This document shows positions 1-64,000 of a DNA stretch of 64,000 nt, piece after piece (position 1 is the first letter of the stretch; each line of letters opens with the position of its first letter). The notes under the pieces are model-generated. The model searched no databases, was not told the DNA's origin, and was given only the letters and a program-made list of their open reading frames with translations. The stretch covers positions 110,698,176-110,762,175 of the forward strand of contig CM060897.1 in NCBI GenBank assembly GCA_030762935.1, written 5' to 3'. Source of the stretch: Hymenopus coronatus (taxonomy: Eukaryota; Arthropoda; Insecta; Mantodea; Hymenopodidae). Made by a program: the position numbers and the translations under genes.

Positions 1-75
1 GGTCTGTGGACCCGTGCGACTGTTGAATTTCTATGTATGATATTGCTATATTAATAAATACACTTATTCATTCAA
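1..75 (+). repeat. 3' tail of a LINE with (ATTC)n end
   Basis: The sequence from 'ggtctgtggacccgtgcgac' to 'cacttattcattca' recurs nearly unchanged at 59517-59600, including the AATAAA-containing end and ATTC repeats. Short tandem tails after a conserved 3'UTR are typical of non-LTR retrotransposons. The window cuts into the element, so only its tail is visible. Confidence 0.6.
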
Positions 76-119
76 CAAATACAGCGAAACACACACATGT
101 ACACATACGGTTATTTTTC

Positions 120-222
120 ATAAAAATGTTTTTTATGCTTCAGTGGGCATCAAAACATGTATATCTGATGAAATCGTAGCATCAAATTTTGGGTGCATGC
201 AAAATTTCTACTTAATGTAACT
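120..222 (+). repeat. R1 fragment, 3' end
   Basis: Matches the last ~100 bp of the R1 family ('cattaaaacatgtat...gaaatc...aattttgggtg'), diverged. It sits about 150 bp upstream of the first coding exon. Confidence 0.5.
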
Positions 223-370
223 GCGTGGTACAGACAGAACAACAATTTTTCGTACCAAAATTAAAAGCATAATAATGCTAAATATCTTCTGTTCAAAGAA
301 GTTACGCGATGTATTTTCATTTGATGATTCTAAAACAATTGTTTTAATGTTCTTTTCACAAATATAGGAG

Positions 371-539
371 ATGGGAAGCAGCTCTAGTAAAAGAAACGGA
401 GGAGGATGTCTAGGTCGACGTCGGGCCAGGGGATCAAGAAAAGGTCAAGATGAAATCAAGCTTCCAGGATCACGGTTGAAGTTTTCAAAGGATCAGTTGC
501 AACGTCTCAATTTGCATCTCATACGTTTAGAACAGCTTG
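371..539 (+). CDS. Exon with start codon of a Mab-21-like gene; N-myristoylation signal
   Basis: This is the first coding exon of the only convincing host gene. A polypyrimidine stretch and an AG at 366-367 precede it (exon from 368), so the start codon sits 3 bases into an exon and at least one 5'UTR exon must lie upstream. It encodes about 56 residues. They begin MGSSSSK: Gly2 with Ser6 and Lys7 is the standard N-myristoyltransferase signature. A Cys13 and an Arg/Lys-rich stretch (residues 8-25) follow, the usual make-up of a lipid-plus-basic membrane anchor. The later part (LQRLNLHLIRLEQL) looks helical. The exon ends in ...CTTG|GTAAGTG, a strong donor at phase 1, and the split Gly codon is completed exactly by the exon at 16927. 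Membrane anchoring is inferred from the motif. Exon identity is well supported by splice signals and phase match. Confidence 0.75.
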
Positions 540-631
540 GTAAGTGTTTAACAAATACACTTTTCTGTAATTATTAACTCAAGAGCAGACGTACTGGAAT
601 ATGCATCTCATATACTATGTATACATGCATT

Positions 632-636
<5 letters not shown>

Positions 637-669
<33 letters not shown>
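637..669 (+). repeat. (CA)n(TA)n microsatellite
   Basis: Perfect CA run followed by TA run, about 33 bp, in intron 1. Confidence 0.95.
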
Positions 670-1101
670 GTCAAATAATAAAAGCTCCCGCCGGTCACAC
701 TATAGTCAAAGAATAAAACCTCCTTCCGGAAGAAGAGTAGTCTTCTGTTGAGAACCACTATAAATAGTCTCAGAAGACCACTTTATTCTGGAAGACTTTT
801 GCACCACTGGCAAGCCGTAAGAGCTAGACAAAAACTAACTAGATAAATATCTAATGGGTTCCATTCATATAACTTTCAATAGCTGATCAGCAAAAAATTT
901 TTTTTTGAAAAAGATTATTTTTTATGAGGGTCGGCTATAAGTTCCGGGTCTTGCACAGATATGGCGCCACTAGGGCAGTTAGACGGTAGCATGTATAGTT
1001 TAACTCTAGACTAGCTTGTATCCATTGTTGCAGGTCAATACCTTGTCTAGTTTTTGAATGACAGTATTTTAAAACAAGACAACTTTAGAGTTTTCACGAA
1101 A

Positions 1102-1515
1102 ATGGAGGATTTGGAAAAACGAACAGTAGTTAAATACTTCTATTTTAAAGGATTAACGTCTAAAGAAAATAAGGAGGAAATGGACAGTACATTGAAAGAC
1201 ACTGTACCTTCATATTCAATATTAAAAGGTGGGTTGCAGAGTTTAAAATGGGACGAACGAGCACTAGTGATGAGCCCCGCTCTGGACGCCCTGTAGAAGT
1301 GACAACTCCAGGGATCATTGATAAAAATCATCGTTTAGTACTGGAAGACCGCATATTAAAGTTGTTTGAGATAGCAGAGGCTGTACACATTTCAAAAGAA
1401 CGTGCAGATAAAATTTTAAGAAATGTTTTGGGCTTTCACAGGGTCTGGGCAAGATGGGTGGCGCGTTTGTTGCAAAGAAAAACTATTTCTGTTAAGAATG
1501 TGGAGTTCTACCGTA
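1102..1515 (+). pseudogene. Mariner transposase remnant, DNA-binding half only
   Basis: Two frames hold the N-terminal part. From 1102 the reading MEDLEKRTVVKYFYFKGLTS is the first helix-turn-helix region. A frameshift near 1230 moves to a frame with GRTSTSDEPRSGRP (the AT-hook-like GRPR linker), then the second helix-turn-helix (ILKLFEIAEAVHISKERADK) and the WVARLL linker that normally precedes the catalytic domain. All three catalytic Asp motifs are absent. What follows is Penelope-like sequence, not transposase. Confidence 0.85.
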
Positions 1516-1544
1516 AAAATCCCATTGACCTTTTGAGAGAGACC

Positions 1545-1646
1545 ACGGAGATGTACACGCCACTGATGATGCCTGCCGCAGACGCAGGCGAAACGTCTGG
1601 GGAACGAAGGGAGAAGCCCAGTGGACCACGGCCTACAAGCCCGGTT
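1545..1646 (+). mobile_element. Penelope-like element terminal fragment inside the mariner
   Basis: A hammerhead-type fold (1560-1600) is followed by 'tggaccacggcctacaagcccgg'. The same order (hammerhead, then accacgg-ctacaagcccgg) occurs at 4084-4222. Penelope-like elements are known to carry hammerhead motifs in their terminal repeats. The fragment replaces the catalytic part of the mariner. Boundaries are approximate. Confidence 0.6.
1560..1600 (+). ncRNA. Hammerhead ribozyme, intact core
   Basis: The core CTGATGA is at 1563-1569. Stem II is GCCTGC (1571-1576) pairing with GCAGGC (1584-1589) around a 7-nt loop. GAAA is at 1590-1593 and the cleavage triplet GTC at 1595-1597. Stem I is CCA (1560-1562) with TGG (1598-1600). 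Stem III is only AC/GT with no loop, the minimal form reported for Penelope-type hammerheads, which is thought to need a dimer to cut. An extra U lies between CTGATGA and stem II, as in the second copy. Activity is inferred, not shown. Confidence 0.72.
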
Positions 1647-2482
1647 TTGTTTTCTATAAGTGAATTTATTTACTGTTTTCATTGAGAGGCCCGGGACTTA
1701 TCAGCCGACCCTAATATCTACATCATACTAATCGAGATAAACATTAACAGAAATTGTCTTACTATTGCTTCTTTGGAAGCAGAAGGGAAATAAGGGAATA
1801 CTTTGTGCTAAAGCTATATTCATATCTTTTAAAATCCAGTCGCTATGTGAAACAATTGAGGTTTGGTTTGCTTTGTATGGCCCCGTTTTAGAAAGGTAGT
1901 TCAAAATTGAAACCAATAACAAGGACTATCTTGAAAGCGGTCCAATCAACAAGAAAGATGTATATGACATAAATTCTGTGTTTTAACAAGATCTCCTTTT
2001 TCTGTGACTTAGTTTTGTCTCTTATGGTTTAACTGTTATGCGAAATTCTGGAAATCTCATCCAAAATAAAGATGTCCTCAGAAGATACTACAAGAAAATT
2101 CAAAATATACATTTTAATTATGATATAAATATCTTTAATATATGGTATTGTAATCAAAATAGTTACAGCCATTTTTAAGAATATTTTATTTTTAAAAAAC
2201 TTTCTATGAAAAGGACAGCTTGTGGTGGGGGTGTTTTCTTGAAAATCTTCTTGTCGAATCCTTGGAAAATACTGAACATAAATACCAAATTTGGTATTTA
2301 ACGGTATTTTCGTTTTTGAGCTATGCCGTGTACAGAAAAACACACTCAGACCTTTTCCTTAAGATGCTTTTTTTAACTCAGGGGGCCTCAAAATATTTCC
2401 GGCAAAGTCCCAACATCGAATATTGAGTGGAATATCTTCTCTGTCCACTATGTATGAACATTTTACGGGATAGAAAAAATAA

Positions 2483-2856
2483 AATTGCAGATTTCTTTAA
2501 AATACACAATTTATATGATATACCTTTTTCTTGGAGTTTACAATTTCCAAGATAATGGTTTCTGTTTTAAAATATACTTAAGCGTTGGTCATATGAGAAT
2601 TTGTGAACTCCTGCCAACGCAAAGAAACGAATTCAACCACATAGTAATCAACTTTTTAAAGATTTGACTATTGCTTAGCCTGGTGAATTCCCTTATATCC
2701 GCTCTACTTACAAGGAAGCAAGTAATAAGACCATTTCTGCTATTATCTCGATTAGCATGAAGTAGATAGAAGAATACGCATTTAACAATAATTTGTTACA
2801 GAAATATAGAGAAAGTCGTGTGAATGGAATACATTCGATTTTTATATTCTGAAATA
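2483..2856 (-). repeat. R1 5' half, reverse orientation
   Basis: Reads as reverse complement of the first ~380 bp of R1, ending 'agagaaagtcgtgtgaatggaa' then the AT flank. It sits tail-to-tail with the preceding forward copy. Confidence 0.7.
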
Positions 2857-2965
2857 TGTAAAATGAATAATTCCAGCACACTGGTGTCTCACTAGCCAGA
2901 GTACAACACTCGCTATACCATTTCTCTCCCATTGGCGAAGATTACAAAGGCGATTCAGGTCAAGA

Positions 2966-3733
2966 AATCTGATGTTCCATTCACACGACTTTCTCTACAT
3001 CTCTTCCACAAATTATTGTTACAAAGCTTAATCTTCTATCTTCATCATTCTAATCGATATAAGTATTAGCTTTCTTTAAGCAGAAAGGAAATAACCAGAT
3101 TAAAACGACAGCTGGTTGCTATGAGATGAAATCCGTTTCTATGCATTGCCTGGAGTTCACAAATTCCGGTATGTGAAAGGTTTTAAGTATTTTAAAACTG
3201 AAACAAATAACAAGCAATACCTCAAAAATGGTTAACTCAACGAAAAAATGTATCATATGACATAAATTGTGTGTTTTAGCGAGATCTACATTTTTGTGAG
3301 TAAATTTTTGTCTATCACTTACGGTTTACCAGTTATGTAAAATCCAGCAAAACTCATCCAAAATATAAAATTCTTCAGAGGCTATTCCCAGAAAATTCAA
3401 GATAAACGTTTTATTTGCCATGTAAATTCGAATTCTTTTCCATGTATAGGGTAGTTTGGGATAGGGGGATTTTCCTCAAAACCTTTGTGTCGCTTCCTTG
3501 GAAAATACTAAACTTATATACCAAGTTTGGTATTTTATCGACATTTCATTTTTGAGTTATCGTGTTCACAGACACACGGACACACATGGACCTTTTTCTA
3601 AAAATGCTCTTTTTGGATACAAGGGACTCTACAACCCCTATTTCCGGTGAAATCTCGGTGTTGAATTTTTGGGTGGAATGCAATACCTTCTCTATACACC
3701 ATGTACATGGTAGGAACGTGCAGAGAAAGTAAA
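2966..3733 (+). repeat. R1 copy, near full length
   Basis: Begins aatctgatgttccattcacacgactttctctac, has all internal blocks and ends atgtacatggtaggaacgtgcagagaaagtaaag. It is directly followed by another forward copy, forming a two-unit head-to-tail array. Confidence 0.8.
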
Positions 3734-4083
3734 GATCTGATGTCTTGCATTCGCATGACTTTGTCTATCTGTTCTGCAAACAAACTGTTCTTACAAAATA
3801 TTATTCTTCTATCTACAAAACGAGATAAACATTAACACAATTGGTCTTACAACTTAGTTCCTTATAAGCAGAAGAGAAATAAGGGAATATACTAGGCTAA
3901 AGCGATAGTCAAATAATTTAAATGCCGAACGAAATGTAGACAATTTAATTTCGGTTTGCTTTGCATTTCCAGAAAAACAAAAGAGAGAAGAAACGAAGGG
4001 CAACCCAATTTGAGATGTCTACTATTGAGGGCAGTAACAAGGAATATTTCAGAAACGGTCAACTCTACAACAAAAATGCATAT

Positions 4084-4222
4084 AAGCTCGTAGGCTTTCA
4101 CGGCCGGTGTTATTAGGGGTAAAATGAGGATGTCCTCCACAGCTGAGGACGAAACGTCAAATTTTAATAATTTTAATATTTGACCACGGTCTACAAGCCC
4201 GGACAATTTATATTTTACCAAA
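4084..4222 (+). mobile_element. Penelope-like terminal fragment inserted in R1
   Basis: Runs from 'gctcgtaggctttcacggcc' to 'accacggtctacaagcccgg' plus a short tail. The two ends are partly complementary in composition, and the middle is a hammerhead-like fold. The R1 consensus shows that these ~140 bp are extra. Confidence 0.6.
4124..4158 (+). ncRNA. Decayed hammerhead ribozyme
   Basis: Same architecture as the copy at 1560: TGAGGA (4125-4130), one extra T, stem II GTCCTC (4132-4137) and GAGGAC (4145-4150) around a 7-nt loop, GAAAC (4151-4155), GTC (4156-4158). The conserved first C of CTGANGA is an A here (4124), and stem I is not evident, so it is probably inactive. Stem II differs in sequence from the first copy but keeps its pairing. 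Confidence 0.6.
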
Positions 4223-4700
4223 ACTATATGACATAAATTGTATGTTTTAACGAAATCTACATTTTGTGTGTGTAAGTTTTCGTGCATTTCTTACGGTTTA
4301 CCAGTTATGCAAAATTCATCCAGAATGCACAGGTCTTCAGAAGCTATTCTCAGAAAATTCAAGATATACTGTTCATTTGTGATGTAAATAGTTCTAATAC
4401 TGGTATTTTAGTTAAAATTGTTTGAGCCATTTTTGAGAAAAACAAAATTTTCAAAAATTTTCCATGTAAAGAGTATTTTGGGGAACGGAGTTTTGTTGAA
4501 AATCCTTGGTTTGCATTCAAGTTGTGTGTTTAATGGTCTTTCAGTTTTTGAGCTATGCTGTCCAAAGACACACACGGACCTTTTTCTAATTCTTTTTACT
4601 CAGAGAGCTTCAAAACGTATATATCCATTGAAATCTCGGTATCAAATTTTTAGATGGAATACAATACTACCCCTACACACTATGTACGTAATACGGAGAA

Positions 4701-4959
4701 TGTAAAAATTAAAATATGGGAAGTTATCTAGCTGTTCTGTGAAAGCCGTTTGAGGGAACAGTGAGAAGTTACTCATCTAATGCCATTAGTAGACTTACCA
4801 GCTTTTTAAATTAAAAGGGACATTCATATAAAGGAGTGGGGGTACACACGGATAGCCAAATAATACTGAAATTACGTAACAAACAATAAAGCATGCTAAG
4901 TGACAGAAGAAATAAGACGGCAACCGAGAAATCTTTATTCATTATAGTGGATAATATAT
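4701..4959. other. Unassigned AT-rich intron sequence
   Basis: No coding frame or known repeat recognised. Confidence 0.5.
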
Positions 4960-5023
4960 TTTAAGTGAGTGAAACCAAATATTGGAATGCAGTGAAATCA
5001 AATAACAGACAAGTTAATGAAGG

Positions 5024-5440
5024 GGGGGGCTCAGACTTTTCGTCTGGGACTGACATTCGGGAGGCCCGGGTTTGATCCCTTTGACCGCTCACTCTGGTCC
5101 TGGGTTTTTCCGTGGTTTTTCTGGGGCCGCTTAGGCGTATGTTGAAATCTACCACGGTTTCTTTCCCTTTCATTCCTTCATTAAATTTCCCTTCTTCATC
5201 TTGCAGGTCGGATCAGGTGTGATTTTGCAGATGATACGGTTGCTTGCTTCGAGTGAAACTCCCTTCCCCCGGGTTACGCTGGTTGAGGCTAGGCGCCATT
5301 CTAGAGGAATCCTTCCGACGGCCTCCCGCCGCCTGTATAGCCTCCGTGACGCACCAGGGCTGCCATCTAGTGACTTTTTAGAGACTTCCGGGCGTCTCTG
5401 CGCTTAGCTCCGTCGTTTTTTTTTTGTTTTTTTTTGTGCT
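5024..5440 (+). repeat. SINE-like element with T-rich end
   Basis: GC-rich island. It opens with a tRNA-like B box in 'ggcccgggtttgatccc', then a 'gggtttttccgtggtttttc' core and a 'gcctcccgccgcctgtatag' tail, and ends in two T runs near 5420. Distinct from the main SINE family here. Boundaries are uncertain. Confidence 0.45.
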
Positions 5441-5615
5441 GGCATATGGTTTCCCTTCCTCTCATCCCACCCCGGGGGTTGGTTGACCGCAGTAATTCAA
5501 CACTTGGTCGCAGTTGCCGAGGCATCCTTCGACATTAATATGCTCTAACCTCTAAATATAACAATCATGTATAATAAAGGACGAAAGATCAGGCAAGCAC
5601 GAGAAGGAATCGAAC

Positions 5616-6560
5616 AATCTGATGTTTCATTCACATGACGTTTAGTACAAACTATTGCTGAAAAAAGTTGTTCTCATATATGTAGAAGGAAAATATGGCT
5701 ACACTAGGCTATATAGCACTAGTCATTTGCTTTTAAAAGGATTGAAGAAATTGAAATTCGGTATTTGTTTTGCACGATCAGGAGTAAAACAAAAGAGAGA
5801 TGACACGAAAGAATGAATTCTCCCGTCAGAGAATATTTGAAGTAGCTAAAAATTGAAACCAATAACAAGGAGTATCTCAGACTGGTTTCCATGGCCGCGC
5901 TCGCTAAATTGTGTAAGCTTGGTGCTCAGTGGCACAGGGGATCTCGGGTTGAAGCCCGCCTTGTGTCTGGGTATTTGTGTTCTTGTAAATATGTGTATGT
6001 AAAACGGAAAACAAACAGAATAAAGTAGGGAAAACAGAAAAATAAATACAAAAGAAGTATATAACGTAAACAATATGTTTAAAGAGATCTACATTTTTTG
6101 TCTATCTCTTCCGGTTACCAGGTATGCAAAATTCATCCAAAAAGAAAAGATCTTCAGAGACTATACCCAAAAAATTCAAGATATACATTTTATTTGTCAT
6201 GCAAATATCTATAATATATGATATATTAATCAAAATTGTTAGTCTTTTTGAGAAAAAATATTCAAAAAATTGTTCACTTAAAAGGTAGTTTGGGGTAGTG
6301 GACTTTCTTGAAAATGTTCATGTCGTATGCTTGGAAGATTCCAAATTAGGTATTTAATAACGGTCTTTTCGGTTTTGATATATGCTGTCACCACACACAC
6401 ACACACAAAGACACACACATACTGAGATTTTCCTAAAAATCCTTTTTTTTATTCATTCAGGAGTTCGCAAAACTTGTATTTCCCATGAAATCTCGGTGTC
6501 GATTTTTTGGATGGAATTCAATTCCTTTTCTACACATTATGTGCATATGTAGTACATGTA
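5616..6560 (+). repeat. R1 copy interrupted by a SINE-like insert
   Basis: Forward R1 from caatctgatgtttcattcacatgac to gtagagaaagtaaaaatatc. The normal text 'ggagtatctcaga...' breaks at about 5880 and resumes at about 6072 with 'aaacaatatgtttaaagagatctac'. Confidence 0.75.
5882..6071 (+). repeat. SINE-like insert in R1
   Basis: Non-R1 sequence with a B-box-like 'ctcgggttgaagcccgcc' and an A-rich tail (gtaaaacggaaaacaaacag...). The pre-insertion R1 text supports its limits. Confidence 0.45.
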
Positions 6561-6780
6561 GAGAAAGTAAAAATATCAATAAGTCTGGTAGATATAACAA
6601 AAAGAAGCGTATACATCACTGAAAAGAAGACTACAGTTAGATATAATCAAAACTGCACAGATATCACAATTCTGGCCAAAATAATATTTACATATGAGGG
6701 GTTAAACTTTAATAGTGAAAACTATTTATTCACAGCTAGTAAAAAAATAATACATGTTACCAAGTTTTACTGTCCTTCAA
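6561..6780. other. Unassigned sequence
   Basis: AT-rich; an open frame of about 90 codons overlaps R1 and is not credible as a gene. Confidence 0.4.
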
Positions 6781-7075
6781 AGTAGTCACCAGCATTGTTT
6801 ACAATGTTCTGCCAGCAATGTGAAAGTCGTAGCAGCGTCTGATGTGTGCTGCCTGACGGATTTCTGAAATGGTTCTAAAGCAAATGGCTCGAAATGGTTC
6901 CCTCATCTTCGGAGTCAAATCAAAGCTACAAAACTTAAGTCCGGAACGTATGCTGGATGGTATAGCACAGTAGTTCCCATCCCCATCGACCGCAGAAATC
7001 AGCCACAGCTTGCTCTATATGCGGCCAAACTTGTCGTGCACAATAATTATGGATGGGCTCTGCAGAAAGTGTCAG
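6781..7075 (-). pseudogene. Tc1/mariner transposase C-terminal remnant
   Basis: On the minus strand the text reads, across frameshifts, GRWGWE.., LYHPAYVPDLS, FDLTPKMREPFRA, RTISEIRQA and finally a 'W..VNNAGDYFE'-like end. It matches the order of the remnants at 55090-55345 and 57595-57910, so one family is present three times. Catalytic region incomplete. Confidence 0.65.
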
Positions 7076-7212
7076 TATATATAAACATTGCTTTAGCACA
7101 TTTGTTATTTCTTTATTATTTAATTATTACATGTTTATCAATCTGTTGATTCAACTCGTGGTGAGCAACAATTCGTACGTAATTGGCGTACCCAGGACCG
7201 GTTTTTCGTTTT

Positions 7213-7765
7213 AGTTTAAAATTGAAACTATAACAAGGAATATCTCGGAAACATTTAACTTTATAATAAAGTACATGACATGAATTGTGTGTTTTAACGA
7301 GATCTATTTTATATGTGTTACGTTTATGTCTATCTTACGGTTTACAAGTTATAGAAAAGTCACTCAGAATGAAAAGGCCTTCTGAGGCTATTGCCACAAA
7401 ATTCCAGATATATTTCGTTGGTCATAAATATATTTTAAACACAAGGTATTTGAAAAAAAAATCGTTAGAGCCAATTTTGAGAAAATCACAAATTTCGAGG
7501 CATTTTCCACATAAAGGGTTGAGGTGGGAGATTTTACTGAAAATGTTCGTGTCACATTCTTGGAAAATACTAGAACATAAACAACAAGTTTGGTATTTAA
7601 TCACATTTTTTGTTTGAGCTATGCTATCCACAGACACAAATATTGGACTCGTGGAACCTCAAAACATGTATTTCGGGTGAAATCTCAATATAGAATTTTT
7701 GGTTGGAATACAATAACTTCTCTACCTACAATGGGCATTGTACATGCGTGCTAGAGAAAATAAAA
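7213..7765 (+). repeat. R1 copy, 5' truncated
   Basis: Starts inside the unit (aaattgaaactataacaagg) and runs to atgcgtgctagagaaaataaaac, diverged. Confidence 0.65.
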
Positions 7766-8213
7766 CTATCAAAATCCCCATTGGGCGCAAAGCGACGCGG
7801 GTTTGGGTAGCTGTGATGACCAAAAGACTTAGGGGTACAAAAATGCGGGGTTTAAATCTGTTTCTTATACCTGACCTCAGTAATAGGTTGGCATTATCCT
7901 GACGTCAGAAGTCAGCAATCAGGTTCACACAAAACGGTTATTGGGATATTCGATCCCACCACGTCAGATGCACACAACTGATTTAAGGTCTGGCCAACAG
8001 CGGAGTTCTAACTTCCGTGTCTTACTTTATACATTATTATAACCATTTACTTAGGTTGCATTTGCAATTATTTACAAAGCCATTTCCTGTTACTCAGGTT
8101 ATACGAATTACTTATCGTAATGTACAATTAGGTTTGACTACATCCACATAGCCCTTTGGCTCCTAGCGAGTATAGCACTTTGGTTTGTTCTACCTATTCC
8201 ATCAAAATCTCAC
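7766..8213. other. Unassigned sequence
   Basis: Moderate GC, no convincing frame. It includes an isolated 'ttgggatattcgatcccacc' that may be a decayed SINE B box. Confidence 0.4.
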
Positions 8214-8430
8214 GGTGCGCCGTGACCGAGTGGTTAGACCGCTAGCCTCTCACCTAGACAGCCCGGGTTCGATCCCAAGCGACCGCAAATGGGATTTGTG
8301 CGGGTTTTCTCCGGTTTCCCACGCCATCGCATTTGACCGATGCTCCATCTTCATTTCATGTATAATCAGTGTCATCGCCTGCTGTGCCATTTGTAGTAAA
8401 AGCAGGCGTTAAACGCTATCAACAACAATA
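8214..8430 (+). repeat. tRNA-derived SINE (short type)
   Basis: RNA polymerase III promoter boxes are clear: A box tgaccgagtgg at 8223-8233 and B box ggttcgatccc at 8266-8276. A 'gggttttctccggtttccc' core follows, resembling the Nin-type central domain of animal SINEs, then a tail 'agtaaaagcaggcgttaaac' and an AAC/AAT repeat. The same tail marks the copies at 12867, 23920, 54615, 57345, 58105 and 60431. Confidence 0.8.
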
Positions 8431-9113
8431 ATCCCAATACCCGTGTTATCTCTACTGTTCTCTCTCCTTCTTATCCACTTTTATTTTATCATTCCTAAAT
8501 ATATATCCCTATTTCATTAATTCTTCTCTTTCATTTGAGTTTCAACATTTTCATGCTACTTCCCAAATTTCTTTCCCCTAATTCCTTGCATCTTTACATT
8601 CAGTTAAACAGTGAACAATACTGTTTTTGTCCCCGCATAAAATACAACGTTCTAGTTCAATGTCTCCCATCTCTTTCAAAAGTAATGCTCCTGACTCATC
8701 CACGGCAATCCTTCCCTCTCTTATATATATGTACACACACACACACACACACACACACACCCACACACACACACACACACATTCCTTCTTGTGACCATTC
8801 TTTATTTAATTTACGGCATGAACGAAACGACTTTTTACTTTCTAGTTCACCCCAAATTTCCTGTTTATCTATGTTTTCTTTCCTAATTCTCAATGACTTC
8901 CAGAATCGTTTTTCATCTTCCTCTCCCTTCCACATATGTATCCCATATCTATTTTCGCCAGGCTTTCCTCCTCCCTAGCTCGTCTTGATTTTAATTATCA
9001 TGATCTGCTTCATATGTATAGCAGACTCATATCTTCGATCTTGCTACACCTATACTATTATTTCAATATCCTCTCTAGTGCCATTCCGCTTTTTCCTATA
9101 TTTATGTACTATC
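8431..9113 (-). pseudogene. LINE 3' coding remnant with zinc-knuckle end
   Basis: Minus strand reads DESGALLLKEMGDIELERC-ILCGDKNSIVHCLTEC (about 8578-8700), a C-x2-C...H-x4-C motif of the kind at the C-terminus of non-LTR reverse transcriptases. A (AC)n run at 8731-8780 sits in it. Decayed; limits uncertain. Confidence 0.5.
8731..8780 (+). repeat. (AC)n microsatellite
   Basis: About 50 bp of AC repeats with one CC interruption. Confidence 0.95.
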
Positions 9114-9990
9114 TTTTTACTTTCTCTAGCCCCGTATGTACAATGTACATAGGGATAGAGAAGGTATTGTAATGCACCCAAAAATTCGATACCGAGATTT
9201 CACCGGAAATATATGTTTTGGGGTCCCCTGAGTCCGAAAAAAAGCATTTTTAAAAAAAAGGTCCGTGTGTGTGTGTGCCTGTGGACAGTATAGCCCCAAA
9301 ACGAAAAGACCGTTAAATACCAAACTTGGCATTTAGGTTTAGTATCTTCCAAGGATGCGACACGAAGATTTTCAAAAAAACTCCTCCAACCACAAACTAC
9401 CCTTTACGTGGAAAACATTTCGAAAATTTTGATTTTCTTAAAAATGGTTCAAACGATTTTGATTAAAATCGTATATTAAAGCTATTTATGTCCGAAATAA
9501 AATATCTCGAATTCTTTGGGAATAGCCTCTGAAGACCTCTTTGATCTGGATGAATTATGCCGAATTTTGCTTAAATGCTAAACCGTAAGAGATAGAAAAA
9601 AGTCGCGCGAAAAAAATTTAAATCACGACAAAACACACAATTTATGTCATTTACGTTTTTGTTGTGGAGGTAACCGTTTCCAAGATATTCCTTGTTATTG
9701 GTTTCAATTGTGAAGTACTTAAACATTTCTCTGACAGGAAGTGTCCGTTTTTCTTTTGTTCTACTGGCCAAGCAAAAAAGTGATTTGCAATGACAATCGC
9801 ATAACGATAGCTTTTAAAACATTTGACAATCACTTTAGCATAGCGCATTCCCTTATTCCCTTCTATTTATAAAGAACTAAGTAATAAGAACATTCTGCTA
9901 ATATTTATTTCAATTAGCATTGGGTACAAAGAAGAATAATCTTTTGCAAGAGGTTTGTAGAGCAGCTAGAGAAAGTCATGTGGGTGTAAT
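9114..9990 (-). repeat. R1 copy, full length, reverse
   Basis: Begins ttttactttctctagccccgtatg and ends gcagctagagaaagtcatgtgggtg. It contains the taccaaacttggcattt palindrome block and the gtgtgtgt tract. Confidence 0.8.
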
Positions 9991-10671
9991 TTATATTTAC
10001 ATATCCAAATTATTGTCATTGTCACTTTATCTTTTGCTTCTATCTTTGTACTTTGAGCTGCCCGGCCTCCATTACAAATGGTATTTGTACAGCTTAGGAA
10101 TGCTTTGAAGTGCACTAAAGGAATCACTCATTATAAGGCAGTCACCACAGTTTCACTTAATCTTAACCCCAAATAGTCCAATTCTTTCACTATTTCTATT
10201 GCTTTTCATGCAAATACCATTTTTCTTCCGTTTTACACGTATATAATGCCGGAGGAGATTCCACCTGCAGCTATTGGCTTATTGTATGTTCAGACTCCAT
10301 CAGGATATGAGAATCATATCAACGGGCGGCCGAAATCGGACGGGGGAAAAGCCATTGCGGAGAGCGCCTTACCTATTCCAAGTAGATCTTCATCTTGATG
10401 CGGGAAACGCTACTAATAGGCTGACCTCTCTGGGTCTTCAGATGACTTCCAACGCCATCCGCCGCCGAGAGCTGTTATCTCCCGAGCGCAGTCACCACCA
10501 CGGAAGGGCGCCACCGCCGCAGTCCTGCCTATAACTTACAACCCTGAACAGACCAATTGGACGAAATGGAGAAGAAACGAAGGGACAGGACGTTCGGAGT
10601 AACCTGTCTCGGTCTTACTTACATGCAATGAAAACTTGCGACCAGATAATTAACCATTATTATGGATAAAA
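9991..10671. other. Unassigned; GC-rich island at 10240-10640
   Basis: The island holds an 86-codon open frame (10274-10534, + strand) ending in HHHGRAPPPQSCL. Its composition differs sharply from the R1 sequence around it. I do not recognise it; it may be part of an unlisted retroelement. Confidence 0.35.
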
Positions 10672-11505
10672 CATCGGATATGTTCCATTTACATGACTTT
10701 CTCTACATCTCTGCAAAAAAGTATTGTTAAAAAGCTTATTCTTCTATTGTCTAATTCGTGCTAATCGAAATAAACATTAGTAGAATTGGTCTTATTACTT
10801 GCTCCCTTGTAAGTAGAAGGAAAATAAGGGAATACCTAGGCTAAAGTGATAGACAGCTCTTTTAAAAACTGGTTGCCATGTGATTGAACTCTCTTTCTTT
10901 GCATGGACAGGAGTTTATAAATTCCCGTATGAGAAAATGTTTCAAGTATTTTAAAGCTGGTACCAATATCGAGGAATGTCTTGGAAATGGCCAACTCCAG
11001 CAACAAATATGTATAGGACATAAATTGTGTGTTTTAACGAGATCACACTTTTGTGTACTAAGCTTTTGTCTATTACGGGTTTCCAATTATGCTAAATTCA
11101 GCAAAATTCATCCAGAATAAAGCGGTCTTCAGAAAAATCAACATATACATTTTGATTGTCATGTAAATATCTTTACTATATTGTATTTTAATAAAAACCA
11201 TGAGTGTCATCTGTGAGAGAATAAAAATGTTCGAAATTTCTTCCATGTAAAGGATAGTTTGGGGTGACGTAATTTTTCTCATAATCTATGTGTCGCAACC
11301 CTACAAGATGCTAAAGTTTTCATTTTGGAGTTATGGTGTTCACGAACATACTTACAGACACACACGTTCATGTTTCTAAAAATGCCTTTTTTGGATTCAG
11401 CGGATCGCAAAACATATATTTCCGATGAAATCTCGGTATCGATTTTTTTTATCCACTATGTATATTGTACATACGTTTCAGATCAAGTAATAACAGCTCT
11501 TACTT
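10672..11505 (+). repeat. R1 copy, near full length
   Basis: From ggatatgttccatttacatgactttctctac to tatgtatattgtacatacg...caagtaataac. Confidence 0.75.
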
Positions 11506-11549
11506 TTTCCTCTTAAATAGGTTCTATTGCTTAAACATTCCCACGTGGT

Positions 11550-11552
11550 TTA

Positions 11553-11584
<32 letters not shown>
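11550..11584 (+). repeat. (ATT)n microsatellite
   Basis: About 35 bp of ATT repeats just upstream of a SINE. Confidence 0.95.
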
Positions 11585-11905
11585 GCCAAATGGTTAGATT
11601 GCTCGCCTCCCACCTAGGCGGCCCTTGGATTCTAAGTGCCCGCATGCGCAATATTTGGTGAACAAAACGGCGTCTCGGCGGGTTTTCTGCGGATCGTCCG
11701 GTTTCCCCCGCCAATTATTCCATCAATTGCACCATTATCACCTTTCCTATCATCCAATTCCTCAGTTCATGCCTGGCTAAGAACTGACCTCTCGCGCAAG
11801 GTTCTCCATTTTGCACTTAGATGTCGTTGGCTCTCCGACTGGCTTCTAACTCCTAGGCACACGGTGTAAATCCTAGGGGGAGTCAGTCCTTTGTAAGGGA
11901 AGGAT
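11585..11905 (+). repeat. tRNA-derived SINE (long type)
   Basis: Has the same tRNA-like head (decayed B box) and 'gggttttctgcggat..ccggtttcccccgcc' core as the short type. It then continues with a different body ('ccttctaactcctaggcac' region) also seen at 46840-47160 and 60137-60425. Confidence 0.7.
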
Positions 11906-12713
11906 GAACCAACTATAAAATGTTATGATTATTATTTCTTTATTTTCTTTCTTTTCAGATGGCCAGTTACACATTGTGTGTCAAAATTTAATAGTCACAG
12001 TTTGGATATCAAGTTTACTTGAACACAACATGTTTCCTGTCCTGAACAGTGAAACGTAAAGCTGAATGACAGTTGAGTATAGAAAAATGCACACTTTTTG
12101 GCAGCCATTCTTGCACCTCAAGCAACAGTAAATCATAGCGTTTGCTACATCCATTGTCAGGGCGAGGAATTCCTTGGTGGTGAAAACTTTGTTGGAAGTT
12201 TCCCAAATCCAGAAGAGTAGACATATTCGTAGCCAACCATCCATCTTAAAGTGGGAGTTTGATTCCGAGCTTATCATCGTATAAAAGGGACTAGGGGAGG
12301 GCAATCTCGTTATCTGCTCGCGACGTCAGAAACGGGGAAGAGTAGGGGAGAAGGAGCCAGCAGTTGAAATTCAACATCTTCAAAATATATTATTTCCATT
12401 TCCCCACTTCTTTTCAGATTTCAGCAAAAAAAGGAGAAAAGCCTGGTGGCACTGGGTTACGCTGTACTCTCTTTTTGTTTTCGTTTCGTTTTTGTTTCAA
12501 TTTTTTCCTTGGGGAGTAAAGTAGACAGAAGAACCATCCATTTTCTTTATCTTATTTGTATATTCTTTTCCTCTTCATATATGTCTTTTACTAAAGGTCT
12601 ATTCCCATAGGCTTTATCCTAGAGTAGTTCTTTGTGTTTACTAGATACGTTATGAATAGATCTGAAGAACGCATAGGTTACTCTATCTGTGCGTTAGCCA
12701 CAGAGTAGCAATA
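11906..12713. other. Unassigned sequence
   Basis: An open frame of 107 codons lies on the minus strand (11981-12304), but its reading is not protein-family-like and has no splice or start support. Nothing else recognised. Confidence 0.4.
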
Positions 12714-13215
12714 TTTTTACTTTCTCTAGTCATGTGTGTATACAATGTACATAATAGCTAGAGTAGTTATATTCCATCCAAAAATTCGGTGTCGAAATTT
12801 CACCGGAAATGTTTGTTTTTTTCGGTTTGAACAAAGCACTTTTAGAAAAAGGTACGTGTGTCTGTGTGTGGTTTTTTATTGTGTTTAACGCCCGCTTTTA
12901 CTCCTATGGAACCGCAGGTGATACGCTGATGATACATGGAATAAAGATGGAGCACCGGTGGAATGTTAAGGCGGGGGAAACCGAAGAACCCAGAGAAAAC
13001 CCGATACCACACCCCGCTTTGCACACCACAAATCTCACATGCGGTCGCTTGGGTTCGACTCTCACCGTCTAGGTGAGAGCCAAGTGGTCTGTCTGTGTGT
13101 GTGTGTGTATGTGTGTGTGCGTGCGCCTATGTGCGCCTGTGGGTAACATAGCTAAAAAACGAAAGACTGTTAAATACCACGCTTGGATGCGACTCGAATA
13201 TTTTCAAGGAAAATA
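12714..13215 (-). repeat. R1 fragment, reverse, with SINE inside
   Basis: Starts tttttactttctctagtcatg. The GT-rich tract is split by the SINE at 12867-13085, and R1 resumes with gtctgtctgtgtgtgtg and 'aacatagctaaaaaacgaaag'. It stops at about 13215, where LINE-like sequence starts. Confidence 0.75.
12867..13085 (-). repeat. tRNA-derived SINE nested in the R1 microsatellite
   Basis: Reverse of the short type: tail 'gtgtttaacgcccgctttta' first, then the core 'ggcgggggaaaccgaagaac', then the B-box region 'gcggtcgcttgggttcgact' and the head 'ctaggtgagagccaagtggtct'. Flanked by GT repeats on both sides. Confidence 0.8.
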
Positions 13216-14110
13216 CTTATATGCAGTTGTTCTTAACTCCCCGCTCTCCTTCTTGCGTACTATCAACCTTCTCACATCTCAGCTATCTCGCCTTAAGCCC
13301 CTCCATGACTTCTATGCCTGCCAGTAGTGTCCAACATGCCTGTAACTCTTCATTCTTCCGTTACCCTACAAGATGTGCAACCATGATTCTTCCTCCTCAC
13401 AAAGAGTGCAGATTCTACCATTTTCATTAGGAATCTTTATCATTCGCATGCTCATCTAATCCATGCGAACCTCCGTCTAATGAGTTTGGTACCTGTTTTG
13501 ATGTATTGCTCCAGACCCCACTCCGATTTAGCCCAGACCGTACTTCCAACGAAGCCTTCGCCGTGCAATGCGCAGTTATTTGTTGTTTGTCAATATCTCA
13601 GAGGCAGTTCTTAATCTTTCTCCAAACAGTCCTCTTGTTTCCCTGCCCCACTTTCCAAATATAGCCCATCCCATGGTTGCTAAACCTTTATTTAATTTTG
13701 TTGACCACCTTACATTCTCAGCTGTTCACAGTAGTAGACTATCTAATTAGACATTGGTATCCATGAATGATTCTAATGCAATAATTAACTGATCAAATTT
13801 TGCACTCTCTCGTTTCACTCTGCGCCTCGAATTCCCTCATTATTGCGTAGCTGGCCATATCCCTTCCTGCTCCTAAAATTGGTTCAGTTGGCCCAGATTC
13901 TCCGTTTGTTCCTACTCCCATACTTCTCCTCCATATGTTATCGTGGTTCTAACTATCGCTCCGTGTACGTACACATTCCAGCAAGACTACGGATATATCT
14001 GGAATTCTGCTACTTTTCAGAGAGCTTCCTCGGCTTTCATCCTTGTCTTGTGTTTCGTGATGTCATTGTGTTTAGTAATCCTTTCTATTTTGCGGAGCTG
14101 TAGACAAAAG
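13216..14110 (-). pseudogene. LINE reverse-transcriptase 3' remnant
   Basis: Minus strand reads (near 14000-13850) GAIVRTTITYGGEVWEQTENL, a typical C-terminal block of non-LTR reverse transcriptases ('..YG.E.W..'). Further along (13430-13370) it reads NGRICTLCEEEESWLHIL, a C-x2-C...H zinc knuckle. Stops and frameshifts break the frame. It may belong to the same lineage as 8431-9113. Confidence 0.6.
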
Positions 14111-14194
14111 CATACCACTTACCGCAAGGGACTTTATCCCTTAAGGACAATAAATGTTGCCTTAAACTACGACTACAATCAGGAAAATATACTG

Positions 14195-14222
14195 TTAAAA
14201 AAAAAAAAGAAAAGAAAAAAGA
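14195..14222 (+). repeat. A-rich tract
   Basis: A-rich stretch just before R1 sequence; possible retroelement tail. Confidence 0.6.
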
Positions 14223-14363
14223 GCTGGAGCCAGAGGCGTGGCTTCTCTTCTTTCCGTTTTACTTTTTTTAAAGGGAGAGAAATGCAAACAAAACAATAAT
14301 TGACGCTTGCACTTATGGTCGATAGTTGAATGTCAGCTTTGGCCATTTCAACTGTTGGTGGTG

Positions 14364-15152
14364 ATTTTTACTTTCTCTACACGTACTATGTACATAGTAG
14401 ATAGAAAAGGTATTGTAATGCACCCAAAAATTCGATACCGAGATTTCACCGAAAATACATGTTTTGGGTCCCCCTAAATAAAAAAGAGCATTTTTAGAAA
14501 AAAGTGCATAGCTCAAAAAACAAAATACCAAGCTTAGTATTTAAGTTTGGTATCTTCCAAGGATGCAACACGAAGATTTTGAAGAAAATCCCCCCAACTA
14601 TCCTTTACATGGAAAAATAACTCTATTTTAATTAAAATGTCGTATATTAAAGATATTTACCTGACAAATAAAATGTAAATCTTGAATTTTCTGGAAATAG
14701 CATCTGAAGACTACTTTATTCTGGATGAATTTTATGGAATTTTGCATAACTGGCAAACCGTAAGAGATACACAAAAGCTAGCTTAACAGAAAATGCACAG
14801 CTCATTAAAACACAAACTGTATGCTATATACATTTTTTCCTGGAGTTGATCGTTTTTGAGATATTCTTTGTTATTGGTTTTAGATTTAAAAAACGTGTAC
14901 TTTTCTCATACAGGAATTTGTCAACTCCTGTCCATACAAACAAAGGAACATAGCAACCAGCTTTTGACTATCGCTTTAACCTATGGTACTTCCTTATTTC
15001 ACTTCTACTTACAAGGAAGCAAGTAATAAGACTATTTCTGCTATTTTTTTTTCTCGATTAGCATGAAGTAAATAGAAGCATAAGCTTTATAACAATACTT
15101 TGTTGCAGAGATGTAGAGAAAGTTATGTGAATGGATCACATCAGATTTTTAT
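14364..15152 (-). repeat. R1 copy, reverse
   Basis: Begins ttttactttctctacacgtactatgtacatag and ends agagaaagttatgtgaatggatcacatcagatttt. It lacks the GT tract. Confidence 0.8.
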
Positions 15153-15470
15153 AAAACTATTCTTCTGTCAACTTCATGATTATTAAGATAAACATTAGCA
15201 TAAAAAATCTACTACAATATTTATATCTTGTACGAGCGAAATAAGAAAATACAATTATCTAAAACGATAGTCAAAGCTTTGTTTGACCAGTATGAAAAAA
15301 TATGAATATCAACTTCCATTATAAAAAAGGATCAGTATTGGAAAATTTAACATAAAACAATTAATTTTTGGAAATGCTTAGTTCCACAACAAAATTTTGA
15401 CACATTGTGTGTGTTTACGAGATCTACATTTTCTCTGCAGTAAGTTTTTATCTACCCTTTACGGTTTAAC
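15153..15470 (+). repeat. R1 fragment, 5' part, forward
   Basis: From ttattcttctgtcaacttcatg to tctacccttt-acggttt, where unrelated GC-richer sequence begins. With the reverse copy before it, this makes an inverted pair joined at the 5' ends. Confidence 0.6.
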
Positions 15471-15990
15471 ATTTTTCTTCCGTGTCCTGGCCATCCGCTT
15501 GCCGTACATTCAGTCCATCTCCGTATTTCAATACCGCAGTATCCTCACGTTCTGCGCTTGGTCCAGCTTCACACGCCAATCCCGTGTCAATTTCGCATTC
15601 TAGATTAACTTCCGGCCTTCCTGAATCATCTTCCATCACACCTCCCTTCAGTGAATCTGTTTTAACAAATGACAACAGAGCAGTATATCTCTCGAATTCT
15701 TCTACTTGTGTATCTTCGAAGCCAGCAACATCACTTTTAGAGCAATTAAGCACATTTCAAAAGTGAAAACCACCATCAACAATTGCGGGAGAAAGATGAA
15801 CATTACAAGAGAATTGAGAAACACATTAAACATGTTGGCCAGCAGGAGAGGTTTAGGAGCAAAGCGAAAACCCACAAGAGGCGTAGGAAATTCTAAATCT
15901 TCTTACATTTGTTTTGTTTGTAACGGCAATTATTATAATCAAAATCAGGGTCAGAATTGGATCTGGCTAAAGTTTTCTGTGCTTCCATGA
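15471..15990. other. GC-richer island with open frames, function unknown
   Basis: Between two repeat-rich stretches, 15466-15753 is open on the minus strand (95 codons, strongly acidic: FEDTQVEEFERYTALLSF..) and 15482-15766 is open on the plus strand (94 codons, Ser/Pro-rich). Composition differs from R1. It could be an exon fragment, a processed gene piece or an unlisted transposon. I cannot choose a strand. Confidence 0.3.
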
Positions 15991-16926
15991 GAAATGCATT
16001 CAGCTGGTCGGCGATTTCTTCTATTGTAATGAGTGTAGTAAATGAAACTTTTGCAAGTTCTATTTCTCAAATTAATTTCTATTTTGTTAGAACTGTGAAT
16101 AATTCAAAACTAACGCAGTTCATCTATTGAGCAAAAGGTTTGTTTCCATATAGGGACTTAAAAATAGGATACTAGATTTTTTTTGATAAAATTTGGTTTA
16201 TTTTCAGTGTCTAATGTCCGTTTTTTTAATGTATAATAAGTATATAGTTGCTAAAATGTCTCTGGAAACAGACGCAATGACAGCAGACTCCCGCAATGAC
16301 ACATGACTTCCACGGAGGGATCTGCACGGACAGCACATCACGATCCCAGGGACAAATGCACTTGCAAGTTATGTAACAAAACGTACTGTAAATACCACCT
16401 ACTGAAGTGAAAAACAGAACTCTGTCACTAATTGCACAAACTAAAGTCTGGCGAATCCTCAACTACAATGTAACCTATCTTTTTGTACACATTGTGTTTA
16501 ATAACATTATTATAAAATGTCTCTGACAATAAACTGTTAATACAACTACAAGAAGTGTTTGTAATTTGTCCATTAAAATCCTACTGCCCAAATTCAAGGC
16601 TACTGTGACCATATTATCTTAACAGTTTGTCAAATATGGACATTTGCTGTGAAGCTAAACTGCATTCAGATGGATAGTAGTTGGGTACTGGTTCTTACAC
16701 TGTTTGAAAGGTTTAAATGTATTTGTTTCACAAAAGTGGAGAGTGGAGAGTGGTTTTCTGTTTCGTTTATTTCATATAAATATTTTGGTACCCATATTTA
16801 CCAAGTTTACCCATTGTTGTGTATAATAATTGGTATATATTTCAACAGTGTATCTTCACAGTGGATGAGCTAAATTGAACAGATGCATTACCTTACGGAG
16901 ACTGTTATGATTTTCTCTCTGGGCAG
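15991..16926. other. Low-repeat intron sequence upstream of exon 2
   Basis: No R1, SINE or coding signal recognised. AT-rich, ending in the polypyrimidine tract of the exon 2 acceptor. Confidence 0.5.
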
Positions 16927-17084
16927 GTTGTGGGGACGACCTGAGCAAGGAAAGAGCAAGTCTGGCTGTGGAAGTGGTTGTTGAACGTCTTGTACAACGT
17001 CTGATGTGTGGAGCAGCAACGATAGATCCAAGGTTTTCCAGCAAGTTTCTGGCAACGCTAGAAGGTGTTAGAGACCGCGCCCAA
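16927..17084 (+). CDS. Second coding exon, helical N-terminal part of Mab-21-like domain
   Basis: This exon is 158 nt: two bases finish the split Gly codon, then 52 codons without a stop (residues 58-109). The acceptor ttttctctctgggcag and the donor GTGAGT are both strong. GC content is well above the flanking intron, and the reading is protein-like, with an amphipathic helix (SLAVEVVVERLVQRLM) followed by DPRFSSKFLATLEGVRDRA. In Mab-21-family nucleotidyltransferases a helix of this kind precedes the GS-containing strand. Here the GS position reads LEGV, close to the degenerate SGGV of MB21D2-type members as I recall them. The exon ends at phase 0. The family assignment is by eye; the exon itself is more certain than the family. 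Confidence 0.75.
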
Positions 17085-17344
17085 GTGAGTTGGTGTTGCT
17101 CTTCTTGCTTCTAGACGCTATCTCAAATATCGTATTAGAGAATTCTTAGAGTGTGTGGTTAGCGGAATAAGGCTGTTTATTAGGTGGTGTGAAATTCCTG
17201 CAAAAACGAACGCAAAGTTACAAGATAAATCTTTCATCACTACTAGTTCATTATTGAAACTGAGAAAGGATAACTTAGTTTGTGTTAAGGACATTCGTAA
17301 TTAAGTTGTTTAAACAATTCGATTTTGAATTTTATAAGAAAAAT

Positions 17345-18890
17345 CCTCTTTAGTCTTCTTCATTCTGGATGAGTTTTGTATAACTGGTAAACCGTAAGTG
17401 ATTGATAACTTAACTGCACCAATAAGTAGATCCATTAAAACACACAATTTCTTGGAGTAAGGAAGCCAAAACTCTGATATACATAATAGGAAAAAGCTTT
17501 CAGGCGATCATCGATCGTCAAAGGAGATAGACAAAAACGTACTATAGAAAAATGTAGATCTCGTTAAAACACACAATTTATCTTATATGTGTATATATGT
17601 ATATATAGATTTTTGTAGAGTTTCACTTCTCCGCGGTATTTTCTTGTTATTGGTTCAATTTTAAATTACTTAAACTTTCTCAAATGGAAAGTCATTTATC
17701 GTTTTGTCTCTTTTGTTTATTCCTGGTCAATCTACACAGACAGACACGCACACGGTCCATTTTCTAAGAATGCTTTTTCAGATTCAGGGACCTCAAAACA
17801 TACATTTTCGGTGAAATCGTGGTATAGAATTTTTGAGTAGAATACAATAGGTTCCTTCTCTATCCACTATGTACATTGTATATGCGGGCTAGAGAAAGTA
17901 AAAATCTGAAGTGTTCCATTCACATCACTTGCACTAGTCTTCTGTAACAAATTATTCTTAAAAACTCTTATGTATTCCATTCAAATTACCTTCTCTACAT
18001 GTTTTGCAAGCAATCTAGTCTTGAGAGAAAGCTTTTATCTACATACATCATAATAGTAATTAAGATAAATATTAGCAGAAGTTGTCTTATTGCCTCGTTC
18101 TATGTAGAAGGGAAATAAGGGAATACATTACGCTAAAGCGATAGTCAAATATTTTAAACATTGCCGTTACATGAACAATTGATGTTCAGTTCTCTTTGAT
18201 TGACCAGGATTAGCTAAAGCATAGCTAAAAAGCGAAAGGTCGGTAAAATGCCAAACTTGGTGTTTAAGTTCAGAGTCCTCCAAGGATGCACACAAAGATT
18301 TTCAAGAAAATTCAACCATCCCAAACTACCTTTACATGGAATATTTTTCAAAAATTTTGTTTTTCTCAAAAATGACTCTAACGGTTTTGATTAAAATTAC
18401 GTATATTAAAATATTTACATCCCAAATGAAACGTATATTTTGAATTTTCTGGGAATAACCTCTGAAGAGCTCTTTACTCTGGTTTCGTTTTGTAGAATTC
18501 CGCATAACAGTTAAAGCGCAAGAGATAGACAAAAACGTACAACACAGAAAATGTTGATCTCGTTAAAACACATACCTTATGTCATATGCGTTTTTCTTAA
18601 AGAGCTGATCGTTTTCGTGATATTCATCGTACTTGGTTTTAATTTTAAAATCATTTTTTATCAAAGCTAACCGAACATCAATTGTTTCACATTATGACCA
18701 GCTTTAAAAAGATTTGACCATCACTCTAACCTAGCATATTCCGGTATTCTGCTTACAAGGAAGGAAATAAGAACAATTCTGCTAAGTTTATCTGGATTAG
18801 CGTGGGGCAGACAGAAGAGCAATATTTTGTAAGACAGATTTGTTTGTGGAACAGATAGAGAAAGTTATGTAAATGGAACACATCCGATTT
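17345..18890. repeat. Mosaic of R1 fragments in both orientations
   Basis: Reverse fragments (17345-17460 and 17520-17740) give way to a forward 3' end (17735-17905, agagaaagtaaaaatctgaag), a forward 5' part (17905-18215) and then a reverse part (18215-18890, atagctaaaaagcgaaaggtcgg to agagaaagttatgtaaatgga). Breakpoints fall at different places in the unit. Confidence 0.65.
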
Positions 18891-18894
18891 TGTT

Positions 18895-19460
18895 TTATTT
18901 ATTCTGGCGACTGATGGAACACTGACACCTTTAATTTTCAACAATGTCTTGTTAGATACTATTGCTAGTAAAACGCAATATAGACCAGACTTTTCTTTTA
19001 AATTATTCCACTGAATTCTTTAATTTGGTTCATTATTGCAAATGGCTGTTCACATGTATAAGGCCTAATTCAAGGTAGTGAAATGTTGATGAGTAACATA
19101 TACTGTCATATCTATGTGTAGTGATCGGTAACGAATGGTTTTAAAATTTTAGGAGATTTCACACGAACTACAAATAGAATTATTTACTCTACAAAATTGC
19201 ACAAACATAAACTGTTTGAAATAAAGAGGCTGGGAGTTATTTAAAGCATTGTCGAATGATTCATTTCCAAAATTTCCATTATTTGTATAACATTTAATTG
19301 CAAAAATTTCGTTTTGCATACATTTGCTTGTAAATCTCTAAAATGAATTATATTAAAAGCCAGCATCGTCGTACATTACACGATGATCACTTGGCTCAGA
19401 TATTAAAACTCTGTATATCATTCTTAGCATCAGAAATTGAAATCGTCCAAAGTATTAAAA
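18895..19460. other. Unassigned sequence
   Basis: AT-rich; nothing recognised. Confidence 0.45.
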
Positions 19461-19462
19461 AA

Positions 19463-20325
19463 AATCTGATGTGTTCCATTCACATGACTTTCTCTACATC
19501 TCTGCAACAAATTATTGCTAAAAAGCTTATGCGTCTATTTATTTCATGCTAATCGACAAAAAATTAGTAGAAATAGTCTTATTACTCGCTTCTTTGTAAG
19601 TAGAAGAGAAATAAGGGAGTACTATAGGTTAGAGTGATAGTCAAAGCTGGCTACTATGTGACTGAAGTTCCTTTGTTTGTATGGACAGGATTTGACAAAT
19701 TCCTATATCAGAAAGGTTAAGTTTTTCAAAGCTGAAACCAAAAACAAGGAATATCTAAATAACGATGAACTCCACGAAAAAAAAAATATATATAACATAA
19801 ATTGCGTGTTTTAGTGTGATCTACATTGTTTACGTAGTAAGTATGTGTCTATCTCTTACGGTTTACTAGTTTCGCGAAATCAACAAAACTCATTTAGAAT
19901 AAAGAGGTCTTTAGACGCAATTCCCAGAAAATTCAATATACATGTTATTTGTCATGTAAACATGTTTAATATACGATATTTTAATCAAAATCGTTAGAGC
20001 CATGTTTTAGAAAATCAAAATGTTCCAAAAAATGTTCCATATGAAGGGTAATTTGTATGGGGGGATTTTTCTCAAAATCTTCGTGTCGCATCCCTGGAAG
20101 GTACTAAATTTAAATACGAAGTTTGTTATTTTACCGACTTTTCGTTTTTGAGTTATCGTGTTCACAGACACACGGACACACACAGACCTTTTTCTGAAAA
20201 TACTTTTTCTGGATACAGGGTACCCTAAAACATATATTTCTGGTGAAATCTCGGTATCGAATATTTGAGTGGAGTGCAATACCTTCTGTATACACTATGT
20301 ACATAGTACGTGTAGAGAAAGTAAA
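19463..20325 (+). repeat. R1 copy, full length
   Basis: aaatctgatgtgttccattcacatgac to actatgtacatagtacgtgtagagaaagtaaaa. One of the best-preserved single copies. Confidence 0.85.
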
Positions 20326-20726
20326 AAGACACTAGTTGCAAATGAGGAGGTCCTTGTGTATACAAACATTCCATTATTCGACTAACAGCATGTTCAAATG
20401 CTTCACACGGAGTGGCTTGATTTACTGCGTCTTCCTCCGCCCTTTAATTTGTTAATTTGGACATGCTTGATTTAGAACAACATAAGCACGAGGAGCTGAG
20501 AGTAGAGAAGAAATATAGAGATGGAAAGAAAAGAAAATAGAAATTAGTGAGAATAATAGGGTAAGTTTTATTAATGGAAATGTTTAAACAAACTGAATAA
20601 AGCAGTTTGAATGGAACTAAACCAACTTCTTAACCTAGAAGCCTTTCAAGTACCTCTGCAGAGCTAAAGATACAGCTGGAGATTTACTAAAAGGAACCTC
20701 ATATATGAAGTGTATATAGAAAAATC
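20326..20726. other. Unassigned spacer
   Basis: Non-R1 sequence between two R1 loci; nothing recognised. Confidence 0.45.
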
Positions 20727-22432
20727 TGATGTGTACCATTCACATGGCTTTCTCCATATCCCTGCAACAAATAATTCTTAAAAGGCTTATACTTTTATTT
20801 ACTTTATGCTAATCAGAAAAAAAATAGCAGAAATAGTCTAATTACTCCCTTCCTTGTAAGTAGAAGCGAAATAAGGGACAACTGTAGGTTAAAGTGATAG
20901 TCAAAAGCTGGTTGCTATGTCAATGAAGTTCCTTTGTCTATATGGAGAGGAGTTGACAAGTTCTTGTATGAGAAAAGTATACGTTTTTCATAGCAGAAAC
21001 CAAAAATAAGGAATGTCACAAAGCGACGAACTCCACGAAAAAAAGTATATAACATAAATTGTGTGTTTTAATGTGCTCTACATGTTTTGTGTAGTAAAGT
21101 TTTGTCCATCTCTTACGGTTTAGCAGTTATTCAAAATTTAGTAAAATTCATTCAGAATAAACTACTCTTCAAAGGCTATTCCCAGAAAATTCAAGATACA
21201 CATTTTATTAGTCAGGTAAATATGTTTAATATACGAAATTTTAATCAAAATCATTAGAGCCATTTTTGAGAAAATCAAAATGTTCGAAACAAGTTCCATG
21301 TAAAGGGTAGTTGGAGGTGGGGGATTTTTCTCAAAATCTTCGTGTCGCATCCCTGGAAGATACTAAACTTAAATACCAAGTTTGGTATTTTACCGACTTT
21401 TCGTTTTTGAGTTATCGTGTTCACAGACACACAGACACACACACACGGACCTTTTTGTGAAAATGCTTTTTTTGGATATTGGGGACCCTAAACCATATAT
21501 TTCCGGTGAAATCTCGGTATCGAATTTTTTGGTGTAGTGCAATACTTTCTCTATACACTATGTACATAGTGCGCGTATGGAGAAAGTATTAAAAAATCTG
21601 ATGTGTTCCATTCACATGACTTTCTCTACATCGCTGTAACAAGCTGTTGCTATAAAGCACATGCTTCTATCTACTTTATGATAATCGAGATAAACATTAG
21701 CAGAAACACTCTTAATTACCTGGTTCCTTGTAAGTAGAAGTGAAATAAGGGAATACACTAGGCTATAACGATAGTCAATATTTTTAAAAGTCATTTACCA
21801 GGTGGATGAACTCCGTTTCAATGCAGAGCCAGAAAGAAAAAAGTATTTTGAATCCAAAACAAACAATAAGGAATGTCTCAGAAATGGACAATTTAATTAA
21901 AAAAGTATATGTGACATACTTTGTGTGATTTAATGTGATCTACGTTTTTTACGTAGTAAGTACTTGTCTAACTCTTACGGTTTACTAGTTTCGCAAATTC
22001 AACAAAATTCATTCAGAATAAAAAGGTATTTAGACGCTATTTCCAGAAAATGCAATATATACAATTTATTTGCTATATTAATGCCTTCAATATACGTTAT
22101 TTTAATCAAAGTTGTTAGAGTTATTTTTGAGAAAATCAAAATTGTCGAAATTTTTTCCATGTAAAGAATAGTTTGGGTGGTGGGGTTTTTTCTCAAAATC
22201 TTCGTGTCATATCCCTGGAAGATACTAAACTTAAATATAGCAAGTTTGGTATTTTACTGAGTTTTCGGTTTTGAGTTACCGTGTTCACAGACACACGGAC
22301 ACTCACAGACCTTTTTCTAATTTTTTTTTGGATATAGGAGACCGTAAAACGTGTATTTTCGGTGAAATCTTTAGAGTGGAATGCAATACCTTCTCTATAC
22401 ACTATGCATATAGTAGGTATATAGAAAGTAAA
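20727..22432 (+). repeat. Tandem array of two R1 units
   Basis: Unit starts at 20727 and 21594, a period of about 867 bp. The junction reads agagaaagtattaaaaaatctgatgtgttcc. The second unit ends tatagaaagtaaaaagg. Confidence 0.85.
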
Positions 22433-23175
22433 AAGGAGCAACTCCAATGCTTTTATAAAATATTCGCCATTAATCGCATTAGAGTCGTCAACAAATAACA
22501 TCCATCACCCCATCAAAATTGTGTTTTGAAATCACGAGTTTTGTGTACTTTACTCAAAATCTATGCAAACAGCTAAGCGAAATTGGAAATTGTTCCCACA
22601 AAGCTTTTAGTGTTTTTACAAATTTATAGGAATATAATAACAATCATAATATAAATAATACCTGCAATACCTTATCAGTTAATTCTTCACATCTCAGTAA
22701 GTCAAATAACGCGCACAGAAGGCAGACCTCCTGTCAGAAAACATTCAAAATACACCCATCATGTGTCTAAACATGGATCTTAACGACATCTGTGTTCCAG
22801 TTATTGGTGAATCTGAATGTCCATAGATACATGCCTGCTCCATATGACTTCAAAACATGTATTTCAGATGGCACCTCGAAATCGAATGTTTTCGTCGAAT
22901 GTACATTTTCGTCTTAGTAACCAGTAGTGAAAGAAACAGTGTTTTTAAATACATAAATATAATTTTGTAAACACAGCACCTCGAAAGATTGAAAAATTGG
23001 CGTGATTTAAAAGAAACTATAAAATTATTAAATACGAGAATAAAACTGTTGTAGAACTGAACTGTATTTATTGTACTAGTTGTACACATCTCGGATTGCT
23101 CTTTGAGCTTGGGACTCACCCCTCTACATATTTTATATACAATTGCATTTCTTTATACGTGTGCCTTCCTTAATT
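22433..23175. other. Unassigned sequence
   Basis: AT-rich and non-R1, with a weak R1-like patch near 22855 (catgtatttcagatgg). Confidence 0.4.
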
Positions 23176-23919
23176 TTTACTTTTTATATACATACCTACT
23201 ATGTAAATAGCATTTCGAGAAGTTATTGTATTGCACTAAAAATTCGATAAAGAGATTTCATCGGAAATACCAATAAATACCAAGCTTGGTATTTATGTTT
23301 GGTATCTTCCAAGGATGGAACACGAAGATTTTCAAGAAAACCCCCTACCCCCAACTACCCTTTAAATGGACAACATTTCGAAAATTTTGATTTTCTCAAT
23401 AGTAGCTCCAAGAATCTTGATTAAAATATCTTACATCAAAGATATTTATTTAAATGAGACATAAAATGTTATATCTTGAATTTTCTGGGAGTAGCCTCTG
23501 AAGACATCTTTATTCTGGATGAATTTTGCACAAATGTTAAACTAAGATATAGACAAAAACTTACTTAATAGAAAATGTAGAGCTCGTTAAAACACACAAT
23601 TTATGTTATATGTAATTTTATTTCGTGGAGTTAATCGTTTTTGAGATACTCCTTGTTATTGATTTCTGCTATAAAATACGGGAATTTGTCTACTCCTGTC
23701 CATACAAACAAAGGAACTCCAATTACATAGGAAGCAGCTTTTGACTATCATTTTAGCCTATTGTACTCCCTTATTTCCTTTCTACTTTCATGGAAGCCAG
23801 TAGTAAGACCATTTCTGCTATTTTTTTCTGGATTGGAATGTAGTAAATAGAATAAGCTTATTAACAATAATTTGTTGTAGAGATGTAGAGAAAGTCACGT
23901 GAAAGGAAATCATCACATT
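23176..23919 (-). repeat. R1 copy, reverse
   Basis: Starts ttttactttttatatacatacctactatg, lacks the GT tract, ends agagaaagtcacgtgaaaggaa. A SINE abuts the end. Confidence 0.75.
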
Positions 23920-24125
23920 TTTTTGTTTTGATATTTTAATGCCCGCTTTTATTACTATGGTACCGCAGCCGTCGACACTGATGATACATGGAATGAAGAT
24001 GGAGCACCGGTGGAGTGCATTGGCGGGGGAAACCGGAGAATCCGGAGAAAATCCGCCCCTGCTCTGCTTTGTCCACCATAAATCCCAAATGCAGTCGCTT
24101 GCGATTGATTCCTTAGTGAGTGCTT
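23920..24125 (-). repeat. tRNA-derived SINE (short type), reverse
   Basis: Tail 'aatgcccgcttttattacta', 'gatggagcaccggtggagtg' and core 'ggcgggggaaaccggagaat', ending near 'atgcagtcgcttgcgattg'. The tRNA head is truncated. Confidence 0.75.
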
Positions 24126-24326
24126 TCATAAATGGGACACAAAATTGATAAAGGTTGTTTCGAAAGAACTTTAATTTTTGGTGCAGACATTACCGGTAAC
24201 AAAAGAAGTGTTCATACCAAGGTTCATTCATTCTGAACATATTAATTAACTAATACATTTATTTATTTAAGTAGCTAAACTCTAAATCTATCTTCTACAG
24301 ATATTGATCTAAATACACAATATTTA

Positions 24327-24890
24327 CCTTCTCTTGCACGTATATTCAAAGTACATAGTAGAGAGAAAGTGTTGTATTCTACTCAATACTTGGATACCGA
24401 TATTTTTCCGGAAATACATACCTGGGACAGGCTGAGTCCAAAACAGCATTTTTAGAAAAACGCCCGTGTGTGTGTGTGTGTGTGTGTCTATGGGCAGCAT
24501 AGCTCAAAAACGAAAAGTCAGTTAAACGCCGGTATATTCCAAGAATGTGAAACGAAGGTTTTCAATATATACCATATTTTAGTCCAAATCGTTAGAGCCA
24601 TTTTTTGAGAAAATCAACATTTTTGAAAAAAGTGCCATGTAAAGTGTAGTTCGGGGTGGGGGGATTTTCTTAAAAATCTTTGTGACGCATCCATGGAAGA
24701 TTCCAAACTTAAATATAAATAATTGTTTTCGTTTTTGAGCTATGCTGTCCACAGGCACACACGGATCTTTTTTCTAAAAATGATTTTTTTGGATTCAGGG
24801 GGACCCAAAACATATATTTCCGGTGAAATCTCGGTATCGAATTTTTGGGTGCAATACAATACCTTCTGTATATAGTATGTATATGACAAA
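24327..24890. repeat. Inverted R1 pair (reverse then forward 3' halves)
   Basis: The reverse 3' half (24327-24560, through gtgtgtgtg and aacgaaaagtcagtta) is followed at once by a forward 3' half (24565-24890), so the two form a large imperfect palindrome. Confidence 0.65.
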
Positions 24891-24994
24891 CCTATTGGTA
24901 ATAACCTACACTGTTCAGATGAGCTGTTTCAGAAGTCAAAGTCCTCGATATGATCTCAGAAGTAAAGGGGGGCTGTACAACTGAAACAATAAAA
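24891..24994 (+). repeat. SINE 3' tail fragment (second SINE family)
   Basis: 'cctcgatatgatctcagaag', 'aaaggggggctgtacaactg' and an 'aaacaata' plus A run match the end of the element at 36225-36478. Confidence 0.6.
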
Positions 24995-27618
24995 AAAAAA
25001 GGAATATGATGTGCTTTAATCGCATATCTTTCTCTACACTGCTGTAACAAATTTTTGTTAAAAAGCTTATGTTTCTATCTACTTCATGTTAATCGAGATA
25101 AACATTTGTAAAAATGCTTTCTTGTAATAAGAAGGGAATGCACTAGGTAAAATCAACAATCAAATCTTTTAAAAGCTCGTTGCCATGTGGATGAAATCCG
25201 TTTTTATGTATGACCAGGAGTTGATAAAGTCCCGTATGTGAAAAGTTTTTAAATATTTTAAAATTGGAACCAATAGAAAACTATATCTAAAACATAGTCA
25301 ACTCTACGAAAAAAATGTTTATGACATAAATTGTGTGTTTTAACGAGATCTACATTTTTATGTGTATCTTACGGTTTAGCAGTTACGCAAAATGTAGCAA
25401 AAATCATCCAGAATGAAGAGGTATTCAGAGGCTATTCCCATAAAATTCAAGATATACGTTTTATTTACCGTGTAAATGTCTTTAGTGTACGGTATTTTAA
25501 TCAAAATCGTTAGAGCGGTTTTTGAGAAAATCACACTTTTCGAAAACTTTTCCATGTAATGTGTAATTGAGGGTGGGGGAATTTTCTTGAAAATGTTCGT
25601 GGCACATCCTTGGAAGATACTGACTTTAAATACTGACTTTGGTATTCAGCGGACTTTTCATTTTTGAGCTATACTACCCACAGACACACACACACACACA
25701 CACATTGACATACAAACTGATAGACATACACACGGAAAAATGCTTTTTTTTTTGTATTCAGGGGATCTCCAAACATATATTTCCACAGAAATCTTAGTAT
25801 CGAATTTCTGGGTGCAATACAATAACTTCTCTATACACTATTTGCATAGTACATGTAGAGAATGTAAAAATCTGATGTTTTTCATTCACATGACTTTCTC
25901 TATACCTCTGCAACAAACTATTGCTAAAAAGCTTATGCTTCTATTTACTTTATGCAAATACAGAAGAAATTAGTAGAAAAATGTTATTACTTGCTTCCTT
26001 GTAGGTAGAAGGGAAATAAAGAGAGTACAATAGGTTAAAGTGATAGTCAAAAGCTGGTTGCTATGTGACTGAAGTTGTTTTGTTTGTATGGTCAGGTGTT
26101 GACGAATCCCCGGAAGAGAAAAGGGTAAGTATTTTAAAGCTGAAACCAATTACAAGGAATACTTAAAAAACAATCAATCCCACAAAAAAGATGTGTGTAA
26201 TATAAATTGTGTGTTTTAACGAGCTCTACATTTTCTGTTAAGTTATCTTTGTCTATCTCTTACAGTTTACCAGTTATCCAATATTTAATAGAATTCATTC
26301 AGACGCTATTCCTAGAAAATTCAAGATATGCATTTTATTTTTCATGTAAATATCTTTAATAGACGATATTTTAATCAAAATCAGTAGAGCAATTTTTTGA
26401 GGAAATCAAAGTTTTCGGGAAAAAAATCCATGTAAAGGGTAGTTGGGGCTGGGGGAATTTTCTTATGAATCTTCGTTCACATCCTTGGAAGATGCTAAAC
26501 TTAAATACCAAGTTTGGTATTTTACCGACTTTTCGTTTTTGAGCTATTGTGTTCACACATTGACACATGAACACACGCACACACACAGGACCTTTTTCTG
26601 AAAACACCCTTTTTTGTGGAAAAAGGTACTCTAAAATGTCTATTTCCGGTGAAATCTGGGTATCTAATTTTCGGGTGGAATGCAATACCTTCTCTATACA
26701 CTATGTACATAGTAAGTGTAGAGAAAGTAAAAATCTTATGTGTTCCATTCACATGACTTTCTCTATATCTCTGCAACAAATTATTGTTAAAAAGCGTATA
26801 CTTCTATTTACTTCATACTAATCGAGAAAAAATTAGCAGAAATAGTCTTATTACTTGCTTCCATGCAAGTAGAAGGGAAATAAGGTACCATAGGTTAAAG
26901 TGATGGTCAAAACTGGTTGCTTTATGAGTGAAATTCCTTTGTTTGCATGGATTGCAGTTGACAGATTCTTGTATCAGAAAAGTATAAGTTTGCAAAGCTG
27001 AAACCAAAACAAGGAATACCTCAAAAACGATAATCTCCACGAAAAAAATGTATATAACATAAATTGTCTATTTTAACGTGCTCTACATTTTTTGTGATTT
27101 AAGATTTTTTCCATTTCTTACGGTTTAGCAGTTATGCAAAATTCCATAAAATTCATCCAGAATAAAGTAGTCTTCAGAAGCTATTCTCAGAAAATTCAAG
27201 ATATACACTTTATTTTTCAGGAAAGTATCATTAATATACGACATTTCAATCAAAATCATTAGAGCCATTTTTTTAAAAAATCAAAAATTTCAAAAAAAGT
27301 TCAATGTAAAGTGTAGTTGGGGCTAGGGGAATTTTCTTGAAAATCTTCGTGTTGTATCCTTTTAAGATTCCAAACTTAAATACCTAGTTTGGTATTTTAC
27401 CCACTTTTCGTTTTTGAGCAATTGGCTTCATAAACACACTGGCACAGGATATATACATAGGACCTTTTTCTGAAAGCACTTTTTTTTTTTTTTTTTTTTT
27501 TTTTTTGGAAACAGGGGGCCCTAAAAAGTCTATTTCCGTTGAAATCTCGGTATCTTATTTTTAGGTGGAATACAATACCTTATCTATACACTACACATAC
27601 GTGAAGAGAAAGTAAAAA
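24995..27618 (+). repeat. Tandem array of three R1 units
   Basis: Starts at about 24995, 25868 and 26727 (periods about 873 and 859 bp), all the same way round. Junctions read gagaatgtaaaaatctgatg and gagaaagtaaaaatcttatg. The third unit carries a 27-bp T run at 27480-27506. Confidence 0.85.
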
Positions 27619-28210
27619 AGAAGAAAGAAAAAAATAGAGGCAGCCAGAACAAAATAGACCAGTCTTATCGTTGTAACTGGTGATGTCGATAAACGCGTAG
27701 AAGAATTTAATTTTAAAGAAACCGTTCCTCAGCGTCAGTCAAGCTTAAATCAAAACGTGTATATTGTATGCGAGATATTTTATGCGAACAAGGACGAAGG
27801 AAAACCGCTGTAACTTGTCAACATATTGCACTGTTTCAGTGACTCATTGCAAATTAAATTTCATTTAAATGTAACGTATTCGCATATCTCTTGGTATCTG
27901 AGGACAACGTAGCTGGAAAACGTAATACCATGACGTTTTCAGAGCCTTTGACTCGTTATTATCTTTTATTTAAATTAACTACAGTGCCAAACATTTCCCG
28001 AGGATAGTCAATTGGAGTGAATATAACCAAGCGATCGAACTCGCAGTTCCAGCGTTAATTAAATCAGTCACGCTCTTGTTTGCATTGGAAGAGAAGTGGA
28101 TACAACAGAGGTGTAGTGTATTCTGTGTCCTACAAAATAAGAGTACAACATTACTGAATATGTTGCCCTGTAAAGCAACTGTTGGAACAGTCGAGAACTC
28201 TCTCTAACTA
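27619..28210. other. Unassigned sequence between R1 arrays
   Basis: Nothing recognised; no coding frame of note. Confidence 0.45.
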
Positions 28211-30575
28211 AAAAAATCTGTGTTCCATTCACATGACTTTCTCTACATCTCTGTAACAAATTATTCTTAAAAGGCTTATACTTCTATTTACTTCACGCTA
28301 ATCAGAAAAAAATTAGCAGTAACAGTCTTATTACTTGCTTCCTTGTAAGTAGAAGCAAAATTAGAGAGTACCATAGGTTAAAGTGATAGTCAAAAGCTGG
28401 TTGCTATGTGACTGAAGCTCCTTTGGTTGTATGGACACGAGTTCACAAAGTCCTATATGAGAAAAGTATAAGTTTTTTATAGCTGAAACCAAAAACAAGG
28501 AATATCTCAAAAACAACCAACTCCACGAAAAAAATTTATATACCATAAATTGTGTCTTTTAAAGTGCTCTACATTTGTTGTCTCATAAGTTTTTGTCCAT
28601 CTCTTACGGTTTAGCAGTTATGCAAAATTGATCCAGAATAAAGTAGTCTTAAGAGGCTATTCCCAGAAAATTCAAGACGTACATTTTATTTGTCAGGTAA
28701 ATATCTTTAATATGTGATATTTTAACAAAATCATTAGAGCCATTTTTAAGAAAATAAAAATTTTCGAAAAAAGTTCCATGTAAAGGGTAGTTTGGGGTTG
28801 GGGAATTTTTCTCAAAATCTTCGTGTCGCATCCCTGGAAGATACTAAACTTAAATACCAAGTTTGGTATTTTACCGACTTTTCCTTTTTGAGTTATCGTG
28901 TTCACAGACACACGGACACACACGGACCTTTTTGGATATAAGGGACTCTAAAACATATATTTCCGGTGAAATCTCGGTATCGAATTTTTGGGTGGAGTGC
29001 AATACCTTGTCTATACACCATAGTGCGTGTAGAGAAAGTAAAAATCTGATGTGTTCCATTCACATGCCTTCTCTACATTTCTGCAACAAATTATTGTTAA
29101 AAAGCATATTCTTCTAATTACTTTATGATAATCGAGATAAACATTAGCAGAAATTGTCTTAATTATTTGCTTCCTTGTAAGTAGAAGGAAAATAAGGGAA
29201 TACACTAGACTATAACGTTAGTCAAATCTTTTAAAAGCTGGTTACCATATGGATGAAATGCAGGGACAGGAGTTTCCAACTTTCAATGTGAAAAATCTGA
29301 AACAAATAACAATGAATATCTCAGAAATGGCTAATTTCACGAAAAAAACGTATATGATATAAATTGTGCTTTTTAACTGATCTACATTTTTTGTGTAGTA
29401 AACGTTTGTCTATTTTTTACGATTTACAGCTACGCAAAATTCAGCAAGGTTGATTCAGAATAAAGAGGTGTTTAAGGACTATTCCTAGAAAATTAAAGAT
29501 ATAATTTTGTTTGCCATATAAATATCTTTAATTGACGGTATTTTTGTCAAAATCGTTAGAGCCATTTTTGAGAAAATAAAAGTTTTCGAAAAATTTTCAG
29601 GGTAAAGGGTAGTTTGTGTGGGGGAATTTTTCTCAAAATCTTCGAGTCGCATCCCTGGAAAATACTAAACTTATATATAAAGTTTTTCGTTTTTGAGTTA
29701 TCGTGTTCGCAGACACACGGACACACACTCATATACACACACAAACCTTTTTCTGAAAATACTTTTTTGGATGTAGGGGACCCTAAAACGCCTATTTTGG
29801 TGAAATCTCGGTATCGATTTTTTGGGTGGAATGCACTATCTTCTGTATACACTATGTACATAGTACGTGCAGAGAAAGCAGAAAGCAAACACAAATCTTA
29901 TGTGTTCCATTCAAATGATTTTCTCTACTCGTTCTGCAAACAAACTGTTCTTACAAAAGATTATTCTTTCATCTGCATCATGCTCATCGAGATAAACATT
30001 AACAGAAACTGTATTATTATTTACTTTCCTCCAAGCAGAAAAAAATAAGGGAAATGCACTGGGTAAAGTGAGAAAATCTTTTAAAAGCTTTCGGTTCACT
30101 TTGCCTTGCCAGGAGTAAAACAAAAGAAATATGAGTGGTACATTTCCGTTTGAGAAATGTTTCCAACTATTTTAAAATTGAAACTTATAACAGGGAATAC
30201 CTTGAAAATACTTAACTCCACAACAAAAATAACGATGACATATATTATGTATTTCAATGAGATCTACATTTTTTGTGCAGTAAGTTTTTTCTATCTCTTG
30301 TTGTTTACCAGCTCTGCAAAACTCATCCGCTGAACAGTTCAACGGTTGTGAGTCCCAGGTAATTCAAGATATACGTTATATTTATAATGTACATATATTT
30401 AACACACGGTATTAATCAAATACTAAGAACAGATTTGATAAAATAAAATTTTCTATCGTTTTTCTATATAAAGGATAGTCTCGGGGTGGCTTGAAAATTT
30501 TTGGATTTTTTGGCTTGAAGATCTTCTTGGAAATTGCTGAACTTGAATGTCAAGTTTTGTATTTAATCGATTTTT
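28211..30575 (+). repeat. Tandem array of about three R1 units
   Basis: Starts at about 28214, 29039 and 29892. Junctions are gagaaagtaaaaatctgatg and a slightly expanded gcagagaaagcagaaagc. The third unit is truncated before its AC tract. The first two are close to the family consensus. Confidence 0.85.
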
Positions 30576-31330
30576 CCTTTTTACTTTCTCTACATGTACT
30601 ATATATAGTTATAGAGAAGGTATTGCTTTCCACTCAAAATTTCGATACCAAGATCCACCGGAAATAGTTGTTTTAGGGTACCCTGTACAAAAAAGGCATT
30701 TTTAGAAAAATGTCTGTGTCTGTGGGCAGCATAGCTCAAAAACGAATACTAAAATTGATATTTCAGTTCAGTATCTTCCAACGGTCCAACACGTAGATTT
30801 TCAAGAGAATCCCCCCACTGTCAGCTACCCTTTACATGAAATTCTTTTCGAAAATTTTGATTTTCTCAAAAATTGCTATAACAATTTTGATTAAACTAAA
30901 GTTATTTACATGACAAATAAAATGTATATCTTGAATTTTATGGGAATAGCCTCTTTATTCTGGATGAATTTGGTGGTAAACTGTAAGAGATAAACTAAAA
31001 CTTACTTAACAAAATGTAGATCTCGTTAAATCACTCAATTTACGTATTATATACATTTTTTCGTGCATTTACCGTTTTCGAGATATTCTTTGTTATTAAT
31101 TTCATTTTTAAAATACTTATACTTCTCTCATACGGAACTTGTCAACTGCTAGCCGTACAAACAAAGGAATTTCAAACAGAGTTACCAGCTTTTAAAAGAT
31201 TTGACTATCGTTTGGCTTAAGGTACTCCCTTACTTCCATTCTACTTACATACAAATAATCAGGTAATTAGACCATTACTACTAATTGTATCTCTTTTAGA
31301 ATGGAGTTCATAGGCAAATAAGCTTTTTAA
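30576..31330 (-). repeat. R1 copy, reverse
   Basis: Starts ttttactttctctacatgtact directly against the forward array, giving a head-on inversion at about 30576. Confidence 0.75.
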
Positions 31331-31635
31331 TAATTTTTTGTACCATTTTTAGCCAAATTTCACAGATGCATAACTTTAATAGATTAGATTATTGGGATAT
31401 AGATTTTATTCCTCTCTAAAATGAAATTTTTGACCAGATTTAATGTAAATTTGTATTATTGAAAATAAGCTTGTCCAAACATACTCAAACAATCGTATTT
31501 GCTTTGTCTCGGAGAGTCTATTTGGCAGTTTTTGCTATTCCTACACAATTAATTTTATCAATATGTGCCATGTTCATTCAAGTGTCATCAAAGTTGACAA
31601 AGAATGAATGCCGGCCGCTGGAATAGTCACCTTTT
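31331..31635 (-). repeat. Second interspersed repeat (R2), reverse
   Basis: Matches the reverse complement of 34247-34530 and overlaps in content with 33046-33245. The shared block is 'cattctttgt-aact', 'gtgcaggaatagcaa' and 'ctccgaggcaaatcag'. Confidence 0.6.
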
Positions 31636-32445
31636 TTACTTTTTCTTCAAGTACTACCCAAAAATTAGATACCGAAATATCACCAAAAATACATGTTTTA
31701 GCACCCTCTGAATCCAAAAAAAAAAAGCATTTTTAGAAAAAAGGTCCGTCCTTATATGTGTGTGTGTGCCTGTGTGTCAGTGAACAGCATACCTGAATGG
31801 GAAAATTTTAAAAAACTTTGTTTTTCTCAAATATATATATATATATATTAAACACTTATTATATACTCAAGTATATTTTTATACTCATAGATTCCATTTT
31901 ATAACGATTTTGTTTAAGTCTCTTATAGTTAAAATATTTACATGAAAAATAAAATGCATATCTTGAATTTTCTAGGAATAACCTCTGAAGACATCTTTAC
32001 TCTGTATTAATTTTGCGGAATTTAGCACAAGTGGTAAACTGTAAGAGATAGACAAAAATTTACCTAACAAAACATGTAGAGCTCGTTAAAACACATAATA
32101 TATGTATTATATACATTCTTTTCGTGCAGTTGACCGTTTTCGAGATATTCCTTGTTATTAATTTGTTTTTAAAATACTCATACTTCTCTCATATGGGAAT
32201 TGGTCAACTCTTAGCCATACAAACAAAGGAATTTCAATCACATTAGCAAACAATGTCAATGTTTGACTTTCGCGTTAGCTTACTGTACTCCCTTATTTCG
32301 CTTCTATTTACATGGAATCAAGTACGAGACCATTTTATCTGGATTAGGTAATTTTATCTCGATTAGCATGAATTGGATAGAAAAATAAGTTTTATAATAA
32401 CAATTTGTAACAGAGATGCAGAGAAAGTCACGCGAATGAATGCAT
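31636..32445 (-). repeat. R1 copy, reverse, with internal (TA)n disruption
   Basis: Starts tttttactttttcttcaagtac. The block after the GT tract is deleted and replaced by AT-rich sequence (31830-31900) before R1 resumes (aaaatatttacatgaaaaataaaatgc). Confidence 0.65.
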
Positions 32446-33045
32446 CAGTCCAATAGTTTTAATGTTAAAATGTGTTTGGGATTTTCGTCAGTTAAATAAA
32501 GAATACGGAGAAGTAAAAACTAGATAAAGTAATTAATATACAGTTTGTAAACTGCATATTTTCAAAATGTTTTCCAGTAGGTGTTCGACAAGTGTTGTCT
32601 AACACGCTGTGGTATTTCGAGCATTAAGGCAAACTCTGTTGGTAATTTTGTGCAGCAATGGAAAAGAATGGGAGGAAATGGAAGAAGACGATGCGCATTT
32701 GAACATCTGAGACAATCACACGACCCATCTTCCGCCCTCTCCTTCCTTATCTCGGAACGTTCCGCTTTATTTCATTGCCCTGAAGACAGGAAATCTACAA
32801 GCTGGAAGATTGCGTTTGACGGGCGAACTACGGGGGATCTAATATAACGTCCACATAGTGACAAAAACTGCGAACACAGAGACGTTAATATTGCGCTCAA
32901 GCATGTCAAGGACCTATTGGAATATGCATGAGAATTAATGACTTAAACCCTACATCAAAGAGGACAGATCGTTTGCTTTCAGTTCCCAAGCTTTGTAGAG
33001 ACAAAGAAAAGGCGTTATAGAAGCTTCAACAATTTAAAATAACAA
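32446..33045. other. Unassigned sequence
   Basis: Includes an 88-codon open frame (32581-32847, + strand) with no recognisable domain and no flanking splice support. Slightly GC-richer than R1. Confidence 0.35.
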
Positions 33046-33245
33046 AAAAGCGACTACTCCCGAGCCAGGCTTACATTCTTTGTCAACTGTGTTGTCAAAC
33101 TTGGCACCATATTGATGAAATTAATTGTGCAGGAGTAGCAACATTTTCCAAATAGACCCTCCGAGACAAATCAGATGCCACTATTTGAGTATGTTCAGAT
33201 AGGCATCATATCGACTAATACACACTCCCATTAAATGACAGAAAA
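33046..33245 (+). repeat. R2 repeat, forward
   Basis: From gcgactactcccgagccagg, shared almost exactly with the start at 34249. Confidence 0.65.
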
Positions 33246-33254
33246 ATATATTTT

Positions 33255-33382
33255 AGCTACCTTTGTGGTTGAGTGTTCAGCATTCTGACTTCTCATCCAA
33301 ACGTACCGGATTCTATTCCCGACCGGTGAATTTTCAATCAAAATAATTCCCTAATAATAATAAATAGTATAAAACTGAAACA
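33255..33382 (+). repeat. tRNA-like SINE fragment
   Basis: 'cctttgtggttgagtgttc' and 'ccggattctattcccgaccg' resemble A and B boxes of a tRNA head. A short AATAAT tail follows. Confidence 0.45.
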
Positions 33383-34245
33383 TCTTATGTATCCATTCAC
33401 ATGGATTTCTCTACATCTCAGTAACATATATTGTTGAATAGCTTATTCTTCTATCTACTTCATGCCAATCGACATAAACGTTAGCAGAAATGGTCTTATT
33501 ACTTGCTTTCATGTAATTAGAAGGGAGTAGGCTAAAGCAATAGTCAATTTTTTTAACAGCTGGTTGCTATGCTATTGAAATCCGCTTCTTTACATAACCA
33601 GGAGTTGAACATTTCCCATATGAGAAAAGTTTTAGTACTTTAAAACTGTAACCAATTACAAGAAAGAACTCGGTAACGATCAATTCCACGAAGAATATGA
33701 ATATGACATAAATTGTGCTTTTTAGCGTGATGTACATCTTTTGTTCAGCAACTTTTTGTGTATCTCTTACGGTTTACCAATAACACAAAATTCAGAAAAA
33801 ATAATTCAAAATAAAGAGGTATTTAGGGACTATTCCCAGAAAATTCAAAATATATATCTTTTTTTGCCCTGTAATGTACGGCACTTTAATCAAAAACGTT
33901 AGAGCCATTTTTGAGAAAATCAAAATGTTCGAGTTTTTTCCATGTAAAAGGTAGTTTGGGGTGGGGGGATTTTTCTCAAAATCTTCATGTCGATCCCTGG
34001 AAGATAGTTAACTTAAATACCAAGTTTGGTATTTTACTGACTCTTCGTTTTTAAGTTTTCGTACTCACAGACACACGGACATGAACACATACACACATAC
34101 ACGGACCTTTTTCTAAAAATACGTTTTTTGGTTACAGGGAACCCTAAAACGTGTATTTCCGGTGAAATCTCTGTATCGAATTTTTGGGTGGAATGCAATA
34201 TCTTCTCTATACACTTTGTACATATTACGCGTAGAGAAATTGAAA
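33383..34245 (+). repeat. R1 copy, full length
   Basis: From catcttatgtatccattcacatgg to cacatattacgcgtagagaaattg. Confidence 0.8.
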
Positions 34246-34246
34246 A

Positions 34247-34532
34247 AGCGACTACTCCCGAGCCCCGCTTTCATTCTTTGTTAACTTTGATGACACTTGA
34301 GTGAATTTGGCACCACATTTATGAAATTAATAGTGCAGGAATAGCAAGAATTGCCAAACAAACTCTCCGAGGCAAATCAGATATGACTACTTATGTTCAG
34401 ATTGACTTATTTTCAATAATAAAACTTCTATTAAATTTGGTCAGAAAAATGTGGAAGAATAAAAATCTATATAATCTAATCTCTTAACGTTATATATCTG
34501 TGAAATTTGGCCACAAAGATACAAAATAATAA
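34247..34532 (+). repeat. R2 repeat, forward
   Basis: gcgactactcccgagccccg onward; inverted partner of 31331-31635. Flanked by R1 on both sides. Confidence 0.65.
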
Positions 34533-34533
34533 A

Positions 34534-35850
34534 AAAAATCTGATGTGCTCCATTCACATGGGTTTCTCAACATCTCTGTTACAAATTATTAATAAAAAGC
34601 TTATTTTCCCATGTACTTCATGCTAATCGAGATAAAATTGGCAGAAATAACCTTATTACTTGCTTCCTTGTATGTAAGTAGGAAGGAAATAAGGGACTAT
34701 CATAGGCTAAAGCGATAGTCAAATATTTTAAAAGTTTGTTACTGTGTGATTGAAATTCCTTTGTTTGTATGACTAGGAGTTGAACAAATTCCCGTATGAG
34801 TAAAGTATTTTATATTTATAAGTATTTTAAAATATCTCGAAAAACGATCAACTCCACGAAAAATATATTTAATACATAAATTGTGTGTTTTAATGAGCTC
34901 TACATTTTTTCTCAAGTAAGTATTTGTCTATCTCTTACGGTTTACCTGATATACACAATTCCGCAAAATTTATCCAGAATAAAGATGTCTTCAGAGGATA
35001 TTAGCAAACAGATCAAGATATACATTTTATTTGTCATGTAAACATCTTTAATATACGATATTGTTATCAAAATCGTTAGACTCATTTTTAGATATTCAAC
35101 ATTTTCGAAAAGGTGGGTAAAGATGGTAGGGGGATTTCCTTAATTTTTTTCGTTTCACATCCTTGGAAGATACGAAATCTAACACTGATTTTCGTATTTA
35201 ACGGTCTTTTCGTTTTTGAGCTACGTTGTCCACAGACTCATATACACATCGCCCTTTTTCTAACTACTCAGGGTGCCCCAAAACATATATTTCCGGTGAA
35301 ATCGAGACATCAAACTTTTTAGTGGAATACAATACCTTCCCTATCCCTATGTACATTGCACATATGGGGCTAGAGGAAGCAAATAAATAAATAAATAAGA
35401 CATAAACTGTGTTTTAACGAGATCTATACTCGTTTAAAGTTCGCCCTTCTATTTCTTACGGTTAATCAGTTTAGTAAAAGCTATCCTTTATGAACAGGGC
35501 TTCTTAGACTACTCCCAGAAATATCAAGATATACACTTTATTTATCATATAAATATCTTTAAAGTATGACATTTTAATTGACATCGTTAAGAGTAATTTC
35601 TGAGAAACTGAACATTTTTGTAAGTTATTCCATGTAAAGGGTATTCTGACGTGAGAACTTTCTTAAAAATATTTGTGTCACATCTTTGGTGAACCTTAAG
35701 ATCAAGTTTGGTATTCAATGCGCATTGTGTTCTGGAATTAAGCTATTTCAGACACACTCACACCGAAACATGTATTTGCAGTTAAATCTCGATTTTTTAT
35801 TGGAATCCAATTATCTTTTCTATGTACGAAGTAGAAAAGTAAAACGAAGA
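34534..35850 (+). repeat. R1 copy plus a second truncated copy
   Basis: A full unit from 34534 to 35385, a short (AATA)n, then a 5'-truncated unit (35398-35850) that starts at the 'cataaactgtg' block and is strongly diverged. Confidence 0.7.
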
Positions 35851-36224
35851 TTCCAATAAATGTAAAACTTTGTGTTTAGCTTTTGTGGCTTCTATAGATA
35901 CGACATGAAGTTTTCAAGTAATTGCCCCCACCCTATTACTACTCTCAGCATACCTTCATATGCTTGTAATTTAGTTTAATGTCTCTACTTTTTGTTTTCA
36001 ATAACGCAATTGGTTTTAATATGTTATACTTTTTGTTCCTATTTACACTTCAATATATATTTCTTTTAGAACCTTTCAAACTTCATTTTCACTGGAATAA
36101 CCTTCTTGTTAGTGATCCATAAAACAGTTTTGTTTCTTAAAATTTTGTCTTTTTGTCCATATTATATTTCCATGAAAATTTTCTTTCTTGATTGCATTAT
36201 TAATTATTTTTATTGACTTCTTCT
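35851..36224. other. Unassigned AT-rich sequence
   Basis: Nothing recognised beyond faint R1-like text near 35900. Confidence 0.4.
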
Positions 36225-36478
36225 GTGATCAAGAGGTCAGCGAGCTAACTTCTTACCGGAGATCCCGGGTTCAATTCCCGGCAGGGGCGGGGACTTTTCT
36301 TTAACCAGAATTATTCTCTATCCCCCACAGAATCTGGAAGTATGTATGTGAGAGTGTGTTTTAGGAAAATAAAACGTTTTAAACTCAACGTAAAGAACCT
36401 ACAGACGAGTTGTTTCTAATACAAAGCCCCCGATATGATCTTAAATGTTAAAGGGGCTATATAAATGAAACAATAAAA
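36225..36478 (+). repeat. tRNA-derived SINE, second family
   Basis: B box 'gggttcaattcccggc' in 36269-36285, preceded by an A-box-like 'gatcaagaggtcagcgagct'. The body and 3' tail ('ccccgatatgatcttaaatg', 'aaaggggctatataaatgaa', 'acaataaa') are shared with 24891-24994. Confidence 0.65.
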
Positions 36479-37116
36479 CTTGATATATTCAACTCTTCAA
36501 CAATGTTTTTTTGTACATGTTGTTCACCGAATACAGTCATTAATTTGAAATCCCTTTCCTTCCAGCTCAACTCTACATATATTTTCAATTTTTCAAACGG
36601 ATATAAAAGACTTCTTTTTAAATGCACCCGTCTCTCGCAATTGTTTTTTTGTAAAATCGTGCATACGTTTTTATAATGTAACCCCTCTAGAATATTTTTT
36701 GTATAAATTTGACGTCCAGCTACCTCAACGTAATCTGGTAGGTCATTCAAGGGCATATCCATTACTTCGAATGAATATATCGTAATGTGAAGAGCAAAAA
36801 AAAAAAAAAAAAAAAGAAGTGAATACCAACTTATATAGACAAAATTGAATTCAAATGTTAAAGTGAATTACGTAGCCAGGGATCACCACGGGGATTTTCT
36901 TTAATGACGAAGGTTTTTTTGGACCCATGTTTATGTGAAGTTTTTTAAAACTTTGGTATCAGGATATATTTATGGATACATATTTATATACATTCTGTTT
37001 ACAGTTACACTTACATCCTTTACATCTTTTTACAGGACTTGCATGCTATCAGTAGGTTATGTTATATTGAGTCAGCTTATCTGCAGATGGCGTTAAGCAC
37101 ATGCTACAAACTAATT
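36479..37116. other. Unassigned; minus-strand open frame
   Basis: A 101-codon frame runs on the minus strand (36762-36457), starting MDMPLNDLPDYVEVAGRQIY. The reading is protein-like, but its end overlaps the SINE tail. It may be a transposon fragment; I do not recognise it. An A run lies at 36797-36816. Confidence 0.3.
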
Positions 37117-39265
37117 TTTACTTTCGCTTCCACGTACAGTGTACATAACAGGTAGAGAAAATATTGTGTTCCATTCAAATATTTCCTAGAGATTTTTCAG
37201 CGAAAATACATGTCTTGACATCCACTGAATATATACAGAAACGTTTTATTTTCTCTATCACGTATGTACAATATATATAGTAAAAAAAGGTATTATATAC
37301 CACTCAAACATTCGATACCAGGATTTCAGTATAAATACATGTTTTGTCACCCCCTGAATCAAAAAAAGCATTTTATAGAAATATCCGATTTTGTATGTGT
37401 GTTTTTGATACCGTGAGCAACATAGCTTAAAAACGAAAAGTTGATTAAATATTAAACATGTGATTTAAGATCAGTATATTCCAAGGGCTCGACACATAGA
37501 TTTTGCAGAAAATCGCTCCACCCCAAAATACCCTTTACATGGAACATTATTGCAAAATTTTGATTTTCTCAAAGATGGCTCTAACGATTTTGATTAAAAT
37601 ACCATATGTTTAAGCTATTTTTATGACAAACAAACTATATATTTTGAATTTTCTGGGGATAGCCTCTGAAGACCTCTCTGGATGACTTTCGTATAGCTTT
37701 TGTGTATCTGTAAACCTTAAGAGATAGACAAAAACGTACAATTCAAAAATGTAGATCTCGTTAAAGCACACAATTTAAGCCATATACATTTTTTTATGGA
37801 GTTAACCGTTTCGGAGATATTCCGTTTTATTGGTTTCAATTTTACTTAAACTTTTCTCAAAAGGAGAGTCATCTTTCCTATCATCTCTCTTTTGTTTACT
37901 ATTGGCAAGCAAAGAGATGGGAATTTCAATTGTTTCATATAGCGACCGGCTTTTAAAGAATTTGACTATCGCTTTAACTTAGTATATCCCCTTGTTTCCC
38001 TTCTACTTAGAAAGAAGCAAACAATAAGACCAAATCTGCTAATGTTTATTTCAGATGGTATGATGTAGATAAAAGATAAATCTTTTCTGATAAACGTTTG
38101 TTTGCGGAACACCTAGAGAATGCCATGTAAATGCAACATATCATCTGAAGGTCCGCGCGTGTTCGTGCGTGTCTAGGTCCATGTATCCGCTTATGAACGG
38201 CATTAGTCAAAAACTAAAAGTCGATTAATGCTAAACTTGATATTGAAGTTAGGTATTTTCCAAATATGAAAAAAAATATTCAGAAATTCCCTCCGCCCCC
38301 CTCCAACTATCCTTTATATAGAAGATTTTCGTAATTTTCCAATTTCTTAAACACGGCAGTAATAAATTTGATTAAAATACCATAGATTAAAGATCATCAT
38401 AAAAGATAATCAAAAATAAAATGTATATGTTGCATTTTCTTTGAATTACTTGGAAGCTCTTATATTCAGTCTAGATGACTTTTGTGTAACCGATAAGCCG
38501 TAAAGAGCAAACAAAACTTTCCAACACAAAAATATTTATTTAGTTATAAACACAATTTATGTCAATCACATATTTTTGTGAAGTTAACCATTTCCGAGAT
38601 ATTTTTAGTTTTTGGTTTAAGTTTTCCAATAGTTATACTTTTCTCAAATGGGAAGACATTATTCATATTTGTTATCATGCAAACAGAACGGAATTTCAAA
38701 GACATCACTTAACGACCGTTCTTAAAACATTTGATTGTCGCTTTAGTCTAATGTATTCACGGAAATACGCAATAAAGTAATGTTTGCTAATGAAGTAAAT
38801 AGTAAGTTGTTACTGAGTAGATTGATAAGTAACACATCGTATTTTTAATTTCTCTACACGTCCATAGTACATAGAGAAGTTATTGTATGGCACTTAAAAA
38901 TTTGATACCGAGATTCCACCGGAAATACATGTTTTTAGACTCTCTGAATCCAAAACAAGCTTTTTCAGAAAAATGTCAGCGTGTGTCTGTTTGTGTGCGA
39001 AAATTTTGATTTTATTAAAAATTGCTCTAATGATTATGATACCAATACGGTATTTTAATGATATTTTTATGGCAAACGAAATGTATATGTTGGAATTACT
39101 AGAAATAGCCTCTGAGGACCTCTCCATTCTGGATGACTTTTGTATAACTGGCAAATCGTAAGAGATATACAAAAAACTTACTTCCAAAGAACATAGATCT
39201 CATTAAAATAACGCAATTTATGTTATACATATATATTTTTTTTTGTAGAGTTAACCGTTGTGGCG
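37117..39265 (-). repeat. Cluster of reverse R1 copies, diverged
   Basis: Reverse copies follow one another: a 3'-end fragment (37117-37230), a near-complete unit (37245-38140), a unit lacking its 3' end (38150-38845) and a unit with a large internal deletion (38850-39265, where gtttgtgtgcga joins aaaattttgattttatt). Confidence 0.7.
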
Positions 39266-40289
39266 GGAAGTTTATGCTTGGTTTACCATTTTATGGCAGG
39301 ATAGGAAGGATACAAAGGATTGTAAATATCAAGATCTCTTTTAGGGATTTTCTCAGGGTACGCGTGAAGAAAAAAAATACTCTTTTTTTCGGATAATATC
39401 AGTTTATCTATTTTCACACATAATCAGATATTTGTCCCCTCTGACTTCCGTTCCTCATTTACTAATGATATTCCCCCACACTGAATAAGTTTCTTACAGT
39501 AAACCTTTGTGAATTTACCCAGATTTACCCTATTTTCCAACTATTCCCTGTTCTAATTCTCATGTGAACTCGGATAAAGAACTCTTTGTCCACCACCCAC
39601 TTTTCTAATATAAATGGACACATGCTTTGTATTGCAGCACTGAAATTAAAAATTATTTTACAACATGCAAAATGTCTACTCAACACCACTGATAAATCTT
39701 AAGCAAGTTCTATGATTCTTTTTCGTGACCGTAACCTCCCCTCGTGCCTAGACAACTTTCTTATAGCTCCATCTATTTTCTATGATCTGGCACTAATAGG
39801 TCCGAAGTTAAATATTTTTTAATTTCTATTGGTTACAATTTCCTGTCAAAGGTTTTTCCAAAACGGTCTCAGCTCACAAAATAAGTTTGGCACCGCAGCT
39901 AAAGCATTAGGCTAAAGTTTGCTACCACCAGGTGTAAAGTGCTCTTGGTCATTAGTGCTTAATTTTTCTCCTTTGTCAAACTCGGAACACAAAATTTCCA
40001 CAATTCTATTGTATTCATTTTCTACTAATAGCTTTCTGACCCACGTTACCAAACAAATCTTGCAGCTAATGTTCTTAAGTCTCTGGTTTTTCCATTCAAC
40101 AATAATTTCTTTTCATGTTCGGAATAAATAGTTTTTTACAATTTTAACAATATTGCTTACTCTAATATATTTCCATTTTAATATCTTTAATCACTTATTA
40201 ATTATTGTAGTCTCCTTTTCTCCTCGTTCTTTTATATTCGTTTGCTTATTGGTTTTATTTTCTTTCTTATATCGTAATGTTTCTTTTTC
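39266..40289 (-). other. Possible LINE remnant, reverse
   Basis: Pyrimidine-rich plus strand. The minus strand gives a broken but protein-like reading around 40095-39925 (WKNQRLKNISCKICLVTWVRKLLVE and NRIVEILCSEFDKGEKLS). Flanked by R1 halves that look interrupted (to 39265 and from 40290), so it may be an insertion in one R1 copy. Confidence 0.35.
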
Positions 40290-40775
40290 TTAAGAACATT
40301 TTCGAGATATTCAGAATTATTAGTTTCAATTTTAGTTACTTAAACTATTCTGAAATGGGGAAGACATCATTCTTGTGATTTCTCGTTTGTTTACTCCTGG
40401 AAAGCAAAGAGTTTGAAATTTCAATTGTTTCACATAGCGACCGTCTTTTAAAGGGTTTGGCTATCACTTTAGCGTGTGCATTTTGTTATTTCCCTTTTAC
40501 TTACAAGGAGCTAGTAAAAGGAGTAAATCTGTTTATGTTGATGTTGATTAGCATGATGTAAATAACATTTGAATATTTTGAGTAAAGCGCTTGTTTGCGG
40601 AATAGGTTGAGGACATCATGTGAATGGAACACATTATATTTTCCCCAGTTCTATTTACAAGGAGCCAAGTAATAAGGACAATTTTAGCATTATGTAGGTG
40701 GAAGAATAAGCTTTTTAACAATAATTTGCTACAGAGGTGTAGAGAAAATCATGTGAATGGAACACATCTAATAGG
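40290..40775 (-). repeat. R1 5' portions, reverse
   Basis: Continues an R1 unit from 'aacattttcgagatattc' to 'gtgaatggaacacattat', then a second short 5' piece (40648-40775) ending 'atgtgaatggaacacatcta'. It ends about 70 bp before exon 3. Confidence 0.65.
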
Positions 40776-40846
40776 GGTTAAGTTAGTCTGCAACTTAGGA
40801 ATAAGATGCTGGTATTTGCACTTATATACTTGCTCTATGCTTACAG

Positions 40847-41064
40847 CCAGGTCGAAGTCCGCGGTTCGAGTATCTGGTGCGTCTGGATGCTCTGTCATCT
40901 CCAGCCGTTTATCCTGAAAGCGGATCGCAAGAGAGCACTACATGCAGGATTATTGAGGGTTTGGGCGGTGAAGGCGCCCCACAAGGATTCGCTAAGATAC
41001 GTGTTCAGGGTGAAGGTGCTGAACTTTGGGCAGAGTTCATAAACAGTGCTGGATTTCTTCGTAG
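40847..41064 (+). CDS. Third coding exon, core of Mab-21-like nucleotidyltransferase fold
   Basis: This exon is 218 nt: 72 codons plus two bases (residues 110-181), starting after ttacag. The product begins PGRSPRFEYLVRLDAL and ends EGAELWAEFINSAGFLRR. FEYLV sits where family members carry the acidic strand (EFD or DMDF type) that binds metal in active enzymes, and the end resembles the 'W...(Y/F)LS..KV' segment of Mab-21 domains. GC content is about 50%, against about 33% in the surroundings. The donor is AG|GTATAA, weaker than the others, and phase 2. It joins in frame to 43343, completing an Arg codon. A mariner insertion begins only about 70 bp downstream of this donor. Start choice: the alternative AG three bases later (ccag) would shift the frame, so 40847 is preferred. 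Confidence 0.7.
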
Positions 41065-41134
41065 GTATAACATTTCATTTCATGTATGCCATTTGGAACT
41101 TGCGCAATATTTAAGATATGTTGTTGAAATACTA

Positions 41135-42367
41135 GAGGCGTTTAATAAGTCCTCAGAAAATCCAAGAAATTACCTCGTAGCATCGAAAAAAGTTTGTTTC
41201 TAGCAGCCGTCAACTCTTACTAGATGGCAGTTAAAGTTTCAACTATATCCATCACGTGGTTTCGTTGCCATAGGTGACTGAATCAACAATCTTGTGCTTC
41301 TTTGGAAAGATGAAAAAAAAAAAAAAAAAAAGACAAAAACGAGTTTCTCGTGGTGGTTAAACACTTCTATTTAAAACGCTTAACATCAAAAGAGATAAAA
41401 TCCGAGCTGGATAAAGTTCATGGCATATCTGCTCTTGCGTTTGCAACAATTTACAGATGGATATATAAATTTAAGCGTGGCCGTACATCCACAAATGAAT
41501 ATTTCCGGACGTCCAGTAGAAATGACTTCCTCAAGGATATGGTTTGGAGTGATCGACGAATCAAAGTTTGCGAAGTAAGAGTGGCCACAGGCGTATCACA
41601 AAGTACAGTGTTCTCAATTTTTCACCAGAAATAGGTCTGACAAAGGTCTCGGCAAGATGGGTGCCGCGTTTGCTCTCAATGGAGAATAAATGCAATCGTG
41701 TGATCGATTTGAAAGTTGGATTGGCACTTTCCGTCACAGTGCTGACGAGTTTCTGCGTCGATACATAACTGAGGATGAAACATAGTACAGTCGAGACAGT
41801 GGGTTTTTAAAAGCTGGCTCCGAAGAAGGCAAAGTGGTGAAATCAGCAGACCAGGTGATGACCTCGGTTTTTTTGGGATGCACCCAGAATCATCTACATT
41901 TATTACTTGCAGAAAGGAAGAACGATAAATGGAGAGTATTATGCATCGTTATTGCACCGGTTGAAGGGAGAAATTAAGAAAAAACGCCCTCGTCTGACAA
42001 AGAAAAGGATGCTCTTTCATCAAGACAGTGCAAGGTTGTACACCTGCGCAGTTTCGATGGCGAAAATTGTAGAATTAAGGTTCGAATTACTACAACATCC
42101 ACCGTATTCACCATATTTGGTCCCTAGTATCTTATTTTATTTTCAAACTTGAAAAAATGGCTAGGCGGAAAAGGATTCACGTCTAACAAAGAGGTCATAT
42201 CGCAAATAGATGTCTGTATTGAAGGCCTTCCGTAATCGTACATTTTGGAAGGCTGAAAACAGTTGTAGAAAAGTTGAGTTAAAAGGAATTAATAACAAAT
42301 AAGAAAAAATAAAAAAGAATCTACCAAAATTTTTTTCTTTTTCTAACGACTTATTGAACGCCCCCGG
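41135..42367 (+). mobile_element. Full-length degenerate mariner with TIRs and TA duplication
   Basis: The left TIR (GGCGTTTAATAAGTC from 41137) and the right TIR (GGCGTTCAATAAGTC read on the minus strand from 42364) match, extending into AGAAAA on both. TA lies at 41133-41134 and at 42368-42369. Length 1.23 kb is near the family's 1.3 kb. It sits 70 bp downstream of the exon 3 donor. Confidence 0.9.
41350..42290 (+). pseudogene. Mariner transposase pseudogene
   Basis: In order: the first helix-turn-helix (VVKHFYLKRLTSKEIKSELD), the GRTST linker, the second helix-turn-helix (IKVCEVRVATGVSQSTV), WVPRLL at about 41660, a first-Asp region ITEDET, then KGRTINGEYYASLL, the second-Asp motif HQDSAR (about 42020) and HPPYSPYLVPSILFYF. 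In active DD34D mariners the last segment is YSPDLAPSD; here both Asp positions are lost (Tyr and Ile). Several frameshifts and stops confirm a dead copy. Confidence 0.88.
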
Positions 42368-42369
42368 TA

Positions 42370-43342
42370 TGTACTAATTATTGCACAGAATAATAGTGGT
42401 TTTTGCCATGCTTCAAAGCTGCAGTTTAATACTTTAAATAATACTTTTACTATCTAAATTTATTGTTCTAACAAAAATGCTTCGCACGATGCATTTTATT
42501 AAATATTCGCATTAACATATAAATTGTACAGTAAATGAGTTTACAAGTGGATCTGTCATATCAGATTTGTTTTTAACAATAAAAAATTATTTTAGAAAAA
42601 ATATTACTTTTATACTGTTCCAAAAGCTTGATTTTTTAAAAAATTTTAGAAAAAGTATATTGTTATTTTCTATGATATGCAAATGTGTGCAAGGAAATAA
42701 GTTTTTAAGATGGACATTCCTCCTAATAAGCTTGCGCCTGTCCATTTGTAATTCCGTTTATTGTTAGTACTCGACTGCGAGTGCACTTTAAGCACATGTT
42801 TGTTGACATTCTAAGGTCATGGGAACCGAGGGGTCTGAGGAGAAGGCGATAGTGGGAATGTACAGTTTCACAATGAAAATGTTACTAGCCTGCTGCTGTC
42901 TTCACATTAGTTTTCTCGGAAGCAACACCTATGTGTATGTTTTCTTTATCTGACTTTATTTCCGATGCTTCACCCACTTATTTGGTAACTCTAATCACCT
43001 AACTCATTCGTAATATGGGAGCAGCAAATTGCGTCACGCTACTCCCTGGTCTGTTGCCTGTCTGCCTCATGATCCGAAGGATCTGGAATATCCGCGCTCG
43101 AAACTAGGTTAGGCTGCACTATCTGAATAAGATTTGTTTCCTTGGGTTTTCTCTTATCGCAAAAAAACATGAATGCCAGTAATTAGAAAATCTATGGACT
43201 AAGGTACATGCAAGCTATAGCTATATCCCTAATCTGTATCTAATCAAAATATGAACTTAAAAACAAAGAAAATTAACATTCCTGGCTAGCAGTTTTGGCA
43301 CGGCTGTGAAAATTGTGACTGATATATTACTTTCTGTTTAAG
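42370..43342. other. Unassigned intron sequence
   Basis: Low-repeat AT-rich sequence leading to the exon 4 acceptor; no R1. Confidence 0.5.
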
Positions 43343-43530
43343 AGACAAGGTCCAGGAACGATTTGTGGAACTGCTGGCCCAAGCTGCAGCCAGAGCTTCT
43401 GATCCTGCAAGACCTGATCAAGTGGACGAGTCTCGTTTATGTGGCAGTCCAGGAAAGATCATCGACGCCGGAATCCTGGCTCAACTGCTCAACGGAATTA
43501 CTCCGGAACAACAGGTCTTCTATGGTCCAG
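43343..43530 (+). CDS. Fourth coding exon of Mab-21-like gene
   Basis: This exon is 188 nt: one base completes Arg182, then 62 codons and one base of the next. The product begins DKVQERFVELLAQAAARA, which continues the GFLRR end of the previous exon into a helix typical of the Mab-21 domain ('YLSP.KV..WF..L...A'). It ends ITPEQQVFYGPG. In relatives a 'GPA/GPG' turn before a hydrophobic strand leads to the conserved D-x-V-P strand, which would be in the next exon. The donor CCAG|GTAAAA is phase 1. Acceptor choice (tttaag at 43342 rather than acaag six bases later) is set by the phase match and by the good fit of the DKVQERF reading. Confidence 0.72.
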
Positions 43531-43829
43531 GTAAAACAGCTATTATTTAACGTAACTTATTGAAACTTATCAATTCTATGAACCCTTGAAGATTTAAACA
43601 TGCATGATGTGAAAATTAGCACACTTCGAAAATCAACATTAATAAAATTATGGATATTGAAATGTTTGTTCTTTTATAGCAATTTCACCTATAGAAATCA
43701 TACTACAGTTGAATTATCCACATATTTATAATGATATACACATTGTTTTATAAAAAGCAGCTTACTTAAAACAAAGCAATTTACTTATATTTAAAAAAAA
43801 TTGCATGCCTTTCGCTACCTATTCTGCAA
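43531..43829. other. Unassigned intron sequence
   Basis: AT-rich sequence after exon 4; nothing recognised. Confidence 0.5.
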
Positions 43830-44916
43830 CAAACTACAGCCTACATAGTGCTAATCGAGATAAGCATTACCAAAATTCTCTTGTTTTTCAGTTTAAGTCG
43901 GAGGGAAATAAGGGAATGTATTAGGTCAAATATTTTAAAAGCTGTCACTCTACGATTATCATGAGGTAAACAAAAGAGTTATGAAATGGATAAGTGATTC
44001 CCCTTTGACAAAGATTTTAAAGCTGATACCAATAACAGGGAATACCTCTGAAAAGGCTAGCTCTATAAAAATGTATATTACATAAATTGAAAGTTTAAAC
44101 GAGAGCTAAATTTTCATTTATTAAACTTTTGTCAATCACTTACGGTTTACCAGTTATGAAAAGACATTCAGAATGAAGAAGACTTCATTAGCTATCTCCA
44201 AGAAGAAATTTAGGATACACATTTTAATTGCCATATAAACAGCTTTAATGCACGACATTTTAATCGAAATCGTTAGAGCCAAATTTTCCATGTAAAGGGT
44301 AGTTTGTGATGGGATGCATCATTCATTCTAAAGTTAAATGTTTTCGGTTTTGAGCTATGCTGTCCACATACATACATACATACATACATACATACATACA
44401 TACATACATACATACATACATACATACATACATACATACATACATACATACATACATACATACATACATACGTACGTACGTACGTACGTACGTACATACA
44501 ATACAATACATTACATTACATTACAATACATACATTACATTACAATACATACATACATACATACATACATTACATTACAATACATACATACATTACATTA
44601 CATTACATTACAATACATACATACATACATACATACATTTCATTACATTACATTACAATACATACATACATACATACATAAATACATACATTACAATACA
44701 TACATTACATTACATTACAATACATTACATTACATTACAATACATACATACATACATTACATTACATTACAATACATACATACATACATTACATTACATT
44801 ACAATACATTACATTACAATACATACATACATACATTACATTACATACATACGTACAATACATTACATACATACAATACATACATACATACATACATTAC
44901 ATTACATTACATTACA

Positions 44917-44947
<31 letters not shown>

Positions 44948-45375
44948 CATACGTACAATACATACATACATACAACACATACATACATACATACATTACA
45001 TACATACATACATACGTACAATACATTACATACATACAATACATACATACATACATACAATACATTACATACATACAATACATACATACATACATACATA
45101 CATACATACATACATACAATACATACATTACATACATACATACATACATTACATACAATATATTACATACAATTACATACATACATTACATACAATACAT
45201 ACATACATTTCATACATACATACATACATACACACACAACCACATACATACATACATACATACATACATACAAACACAACCACACACACACATACATACA
45301 TATATATATACACACACACACGGACGGACGGACAGAGAGACAGACAGACACTGAACTTTTTGTAAAAATGCGTGC
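43830..45375 (+). repeat. R1 copy whose AC tract has expanded into a satellite
   Basis: R1 5' and middle blocks (43830-44365, to gctatgctgtccaca) and R1 sequence after the AC tract (45350-45375, 'gaactttttgtaaaaatgcg') flank the ACAT array. In other copies this interval is a 20-60 bp AC-rich stretch. Confidence 0.7.
44366..45345 (+). repeat. ACAT-type satellite, about 1 kb
   Basis: Nearly pure (ACAT)n, with (ACGT)-containing and TACATTACAT variants. It ends in AC repeats and short GGAC/AGAC runs. Long Tyr-Ile-His-Thr frames through it are artefacts of the repeat. Confidence 0.97.
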
Positions 45376-45904
45376 AAAGACCCGTCGACCTGGTAGCTAC
45401 CTAGTGTCTACGAAGCGTAATCTTTCCACTGAGCATGCATCCGCGCCATTCATTCGCACTGCCATGCACTACGAACCTGCAATCAGACCTAAAGGAAGAG
45501 AGGGGAGCGAAATAAAGGTGAAATAATAGAAAGGATATCGTGAGAAACCACCTCAGAAATCGCCTGGAAATGCTTATGTAAAATAGTTCTTTGGATAAGT
45601 AATTATTGCGTGTTTGTTTTGATACCACTGAAACTGTATTTTACTCCGCTTATGAACAACTGTTGTTAATACTAGGCAATAAAGACGTTTCATTCAGTCT
45701 GTTCGAATAGTATTTTTCTCGCCAGGATGATATCAGATAGTTGCTTTTTGACCTGTTATATTGCGGCAAGTAACTAATCACTACATGGATCCTAAAATTT
45801 GGAGGAACTTAGATAGTGATTCTATTTACATATATTTTACAACTTCCGACACTAACGAGAAACAAAAAGGAAACTGAAGATTCAGTTATCAACATAACAA
45901 TAAA
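45376..45904. other. Unassigned sequence
   Basis: Nothing recognised; one moderately GC-rich patch at 45380-45500. Confidence 0.4.
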
Positions 45905-46698
45905 ATATCTGATATTTGCATTCACACGACTTTCTCTAAACAAGCTATTTTTATAAATGATTATTCGTTAATCTATATCGTAGTAATCGAGATAAACGTT
46001 AGCAAAAATGACTGTATTATTTCCTTGTAAGTAGAAGGGAAATAAGGCAATACTCAGGCTAAAGCGACAGTCAAATCTTCTAAAACGCCGGTCACTAAAT
46101 CAAATAATTGAAATTCGGTTCACTTTGCACGGCTAGGAATAATGCAAAAAGAGAGATGATTCGAAATATGATCTCTATTTTGGAGACAATTTTAAATAGC
46201 TTATAATTGAAATCAATAACTAGGAGCACCTCGGAAACAGTTAACTCTAGGAAAAAAATTAAATGACATAAATTGTGTATTTTAAAGAGAGTTACATTTT
46301 TTGTGTGGTAAGCTTTTGGCTATCCTTTATGATTAATTTTAATCAAAATCGTTACAGCCATTTTTGAGAAAATCAAAAATTTCGAAAAATGTCCCATGTA
46401 AAGTGTAGCTGGGGTTGGGGATTTTTGTGAAAATCTTCGTGTCGCAACCTTGGGAGATACTGAGCTTAAATATTAAGTTTGCTACTTAGCCGACTCTTCG
46501 TTTTTGAGTTATGGTGACCGCACACAAACACACTCATGCGAAGTTTGTTTTAAAATGTTTTTATGTTTTTTGTTTCAGAGAAGCCTAAAATATGCATTTC
46601 TGGTGAAATCTCAGTATCGAATTTTTGGTGGAATACAATAGGTATCTTCTTTATATACTAAGTATATTAGACATACGTGCAAGAGAAAGTAAAAATCT
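45905..46698 (+). repeat. R1 copy with an internal deletion
   Basis: From atatctgatatttgcattcacacgac to gcaagagaaagtaaaaatc. About 100 bp around the 'ttccagaaaattcaagatatac' block is missing (at 46330). Confidence 0.75.
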
Positions 46699-46839
46699 GA
46701 AGTGTTGCACTCAATTGTACCAACCATTTGCAGAAGTTATCTTATTGGGTTTTTCCTTGTTAGTAGGTACAAGAGAATTAAAGAAATACAATAGACCTTA
46801 AGGATTAATTATGTATTTTACAAGCGGATATAGGACAAC

Positions 46840-47165
46840 GCGATGGCGAGCGGTCAGTGATTAGACCGTTCAACTCTCACCCAGATGGACCGGATTCGAA
46901 TTCCAGGATACCTGTCCCATGGGATTTTGTGGTGGAGGAAGCAGCGTCTGGGCATGTTTTCTGCGATTCCAAGGTTTCTCCCGCGATACTTTCCATCATT
47001 TTCTCCATAATCATCTATCTTGTCTTCCATTTCACCTTTATCTCATATCATCCACTTTCTCACTTTCATACCAGGCACCGGACTGATCACCCATCCTGAT
47101 TCTCTCTGTCTCTGCTCCTCAGCATCTAACTCCAGACACTGACTTGTAAGTCATGGGTGTATAAG
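46840..47165 (+). repeat. tRNA-derived SINE (long type)
   Basis: Head 'gatggcgagcggtcagtgattagaccg', B box ggattcgaattcc, core decayed, then the long-type body with 'accaggcaccggactgatc' and a final 'actgacttgtaagtcatggg'. Confidence 0.65.
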
Positions 47166-47204
47166 TCTTACATACGAGGAGGGTAAACAAAGAATGAGAG
47201 AAAA

Positions 47205-47745
47205 AAAGAAAGAACAAGTAGATGTGTTAGAAACTGCTTTCTGTTTGCGTGACCAAGAGAAAGAGAGAGGGAGAGAGAGAGGAAGAGAAAGAGAGAGAAT
47301 ATAGGTGATTCGCACTTGAGAAATGTATAAATATTTTAAAACTCCAACCAATAAGAAAGAATATTTAGCAAACATTAACTCAAAAAACAAAAGAAATAAA
47401 AAAAAGAAGAATTTAACGAACATTATGTGCTGTAAAGAGATTTGCATCTTTTGCGTAGTAAGATGTAATTCTCTAACGATTTACGGTTACACACAAGTTA
47501 TTCAGAATGGAAAGGGCTGCAGAGGCTATTCACAGATAATTCAAGACATATTATACATTTGTTATGAAAATTATTCTAATTAAAACCGTTAGAGCCATTT
47601 TTGAGAAAATCAAACATTTTGAAATATGTACCATGTAAAGGGTAGTTTTGGCTAAGGTAGCCTCTATATATATATATTTCCAGCGGTATGTCTAATGGAA
47701 TTTTTTGGTGGAATGCCATAGTTTTCCTAATTACTCTAAATAGCA
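47205..47745 (+). repeat. R1 fragment with deletions, and GA-rich tract
   Basis: R1 blocks from 'agaaactgctttctgtttgc' to 'gccatagttttc'. A (GA)n tract sits at 47260-47300 and the AC tract is missing. Confidence 0.55.
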
Positions 47746-48159
47746 ACGAGGGAGATGGCACCGCGAAAGGTCTAGGATTCGATCCCCGACGAAAACCTGC
47801 TCTAAACCATAGGAACTTCATGCTTTATTTCGGGATCAGTAATCGATCGCTGGAGTGGTTTCTCATCTACCAAGATTTCCTTTCCATAATTTCCTTTCAT
47901 TCGATTTCCTTCCCAGGTTTCAGATGTGCGCATGCTTGGTTCAAGTAAAGAGTACTTCTAATGAAACTAGAGGGCTGCCTGGTCAACGGATCGTTGATCA
48001 ACCTCGTAGCCTGAAAATCGCACGTCTCTGTGGCATGCGGCCTCCTGTAGTTCTTTTGCGTTATTCTTTCCTTCGGGATGGTGCTAGCCACAATAGTTCT
48101 GTATAGATCGCTGTGCGCGAGGTGTTTCCGTTGGTCTTATACCTATACCACGAGTATAC
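47746..48159. other. Unassigned; possible SINE fragments
   Basis: 'aggtctaggattcgatcccc' at 47768 is B-box-like. No other structure recognised. Confidence 0.35.
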
Positions 48160-49309
48160 ATAGTAGAAACTGTAATTTATTATAATAATACCCGTAGAGT
48201 TTATTTCCACAAGTTTCACAGATTAGTATACATTTCTTTACCTATTTATTGTTACACTGAGTTGCTGTGTATCTTAGGGGTCCAACAGATTCAAATTCTG
48301 AGGTTGTCGAGTTGTTGGGCCCTACTTATATTTTAAATCTATAACATACTACTTACTATCGTTCAATTTTCACCATCCTCCTACTGACTAATTTTCCTCA
48401 ACCATTACTGTATCAAACATTTTCGATTAAATTTAATCTAGATTTTACATTCATTAATTTTATGGCTTGAGTTTCTTTTGTAACGTTGCCCATACATTTT
48501 TACTTATGCTGGTCCTAGGCATTCTAGTTTCTTCATGTTTTAAAACTATATGTCATTCTTTATCCTTCAGGTAACACAGAGGGAATTTCTCCAAATCGCT
48601 CCCTCTTCTCAAACCCCTCAATTTCACCACCCCTGTTGTAACTCATGCAAGGCCTTCTCTGGCCACTTTATCACATATATCAATGCAGTATTCTCTGTTT
48701 CTGACCACTTTAATATTTCTATACATCGCTAAAGAGCTTTTCGATTTCTTTGTAGTGATTGCCTAGCTCTTCACTATGCCCAAAACCAATTTTCAACATA
48801 ATATCTTATTTATCTACTAATCTTTTAGATTTAACATTCTCTGCACTACCCAACACTAATGTACAACTTTCTGTTCGTCTAATTTTCTAATTCTCGCCCA
48901 ATATTTTAGTACTCTTTACACAATTTTCTTTGTGTTCCCAATCTTTCTTATTCTGCTTGTGTTAATCAATTTGGCGAAACTCTTGTAAAACCCAGGATTT
49001 GTTTAAACATTTTCTATGGAGCATATCCATATTTATGTCCCTTCCTTCAAATCCTCATATCTTTACTCCATAGATTATTTTTGCCTCCACTATGTCCATG
49101 TAAACTGTTTCTAGCAATTTTATTTGCATTCCTGGTAATTTGTTTAAGCATGCCGTGATAGTTTGTAGTGTAATTTTACCTTAAGCTATTAAATTCTCTT
49201 TTACTCACTCCAAACACTGCTACTGAAAATCAAATCTATTCACCACCTTAATTTCTCTTCCTTGCCAATAACCCCTCATCTTTTCTTAATTTGTTTCCTT
49301 TTTGCTATC
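48160..49309 (-). pseudogene. Probable LINE coding remnant, reverse
   Basis: Minus strand gives broken protein-like text (DIMLKIGFGHSEELGNHYKE and CDKVAREGLA-VTTGVVKLRGL around 48820-48560). Pyrimidine bias of the plus strand is like that of the remnants at 8431 and 13216. No catalytic motif seen. Confidence 0.4.
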
Positions 49310-49445
49310 TCTATTCAGTACGTATTACATGTGTAGAGATGGTATTCCATTCCACCTAAAATTTTGATACTGATATTTCACTGGACATACACGTTTTGAG
49401 ACCCCCTGAACACAAAAAAATGTTTGGAGGAATACCAGATGTGAA

Positions 49446-49480
<35 letters not shown>

Positions 49481-50089
49481 TTGTGGTCAGCATGGCTCAA
49501 AACAAAACATCGGTTAAATACCAAACTTGGTATTTAAGTTCAGTATCTTCAAGAAAATCCTCCCATTCCCAAGTATCCTTTACATGGAACATTTTTCGAA
49601 AATGTTGTTTTCTCAAAAATGACTAACGACTGATTAAAATTCCAAAATTTTTAAATTTTATTTGAAAAACAAAATGTACATCTTGAATTTTTTTTGGGAA
49701 TATCCTCTGAAGACCTCTGCATTCTGAATGACTTTTGCATAGCTGGTCAACCGTAAGAGATAGACAAAAACTTACCACAAAGAAAATGCAGATCTCGTTA
49801 AAACACATAACGTATGCCATCAATACCTCCTAGATAGGTAAGGCCTCACAACACCACTGTGACATCACGTACAAGAGGCGATCGTTTGCTTAGCATTGAC
49901 ATGCAGTCCGTCAATCATGTCCATCATCTCCATCATCTGGTTTGTGTGTGCAAAACACATGAACTAATAATATTTTGCACATCTTACTATATAGAAGTCA
50001 GTGTATGGATGTATGTATTGTGTATGATGTATATGCAAGTAATGTTATGTTATGTATTTATAATAGAATTCTACAATGTTCCGATTTCG

Positions 50090-50640
50090 ACCAAACTTGG
50101 CACAGATAATTTTTTACACAAGGTGAAAAATGCTGTCTAGCTTATAATTCATATTCCGTTCATTATTTCACTCACATGACTGTCTCTGCACATTGTCCAG
50201 CATACTATGATAGCACGGGTTTATTCTTCATACACAATTCGAACAGATTTAACTCTTAGTTATTCTAGATTAAAACTCCATATTCCGTTTGATGTTACAT
50301 TCACAAAGCTTTCTCTACACATTCTCTAACGACTTTGATGATAAGGATTATTCTTCATACTAATTGAGATATCCATTTACAAAATTCCAACAGAGTTAAA
50401 CCTTAGTTACTGTCTAGCTTACAATTCGACAGTCCGTTCAATATTACATTCACAGGACTTTCTCTACACGTTTTTCCAACACACTAAAGCAAGATCTTAT
50501 TCTTCGCGTTAATCGAGGTATCAATTTACACTCGTTCAACAGAATTGGTCCTTAGCTTCTGTCTAGCTTAGAATTAGATATTCGTTCCATGTTACGTTCA
50601 CAGGGATTTCTCTACACATTCTGCTGTTTTAATATAACGA
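50090..50640 (+). repeat. Tandem repeat block A inside the TIR element (about 4 units)
   Basis: Four units of about 140 bp, each holding a 'ttacattcacagg-ctttctctacac' start, a 'ttattcttc' middle and an 'aatcgag' then 'ttagttactgtctagctta' end. The unit start resembles the first ~120 bp of R1. Confidence 0.75.
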
Positions 50641-51624
50641 GTGTATTTTATTGAACACTAGAGACCAAAATAGACCTACATATTTCCTAAAGATCTGTGA
50701 TCATAGATTTAAAGATGGAATAGTTGTTCAATAATAGTATACCTACCTTTAGGCAAGTGCAACTTAAAACTATGCTGTAGGTATAAATCGTCAAACCATG
50801 AACAACGCCGGCGATTTTGGCTAGTTAAATTTAATAAATAAAAAAGGAAAAGGAACAAGAAAAGCAGTTAAACAGGATCCCATATAAGTTTAAAGTGGTT
50901 GCATTTATCTCATACTTAAAATTACAATAACATTTAATAAGCGAAAGCCTATACAAAATGGCCTTTAAAAGCATTATGCATGCGGTAAAAAAACTTATTT
51001 AAAATTAATTTATTTACTTTGATATCTTTTTTGTTTGCGAATGTTTTATCATTAATCTATGTCCATAAAGCTTAATGCATGTCTGCATGTTCCTGCATAC
51101 TTAAAACTATGTATTTATGCCAAATCCGTCATTCATATTCCTTAGAAAAACCTAAAACATTATACCGACATAAAAATACCTCCTGTGGGAGAACGGAGAG
51201 AAAAAAATGTTTGGAAAGAGGATTTGGGGGATTTTTAGTATGAATGTATGTATTCTTTTATGCTCAGAAATTCTAACCTAGTTAACAAGGAAACTTTCTT
51301 CAATGTAAACCCATGTGGAGAAACAAAGGAAAAAGAATGCTGCACTTAACAACAGTGGCTATGTACAGAAACAAATTTAGAGCAGTGAAATATTAGCACA
51401 CACAAAAGAGATGTGATTTTCAGTGACAGGGACATGCCTCTGCTGGATTTGAAAGATAGTTGGATAGATAAAATATTCTTTTTAACAACTTATATGTAGC
51501 AAAACACATTAAAGCTATATATTTTATAACTTAGGAAAGAATAGAGACTTTATTTATGCCAAAAACAAAAACTGCCAGATTTGATCATCTACTCAGTTCC
51601 CTTAAAGTGAAACAAATTCCTTTA

Positions 51625-52150
51625 TGGCTTACTAAATTTAACAAGTTAAGCTTTATCATCACCTACAGGTTTTTCTAAGATTGTGAGGTAGCTTAATAGC
51701 CTCAGTGATTTGCTAAATTCAACATATTGTCTTTTTTTCTTGCAAAATTAATTCCCTAATGGTTGCTAAATCTAACAGGTTAGGTTTTATCATCAGGTTT
51801 TCTAAGGTTATGGCAGCTTAATAGCCGTGGTGAGTTTCTAAATTCCACATGTTAATTTTTTTTTTGTAAAATTATTTCCCTTATAGCTTGCTAAAACTAA
51901 CAGGTTAGGGTTTATCATCACCTACAGGTTTTTCTAAGGTTATGGTAGCTTAATATCTTCAGTGATTGGTTAAATTTAACATGTTAGTTTTTTTTTAAAT
52001 TACTTTCCTAATGGCTTACTAAATCTACTTTAGATTTTATTATTGCCTACACTGCAGTAAGATTAAGGTATAATTACTTTCCTTACGGCTTGCTGAATAT
52101 TTAAGGTTATGTAGTGGAGCTAAGGTTATGGTAGCATTACCTCCCCAATG
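51625..52150 (+). repeat. Tandem repeat block B inside the TIR element (about 4 units)
   Basis: Units of about 130 bp contain 'tggcttactaaatctaacag', 'ggttaggttttatcatcacc', 'tttttctaaggttatggtag' and 'cttaatagc'. The last unit is decayed. Confidence 0.75.
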
Positions 52151-53339
52151 GACTCAATTGATAAATCTGAACAGGTTAGGTATAATTACTGCTCGGTATT
52201 GTTATACTTTGCTTTTAATCTAGAATTCTAAAGTGATACTGAATATCAATTGCAACTGCATCTAAGGTTTTTTTAGCATTACACTACCAATGACTTCCTG
52301 AACTAAATACAGAAGCTTCCGCTAATTTTATTACTCTAAACACTGTAATTATTATTATTATTAACAATAGCCACATTTTATTGTTATTTATAACTGCAGA
52401 CATGTGAATAGCAATATTAATTTGCAATGGTTTTCTAAAGGCAGCAGGTTAGGTTTATATATTATAATATGGATTCGTATTCACTTATTACTATTTGCAA
52501 AATTCTTGCATTTCTAAGAATTAATATGTTAAATATGTTGTAATTAATATTACCACAGAATAATTCACAACTTCATAGCTTTCCCTTGGAATGGCATGCA
52601 ATCATTTCTGTTGCATAGCCTCTAGTTTCGGAAACTTGAACACATTTTTACTGTCAGATCATAATTTCCCTTGCAGTTCGGCTCACAACCCTTAAGCACT
52701 ATTATTACACTAAATAATGCACTGCAATAATCACATACAATTAGCAAGAACGCTAAAACAATACTCTTAACAATCCTTCAAACGAACTTCGCAAAATGAT
52801 GTTCGCCTCCAGGTAATGACGTCACTGGAAACGGTAAAGGCAGTTGTTAGGCCTTCCAGTATCTAGAGGGTGTTGATGCCATACACCTATATTTTTTGTA
52901 GAGTTAATCATTTCCGAGCTATGCCTTGTTATTAGTTTCAATTATGCAATACTTATATTTTTCTCAAACGGAAGCTGCTATTGGTTTCATATTATATGTA
53001 TATATGTTTGCTTCTAGTAATGCAAAGAGAGTTGAATTTCAATTGTTTCACAATAGCAACAATTTTTCAAACGCTTAACTATTACTTTAGTTTAGCGTAT
53101 TCCTTTTTTTCCAATCTACTTATAAGGAAGCATGCAATAAGACCATTTCTGTTATGTTTATCTTAATTAGTATGAAGAATAAACTTTATTAAGAATAGTG
53201 TGTTAAGGAATAGGTTGAGAAAGCGAAGTAAATTGAATACATCAGGTTTTTTAAATTTCATAATTTTTGTGTAATTCATTATAGGAGTAGGGAAAGACAT
53301 TCAATTTTACACATTCGTTTCTGATATTGTAAAAAATAA

Positions 53340-53890
53340 TTTGACTTAGTTCAGAGCCCCTAGTCACTTGAACAGGACATGCAGATACGCCCTTGTGACT
53401 AACATGGCCGCAGGGAAGGACGGATAAGGGAGAGACTGAAGGGCGGTGAGATCCGGAGGACGGCGGGCACAAGCATGAACGAGGTCCCAAACATTCCATT
53501 TTGAATCTCGCCGATGCCGCCCTGGCCCAACCCATAAGCTCCCAGCCTCCGAGAATTCCCCAAATGGTACCAATCCCAAAGACGGGTCCCGATAGACGGA
53601 ACCCGCAACGACACCTGGAATAAGCCTCTTCAGTGGGCAACACACCGCTCAGCCACAACTTACCGAACACCATTACCTGGACCCTCATTCCTGAAATAGA
53701 TGACTAAGAAGTGATGGGAACAAAAGACTTTGGACAGGAAATTCGGGAGATGTAATAGGGCTTCGCAGCATTCATCTGGCGATTCATAGAAACCCCCTAA
53801 AATCTAAGGATTAGAAAAACTGGCCACGGGAAGCAATCCACGACTTCCATAATGAAGTCTCGCAGGTTATCGCGCCATCTCGCTCGGAAA
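53340..53890. other. GC-rich island of unknown nature
   Basis: About 50% GC between AT-rich R1 copies. The minus strand is open from 53688 to 53251 (145 codons) but reads like translated non-coding sequence and runs into AT-rich DNA. It ends 'ttatcgcgccatct' plus an A run, as a retroelement with a poly-A tail might. Not recognised. Confidence 0.35.
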
Positions 53891-53902
53891 TGTAAAGGAA
53901 AA

Positions 53903-54965
53903 AAAAACTCTGATGTTTTCCATTCACATCGCTTTAACAATTATTGTTAAAAAGCATTGTCTTCTATCTACTTTATGATAATCGAGATAAACATTGGCAG
54001 AAATTGTTCTTATTACTTGCTTCCTTGTAAGTAGAAGAAAAATAAGAGAATGCACTAGATTAAAGCGATGGTCAAATCTTTTAAACGCTGGTTATCATGT
54101 TGATGAAATCCGTTTCTGTGCATGGCCAGGAGTTTACAACTTTCCGTGTGAGAAAAGTTAAGTGTTTAAAATCTCACATCTCAAAAATGGTTAATTCTAT
54201 GAAAAAACCGTATATGACATAAATGGTGTGTTTTAATGACACATTTTTTGTGTAGTAAGTTTTTGTTTATCTCTTACGATTTACCAGTTACTCAAATTTC
54301 AGTAAAATTCATCCAGAAAAAGAGGTCTTTTGAGGCAATTGCCAGAAAATTCAAGGTATATGTTTTATTTGCCGTATAAGTATCTTTAATACACGCTATT
54401 TTAATAATAATTTTTGAGAAAATCAAGATTTTCGAAACTTTTTCAAAGTAAAAGGTACTTTAGACTGGTGGGGGGAAGTTTTCTAAAATTTTTCATATCG
54501 ATCCTTGAAAGATTTTAAACTTAAATACCAAGTTTGGTATTTTACTGACTTTTCGTTTTTGAGTTATCATGTTCTCAGACACGCGGACACATAAACACAC
54601 AGACAAACACACACCGGCCGGCTAGACCACTCGCCTCTCACCTAGACCCAAGCGACCGCATGTGAGATTTGTGGTGGACAAAGCGGCGCTGGGGCGGGTT
54701 TTCTCCGGATTCTCTATTTCCCCCGCCATGGCATTCCACCTGTACTCCATCTTCATTCATGTATCATCAGTGTCACCACCTGCGGTGACATAAATAGTTA
54801 AAGCGGGCGTTAAACACTACCCAAAAAAAAAAAAAAATAAATAAAAACATGGACCTTTTTCTAATAATGCTTTGTTGATACAGGGGACCCTAAAACGTGT
54901 ATTTCCGGTGCACTACAATGCTCTCTCGATACTCTAAGCACATGGTACATGCAGAGAAAGTAAAA
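53903..54965 (+). repeat. R1 copy with SINE nested in its AC tract
   Basis: Forward R1 from aaactctgatgttttccattcac to acatgcagagaaagtaaaaag. It is interrupted at 'agacaaacacacacc' (54614) and resumes at 54838 with 'aaacatggacctttttct'. Confidence 0.8.
54615..54838 (+). repeat. tRNA-derived SINE (short type) nested in R1
   Basis: Head 'ggccggctagaccactcgcctctcacctagac', core 'gggcgggttttctccggatt', tail 'agcgggcgttaaacactacc', then an A run of about 14. Confidence 0.8.
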
Positions 54966-55084
54966 AGATGCATTTATAATTAATCGATGAAAACTCAGGG
55001 CGGTTTCTTACCTCAGAGTGACAGTATACACAAGAATCTTTACAGTAATAACTAATCATTTACAAATGATACTAAAGAGCACTT

Positions 55085-55350
55085 CTTACAATGTTTTGTG
55101 CTCTACCACCCGTTGCTAGAGATGTGGAAGTCTTAGAATACCTTTAGCAGCGCCTGTTGTATTGATAGTTCGAATGGAGCGGTCTACCGCCTGACGAATT
55201 TCTGGAACAATTCTGAAGCGCCTGCTATGAAGTGGTTCCTTCTTCAGAATCAAGTCAAAGTACAGTGACTTAAATACGTGGAGTATGTGTATGGTACAGC
55301 ATCTCTTAGCCCCATTGCAGAAGGTGTCGCCGCTTCTTTCTCCCAAAAAA
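55085..55350 (-). pseudogene. Tc1/mariner transposase C-terminal remnant
   Basis: Minus strand from 55346: FDLILKKEPLHSRRFRIVPE, then IRQAVDRSIRTINTTGAA and a final GILRLPHLW segment. Same family as 6781-7075 and 57595-57910. The catalytic Asp region is decayed (HILHVFKSLYFDLI where HPPYSPDLSPCDFDLI is expected). Confidence 0.7.
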
Positions 55351-55493
55351 TGAACAGTATTAATACTCCTGACAGTCTGCTTTAGAGGAACCTTATCGTT
55401 AGTATAACACTGTGTGCTCCCCTCCGCCCTTTGTATAACTGAAATTTATTTCTTACACACACCTCAAGTGTGGATATAAACCAAACGCGAAAA

Positions 55494-57340
55494 AAATCTG
55501 AAGTGTTCAATTCACATGACTTTCTCTACATCTCTGCAACAAATTATTGTTACAAAGCTTATGCTTCTATTTACTTCATGTTAATCAAGAAAAAAATATC
55601 AGAAATATTTAATTACTTGCATCCTTTAAGTAGAAGCGAAATAAAGGAGTACCATAGGTTAAAGTGAGAGTTAAAATGTGACAGAAGCTCTTTTGTTTGT
55701 ATGGACAGGAGTTGACAAATTCCTATGTGAGAAAAGCATACCTATTTTAAAAATGAAACCAGTATGAAGGAATATCTCAAAAACGATCAACTCCACGAAA
55801 AAAAGTGCACATAACGTAAATTATACGTTTTAAGGAGCTCTACATTTTCTGTTAGATTAGCTTTTGTCTATCTCTTACGGTTTACCAGTTATACAAAATT
55901 CTGTTAAATTCATCCAGAACAAAGTAGTCTTCAGGGGTTATTCCTAAAAAATTCAAGATATACATTTTATTTGTCGGGTAAATATACTTAATATACGATG
56001 TTTTAATCAAAATCGTTAGAGTCATTTTGAGAAAATCAATATTTTTGAAAACTTTTTCATGTAAACAGTAGTAGGGGTGCAGGGATATTTCTTCAAAATC
56101 TTCGTGTCGCATCCTTGGAAGATACTAAACTTAAATCAAGGTTAGATATTGACCCGAAAAATATAATGTATATCTTAAATTTTCTGGGAATAGCCTTGTT
56201 TATTCTGAATGAATTTTACGGAATTTTACATAGCTGAGACAGACAAAAGCTAACTTAACAGAAAATGTAGAGCTCGTTAAAACACACACTTTATGTTATA
56301 TACATTTTTTTTTCGTGGAGGTGATCGTCTTTGAGAATTCCTTGTTATTGGATTTAGCTTTAAACACTTATACTTTTCTCATACGGGAATATGTCAATTC
56401 TTGTCCATACAAACTAAGGAACTTCAGTCGCATAGCAACTAGCTTTAGACTATCGCTTTAACCTATGGTACTTCCTTATTTCGCTTCCACTTACAAGGAA
56501 GCAATTTCTGCTAATTTTTTCTCGATTAGCATGAAGTAAATAAAAGAATAAGATTTTTAACAATCATTTTTTGCAGAGATGTAGAGAAAGTCATTTAAAT
56601 GGAACACAACAGATTTTTAGAAACATGCCCTTGTGTGTGACTTTGAATAACATAGCTGAAAAACGAAAAGTCGGTTAATACCAAACTTGGTATTTAAGTT
56701 TAGTATCTTCCAAGGATGCTACATGAAGATTTTCTACAAAATTCTTCCATCCCGAGTACCCTTTAGATGAAACATTTTTCGAAAATTTTGAGTTCTTCAA
56801 AAATGTTTCTAACGATTTTGATTAAAATACCGTATACCAAGAAGATATTTACATCACAAATATAATGTATATTTTGTTTTCTTTAATAGTCTCTGAAGAG
56901 CTTTTTATTTTAGTTTAATTTTGCAGAATTTTTTGTACCTGTTAAGACTTGGGAGATAGACAAAAACTAACGTTACAAAAAATGTAGATCTTGCCAAAAC
57001 ACAATTTATGTTAAGTAGATTTTTCTCATATCGTTGATAGTTTTTGAGATATTCATTGTTATTAGTTTCAATTACAAACTAATTAACTTTTCTCAAACCG
57101 AGCCATACAAAGCGAAACGAACCTCAGTTGTTTCACATAGCGACCAACTTTTAAAAGACTTGCCTATCGCTTTAGCGTAATATATTCCCTTATTTCCCTT
57201 CTGCTTGCAAGGAAGCCAGTAATAAATACGAATTCTGCTAATATTTATTAGATTAGTATGACGTAGATAAAATAATAATTTTTTATAAGAAACATTTGTT
57301 TGGAACAGATAGATAGAGTTATAGGAATGGAACACATTAG
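55494..57340. repeat. R1 forward copy joined to reverse copies
   Basis: A forward copy (55494-56135, ending at 'actaaacttaaatcaagg') passes into a reverse fragment (56140-56620) and then a second reverse copy (56625-57340, to agagttataggaatggaac). Confidence 0.7.
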
Positions 57341-57344
57341 ATAT

Positions 57345-57572
57345 TTTTTATAGTGTTTAACGCCTGCTTTTACTTCTATGGCAGCAGGCGACACTAATGA
57401 TACATGGAAGGAAGATGGAGCACCGGTGGAATGCATTGACCTGGGAAACCGAAAGAACCCGGAAAAAACCCGCCCTGAGCCACTTTGTCCGCCACAAATC
57501 CCACATGCGGTCGCTTTGGATCGGACCCAGGCCGCCCTATTGAGAGGGAAGTGGTCTAACCATGACGCGTAA
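57345..57572 (-). repeat. tRNA-derived SINE (short type), reverse
   Basis: Tail 'tagtgtttaacgcctgcttt' through core 'gacctgggaaaccgaaagaa' to head 'gagagggaagtggtctaacc'. It lies exactly at the end of the R1 copy. Confidence 0.8.
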
Positions 57573-57589
57573 CTAGCGTTGACTAAGAT

Positions 57590-57910
57590 GCGGACACTTT
57601 CTGCAGAACTCACCCATCAATTTGTACGACACTGCTGAGCCGGACATACCGCAAACTGTGACTGATGTGTTCGGCTGTTGGGGCTGGGAAGTGCTGTACC
57701 ATCCACCATACTGCCTGGACTCTGGCCCTTGTAACTTTGACTTGATTCAGAAAATGAAGGAACTCTTCGTGACAGAACTAGTTCATTAAACAACAAACCG
57801 CCCCATTCAAACTAACACTGTTAAAGGTATCTACTACGACTTCCATGTCGTTGGTAACGGGTTGCGTATAATGCTGGTGACTAATTTGAAGAGGAGTAAC
57901 ACTTGGTAAT
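57590..57910 (+). pseudogene. Tc1/mariner transposase C-terminal remnant
   Basis: Plus strand reads VTDVFGCWGWEVLYHPPY and CLDSGPCNFDLIQKMKELF, then a stop and frameshifted YYDFHVVGNG, LRIMLVTNLK. The third catalytic position of this family (PCDFDLI) is Asn here. A 'cactttctgcagaactcaccc' upstream matches the fragment at 6781-7075. Confidence 0.72.
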
Positions 57911-57964
57911 GTTACGTTTCGTTTTGTTATCGGCATACCTGAACTCGTAATTGTGGGACTGACT

Positions 57965-58172
57965 AGGACTTAGCCCGGCGAGCTTACTTCACGAAACCAC
58001 AGAATGGAGAACCTGTTACCTGTTGATGGAATGAGTGACGGGGGAAACCAGAGGACCCGGAGAAAACCCGCCCAGACGCCACTTCGTCCACCACGAATCC
58101 CACACACCAATCCATGTATCATCATGTCTTCGCCTGTGGTGCCATAGAAGTAAAAGCAGGCGTTAAACACTA
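57965..58172. repeat. Two SINE pieces in opposite orientation
   Basis: 57965-58103 is reverse (core 'gacgggggaaaccagaggac', 'gtccaccacgaatcccacac'). 58105-58172 is forward (only the tail 'catgtatcatcatgtcttcg', 'agcaggcgttaaacactatc'). R1 starts straight after. Confidence 0.65.
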
Positions 58173-59372
58173 TCAAAAATATCTAATGTGTTCCATTCAC
58201 ATAACTCTTCTCTAGCCGTTCCAATTACATTTTTCTTACAAAATATTCTTTTATGTACGTCAAACTAATCTAATAAACATTAGAAATTGATCTTATTATT
58301 TGCTTCCTTGCAAGCAGAAGGAAAATAAGGGAGTACATTAGGTTCAAGCGATAAACAAATCTTTTAAAAATTGGTCACTATGTGAAACAATTGAGATTCG
58401 TTTCGTTTTGCATGGCTCCGTTTTAGAAATGATATCTAGTTTACAATTGAAAGTAATAATAACGAATATCTAAAAATCTGATGTGTTACACTCACATGAC
58501 TTTCTCTAGCTGCTCTACAAAACTCCAACAAAAGATTGTTCTTCTTTGTACACAATGCTAATCAAGATACATGTTAGCAGAATGTTATTACTTAGTTCCT
58601 TATAAGTAGAAGGGAATAAGGGAATGCACTATACTAAAGTGATTGTGAAATATTTTAAAAACTATGTTATTCGATTGTCATCGCAAATCCCTTCTTTGCC
58701 TGACCAGGAGTAGAACAAAAGAAAAACAGACACTTCCTATGTAAGAAAAGTTCACAAAGTACTTCACAATTGAAACCAATAATAAGGAATGTCTCGAAAA
58801 CGGTTACCTCCACAACAAAAACGTAAAGGACAAAAATTGTGTGTTTTGTCATGAGGTACATTTTTTGTGTAGTACGTTTTTTTCTATCTCTTACGGTTTA
58901 GCAGTTAAGCAAAATTCAGCAAAATTCATCCAGAATAAAGAGGTCTTCAGAGGCTATTCCCAAAAAATTCGAGATATACATTTTATTTCGGACATAAATG
59001 GTTTAATATACGGGATTTTAATCAAAATCGTTAGAGCCATTTTTAAGAAAATAAAAATTTTCGAAATGTTTACCATGTAAAGGGTAGTTTGTGGTGGGGG
59101 GATTTTTTTGAAAATCTTCGTGTCGTATCCTTGGAAGATACTAAAGTTAAATACCAAGTTTGGTATTTAACTGTCTTTTTGTTTTGGGGCTATGCTGTCC
59201 ACAGACACACACACAGACAGACAGACACACACACACACTGACGGACCTTTTTTTAAAAATGCTTTTTTTCGGACTCAGAGGAGCTCAAGACATATATTTC
59301 GGGTGAAATCTCGGTATCTAATTTTTGGGTGCATTGCAATATCTTCTCTATCCCTATGTGCATTATTTCGGA
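58173..59372 (+). repeat. Truncated R1 unit followed by a complete one
   Basis: A 5' part (58173-58470) is followed directly by a complete unit (58471-59372). The junction 'cgaatatctaaaaatctgatg' lies inside the first unit, so the second inserted into it or replaced the rest. Confidence 0.75.
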
Positions 59373-59384
59373 TTCACTCTTAAT

Positions 59385-59603
59385 TTTTATTGCTGTTAAA
59401 TATTGCTTTTGACTGTATATTTCCTTTGTCTTTTTATTTTCGTGTTTACTCTTTTAATTCTTTGTTGTGGTTGTTGTTTTAATATTGCTTGTAATGTGTA
59501 TTACAAAAGCACGTACGGTCTGTGGACCCGTGCGACTGTTGAAATTCTATGTATGATATTGCTATAATAATAAATACACTTATTCATTCATTCATTCATT
59601 CAT
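59385..59603 (+). repeat. LINE 3'UTR and (ATTC)n tail
   Basis: Shares its last ~85 bp with the start of the window (from 'ggtctgtggacccgtgcgac'), ending AATAAATACACTTATTC and ATTC repeats. Confidence 0.65.
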
Positions 59604-59644
59604 ACATATTCGGCTAGAGAAAATAAAAAACGATCAACTCTACG

Positions 59645-59692
59645 ATCGTTGAGACAGGAGCGGTCTAACCACTCACCCACGACGCCGCCTTG
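59645..59692 (-). repeat. SINE head fragment
   Basis: 'ggagcggtctaaccactcac' then 'gacgccgcc' is the reverse of the tRNA-like head of the main SINE. Confidence 0.55.
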
Positions 59693-60135
59693 GTAGTGTA
59701 TCAGCTGTAAATAAATAGTTGTCAACCGTTATAATTTAGCGTAAACTAGGCATGGTTCTTCAAGAGCTTCACGAATATTGAGTTGGAACCTTTAAAGTGC
59801 GTGAATTGTATAGAGGAGATAATCCAGATGGAGCAGAAATATTGTGGTGGGAGTGACGTTATAGAGATTACATGCTGCGAGGCACCGCCCCGCGTTAAGC
59901 CCCTTTCTTCAGAAAAGGAATATCATATTATATAGTCGCAGTGGTGCGCACTCAAGGGATATGTTTTGGAAAATTGCTCTCTGCGCAAGGAACCACCTTT
60001 TGTCCGTTATTAATATACCTTCACTTATGTTCATGTGCTTGTCATTCTTAGCATCTGGGGCAGAAATAAGGTAGAGGAAATAAACGATCCTGGGCAACTT
60101 TCTCTCTTATCCATAGAGTTCCCGTAGATACAGCT
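59693..60135. other. Unassigned sequence
   Basis: No frame or repeat recognised. Confidence 0.4.
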
Positions 60136-60136
60136 G

Positions 60137-60427
60137 AGGTGGCGCCGTGGTTGAGTGGTTAGACCGCTCGCCTCTGATCTAGGTGGCCCGGGTTCCATCC
60201 TAAACGCCCGCATGTGGGATTCGTGGTGGACGAAGAAGCGTCTGGGCAGGCTTTCTCTGGGTCCTCCTGTTTCTCCCTCCACTCATTCCACCAATTGCTA
60301 AATCATCACCTTTCCAATCATCAATTTCGTTTACATTTCATTTCATATCATCCGAATCCTCGTAACAGGTCCTCCATTCTATGGTTTCGTGCCGTAGGCT
60401 CCCCGACAGGCTTCTAACCCCTAGGCA
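60137..60427 (+). repeat. tRNA-derived SINE (long type)
   Basis: Clear head: gtggcgccgtggttgagtgg at 60139, then B box gggttccatcc. Core 'gggcaggctttctctgggtcctcctg', then long-type body ending 'aggcttctaacccctaggca'. The best-preserved long copy here. Confidence 0.8.
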
Positions 60428-60645
60428 CCGGCCGTCGCGTGGCAGCGTGGTTAGACCACTCGCCTCTCACCTCGGGGTTCGATCCCAAGTGACCGCATGT
60501 GAGATTTGTGGTGGAAAAAGCGGCGCAGGGTTTTCCTGCCATCGCATTTCACCGGTGCTCCACCTTCATTTCATGTATCACCAGTGTCTTCACCTGCGGT
60601 GCCACAAGTAGTAAAGCGGGCGTTAAACACTGCCAAAAAACCTAG
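60428..60645 (+). repeat. tRNA-derived SINE (short type)
   Basis: Directly follows the long-type SINE. Head 'ggcagcgtggttagaccact', B box gggttcgatccc, shortened core and tail 'aaagcgggcgttaaacactg', then an A run. Confidence 0.8.
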
Positions 60646-61129
60646 GTGGGGTGGGGGGTGCCAGAGTTACAATCACGGGGAAGGTAAGCCGATTACGAGC
60701 ATATAGCTGATCAAGTAACACCTCTTCTCCCTTAAATTCATCCGCGCCAAGACAAAACCCAGGCGACCAGCGCACCAGAACCTTCCTCCAATCGCGCCAA
60801 AAAATACCATCATACTTTTACGACCTCGTGACGAGTATACGTGAAATGTAATGCATTGCACATTTATTCCGACACTTAAATGCTACTAGCATATTTTGTT
60901 ATGGTTAAAGCTGATAATATTGACAGTTACAGCAAAATAAACAAGTGCAGATATAACAATACTAAAAGAACAAGCGAAAGGAAAGAAACAGGCATGTGAC
61001 TTACATTTCGGTGAAATGGATAAAACTGTATATTTACTGAAAATTAGAATTCATACACTTTATTGTGTAAAGAATTAATTGTTTGATTTTTCACCATTTT
61101 TGATCAAACTTCCCAGATACATCCGCTAT
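60646..61129. other. Unassigned sequence
   Basis: Nothing recognised; a faint R2-like phrase near 61090 (accatttttgatcaaacttcc). Confidence 0.4.
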
Positions 61130-62225
61130 TCTCTGTGTGTGTGTCCGTGTGTCTGTGAACATGATATCTCAAAAAACCAAAAGTCATACAGACGGATTCA
61201 ACCGCACGAGTACAGTTTTTAAAAGCGTTGACTGTTATTTTAGCCTAGTGTATTCCCTTATTTTCCTTCTACTTACAAGGAAGAAAGTAATTAAGGCAAT
61301 TTATGCTAATGTTTATTACGATTTTCATAAAGTAGATAGAAAAACAAGCATTTTAAAATAATTTGTTATAGCAATGTACAGAAAGTCATACGAATGGAAC
61401 GCAGCAGCTTTTTAGAGAAAGGTCCGTGTGTCTGAACACGATAATTCAAAAACGAAAAGTCGGTAAAATACCAAACCTGGTATATAAGCTTATTATCCCC
61501 CAAGAATGCGAAACGAACATTTTGAGGAAAATCCCCACCCCAAATTACCCTTTATATGGAAGATTTTTCGAAAGTATTGATTTTTTTCTAAAAGGCTCTA
61601 ACAATTTTATTTTATTTCTTGAATTTTCTGGGACTAACTTCTGAAGACCTCTTCATTCTGGATCACTTTTACATAACTGGTAAACCGTAAGAGATATACT
61701 TCGTGTACAAAAAATGTTGATCTCGTTAAAACACACAATTTATGTCATACATTTTTTTCATAGAATTGGCCATTTCCGAGATATTTCCTGTTATTCAGTT
61801 TTGAAATACTTTAAAAATTTCTTATGCGTGTAATTCTCAACTCCTGACCATGCAAATAAACGAATTCCAATCACATAGCAATCAGCTTTTAGAAAATCAA
61901 ATTTTCTAAATTCTTTCATTTATAGGGAGGCTGGAATTGCGGATATTTTCTTGAAAGTCTTTGTGTAGCATCCCTGGAAGATAATGTACTTAAGAACCAA
62001 GTTTGGGATTTAATGGACTTTTCGTTTTTGAGCTATGTTGCACACAGACACTGACAAACACACACATACACACACAAACGGATCTTTTGCTAAAAAGTTT
62101 TTTTTTTTGGATTTGGGGGGTTAAAAACATTTGTTTACGGTGAAATTTCGGTATATACTTTCTGGACGAAATACAATACTTCGTCTATACACTATGTATA
62201 TGGTACGTATAGAAAAACATTGAAA
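61130..62225. repeat. R1 fragments, reverse then forward
   Basis: A reverse microsatellite piece (61130-61190), a reverse 5' part (61205-61420), a reverse central part (61425-61900), then a forward 3' half (61905-62225) that meets it inside the 'aaatcaaattttctaaat' block. Confidence 0.65.
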
Positions 62226-63394
62226 ACTAGAGCTGCAATTTTTTGTGCTAATGCAACATGTATTAAAAAATTAAAAATAGAATATACGTAATTTTACATG
62301 TCTTATTTTAAATATTTAGGAGAAAATGCACATAAAGAAGAAAATGTGTGAAAAGTTTTGCAAAGTTTTTGATTTATCGAAATATCAACAAATTATTAGC
62401 AAGTATTAACCTAAGCTATGCTTTCTATTTGTTTTTAATTAGAAGAGGTTATTTTAAAAGTGGTAAAATTGTTATAAAGATAGCTTGTATAGATTACAAG
62501 AAAATGTAATATACAGAATGTTAATTAACTACACCGAAATAATTTGCGAGATTGTGCACGTGACTGATATAAGTAATTTGAGATCGGTAATGCATGGTCC
62601 CCGGATAAGCAAAACACAGCATAACGTTAAACGTGTGGGTATCAGATGCTGATACGTCGGTGTTAAAGCAAAGCAGATTGAAATAATGGCTTAAACTTTC
62701 TTTAAAACTGCTCCCCGAGTATAGAAATATCGATTTTTATCAACTCGTTACTAGCATTTTCAAGATTTAATGTCGCAAAAATCTGTAAAATCTCGAACTA
62801 ATCACTTGACAGTGCGACACTGAGCATTCATTAACTACGTTCTTGAGTTATGTAGCCTACTCTGGAGGCGCTTATTCAACTGCTCTGGTGGCTTAATGCA
62901 TAACGCGGGAAGCTGCTCTCGCAAAGGTTATGTGTTCGGTTCCTGTCATAGATACATATTTTTTATTATTATTTTTTTCATTCCAAACGAAGTGCTGCGA
63001 AACGTGAACGAGACCCGAACTCGGAAACTATCTTTCACTTGAAACCAGTATCATAACCACTACGCTAGAGAGGTAGGCCATAATATGTCCCTTCGTTTTT
63101 CGCGTTAGGCTCTCGAATGGTTCATAAATTAGCCAATGGCGTACTGGCACTTCAGAAACCTATAGCCGTTACTTCGAAATTTCAATAAACAGGCCATAAA
63201 TTTCCTATCTCGAATTACTTATTTAAGTAATCTACATATTCTGTGAAAATATTTCGGTATAGACAATTAATACCCTGTACACACATATAAATATATATGT
63301 GTGTACAGTTGTCTCAGCTTGTCTCAAGTTCGAACATTGCACTTCACTGATAGACTATAATGTATATCGTCACTTCCATTAGATACCTATTTTC
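62226..63394. other. Low-repeat intron sequence
   Basis: No R1 or coding frame. A tRNA-like patch at 62880-62955 ('ggtggcttaatgcataacgc', 'gtgttcggttcctgtc') may be an old SINE head, and a 14-bp perfect palindrome (acatatatatatgt type) lies near 63283-63302. Confidence 0.45.
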
Positions 63395-64000
63395 TTTTTA
63401 TTACTTTCAAGAAAATCTTCTAACTCAAACTACCCTTTACAGCAAATATGGAGATTTTTTTTTCTCAAAAATGGATCTAATGATTTAATTAAAATACCAC
63501 ATATTAAAGGTATTTAATATCTTATCAAAAATAAACTGTATATCTTGAATATTTTGGAAGAGCTCCATTCTGCATGAATTTTGCTGAAACCTGCATAACT
63601 GGTAAACCGTAAGAAATCGCAAAGAATTACAACACAAAAAATATATATCTAGATAAAACACATAGTTAATAATAAATTGTTTTGATTGTAAACTTAACTG
63701 TTTCCGATATATTTCTTCCTATTGGTTTCAATTGTAAACTACGTAGCTTTTCTGAAACTTGGATCATCCCTCTTTTGTTTTATTGGGAATGCAAAGTGAC
63801 AGGACTTAAATGATGAAATATCAATCTGCTTAAGATTCGGCTACTGGTTTAGCCTTGTGTACTCGCTTATTTCCCTTCTACATACAAGAAAGCAAGTAAT
63901 AAGACAAATTCTGGTAGTGATAACTCGATTATATATGCTGTAGATAAAGAAGAATAGTTTGTTTGCAGAACATGTAGAGAGGATCATGTGAATGGAACAC
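63395..64000 (-). repeat. R1 copy, reverse, running to the window end
   Basis: From 'ctttcaagaaaatcttctaac' (3' portion missing) to 'gtagagaggatcatgtgaatggaacac' at the last base. Confidence 0.75.

Follow-up and report, generated by a model that had tools for sequence, protein, structure and literature searches.

A minimal hammerhead ribozyme in a Penelope-like element fragment

The segment at positions 1537–1663 of the window (the whole 64,000-nucleotide stretch of Hymenopus coronatus DNA analysed here) is very probably the 5′-truncated pLTR of an abundant Penelope-like element (PLE) related to Anolis Poseidon (PAc), which landed in an old mariner, with the hammerhead inside it being the minimal type I ribozyme that this family carries at its pLTR–ORF junction. 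The preliminary description had proposed an intact hammerhead core, minimal as in PLEs, within a Penelope-like fragment, and both parts of this proposal are supported by (i) the presence of the named elements at 1560–1600; (ii) family matches and stem II covariation genome-wide; and (iii) longer family copies that contain an RT ORF and are similar to an Anolis protein. The features of this segment are as follows.

1537–1663, + strand: 5′-truncated PLE pLTR fragment with hammerhead, 127 bp, with the shorter of the two 3′ ends that occur in the family
1560–1562, + strand: stem I 5′ strand CCA, pairing with UGG at 1598–1600, 3 bp only
1563–1597, + strand: hammerhead core, with CUGAUGA at 1563–1569, an extra U at 1570, and C17 at 1597
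1569–1571, + strand: AUG start codon of the PLE ORF, composed of A9 from the core, the extra U, and the G that opens stem II (CUGAUG-A-UG)
1571–1576/1584–1589, + strand: stem II with loop 1577–1583, supported by covariation
1590–1593, + strand: GAAA, from sequence
1593–1596, + strand: ACGU, two-pair or intermolecular stem III, from sequence
1597/1598, + strand: predicted cleavage site after GUC, within codon 10 of the PLE ORF, from sequence

The + strand at 1563–1597 reads CTGATGA-T-GCCTGC-CGCAGAC-GCAGGC-GAAAC-GTC, flanked by CCA at 1560–1562 and TGG at 1598–1600. The conserved core of hammerheads, CUGANGA...GAAA...UH, is matched exactly at 1563–1569, 1590–1593, and 1596–1597. All the elements named in the preliminary description, which held that every conserved element was present in order, were found, but the extra T1570 between the CTGATGA core and the 6-bp stem II had been overlooked; with this nucleotide in between, the core is not fully canonical. 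Stem III has 2 bp without a loop and reaches 4 bp only in a dimer. Stem I also has 3 bp in the same-family rows L189, L215, and L231 and 2 bp in L198; over 16 distinct family cores, there are 0–5 stem I pairs adjoining the core, and five of these cores have none.

Genome-wide family and stem II covariation

The host assembly that was searched contains 3,126,739,099 bases (3.13 Gb) in 384 contigs. The pattern CTGATGA-N8..30-GAAACGTC has 1,276 exact matches in it (623+653), versus 80 (42+38) for a reversed control pattern. Among the 100 listed of the 1,276 matches, stem II has at least 5 bp in 71, 4 bp in 2, and fewer than 4 bp in 27, and some of these 27 are probably hammerheads with a mismatch. 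One extra nucleotide precedes stem II in all 73 listed matches whose stem II has at least 4 bp (U in 71 and A in 2, with offsets 0 and 1 being the only ones tried). The exact 35-mer of the window copy occurs in 39 of the 100 listed places.

Covariation was assessed on 31 distinct 35-nt sequences beginning CTGATGAT, taken from the 100 listed places. In these sequences, 88.2% of the stem II cells are paired, versus 57.4 ± 2.8% in shuffles and at most 47.3% with slid partners, and the stem II covariation score is 0.845, versus 0.269 ± 0.035 in shuffles and at most 0.268 with slid partners. The paired fraction and the covariation score are reached by 0 of 500 shuffles, which is not to be read as a probability because the rows are related; the slide control preserves this relatedness. 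Two further measures separate more weakly: double-change pairs number 5 versus 5.0 in shuffles (reached by 486 of 500), and further pair types number 19 versus 15.7 (reached by 6 of 500).

Among 55 rows compared with the window copy, 45 belong to the same family (78–100% identity, 21 identical) and 10 to other subfamilies (35–45%), the identity inside the core being biased upward since the rows were picked by core match. Judged by distinct 3′ flanks, the 45 same-family rows represent 41 places, and 19 of these 41 are identical to the window copy. Its identity to many other copies suggests that the window copy is recent. With its abundance and its many near-identical copies, the family would be a handy source of natural variants of PLE hammerheads that covary strongly.

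The ORF of the longer family copies

The results of blastn searches against loci of the same genome revealed a shared unit that extends from 1537 to ~1663, mostly at 98–100% identity and up to 100%, and that starts at 1537 except in one distant subfamily (L197). Longer family copies extend upstream through a TATA-like box and the palindromic AGTAGTCGCTACT, and two loci continue further into a long ORF. These two copies (L206, the same place as L213, and L208, the same place as L214) carry the same pLTR with an RT ORF just upstream. The 499-aa pieces from L206 and L208 match RVT_1 at E 1.8e-11 and 2.6e-10, respectively, and L213 yields 611 aa, of which 579 aa are 56% identical to P0027, an 836-aa protein of Anolis carolinensis. 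From the species and the geometry, we infer that P0027 is the PAc protein. Other named protein relatives, found in a search with residues 330–560, include several arthropod records. An ORF with a telomerase-like RT and a GIY-YIG domain, as in PLEs, is therefore assigned to the two longer family copies and is absent from the window copy; hmmscan returned no GIY-YIG domain, and its assignment is based on the similarity to P0027 and a motif read by eye.

The ORF that starts at the hammerhead AUG of the window copy begins MPAADAGETSGE, and P0027 begins MPAIDVGETSGE. An N-terminal xESL block is found within the first 160 aa of only 3 of 38 homologues, 2 of which also have M-x6-ETS, while P0025 is without it; ETS is encoded by GAAACGTC. 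A PLE-like protein that is 61% identical to that of the family (P0015) is labelled as partial Escherichia coli in the public source, a label that is probably due to contamination by animal DNA.

Anatomy of the insertions

The family has two 3′ ends, at ~ORF nucleotides 95 and 130, and the tail between them continues the ORF; the pLTR of the family thus contains the first ORF codons and an optional tail, as is characteristic of PLEs. A PLE tail of 30–40 bp is explained by reverse transcription starting at either of two sites, with the tail lying between them (PMC11167929). All 17 non-overlapping pairs less than 500 bp apart, among the 100 listed of 1,276 places, are arranged head-to-head. We analysed 11 dimers after removing copies whose core neighbourhood was identical and pairs, such as L198, in which the core was irregular. 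In each of the 11, a long 3′ end is combined with a short one; 9 of them span 279–316 bp. Target-site duplications, scored with a shift of up to 5 allowed at the dimer ends, are 8–13 bp in 10 dimers and 5 bp in one, versus at most 6 bp in shifted controls. Inverted pLTRs bounded by target-site duplications, a hallmark of PLEs, are thus present in the family; the window copy is single and has no target-site duplication of at least 5 bp.

Examples of head-to-head dimers with a long and a short 3′ end and target-site duplications are L203, L221, L225, and L232. In several dimers, L203 and L221 among them, the two arms meet in the palindromic AGTAGTCGCTACT that shortly precedes the hammerhead, and these junctions suggest self-annealing of cDNA ends. 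Nothing observed in the anatomy of the family is foreign to PLEs.

The alternative that fares best, which we nevertheless consider very unlikely, is that the segment derives from a metazoan retrozyme, that is to say, from one of the small, non-autonomous elements with circular RNA that carry a canonical type I hammerhead, and not from a PLE. Retrozymes too carry type I hammerheads and are reported to be expressed as units of ~170–400 nt (PMC7229834), and many copies of the present family are short, with 127 bp or with the dimer span given above. However, a PLE RT ORF is joined to the same pLTR in the two longer copies, none of the 17 close pairs among the listed places is tandem, and the tail and the inverted pLTRs are structures of PLEs; tandem repeats of 150–450 bp with canonical type I hammerheads, which would identify retrozymes, were not found among these pairs.

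The mariner setting

The PLE fragment lies between 2 parts of a degenerate mariner.

924–1536, + strand: 5′ part of the mariner (TIR and first part of the transposase), from protein matches with PF17906/PF13565/PF01359
1665–1713, + strand: 3′ terminus of this mariner, including its TIR, from TIR comparison and the homology of relatives

When the 5′ TIR is aligned with the 3′ end, 26 of 30 columns agree, and protein relatives confirm the mariner up to residue 121 of a 170-aa frame. The region 1101–1536 has 39 other genomic copies at 85–89% identity (40 scored of 3,251 candidates). Homology to the mariner stops at 1536–1538 in 9 of 11 relatives, and at 1520 and 1541 in the other two; it resumes at 1665–1674 in all 9 relatives with a 3′ match. 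The relatives have roughly 440–615 bp (~0.5 kb) of mariner where the window has the PLE piece, and the 24-mer across the mariner–PLE junction has one exact occurrence in 3.13 Gb. This gap in homology and the unique junction indicate that the PLE inserted into one old mariner copy, either at a deletion or along with one.

The location inside a dead mariner given in the preliminary description is thus upheld by the protein relatives, both TIRs, and the mariner copies in the genome. The further statement that the hammerhead had been carried into a DNA-transposon copy holds in so far as it lies in one mariner copy; it has not been spread by the mariner, and amplification of the motif by the mariner was rejected, since the junction 24-mer is unique. 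The placement in an intron of a host gene was not confirmed: the candidate exon at 371–538 has no Pfam family at E ≤ 0.1 and no protein match at E ≤ 0.01 (7 candidates).

These results also bear on the idea that the ribozyme is carried and maintained by the mariner or the host gene as a domesticated intronic ribozyme, to which we give very little credence. The motif does lie inside a mariner with both TIRs, and intronic hammerheads are known in human (PMC6155905). Against domestication stand the exact mariner–PLE junction being unique in 3.13 Gb, the apparent youth of the PLE piece, suggested by its identity to other copies, next to a mariner segment that has diverged by 11–15% from the 39 other copies scored, and the fact that no host exon was confirmed.

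Elsewhere in the window, a second degenerate, frameshifted mariner at 41314–42300 (Transposase_1, E 3.6e-11) is diverged from the first, and a long tandem repeat at 44310–45526 is open in several frames (YIHT repeats) and is probably a simple-sequence satellite.

Chance occurrence, covariance models, and predicted folding

The exact pattern does not occur in 100 shuffles of the window. A looser descriptor of minimal hammerheads has 1 match in the window versus 9 in 300 Markov windows (~0.03 per window). In Rfam, nothing in the whole window reached the gathering score, and a search of 1.2 kb returned no hammerhead at E ≤ 10; with 116 nt alone, the best model was Hammerhead_3, at 11.9 bits (cut-off 48.5) and E 5.7, with the extra u treated as an insertion. 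The chance matches of the loose descriptor and the silence of Rfam make the motif by itself no more than suggestive. The significant covariance-model match whose absence the preliminary description had named as a refutation was therefore not obtained from Rfam, but this test is weak, because the same models also missed, at E ≤ 1, a viral-contig hammerhead (L111) that has all three stems and the extra U. We read the silence of Rfam as insensitivity to forms that lack stem III and carry an insertion, and not as exclusion.

The viral hammerhead, at L111:4418–4452 with its flanks (IMGVR_UViG_3300048536_000555), has the extra U before stem II, and the hammerhead is its minimum-energy fold. The viral stretches with CTGATGATG..GAAACGTC number at least 120; as a control for chance, 5 of 120 had a stem of at least 5 bp, one of these being L111. 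The 3′ 18-mer of the PLE family occurs in 9 stretches of viral contigs and 53 of prokaryote genomes, and all 62 lack GAAAC[AG]T in the 140 nt preceding them and were taken as unrelated. For the second copy (described below), the 5′ 18-mer has no match in viral contigs.

At −18.4 kcal/mol, the minimum-energy fold of the monomer has the GAUG of the core paired to CGUC, and the hammerhead fold has −12.5. A tandem dimer modelled in the double-hammerhead fold has −22.4 versus −38.7 for an alternative, so the dimeric-fold model suggested in the preliminary description does not come out as the best. Since the calculated energies favour alternatives in both monomer and dimer, the core is not predicted to fold unaided.

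A chance match in mariner DNA, the least tenable explanation, might appeal to the loose descriptor, the non-significant Rfam scores, and an ORF that continues in frame from the mariner into the segment with a YTP that resembles the mariner YTPE motif, but it is already refuted by the blastn unit, by the 1,276 genome family matches with their strong covariation, and by the 11 mariner relatives checked, none of which matches the PLE segment. In a comparison with four relatives, the segment after 1537 is also not mariner-like in any of the three forward frames (17 of 300 shuffles reach the strongest score).

A second PLE fragment in the window

The window contains a second, diverged fragment of a PLE pLTR.

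4085–4225, + strand: second, diverged PLE pLTR fragment, 141 bp, a discrete insertion into a high-copy repeat
4124–4158, + strand: hammerhead relic ATGAGGA-T-GTCCTC-CACAGCT-GAGGAC-GAAACGTC, with core C3 changed to A

When the flanks of 4085–4225 were joined to represent the empty site, 37 of 46 alignments to other copies of the repeat crossed the junction. The flanking repeat family recurs across the window in 37 places, including 3208–3383 and 1906–2084. A script scan of the window revealed that the relic has the same extra T and the same stem and loop lengths as the first copy, and GACCACGGYCTACAAGCCCGG is common to both fragments (20 of 21) at a near-equal distance downstream. In stem II, 3 of the 6 pairs differ from the first copy, and all 3 are compensatory double changes, a result that 59 of 500 shuffles match in this comparison of two rows. 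The best local alignment of both regions is the downstream tail, with a score above all 2,000 shuffles; for the hammerhead part without the tail, the alignment score is reached by 2 of 5,000 shuffles. Two near-identical stem-loops with CTGATGATG are present among the genome matches listed. With A at C3, the relic is presumably dead; in the PAc hammerhead, C3G abolishes cutting (PMC11167929).

The start codon and a proposed mode of action

The AUG of the PLE ORF is built from ribozyme nucleotides, and the predicted cut falls after ORF nucleotide 29, that is, 26 nt past the AUG. In PAc, the hammerhead is located at the pLTR–ORF junction, C3 and G8 precede the AUG, and the cut is 26 bp past the start codon (PMC11167929). 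Given the cut 26 nt past the AUG and C3 and G8 before the start codon, as in PAc, the extra U is best read as a coding constraint; this suggests that an odd extra nucleotide of the ribozyme is constrained by the start codon. By analogy with the reported geometry, PAc probably shares the extra U.

In a full PLE transcript, two copies would be joined by a stem III formed from the self-complementary ACGU of each, or the PLE protein would aid folding. The RNA would then be cut after GUC (after 1597), inside codon 10, in multi-copy transcripts or with the PLE protein, and the downstream cleavage product would be without its start codon. The lone window copy probably has no present function and, as a monomer, would be cut poorly or not at all.

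Because the ribozyme core and the start codon share nucleotides, folding and cutting could compete with translation, and the element could use this competition to switch its RNA between the roles of messenger and transposition template, a mechanism that this host would have in common with reptiles, although we regard such a switch as rather unlikely. If it existed, an RNA being translated would have to be misfolded as a ribozyme, and a cut RNA would lose its start codon.

Comparison with known systems

PLE hammerheads were reportedly described by Cervera and de la Pena in 2014, and small PLE hammerhead variants that cleave as dimers are said to have been described by Lunse, Weinberg and Breaker in 2017. 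Minimal PLE hammerheads occur by the thousands in many metazoan genomes, where they are mostly dispersed (PMC7761336). The window hammerhead resembles these published small hammerheads in being of the minimal type I, in having no real stem III, and in belonging to a PLE (PMC7761336). With the canonical type I hammerhead and the Rfam models (RF00008), it shares CUGANGA, stem II, GAAA, the A–U pair of stem III, and UH at the cut; it differs from them in the extra U before stem II, the 3-bp stem I, and the 2-bp loopless stem III, and it scores below the Rfam thresholds. As an example of what is already known from animals, it is good but not out of the ordinary. The window copy alone changes nothing in the field, and it illustrates cleanly how PLEs scatter minimal hammerheads through animal genomes.

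The EN+ Penelope families of the rotifer Adineta vaga are described with inverted head-to-head pLTRs, an optional 31-bp tail on one arm, a TATA box, a 5′ palindrome at the inverted junction, target-site duplications, and a pLTR that contains the first ORF codons (PMC3846280), and the present family shares all of these: inverted pLTRs, tail, TATA box, palindrome, target-site duplications, and first codons in the pLTR. The palindromes at the inverted junction in rotifer Penelope were argued to mean self-priming (PMC3846280). The copy number of A. vaga Penelope is low, in contrast to the abundant family described here, and the word hammerhead is absent from the main text of that paper (PMC3846280).

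The closest counterpart is PAc (PMC11167929). The two elements agree in (i) the position of the hammerhead; (ii) C3 and G8 upstream of the AUG; (iii) the 26-nt cut geometry; (iv) the ORF start at stem II; (v) two 3′ ends with a 30–40-bp tail between them; and (vi) homologous proteins, the 56% identity to the Anolis protein extending over 579 aa. They differ in host, and cutting of the PAc hammerhead was shown with protein, whereas the window family is known here from its sequence. The PAc hammerhead was cut only with the PLE protein (PMC11167929), and the predicted poor folding of the window hammerhead on its own is in keeping with this behaviour.
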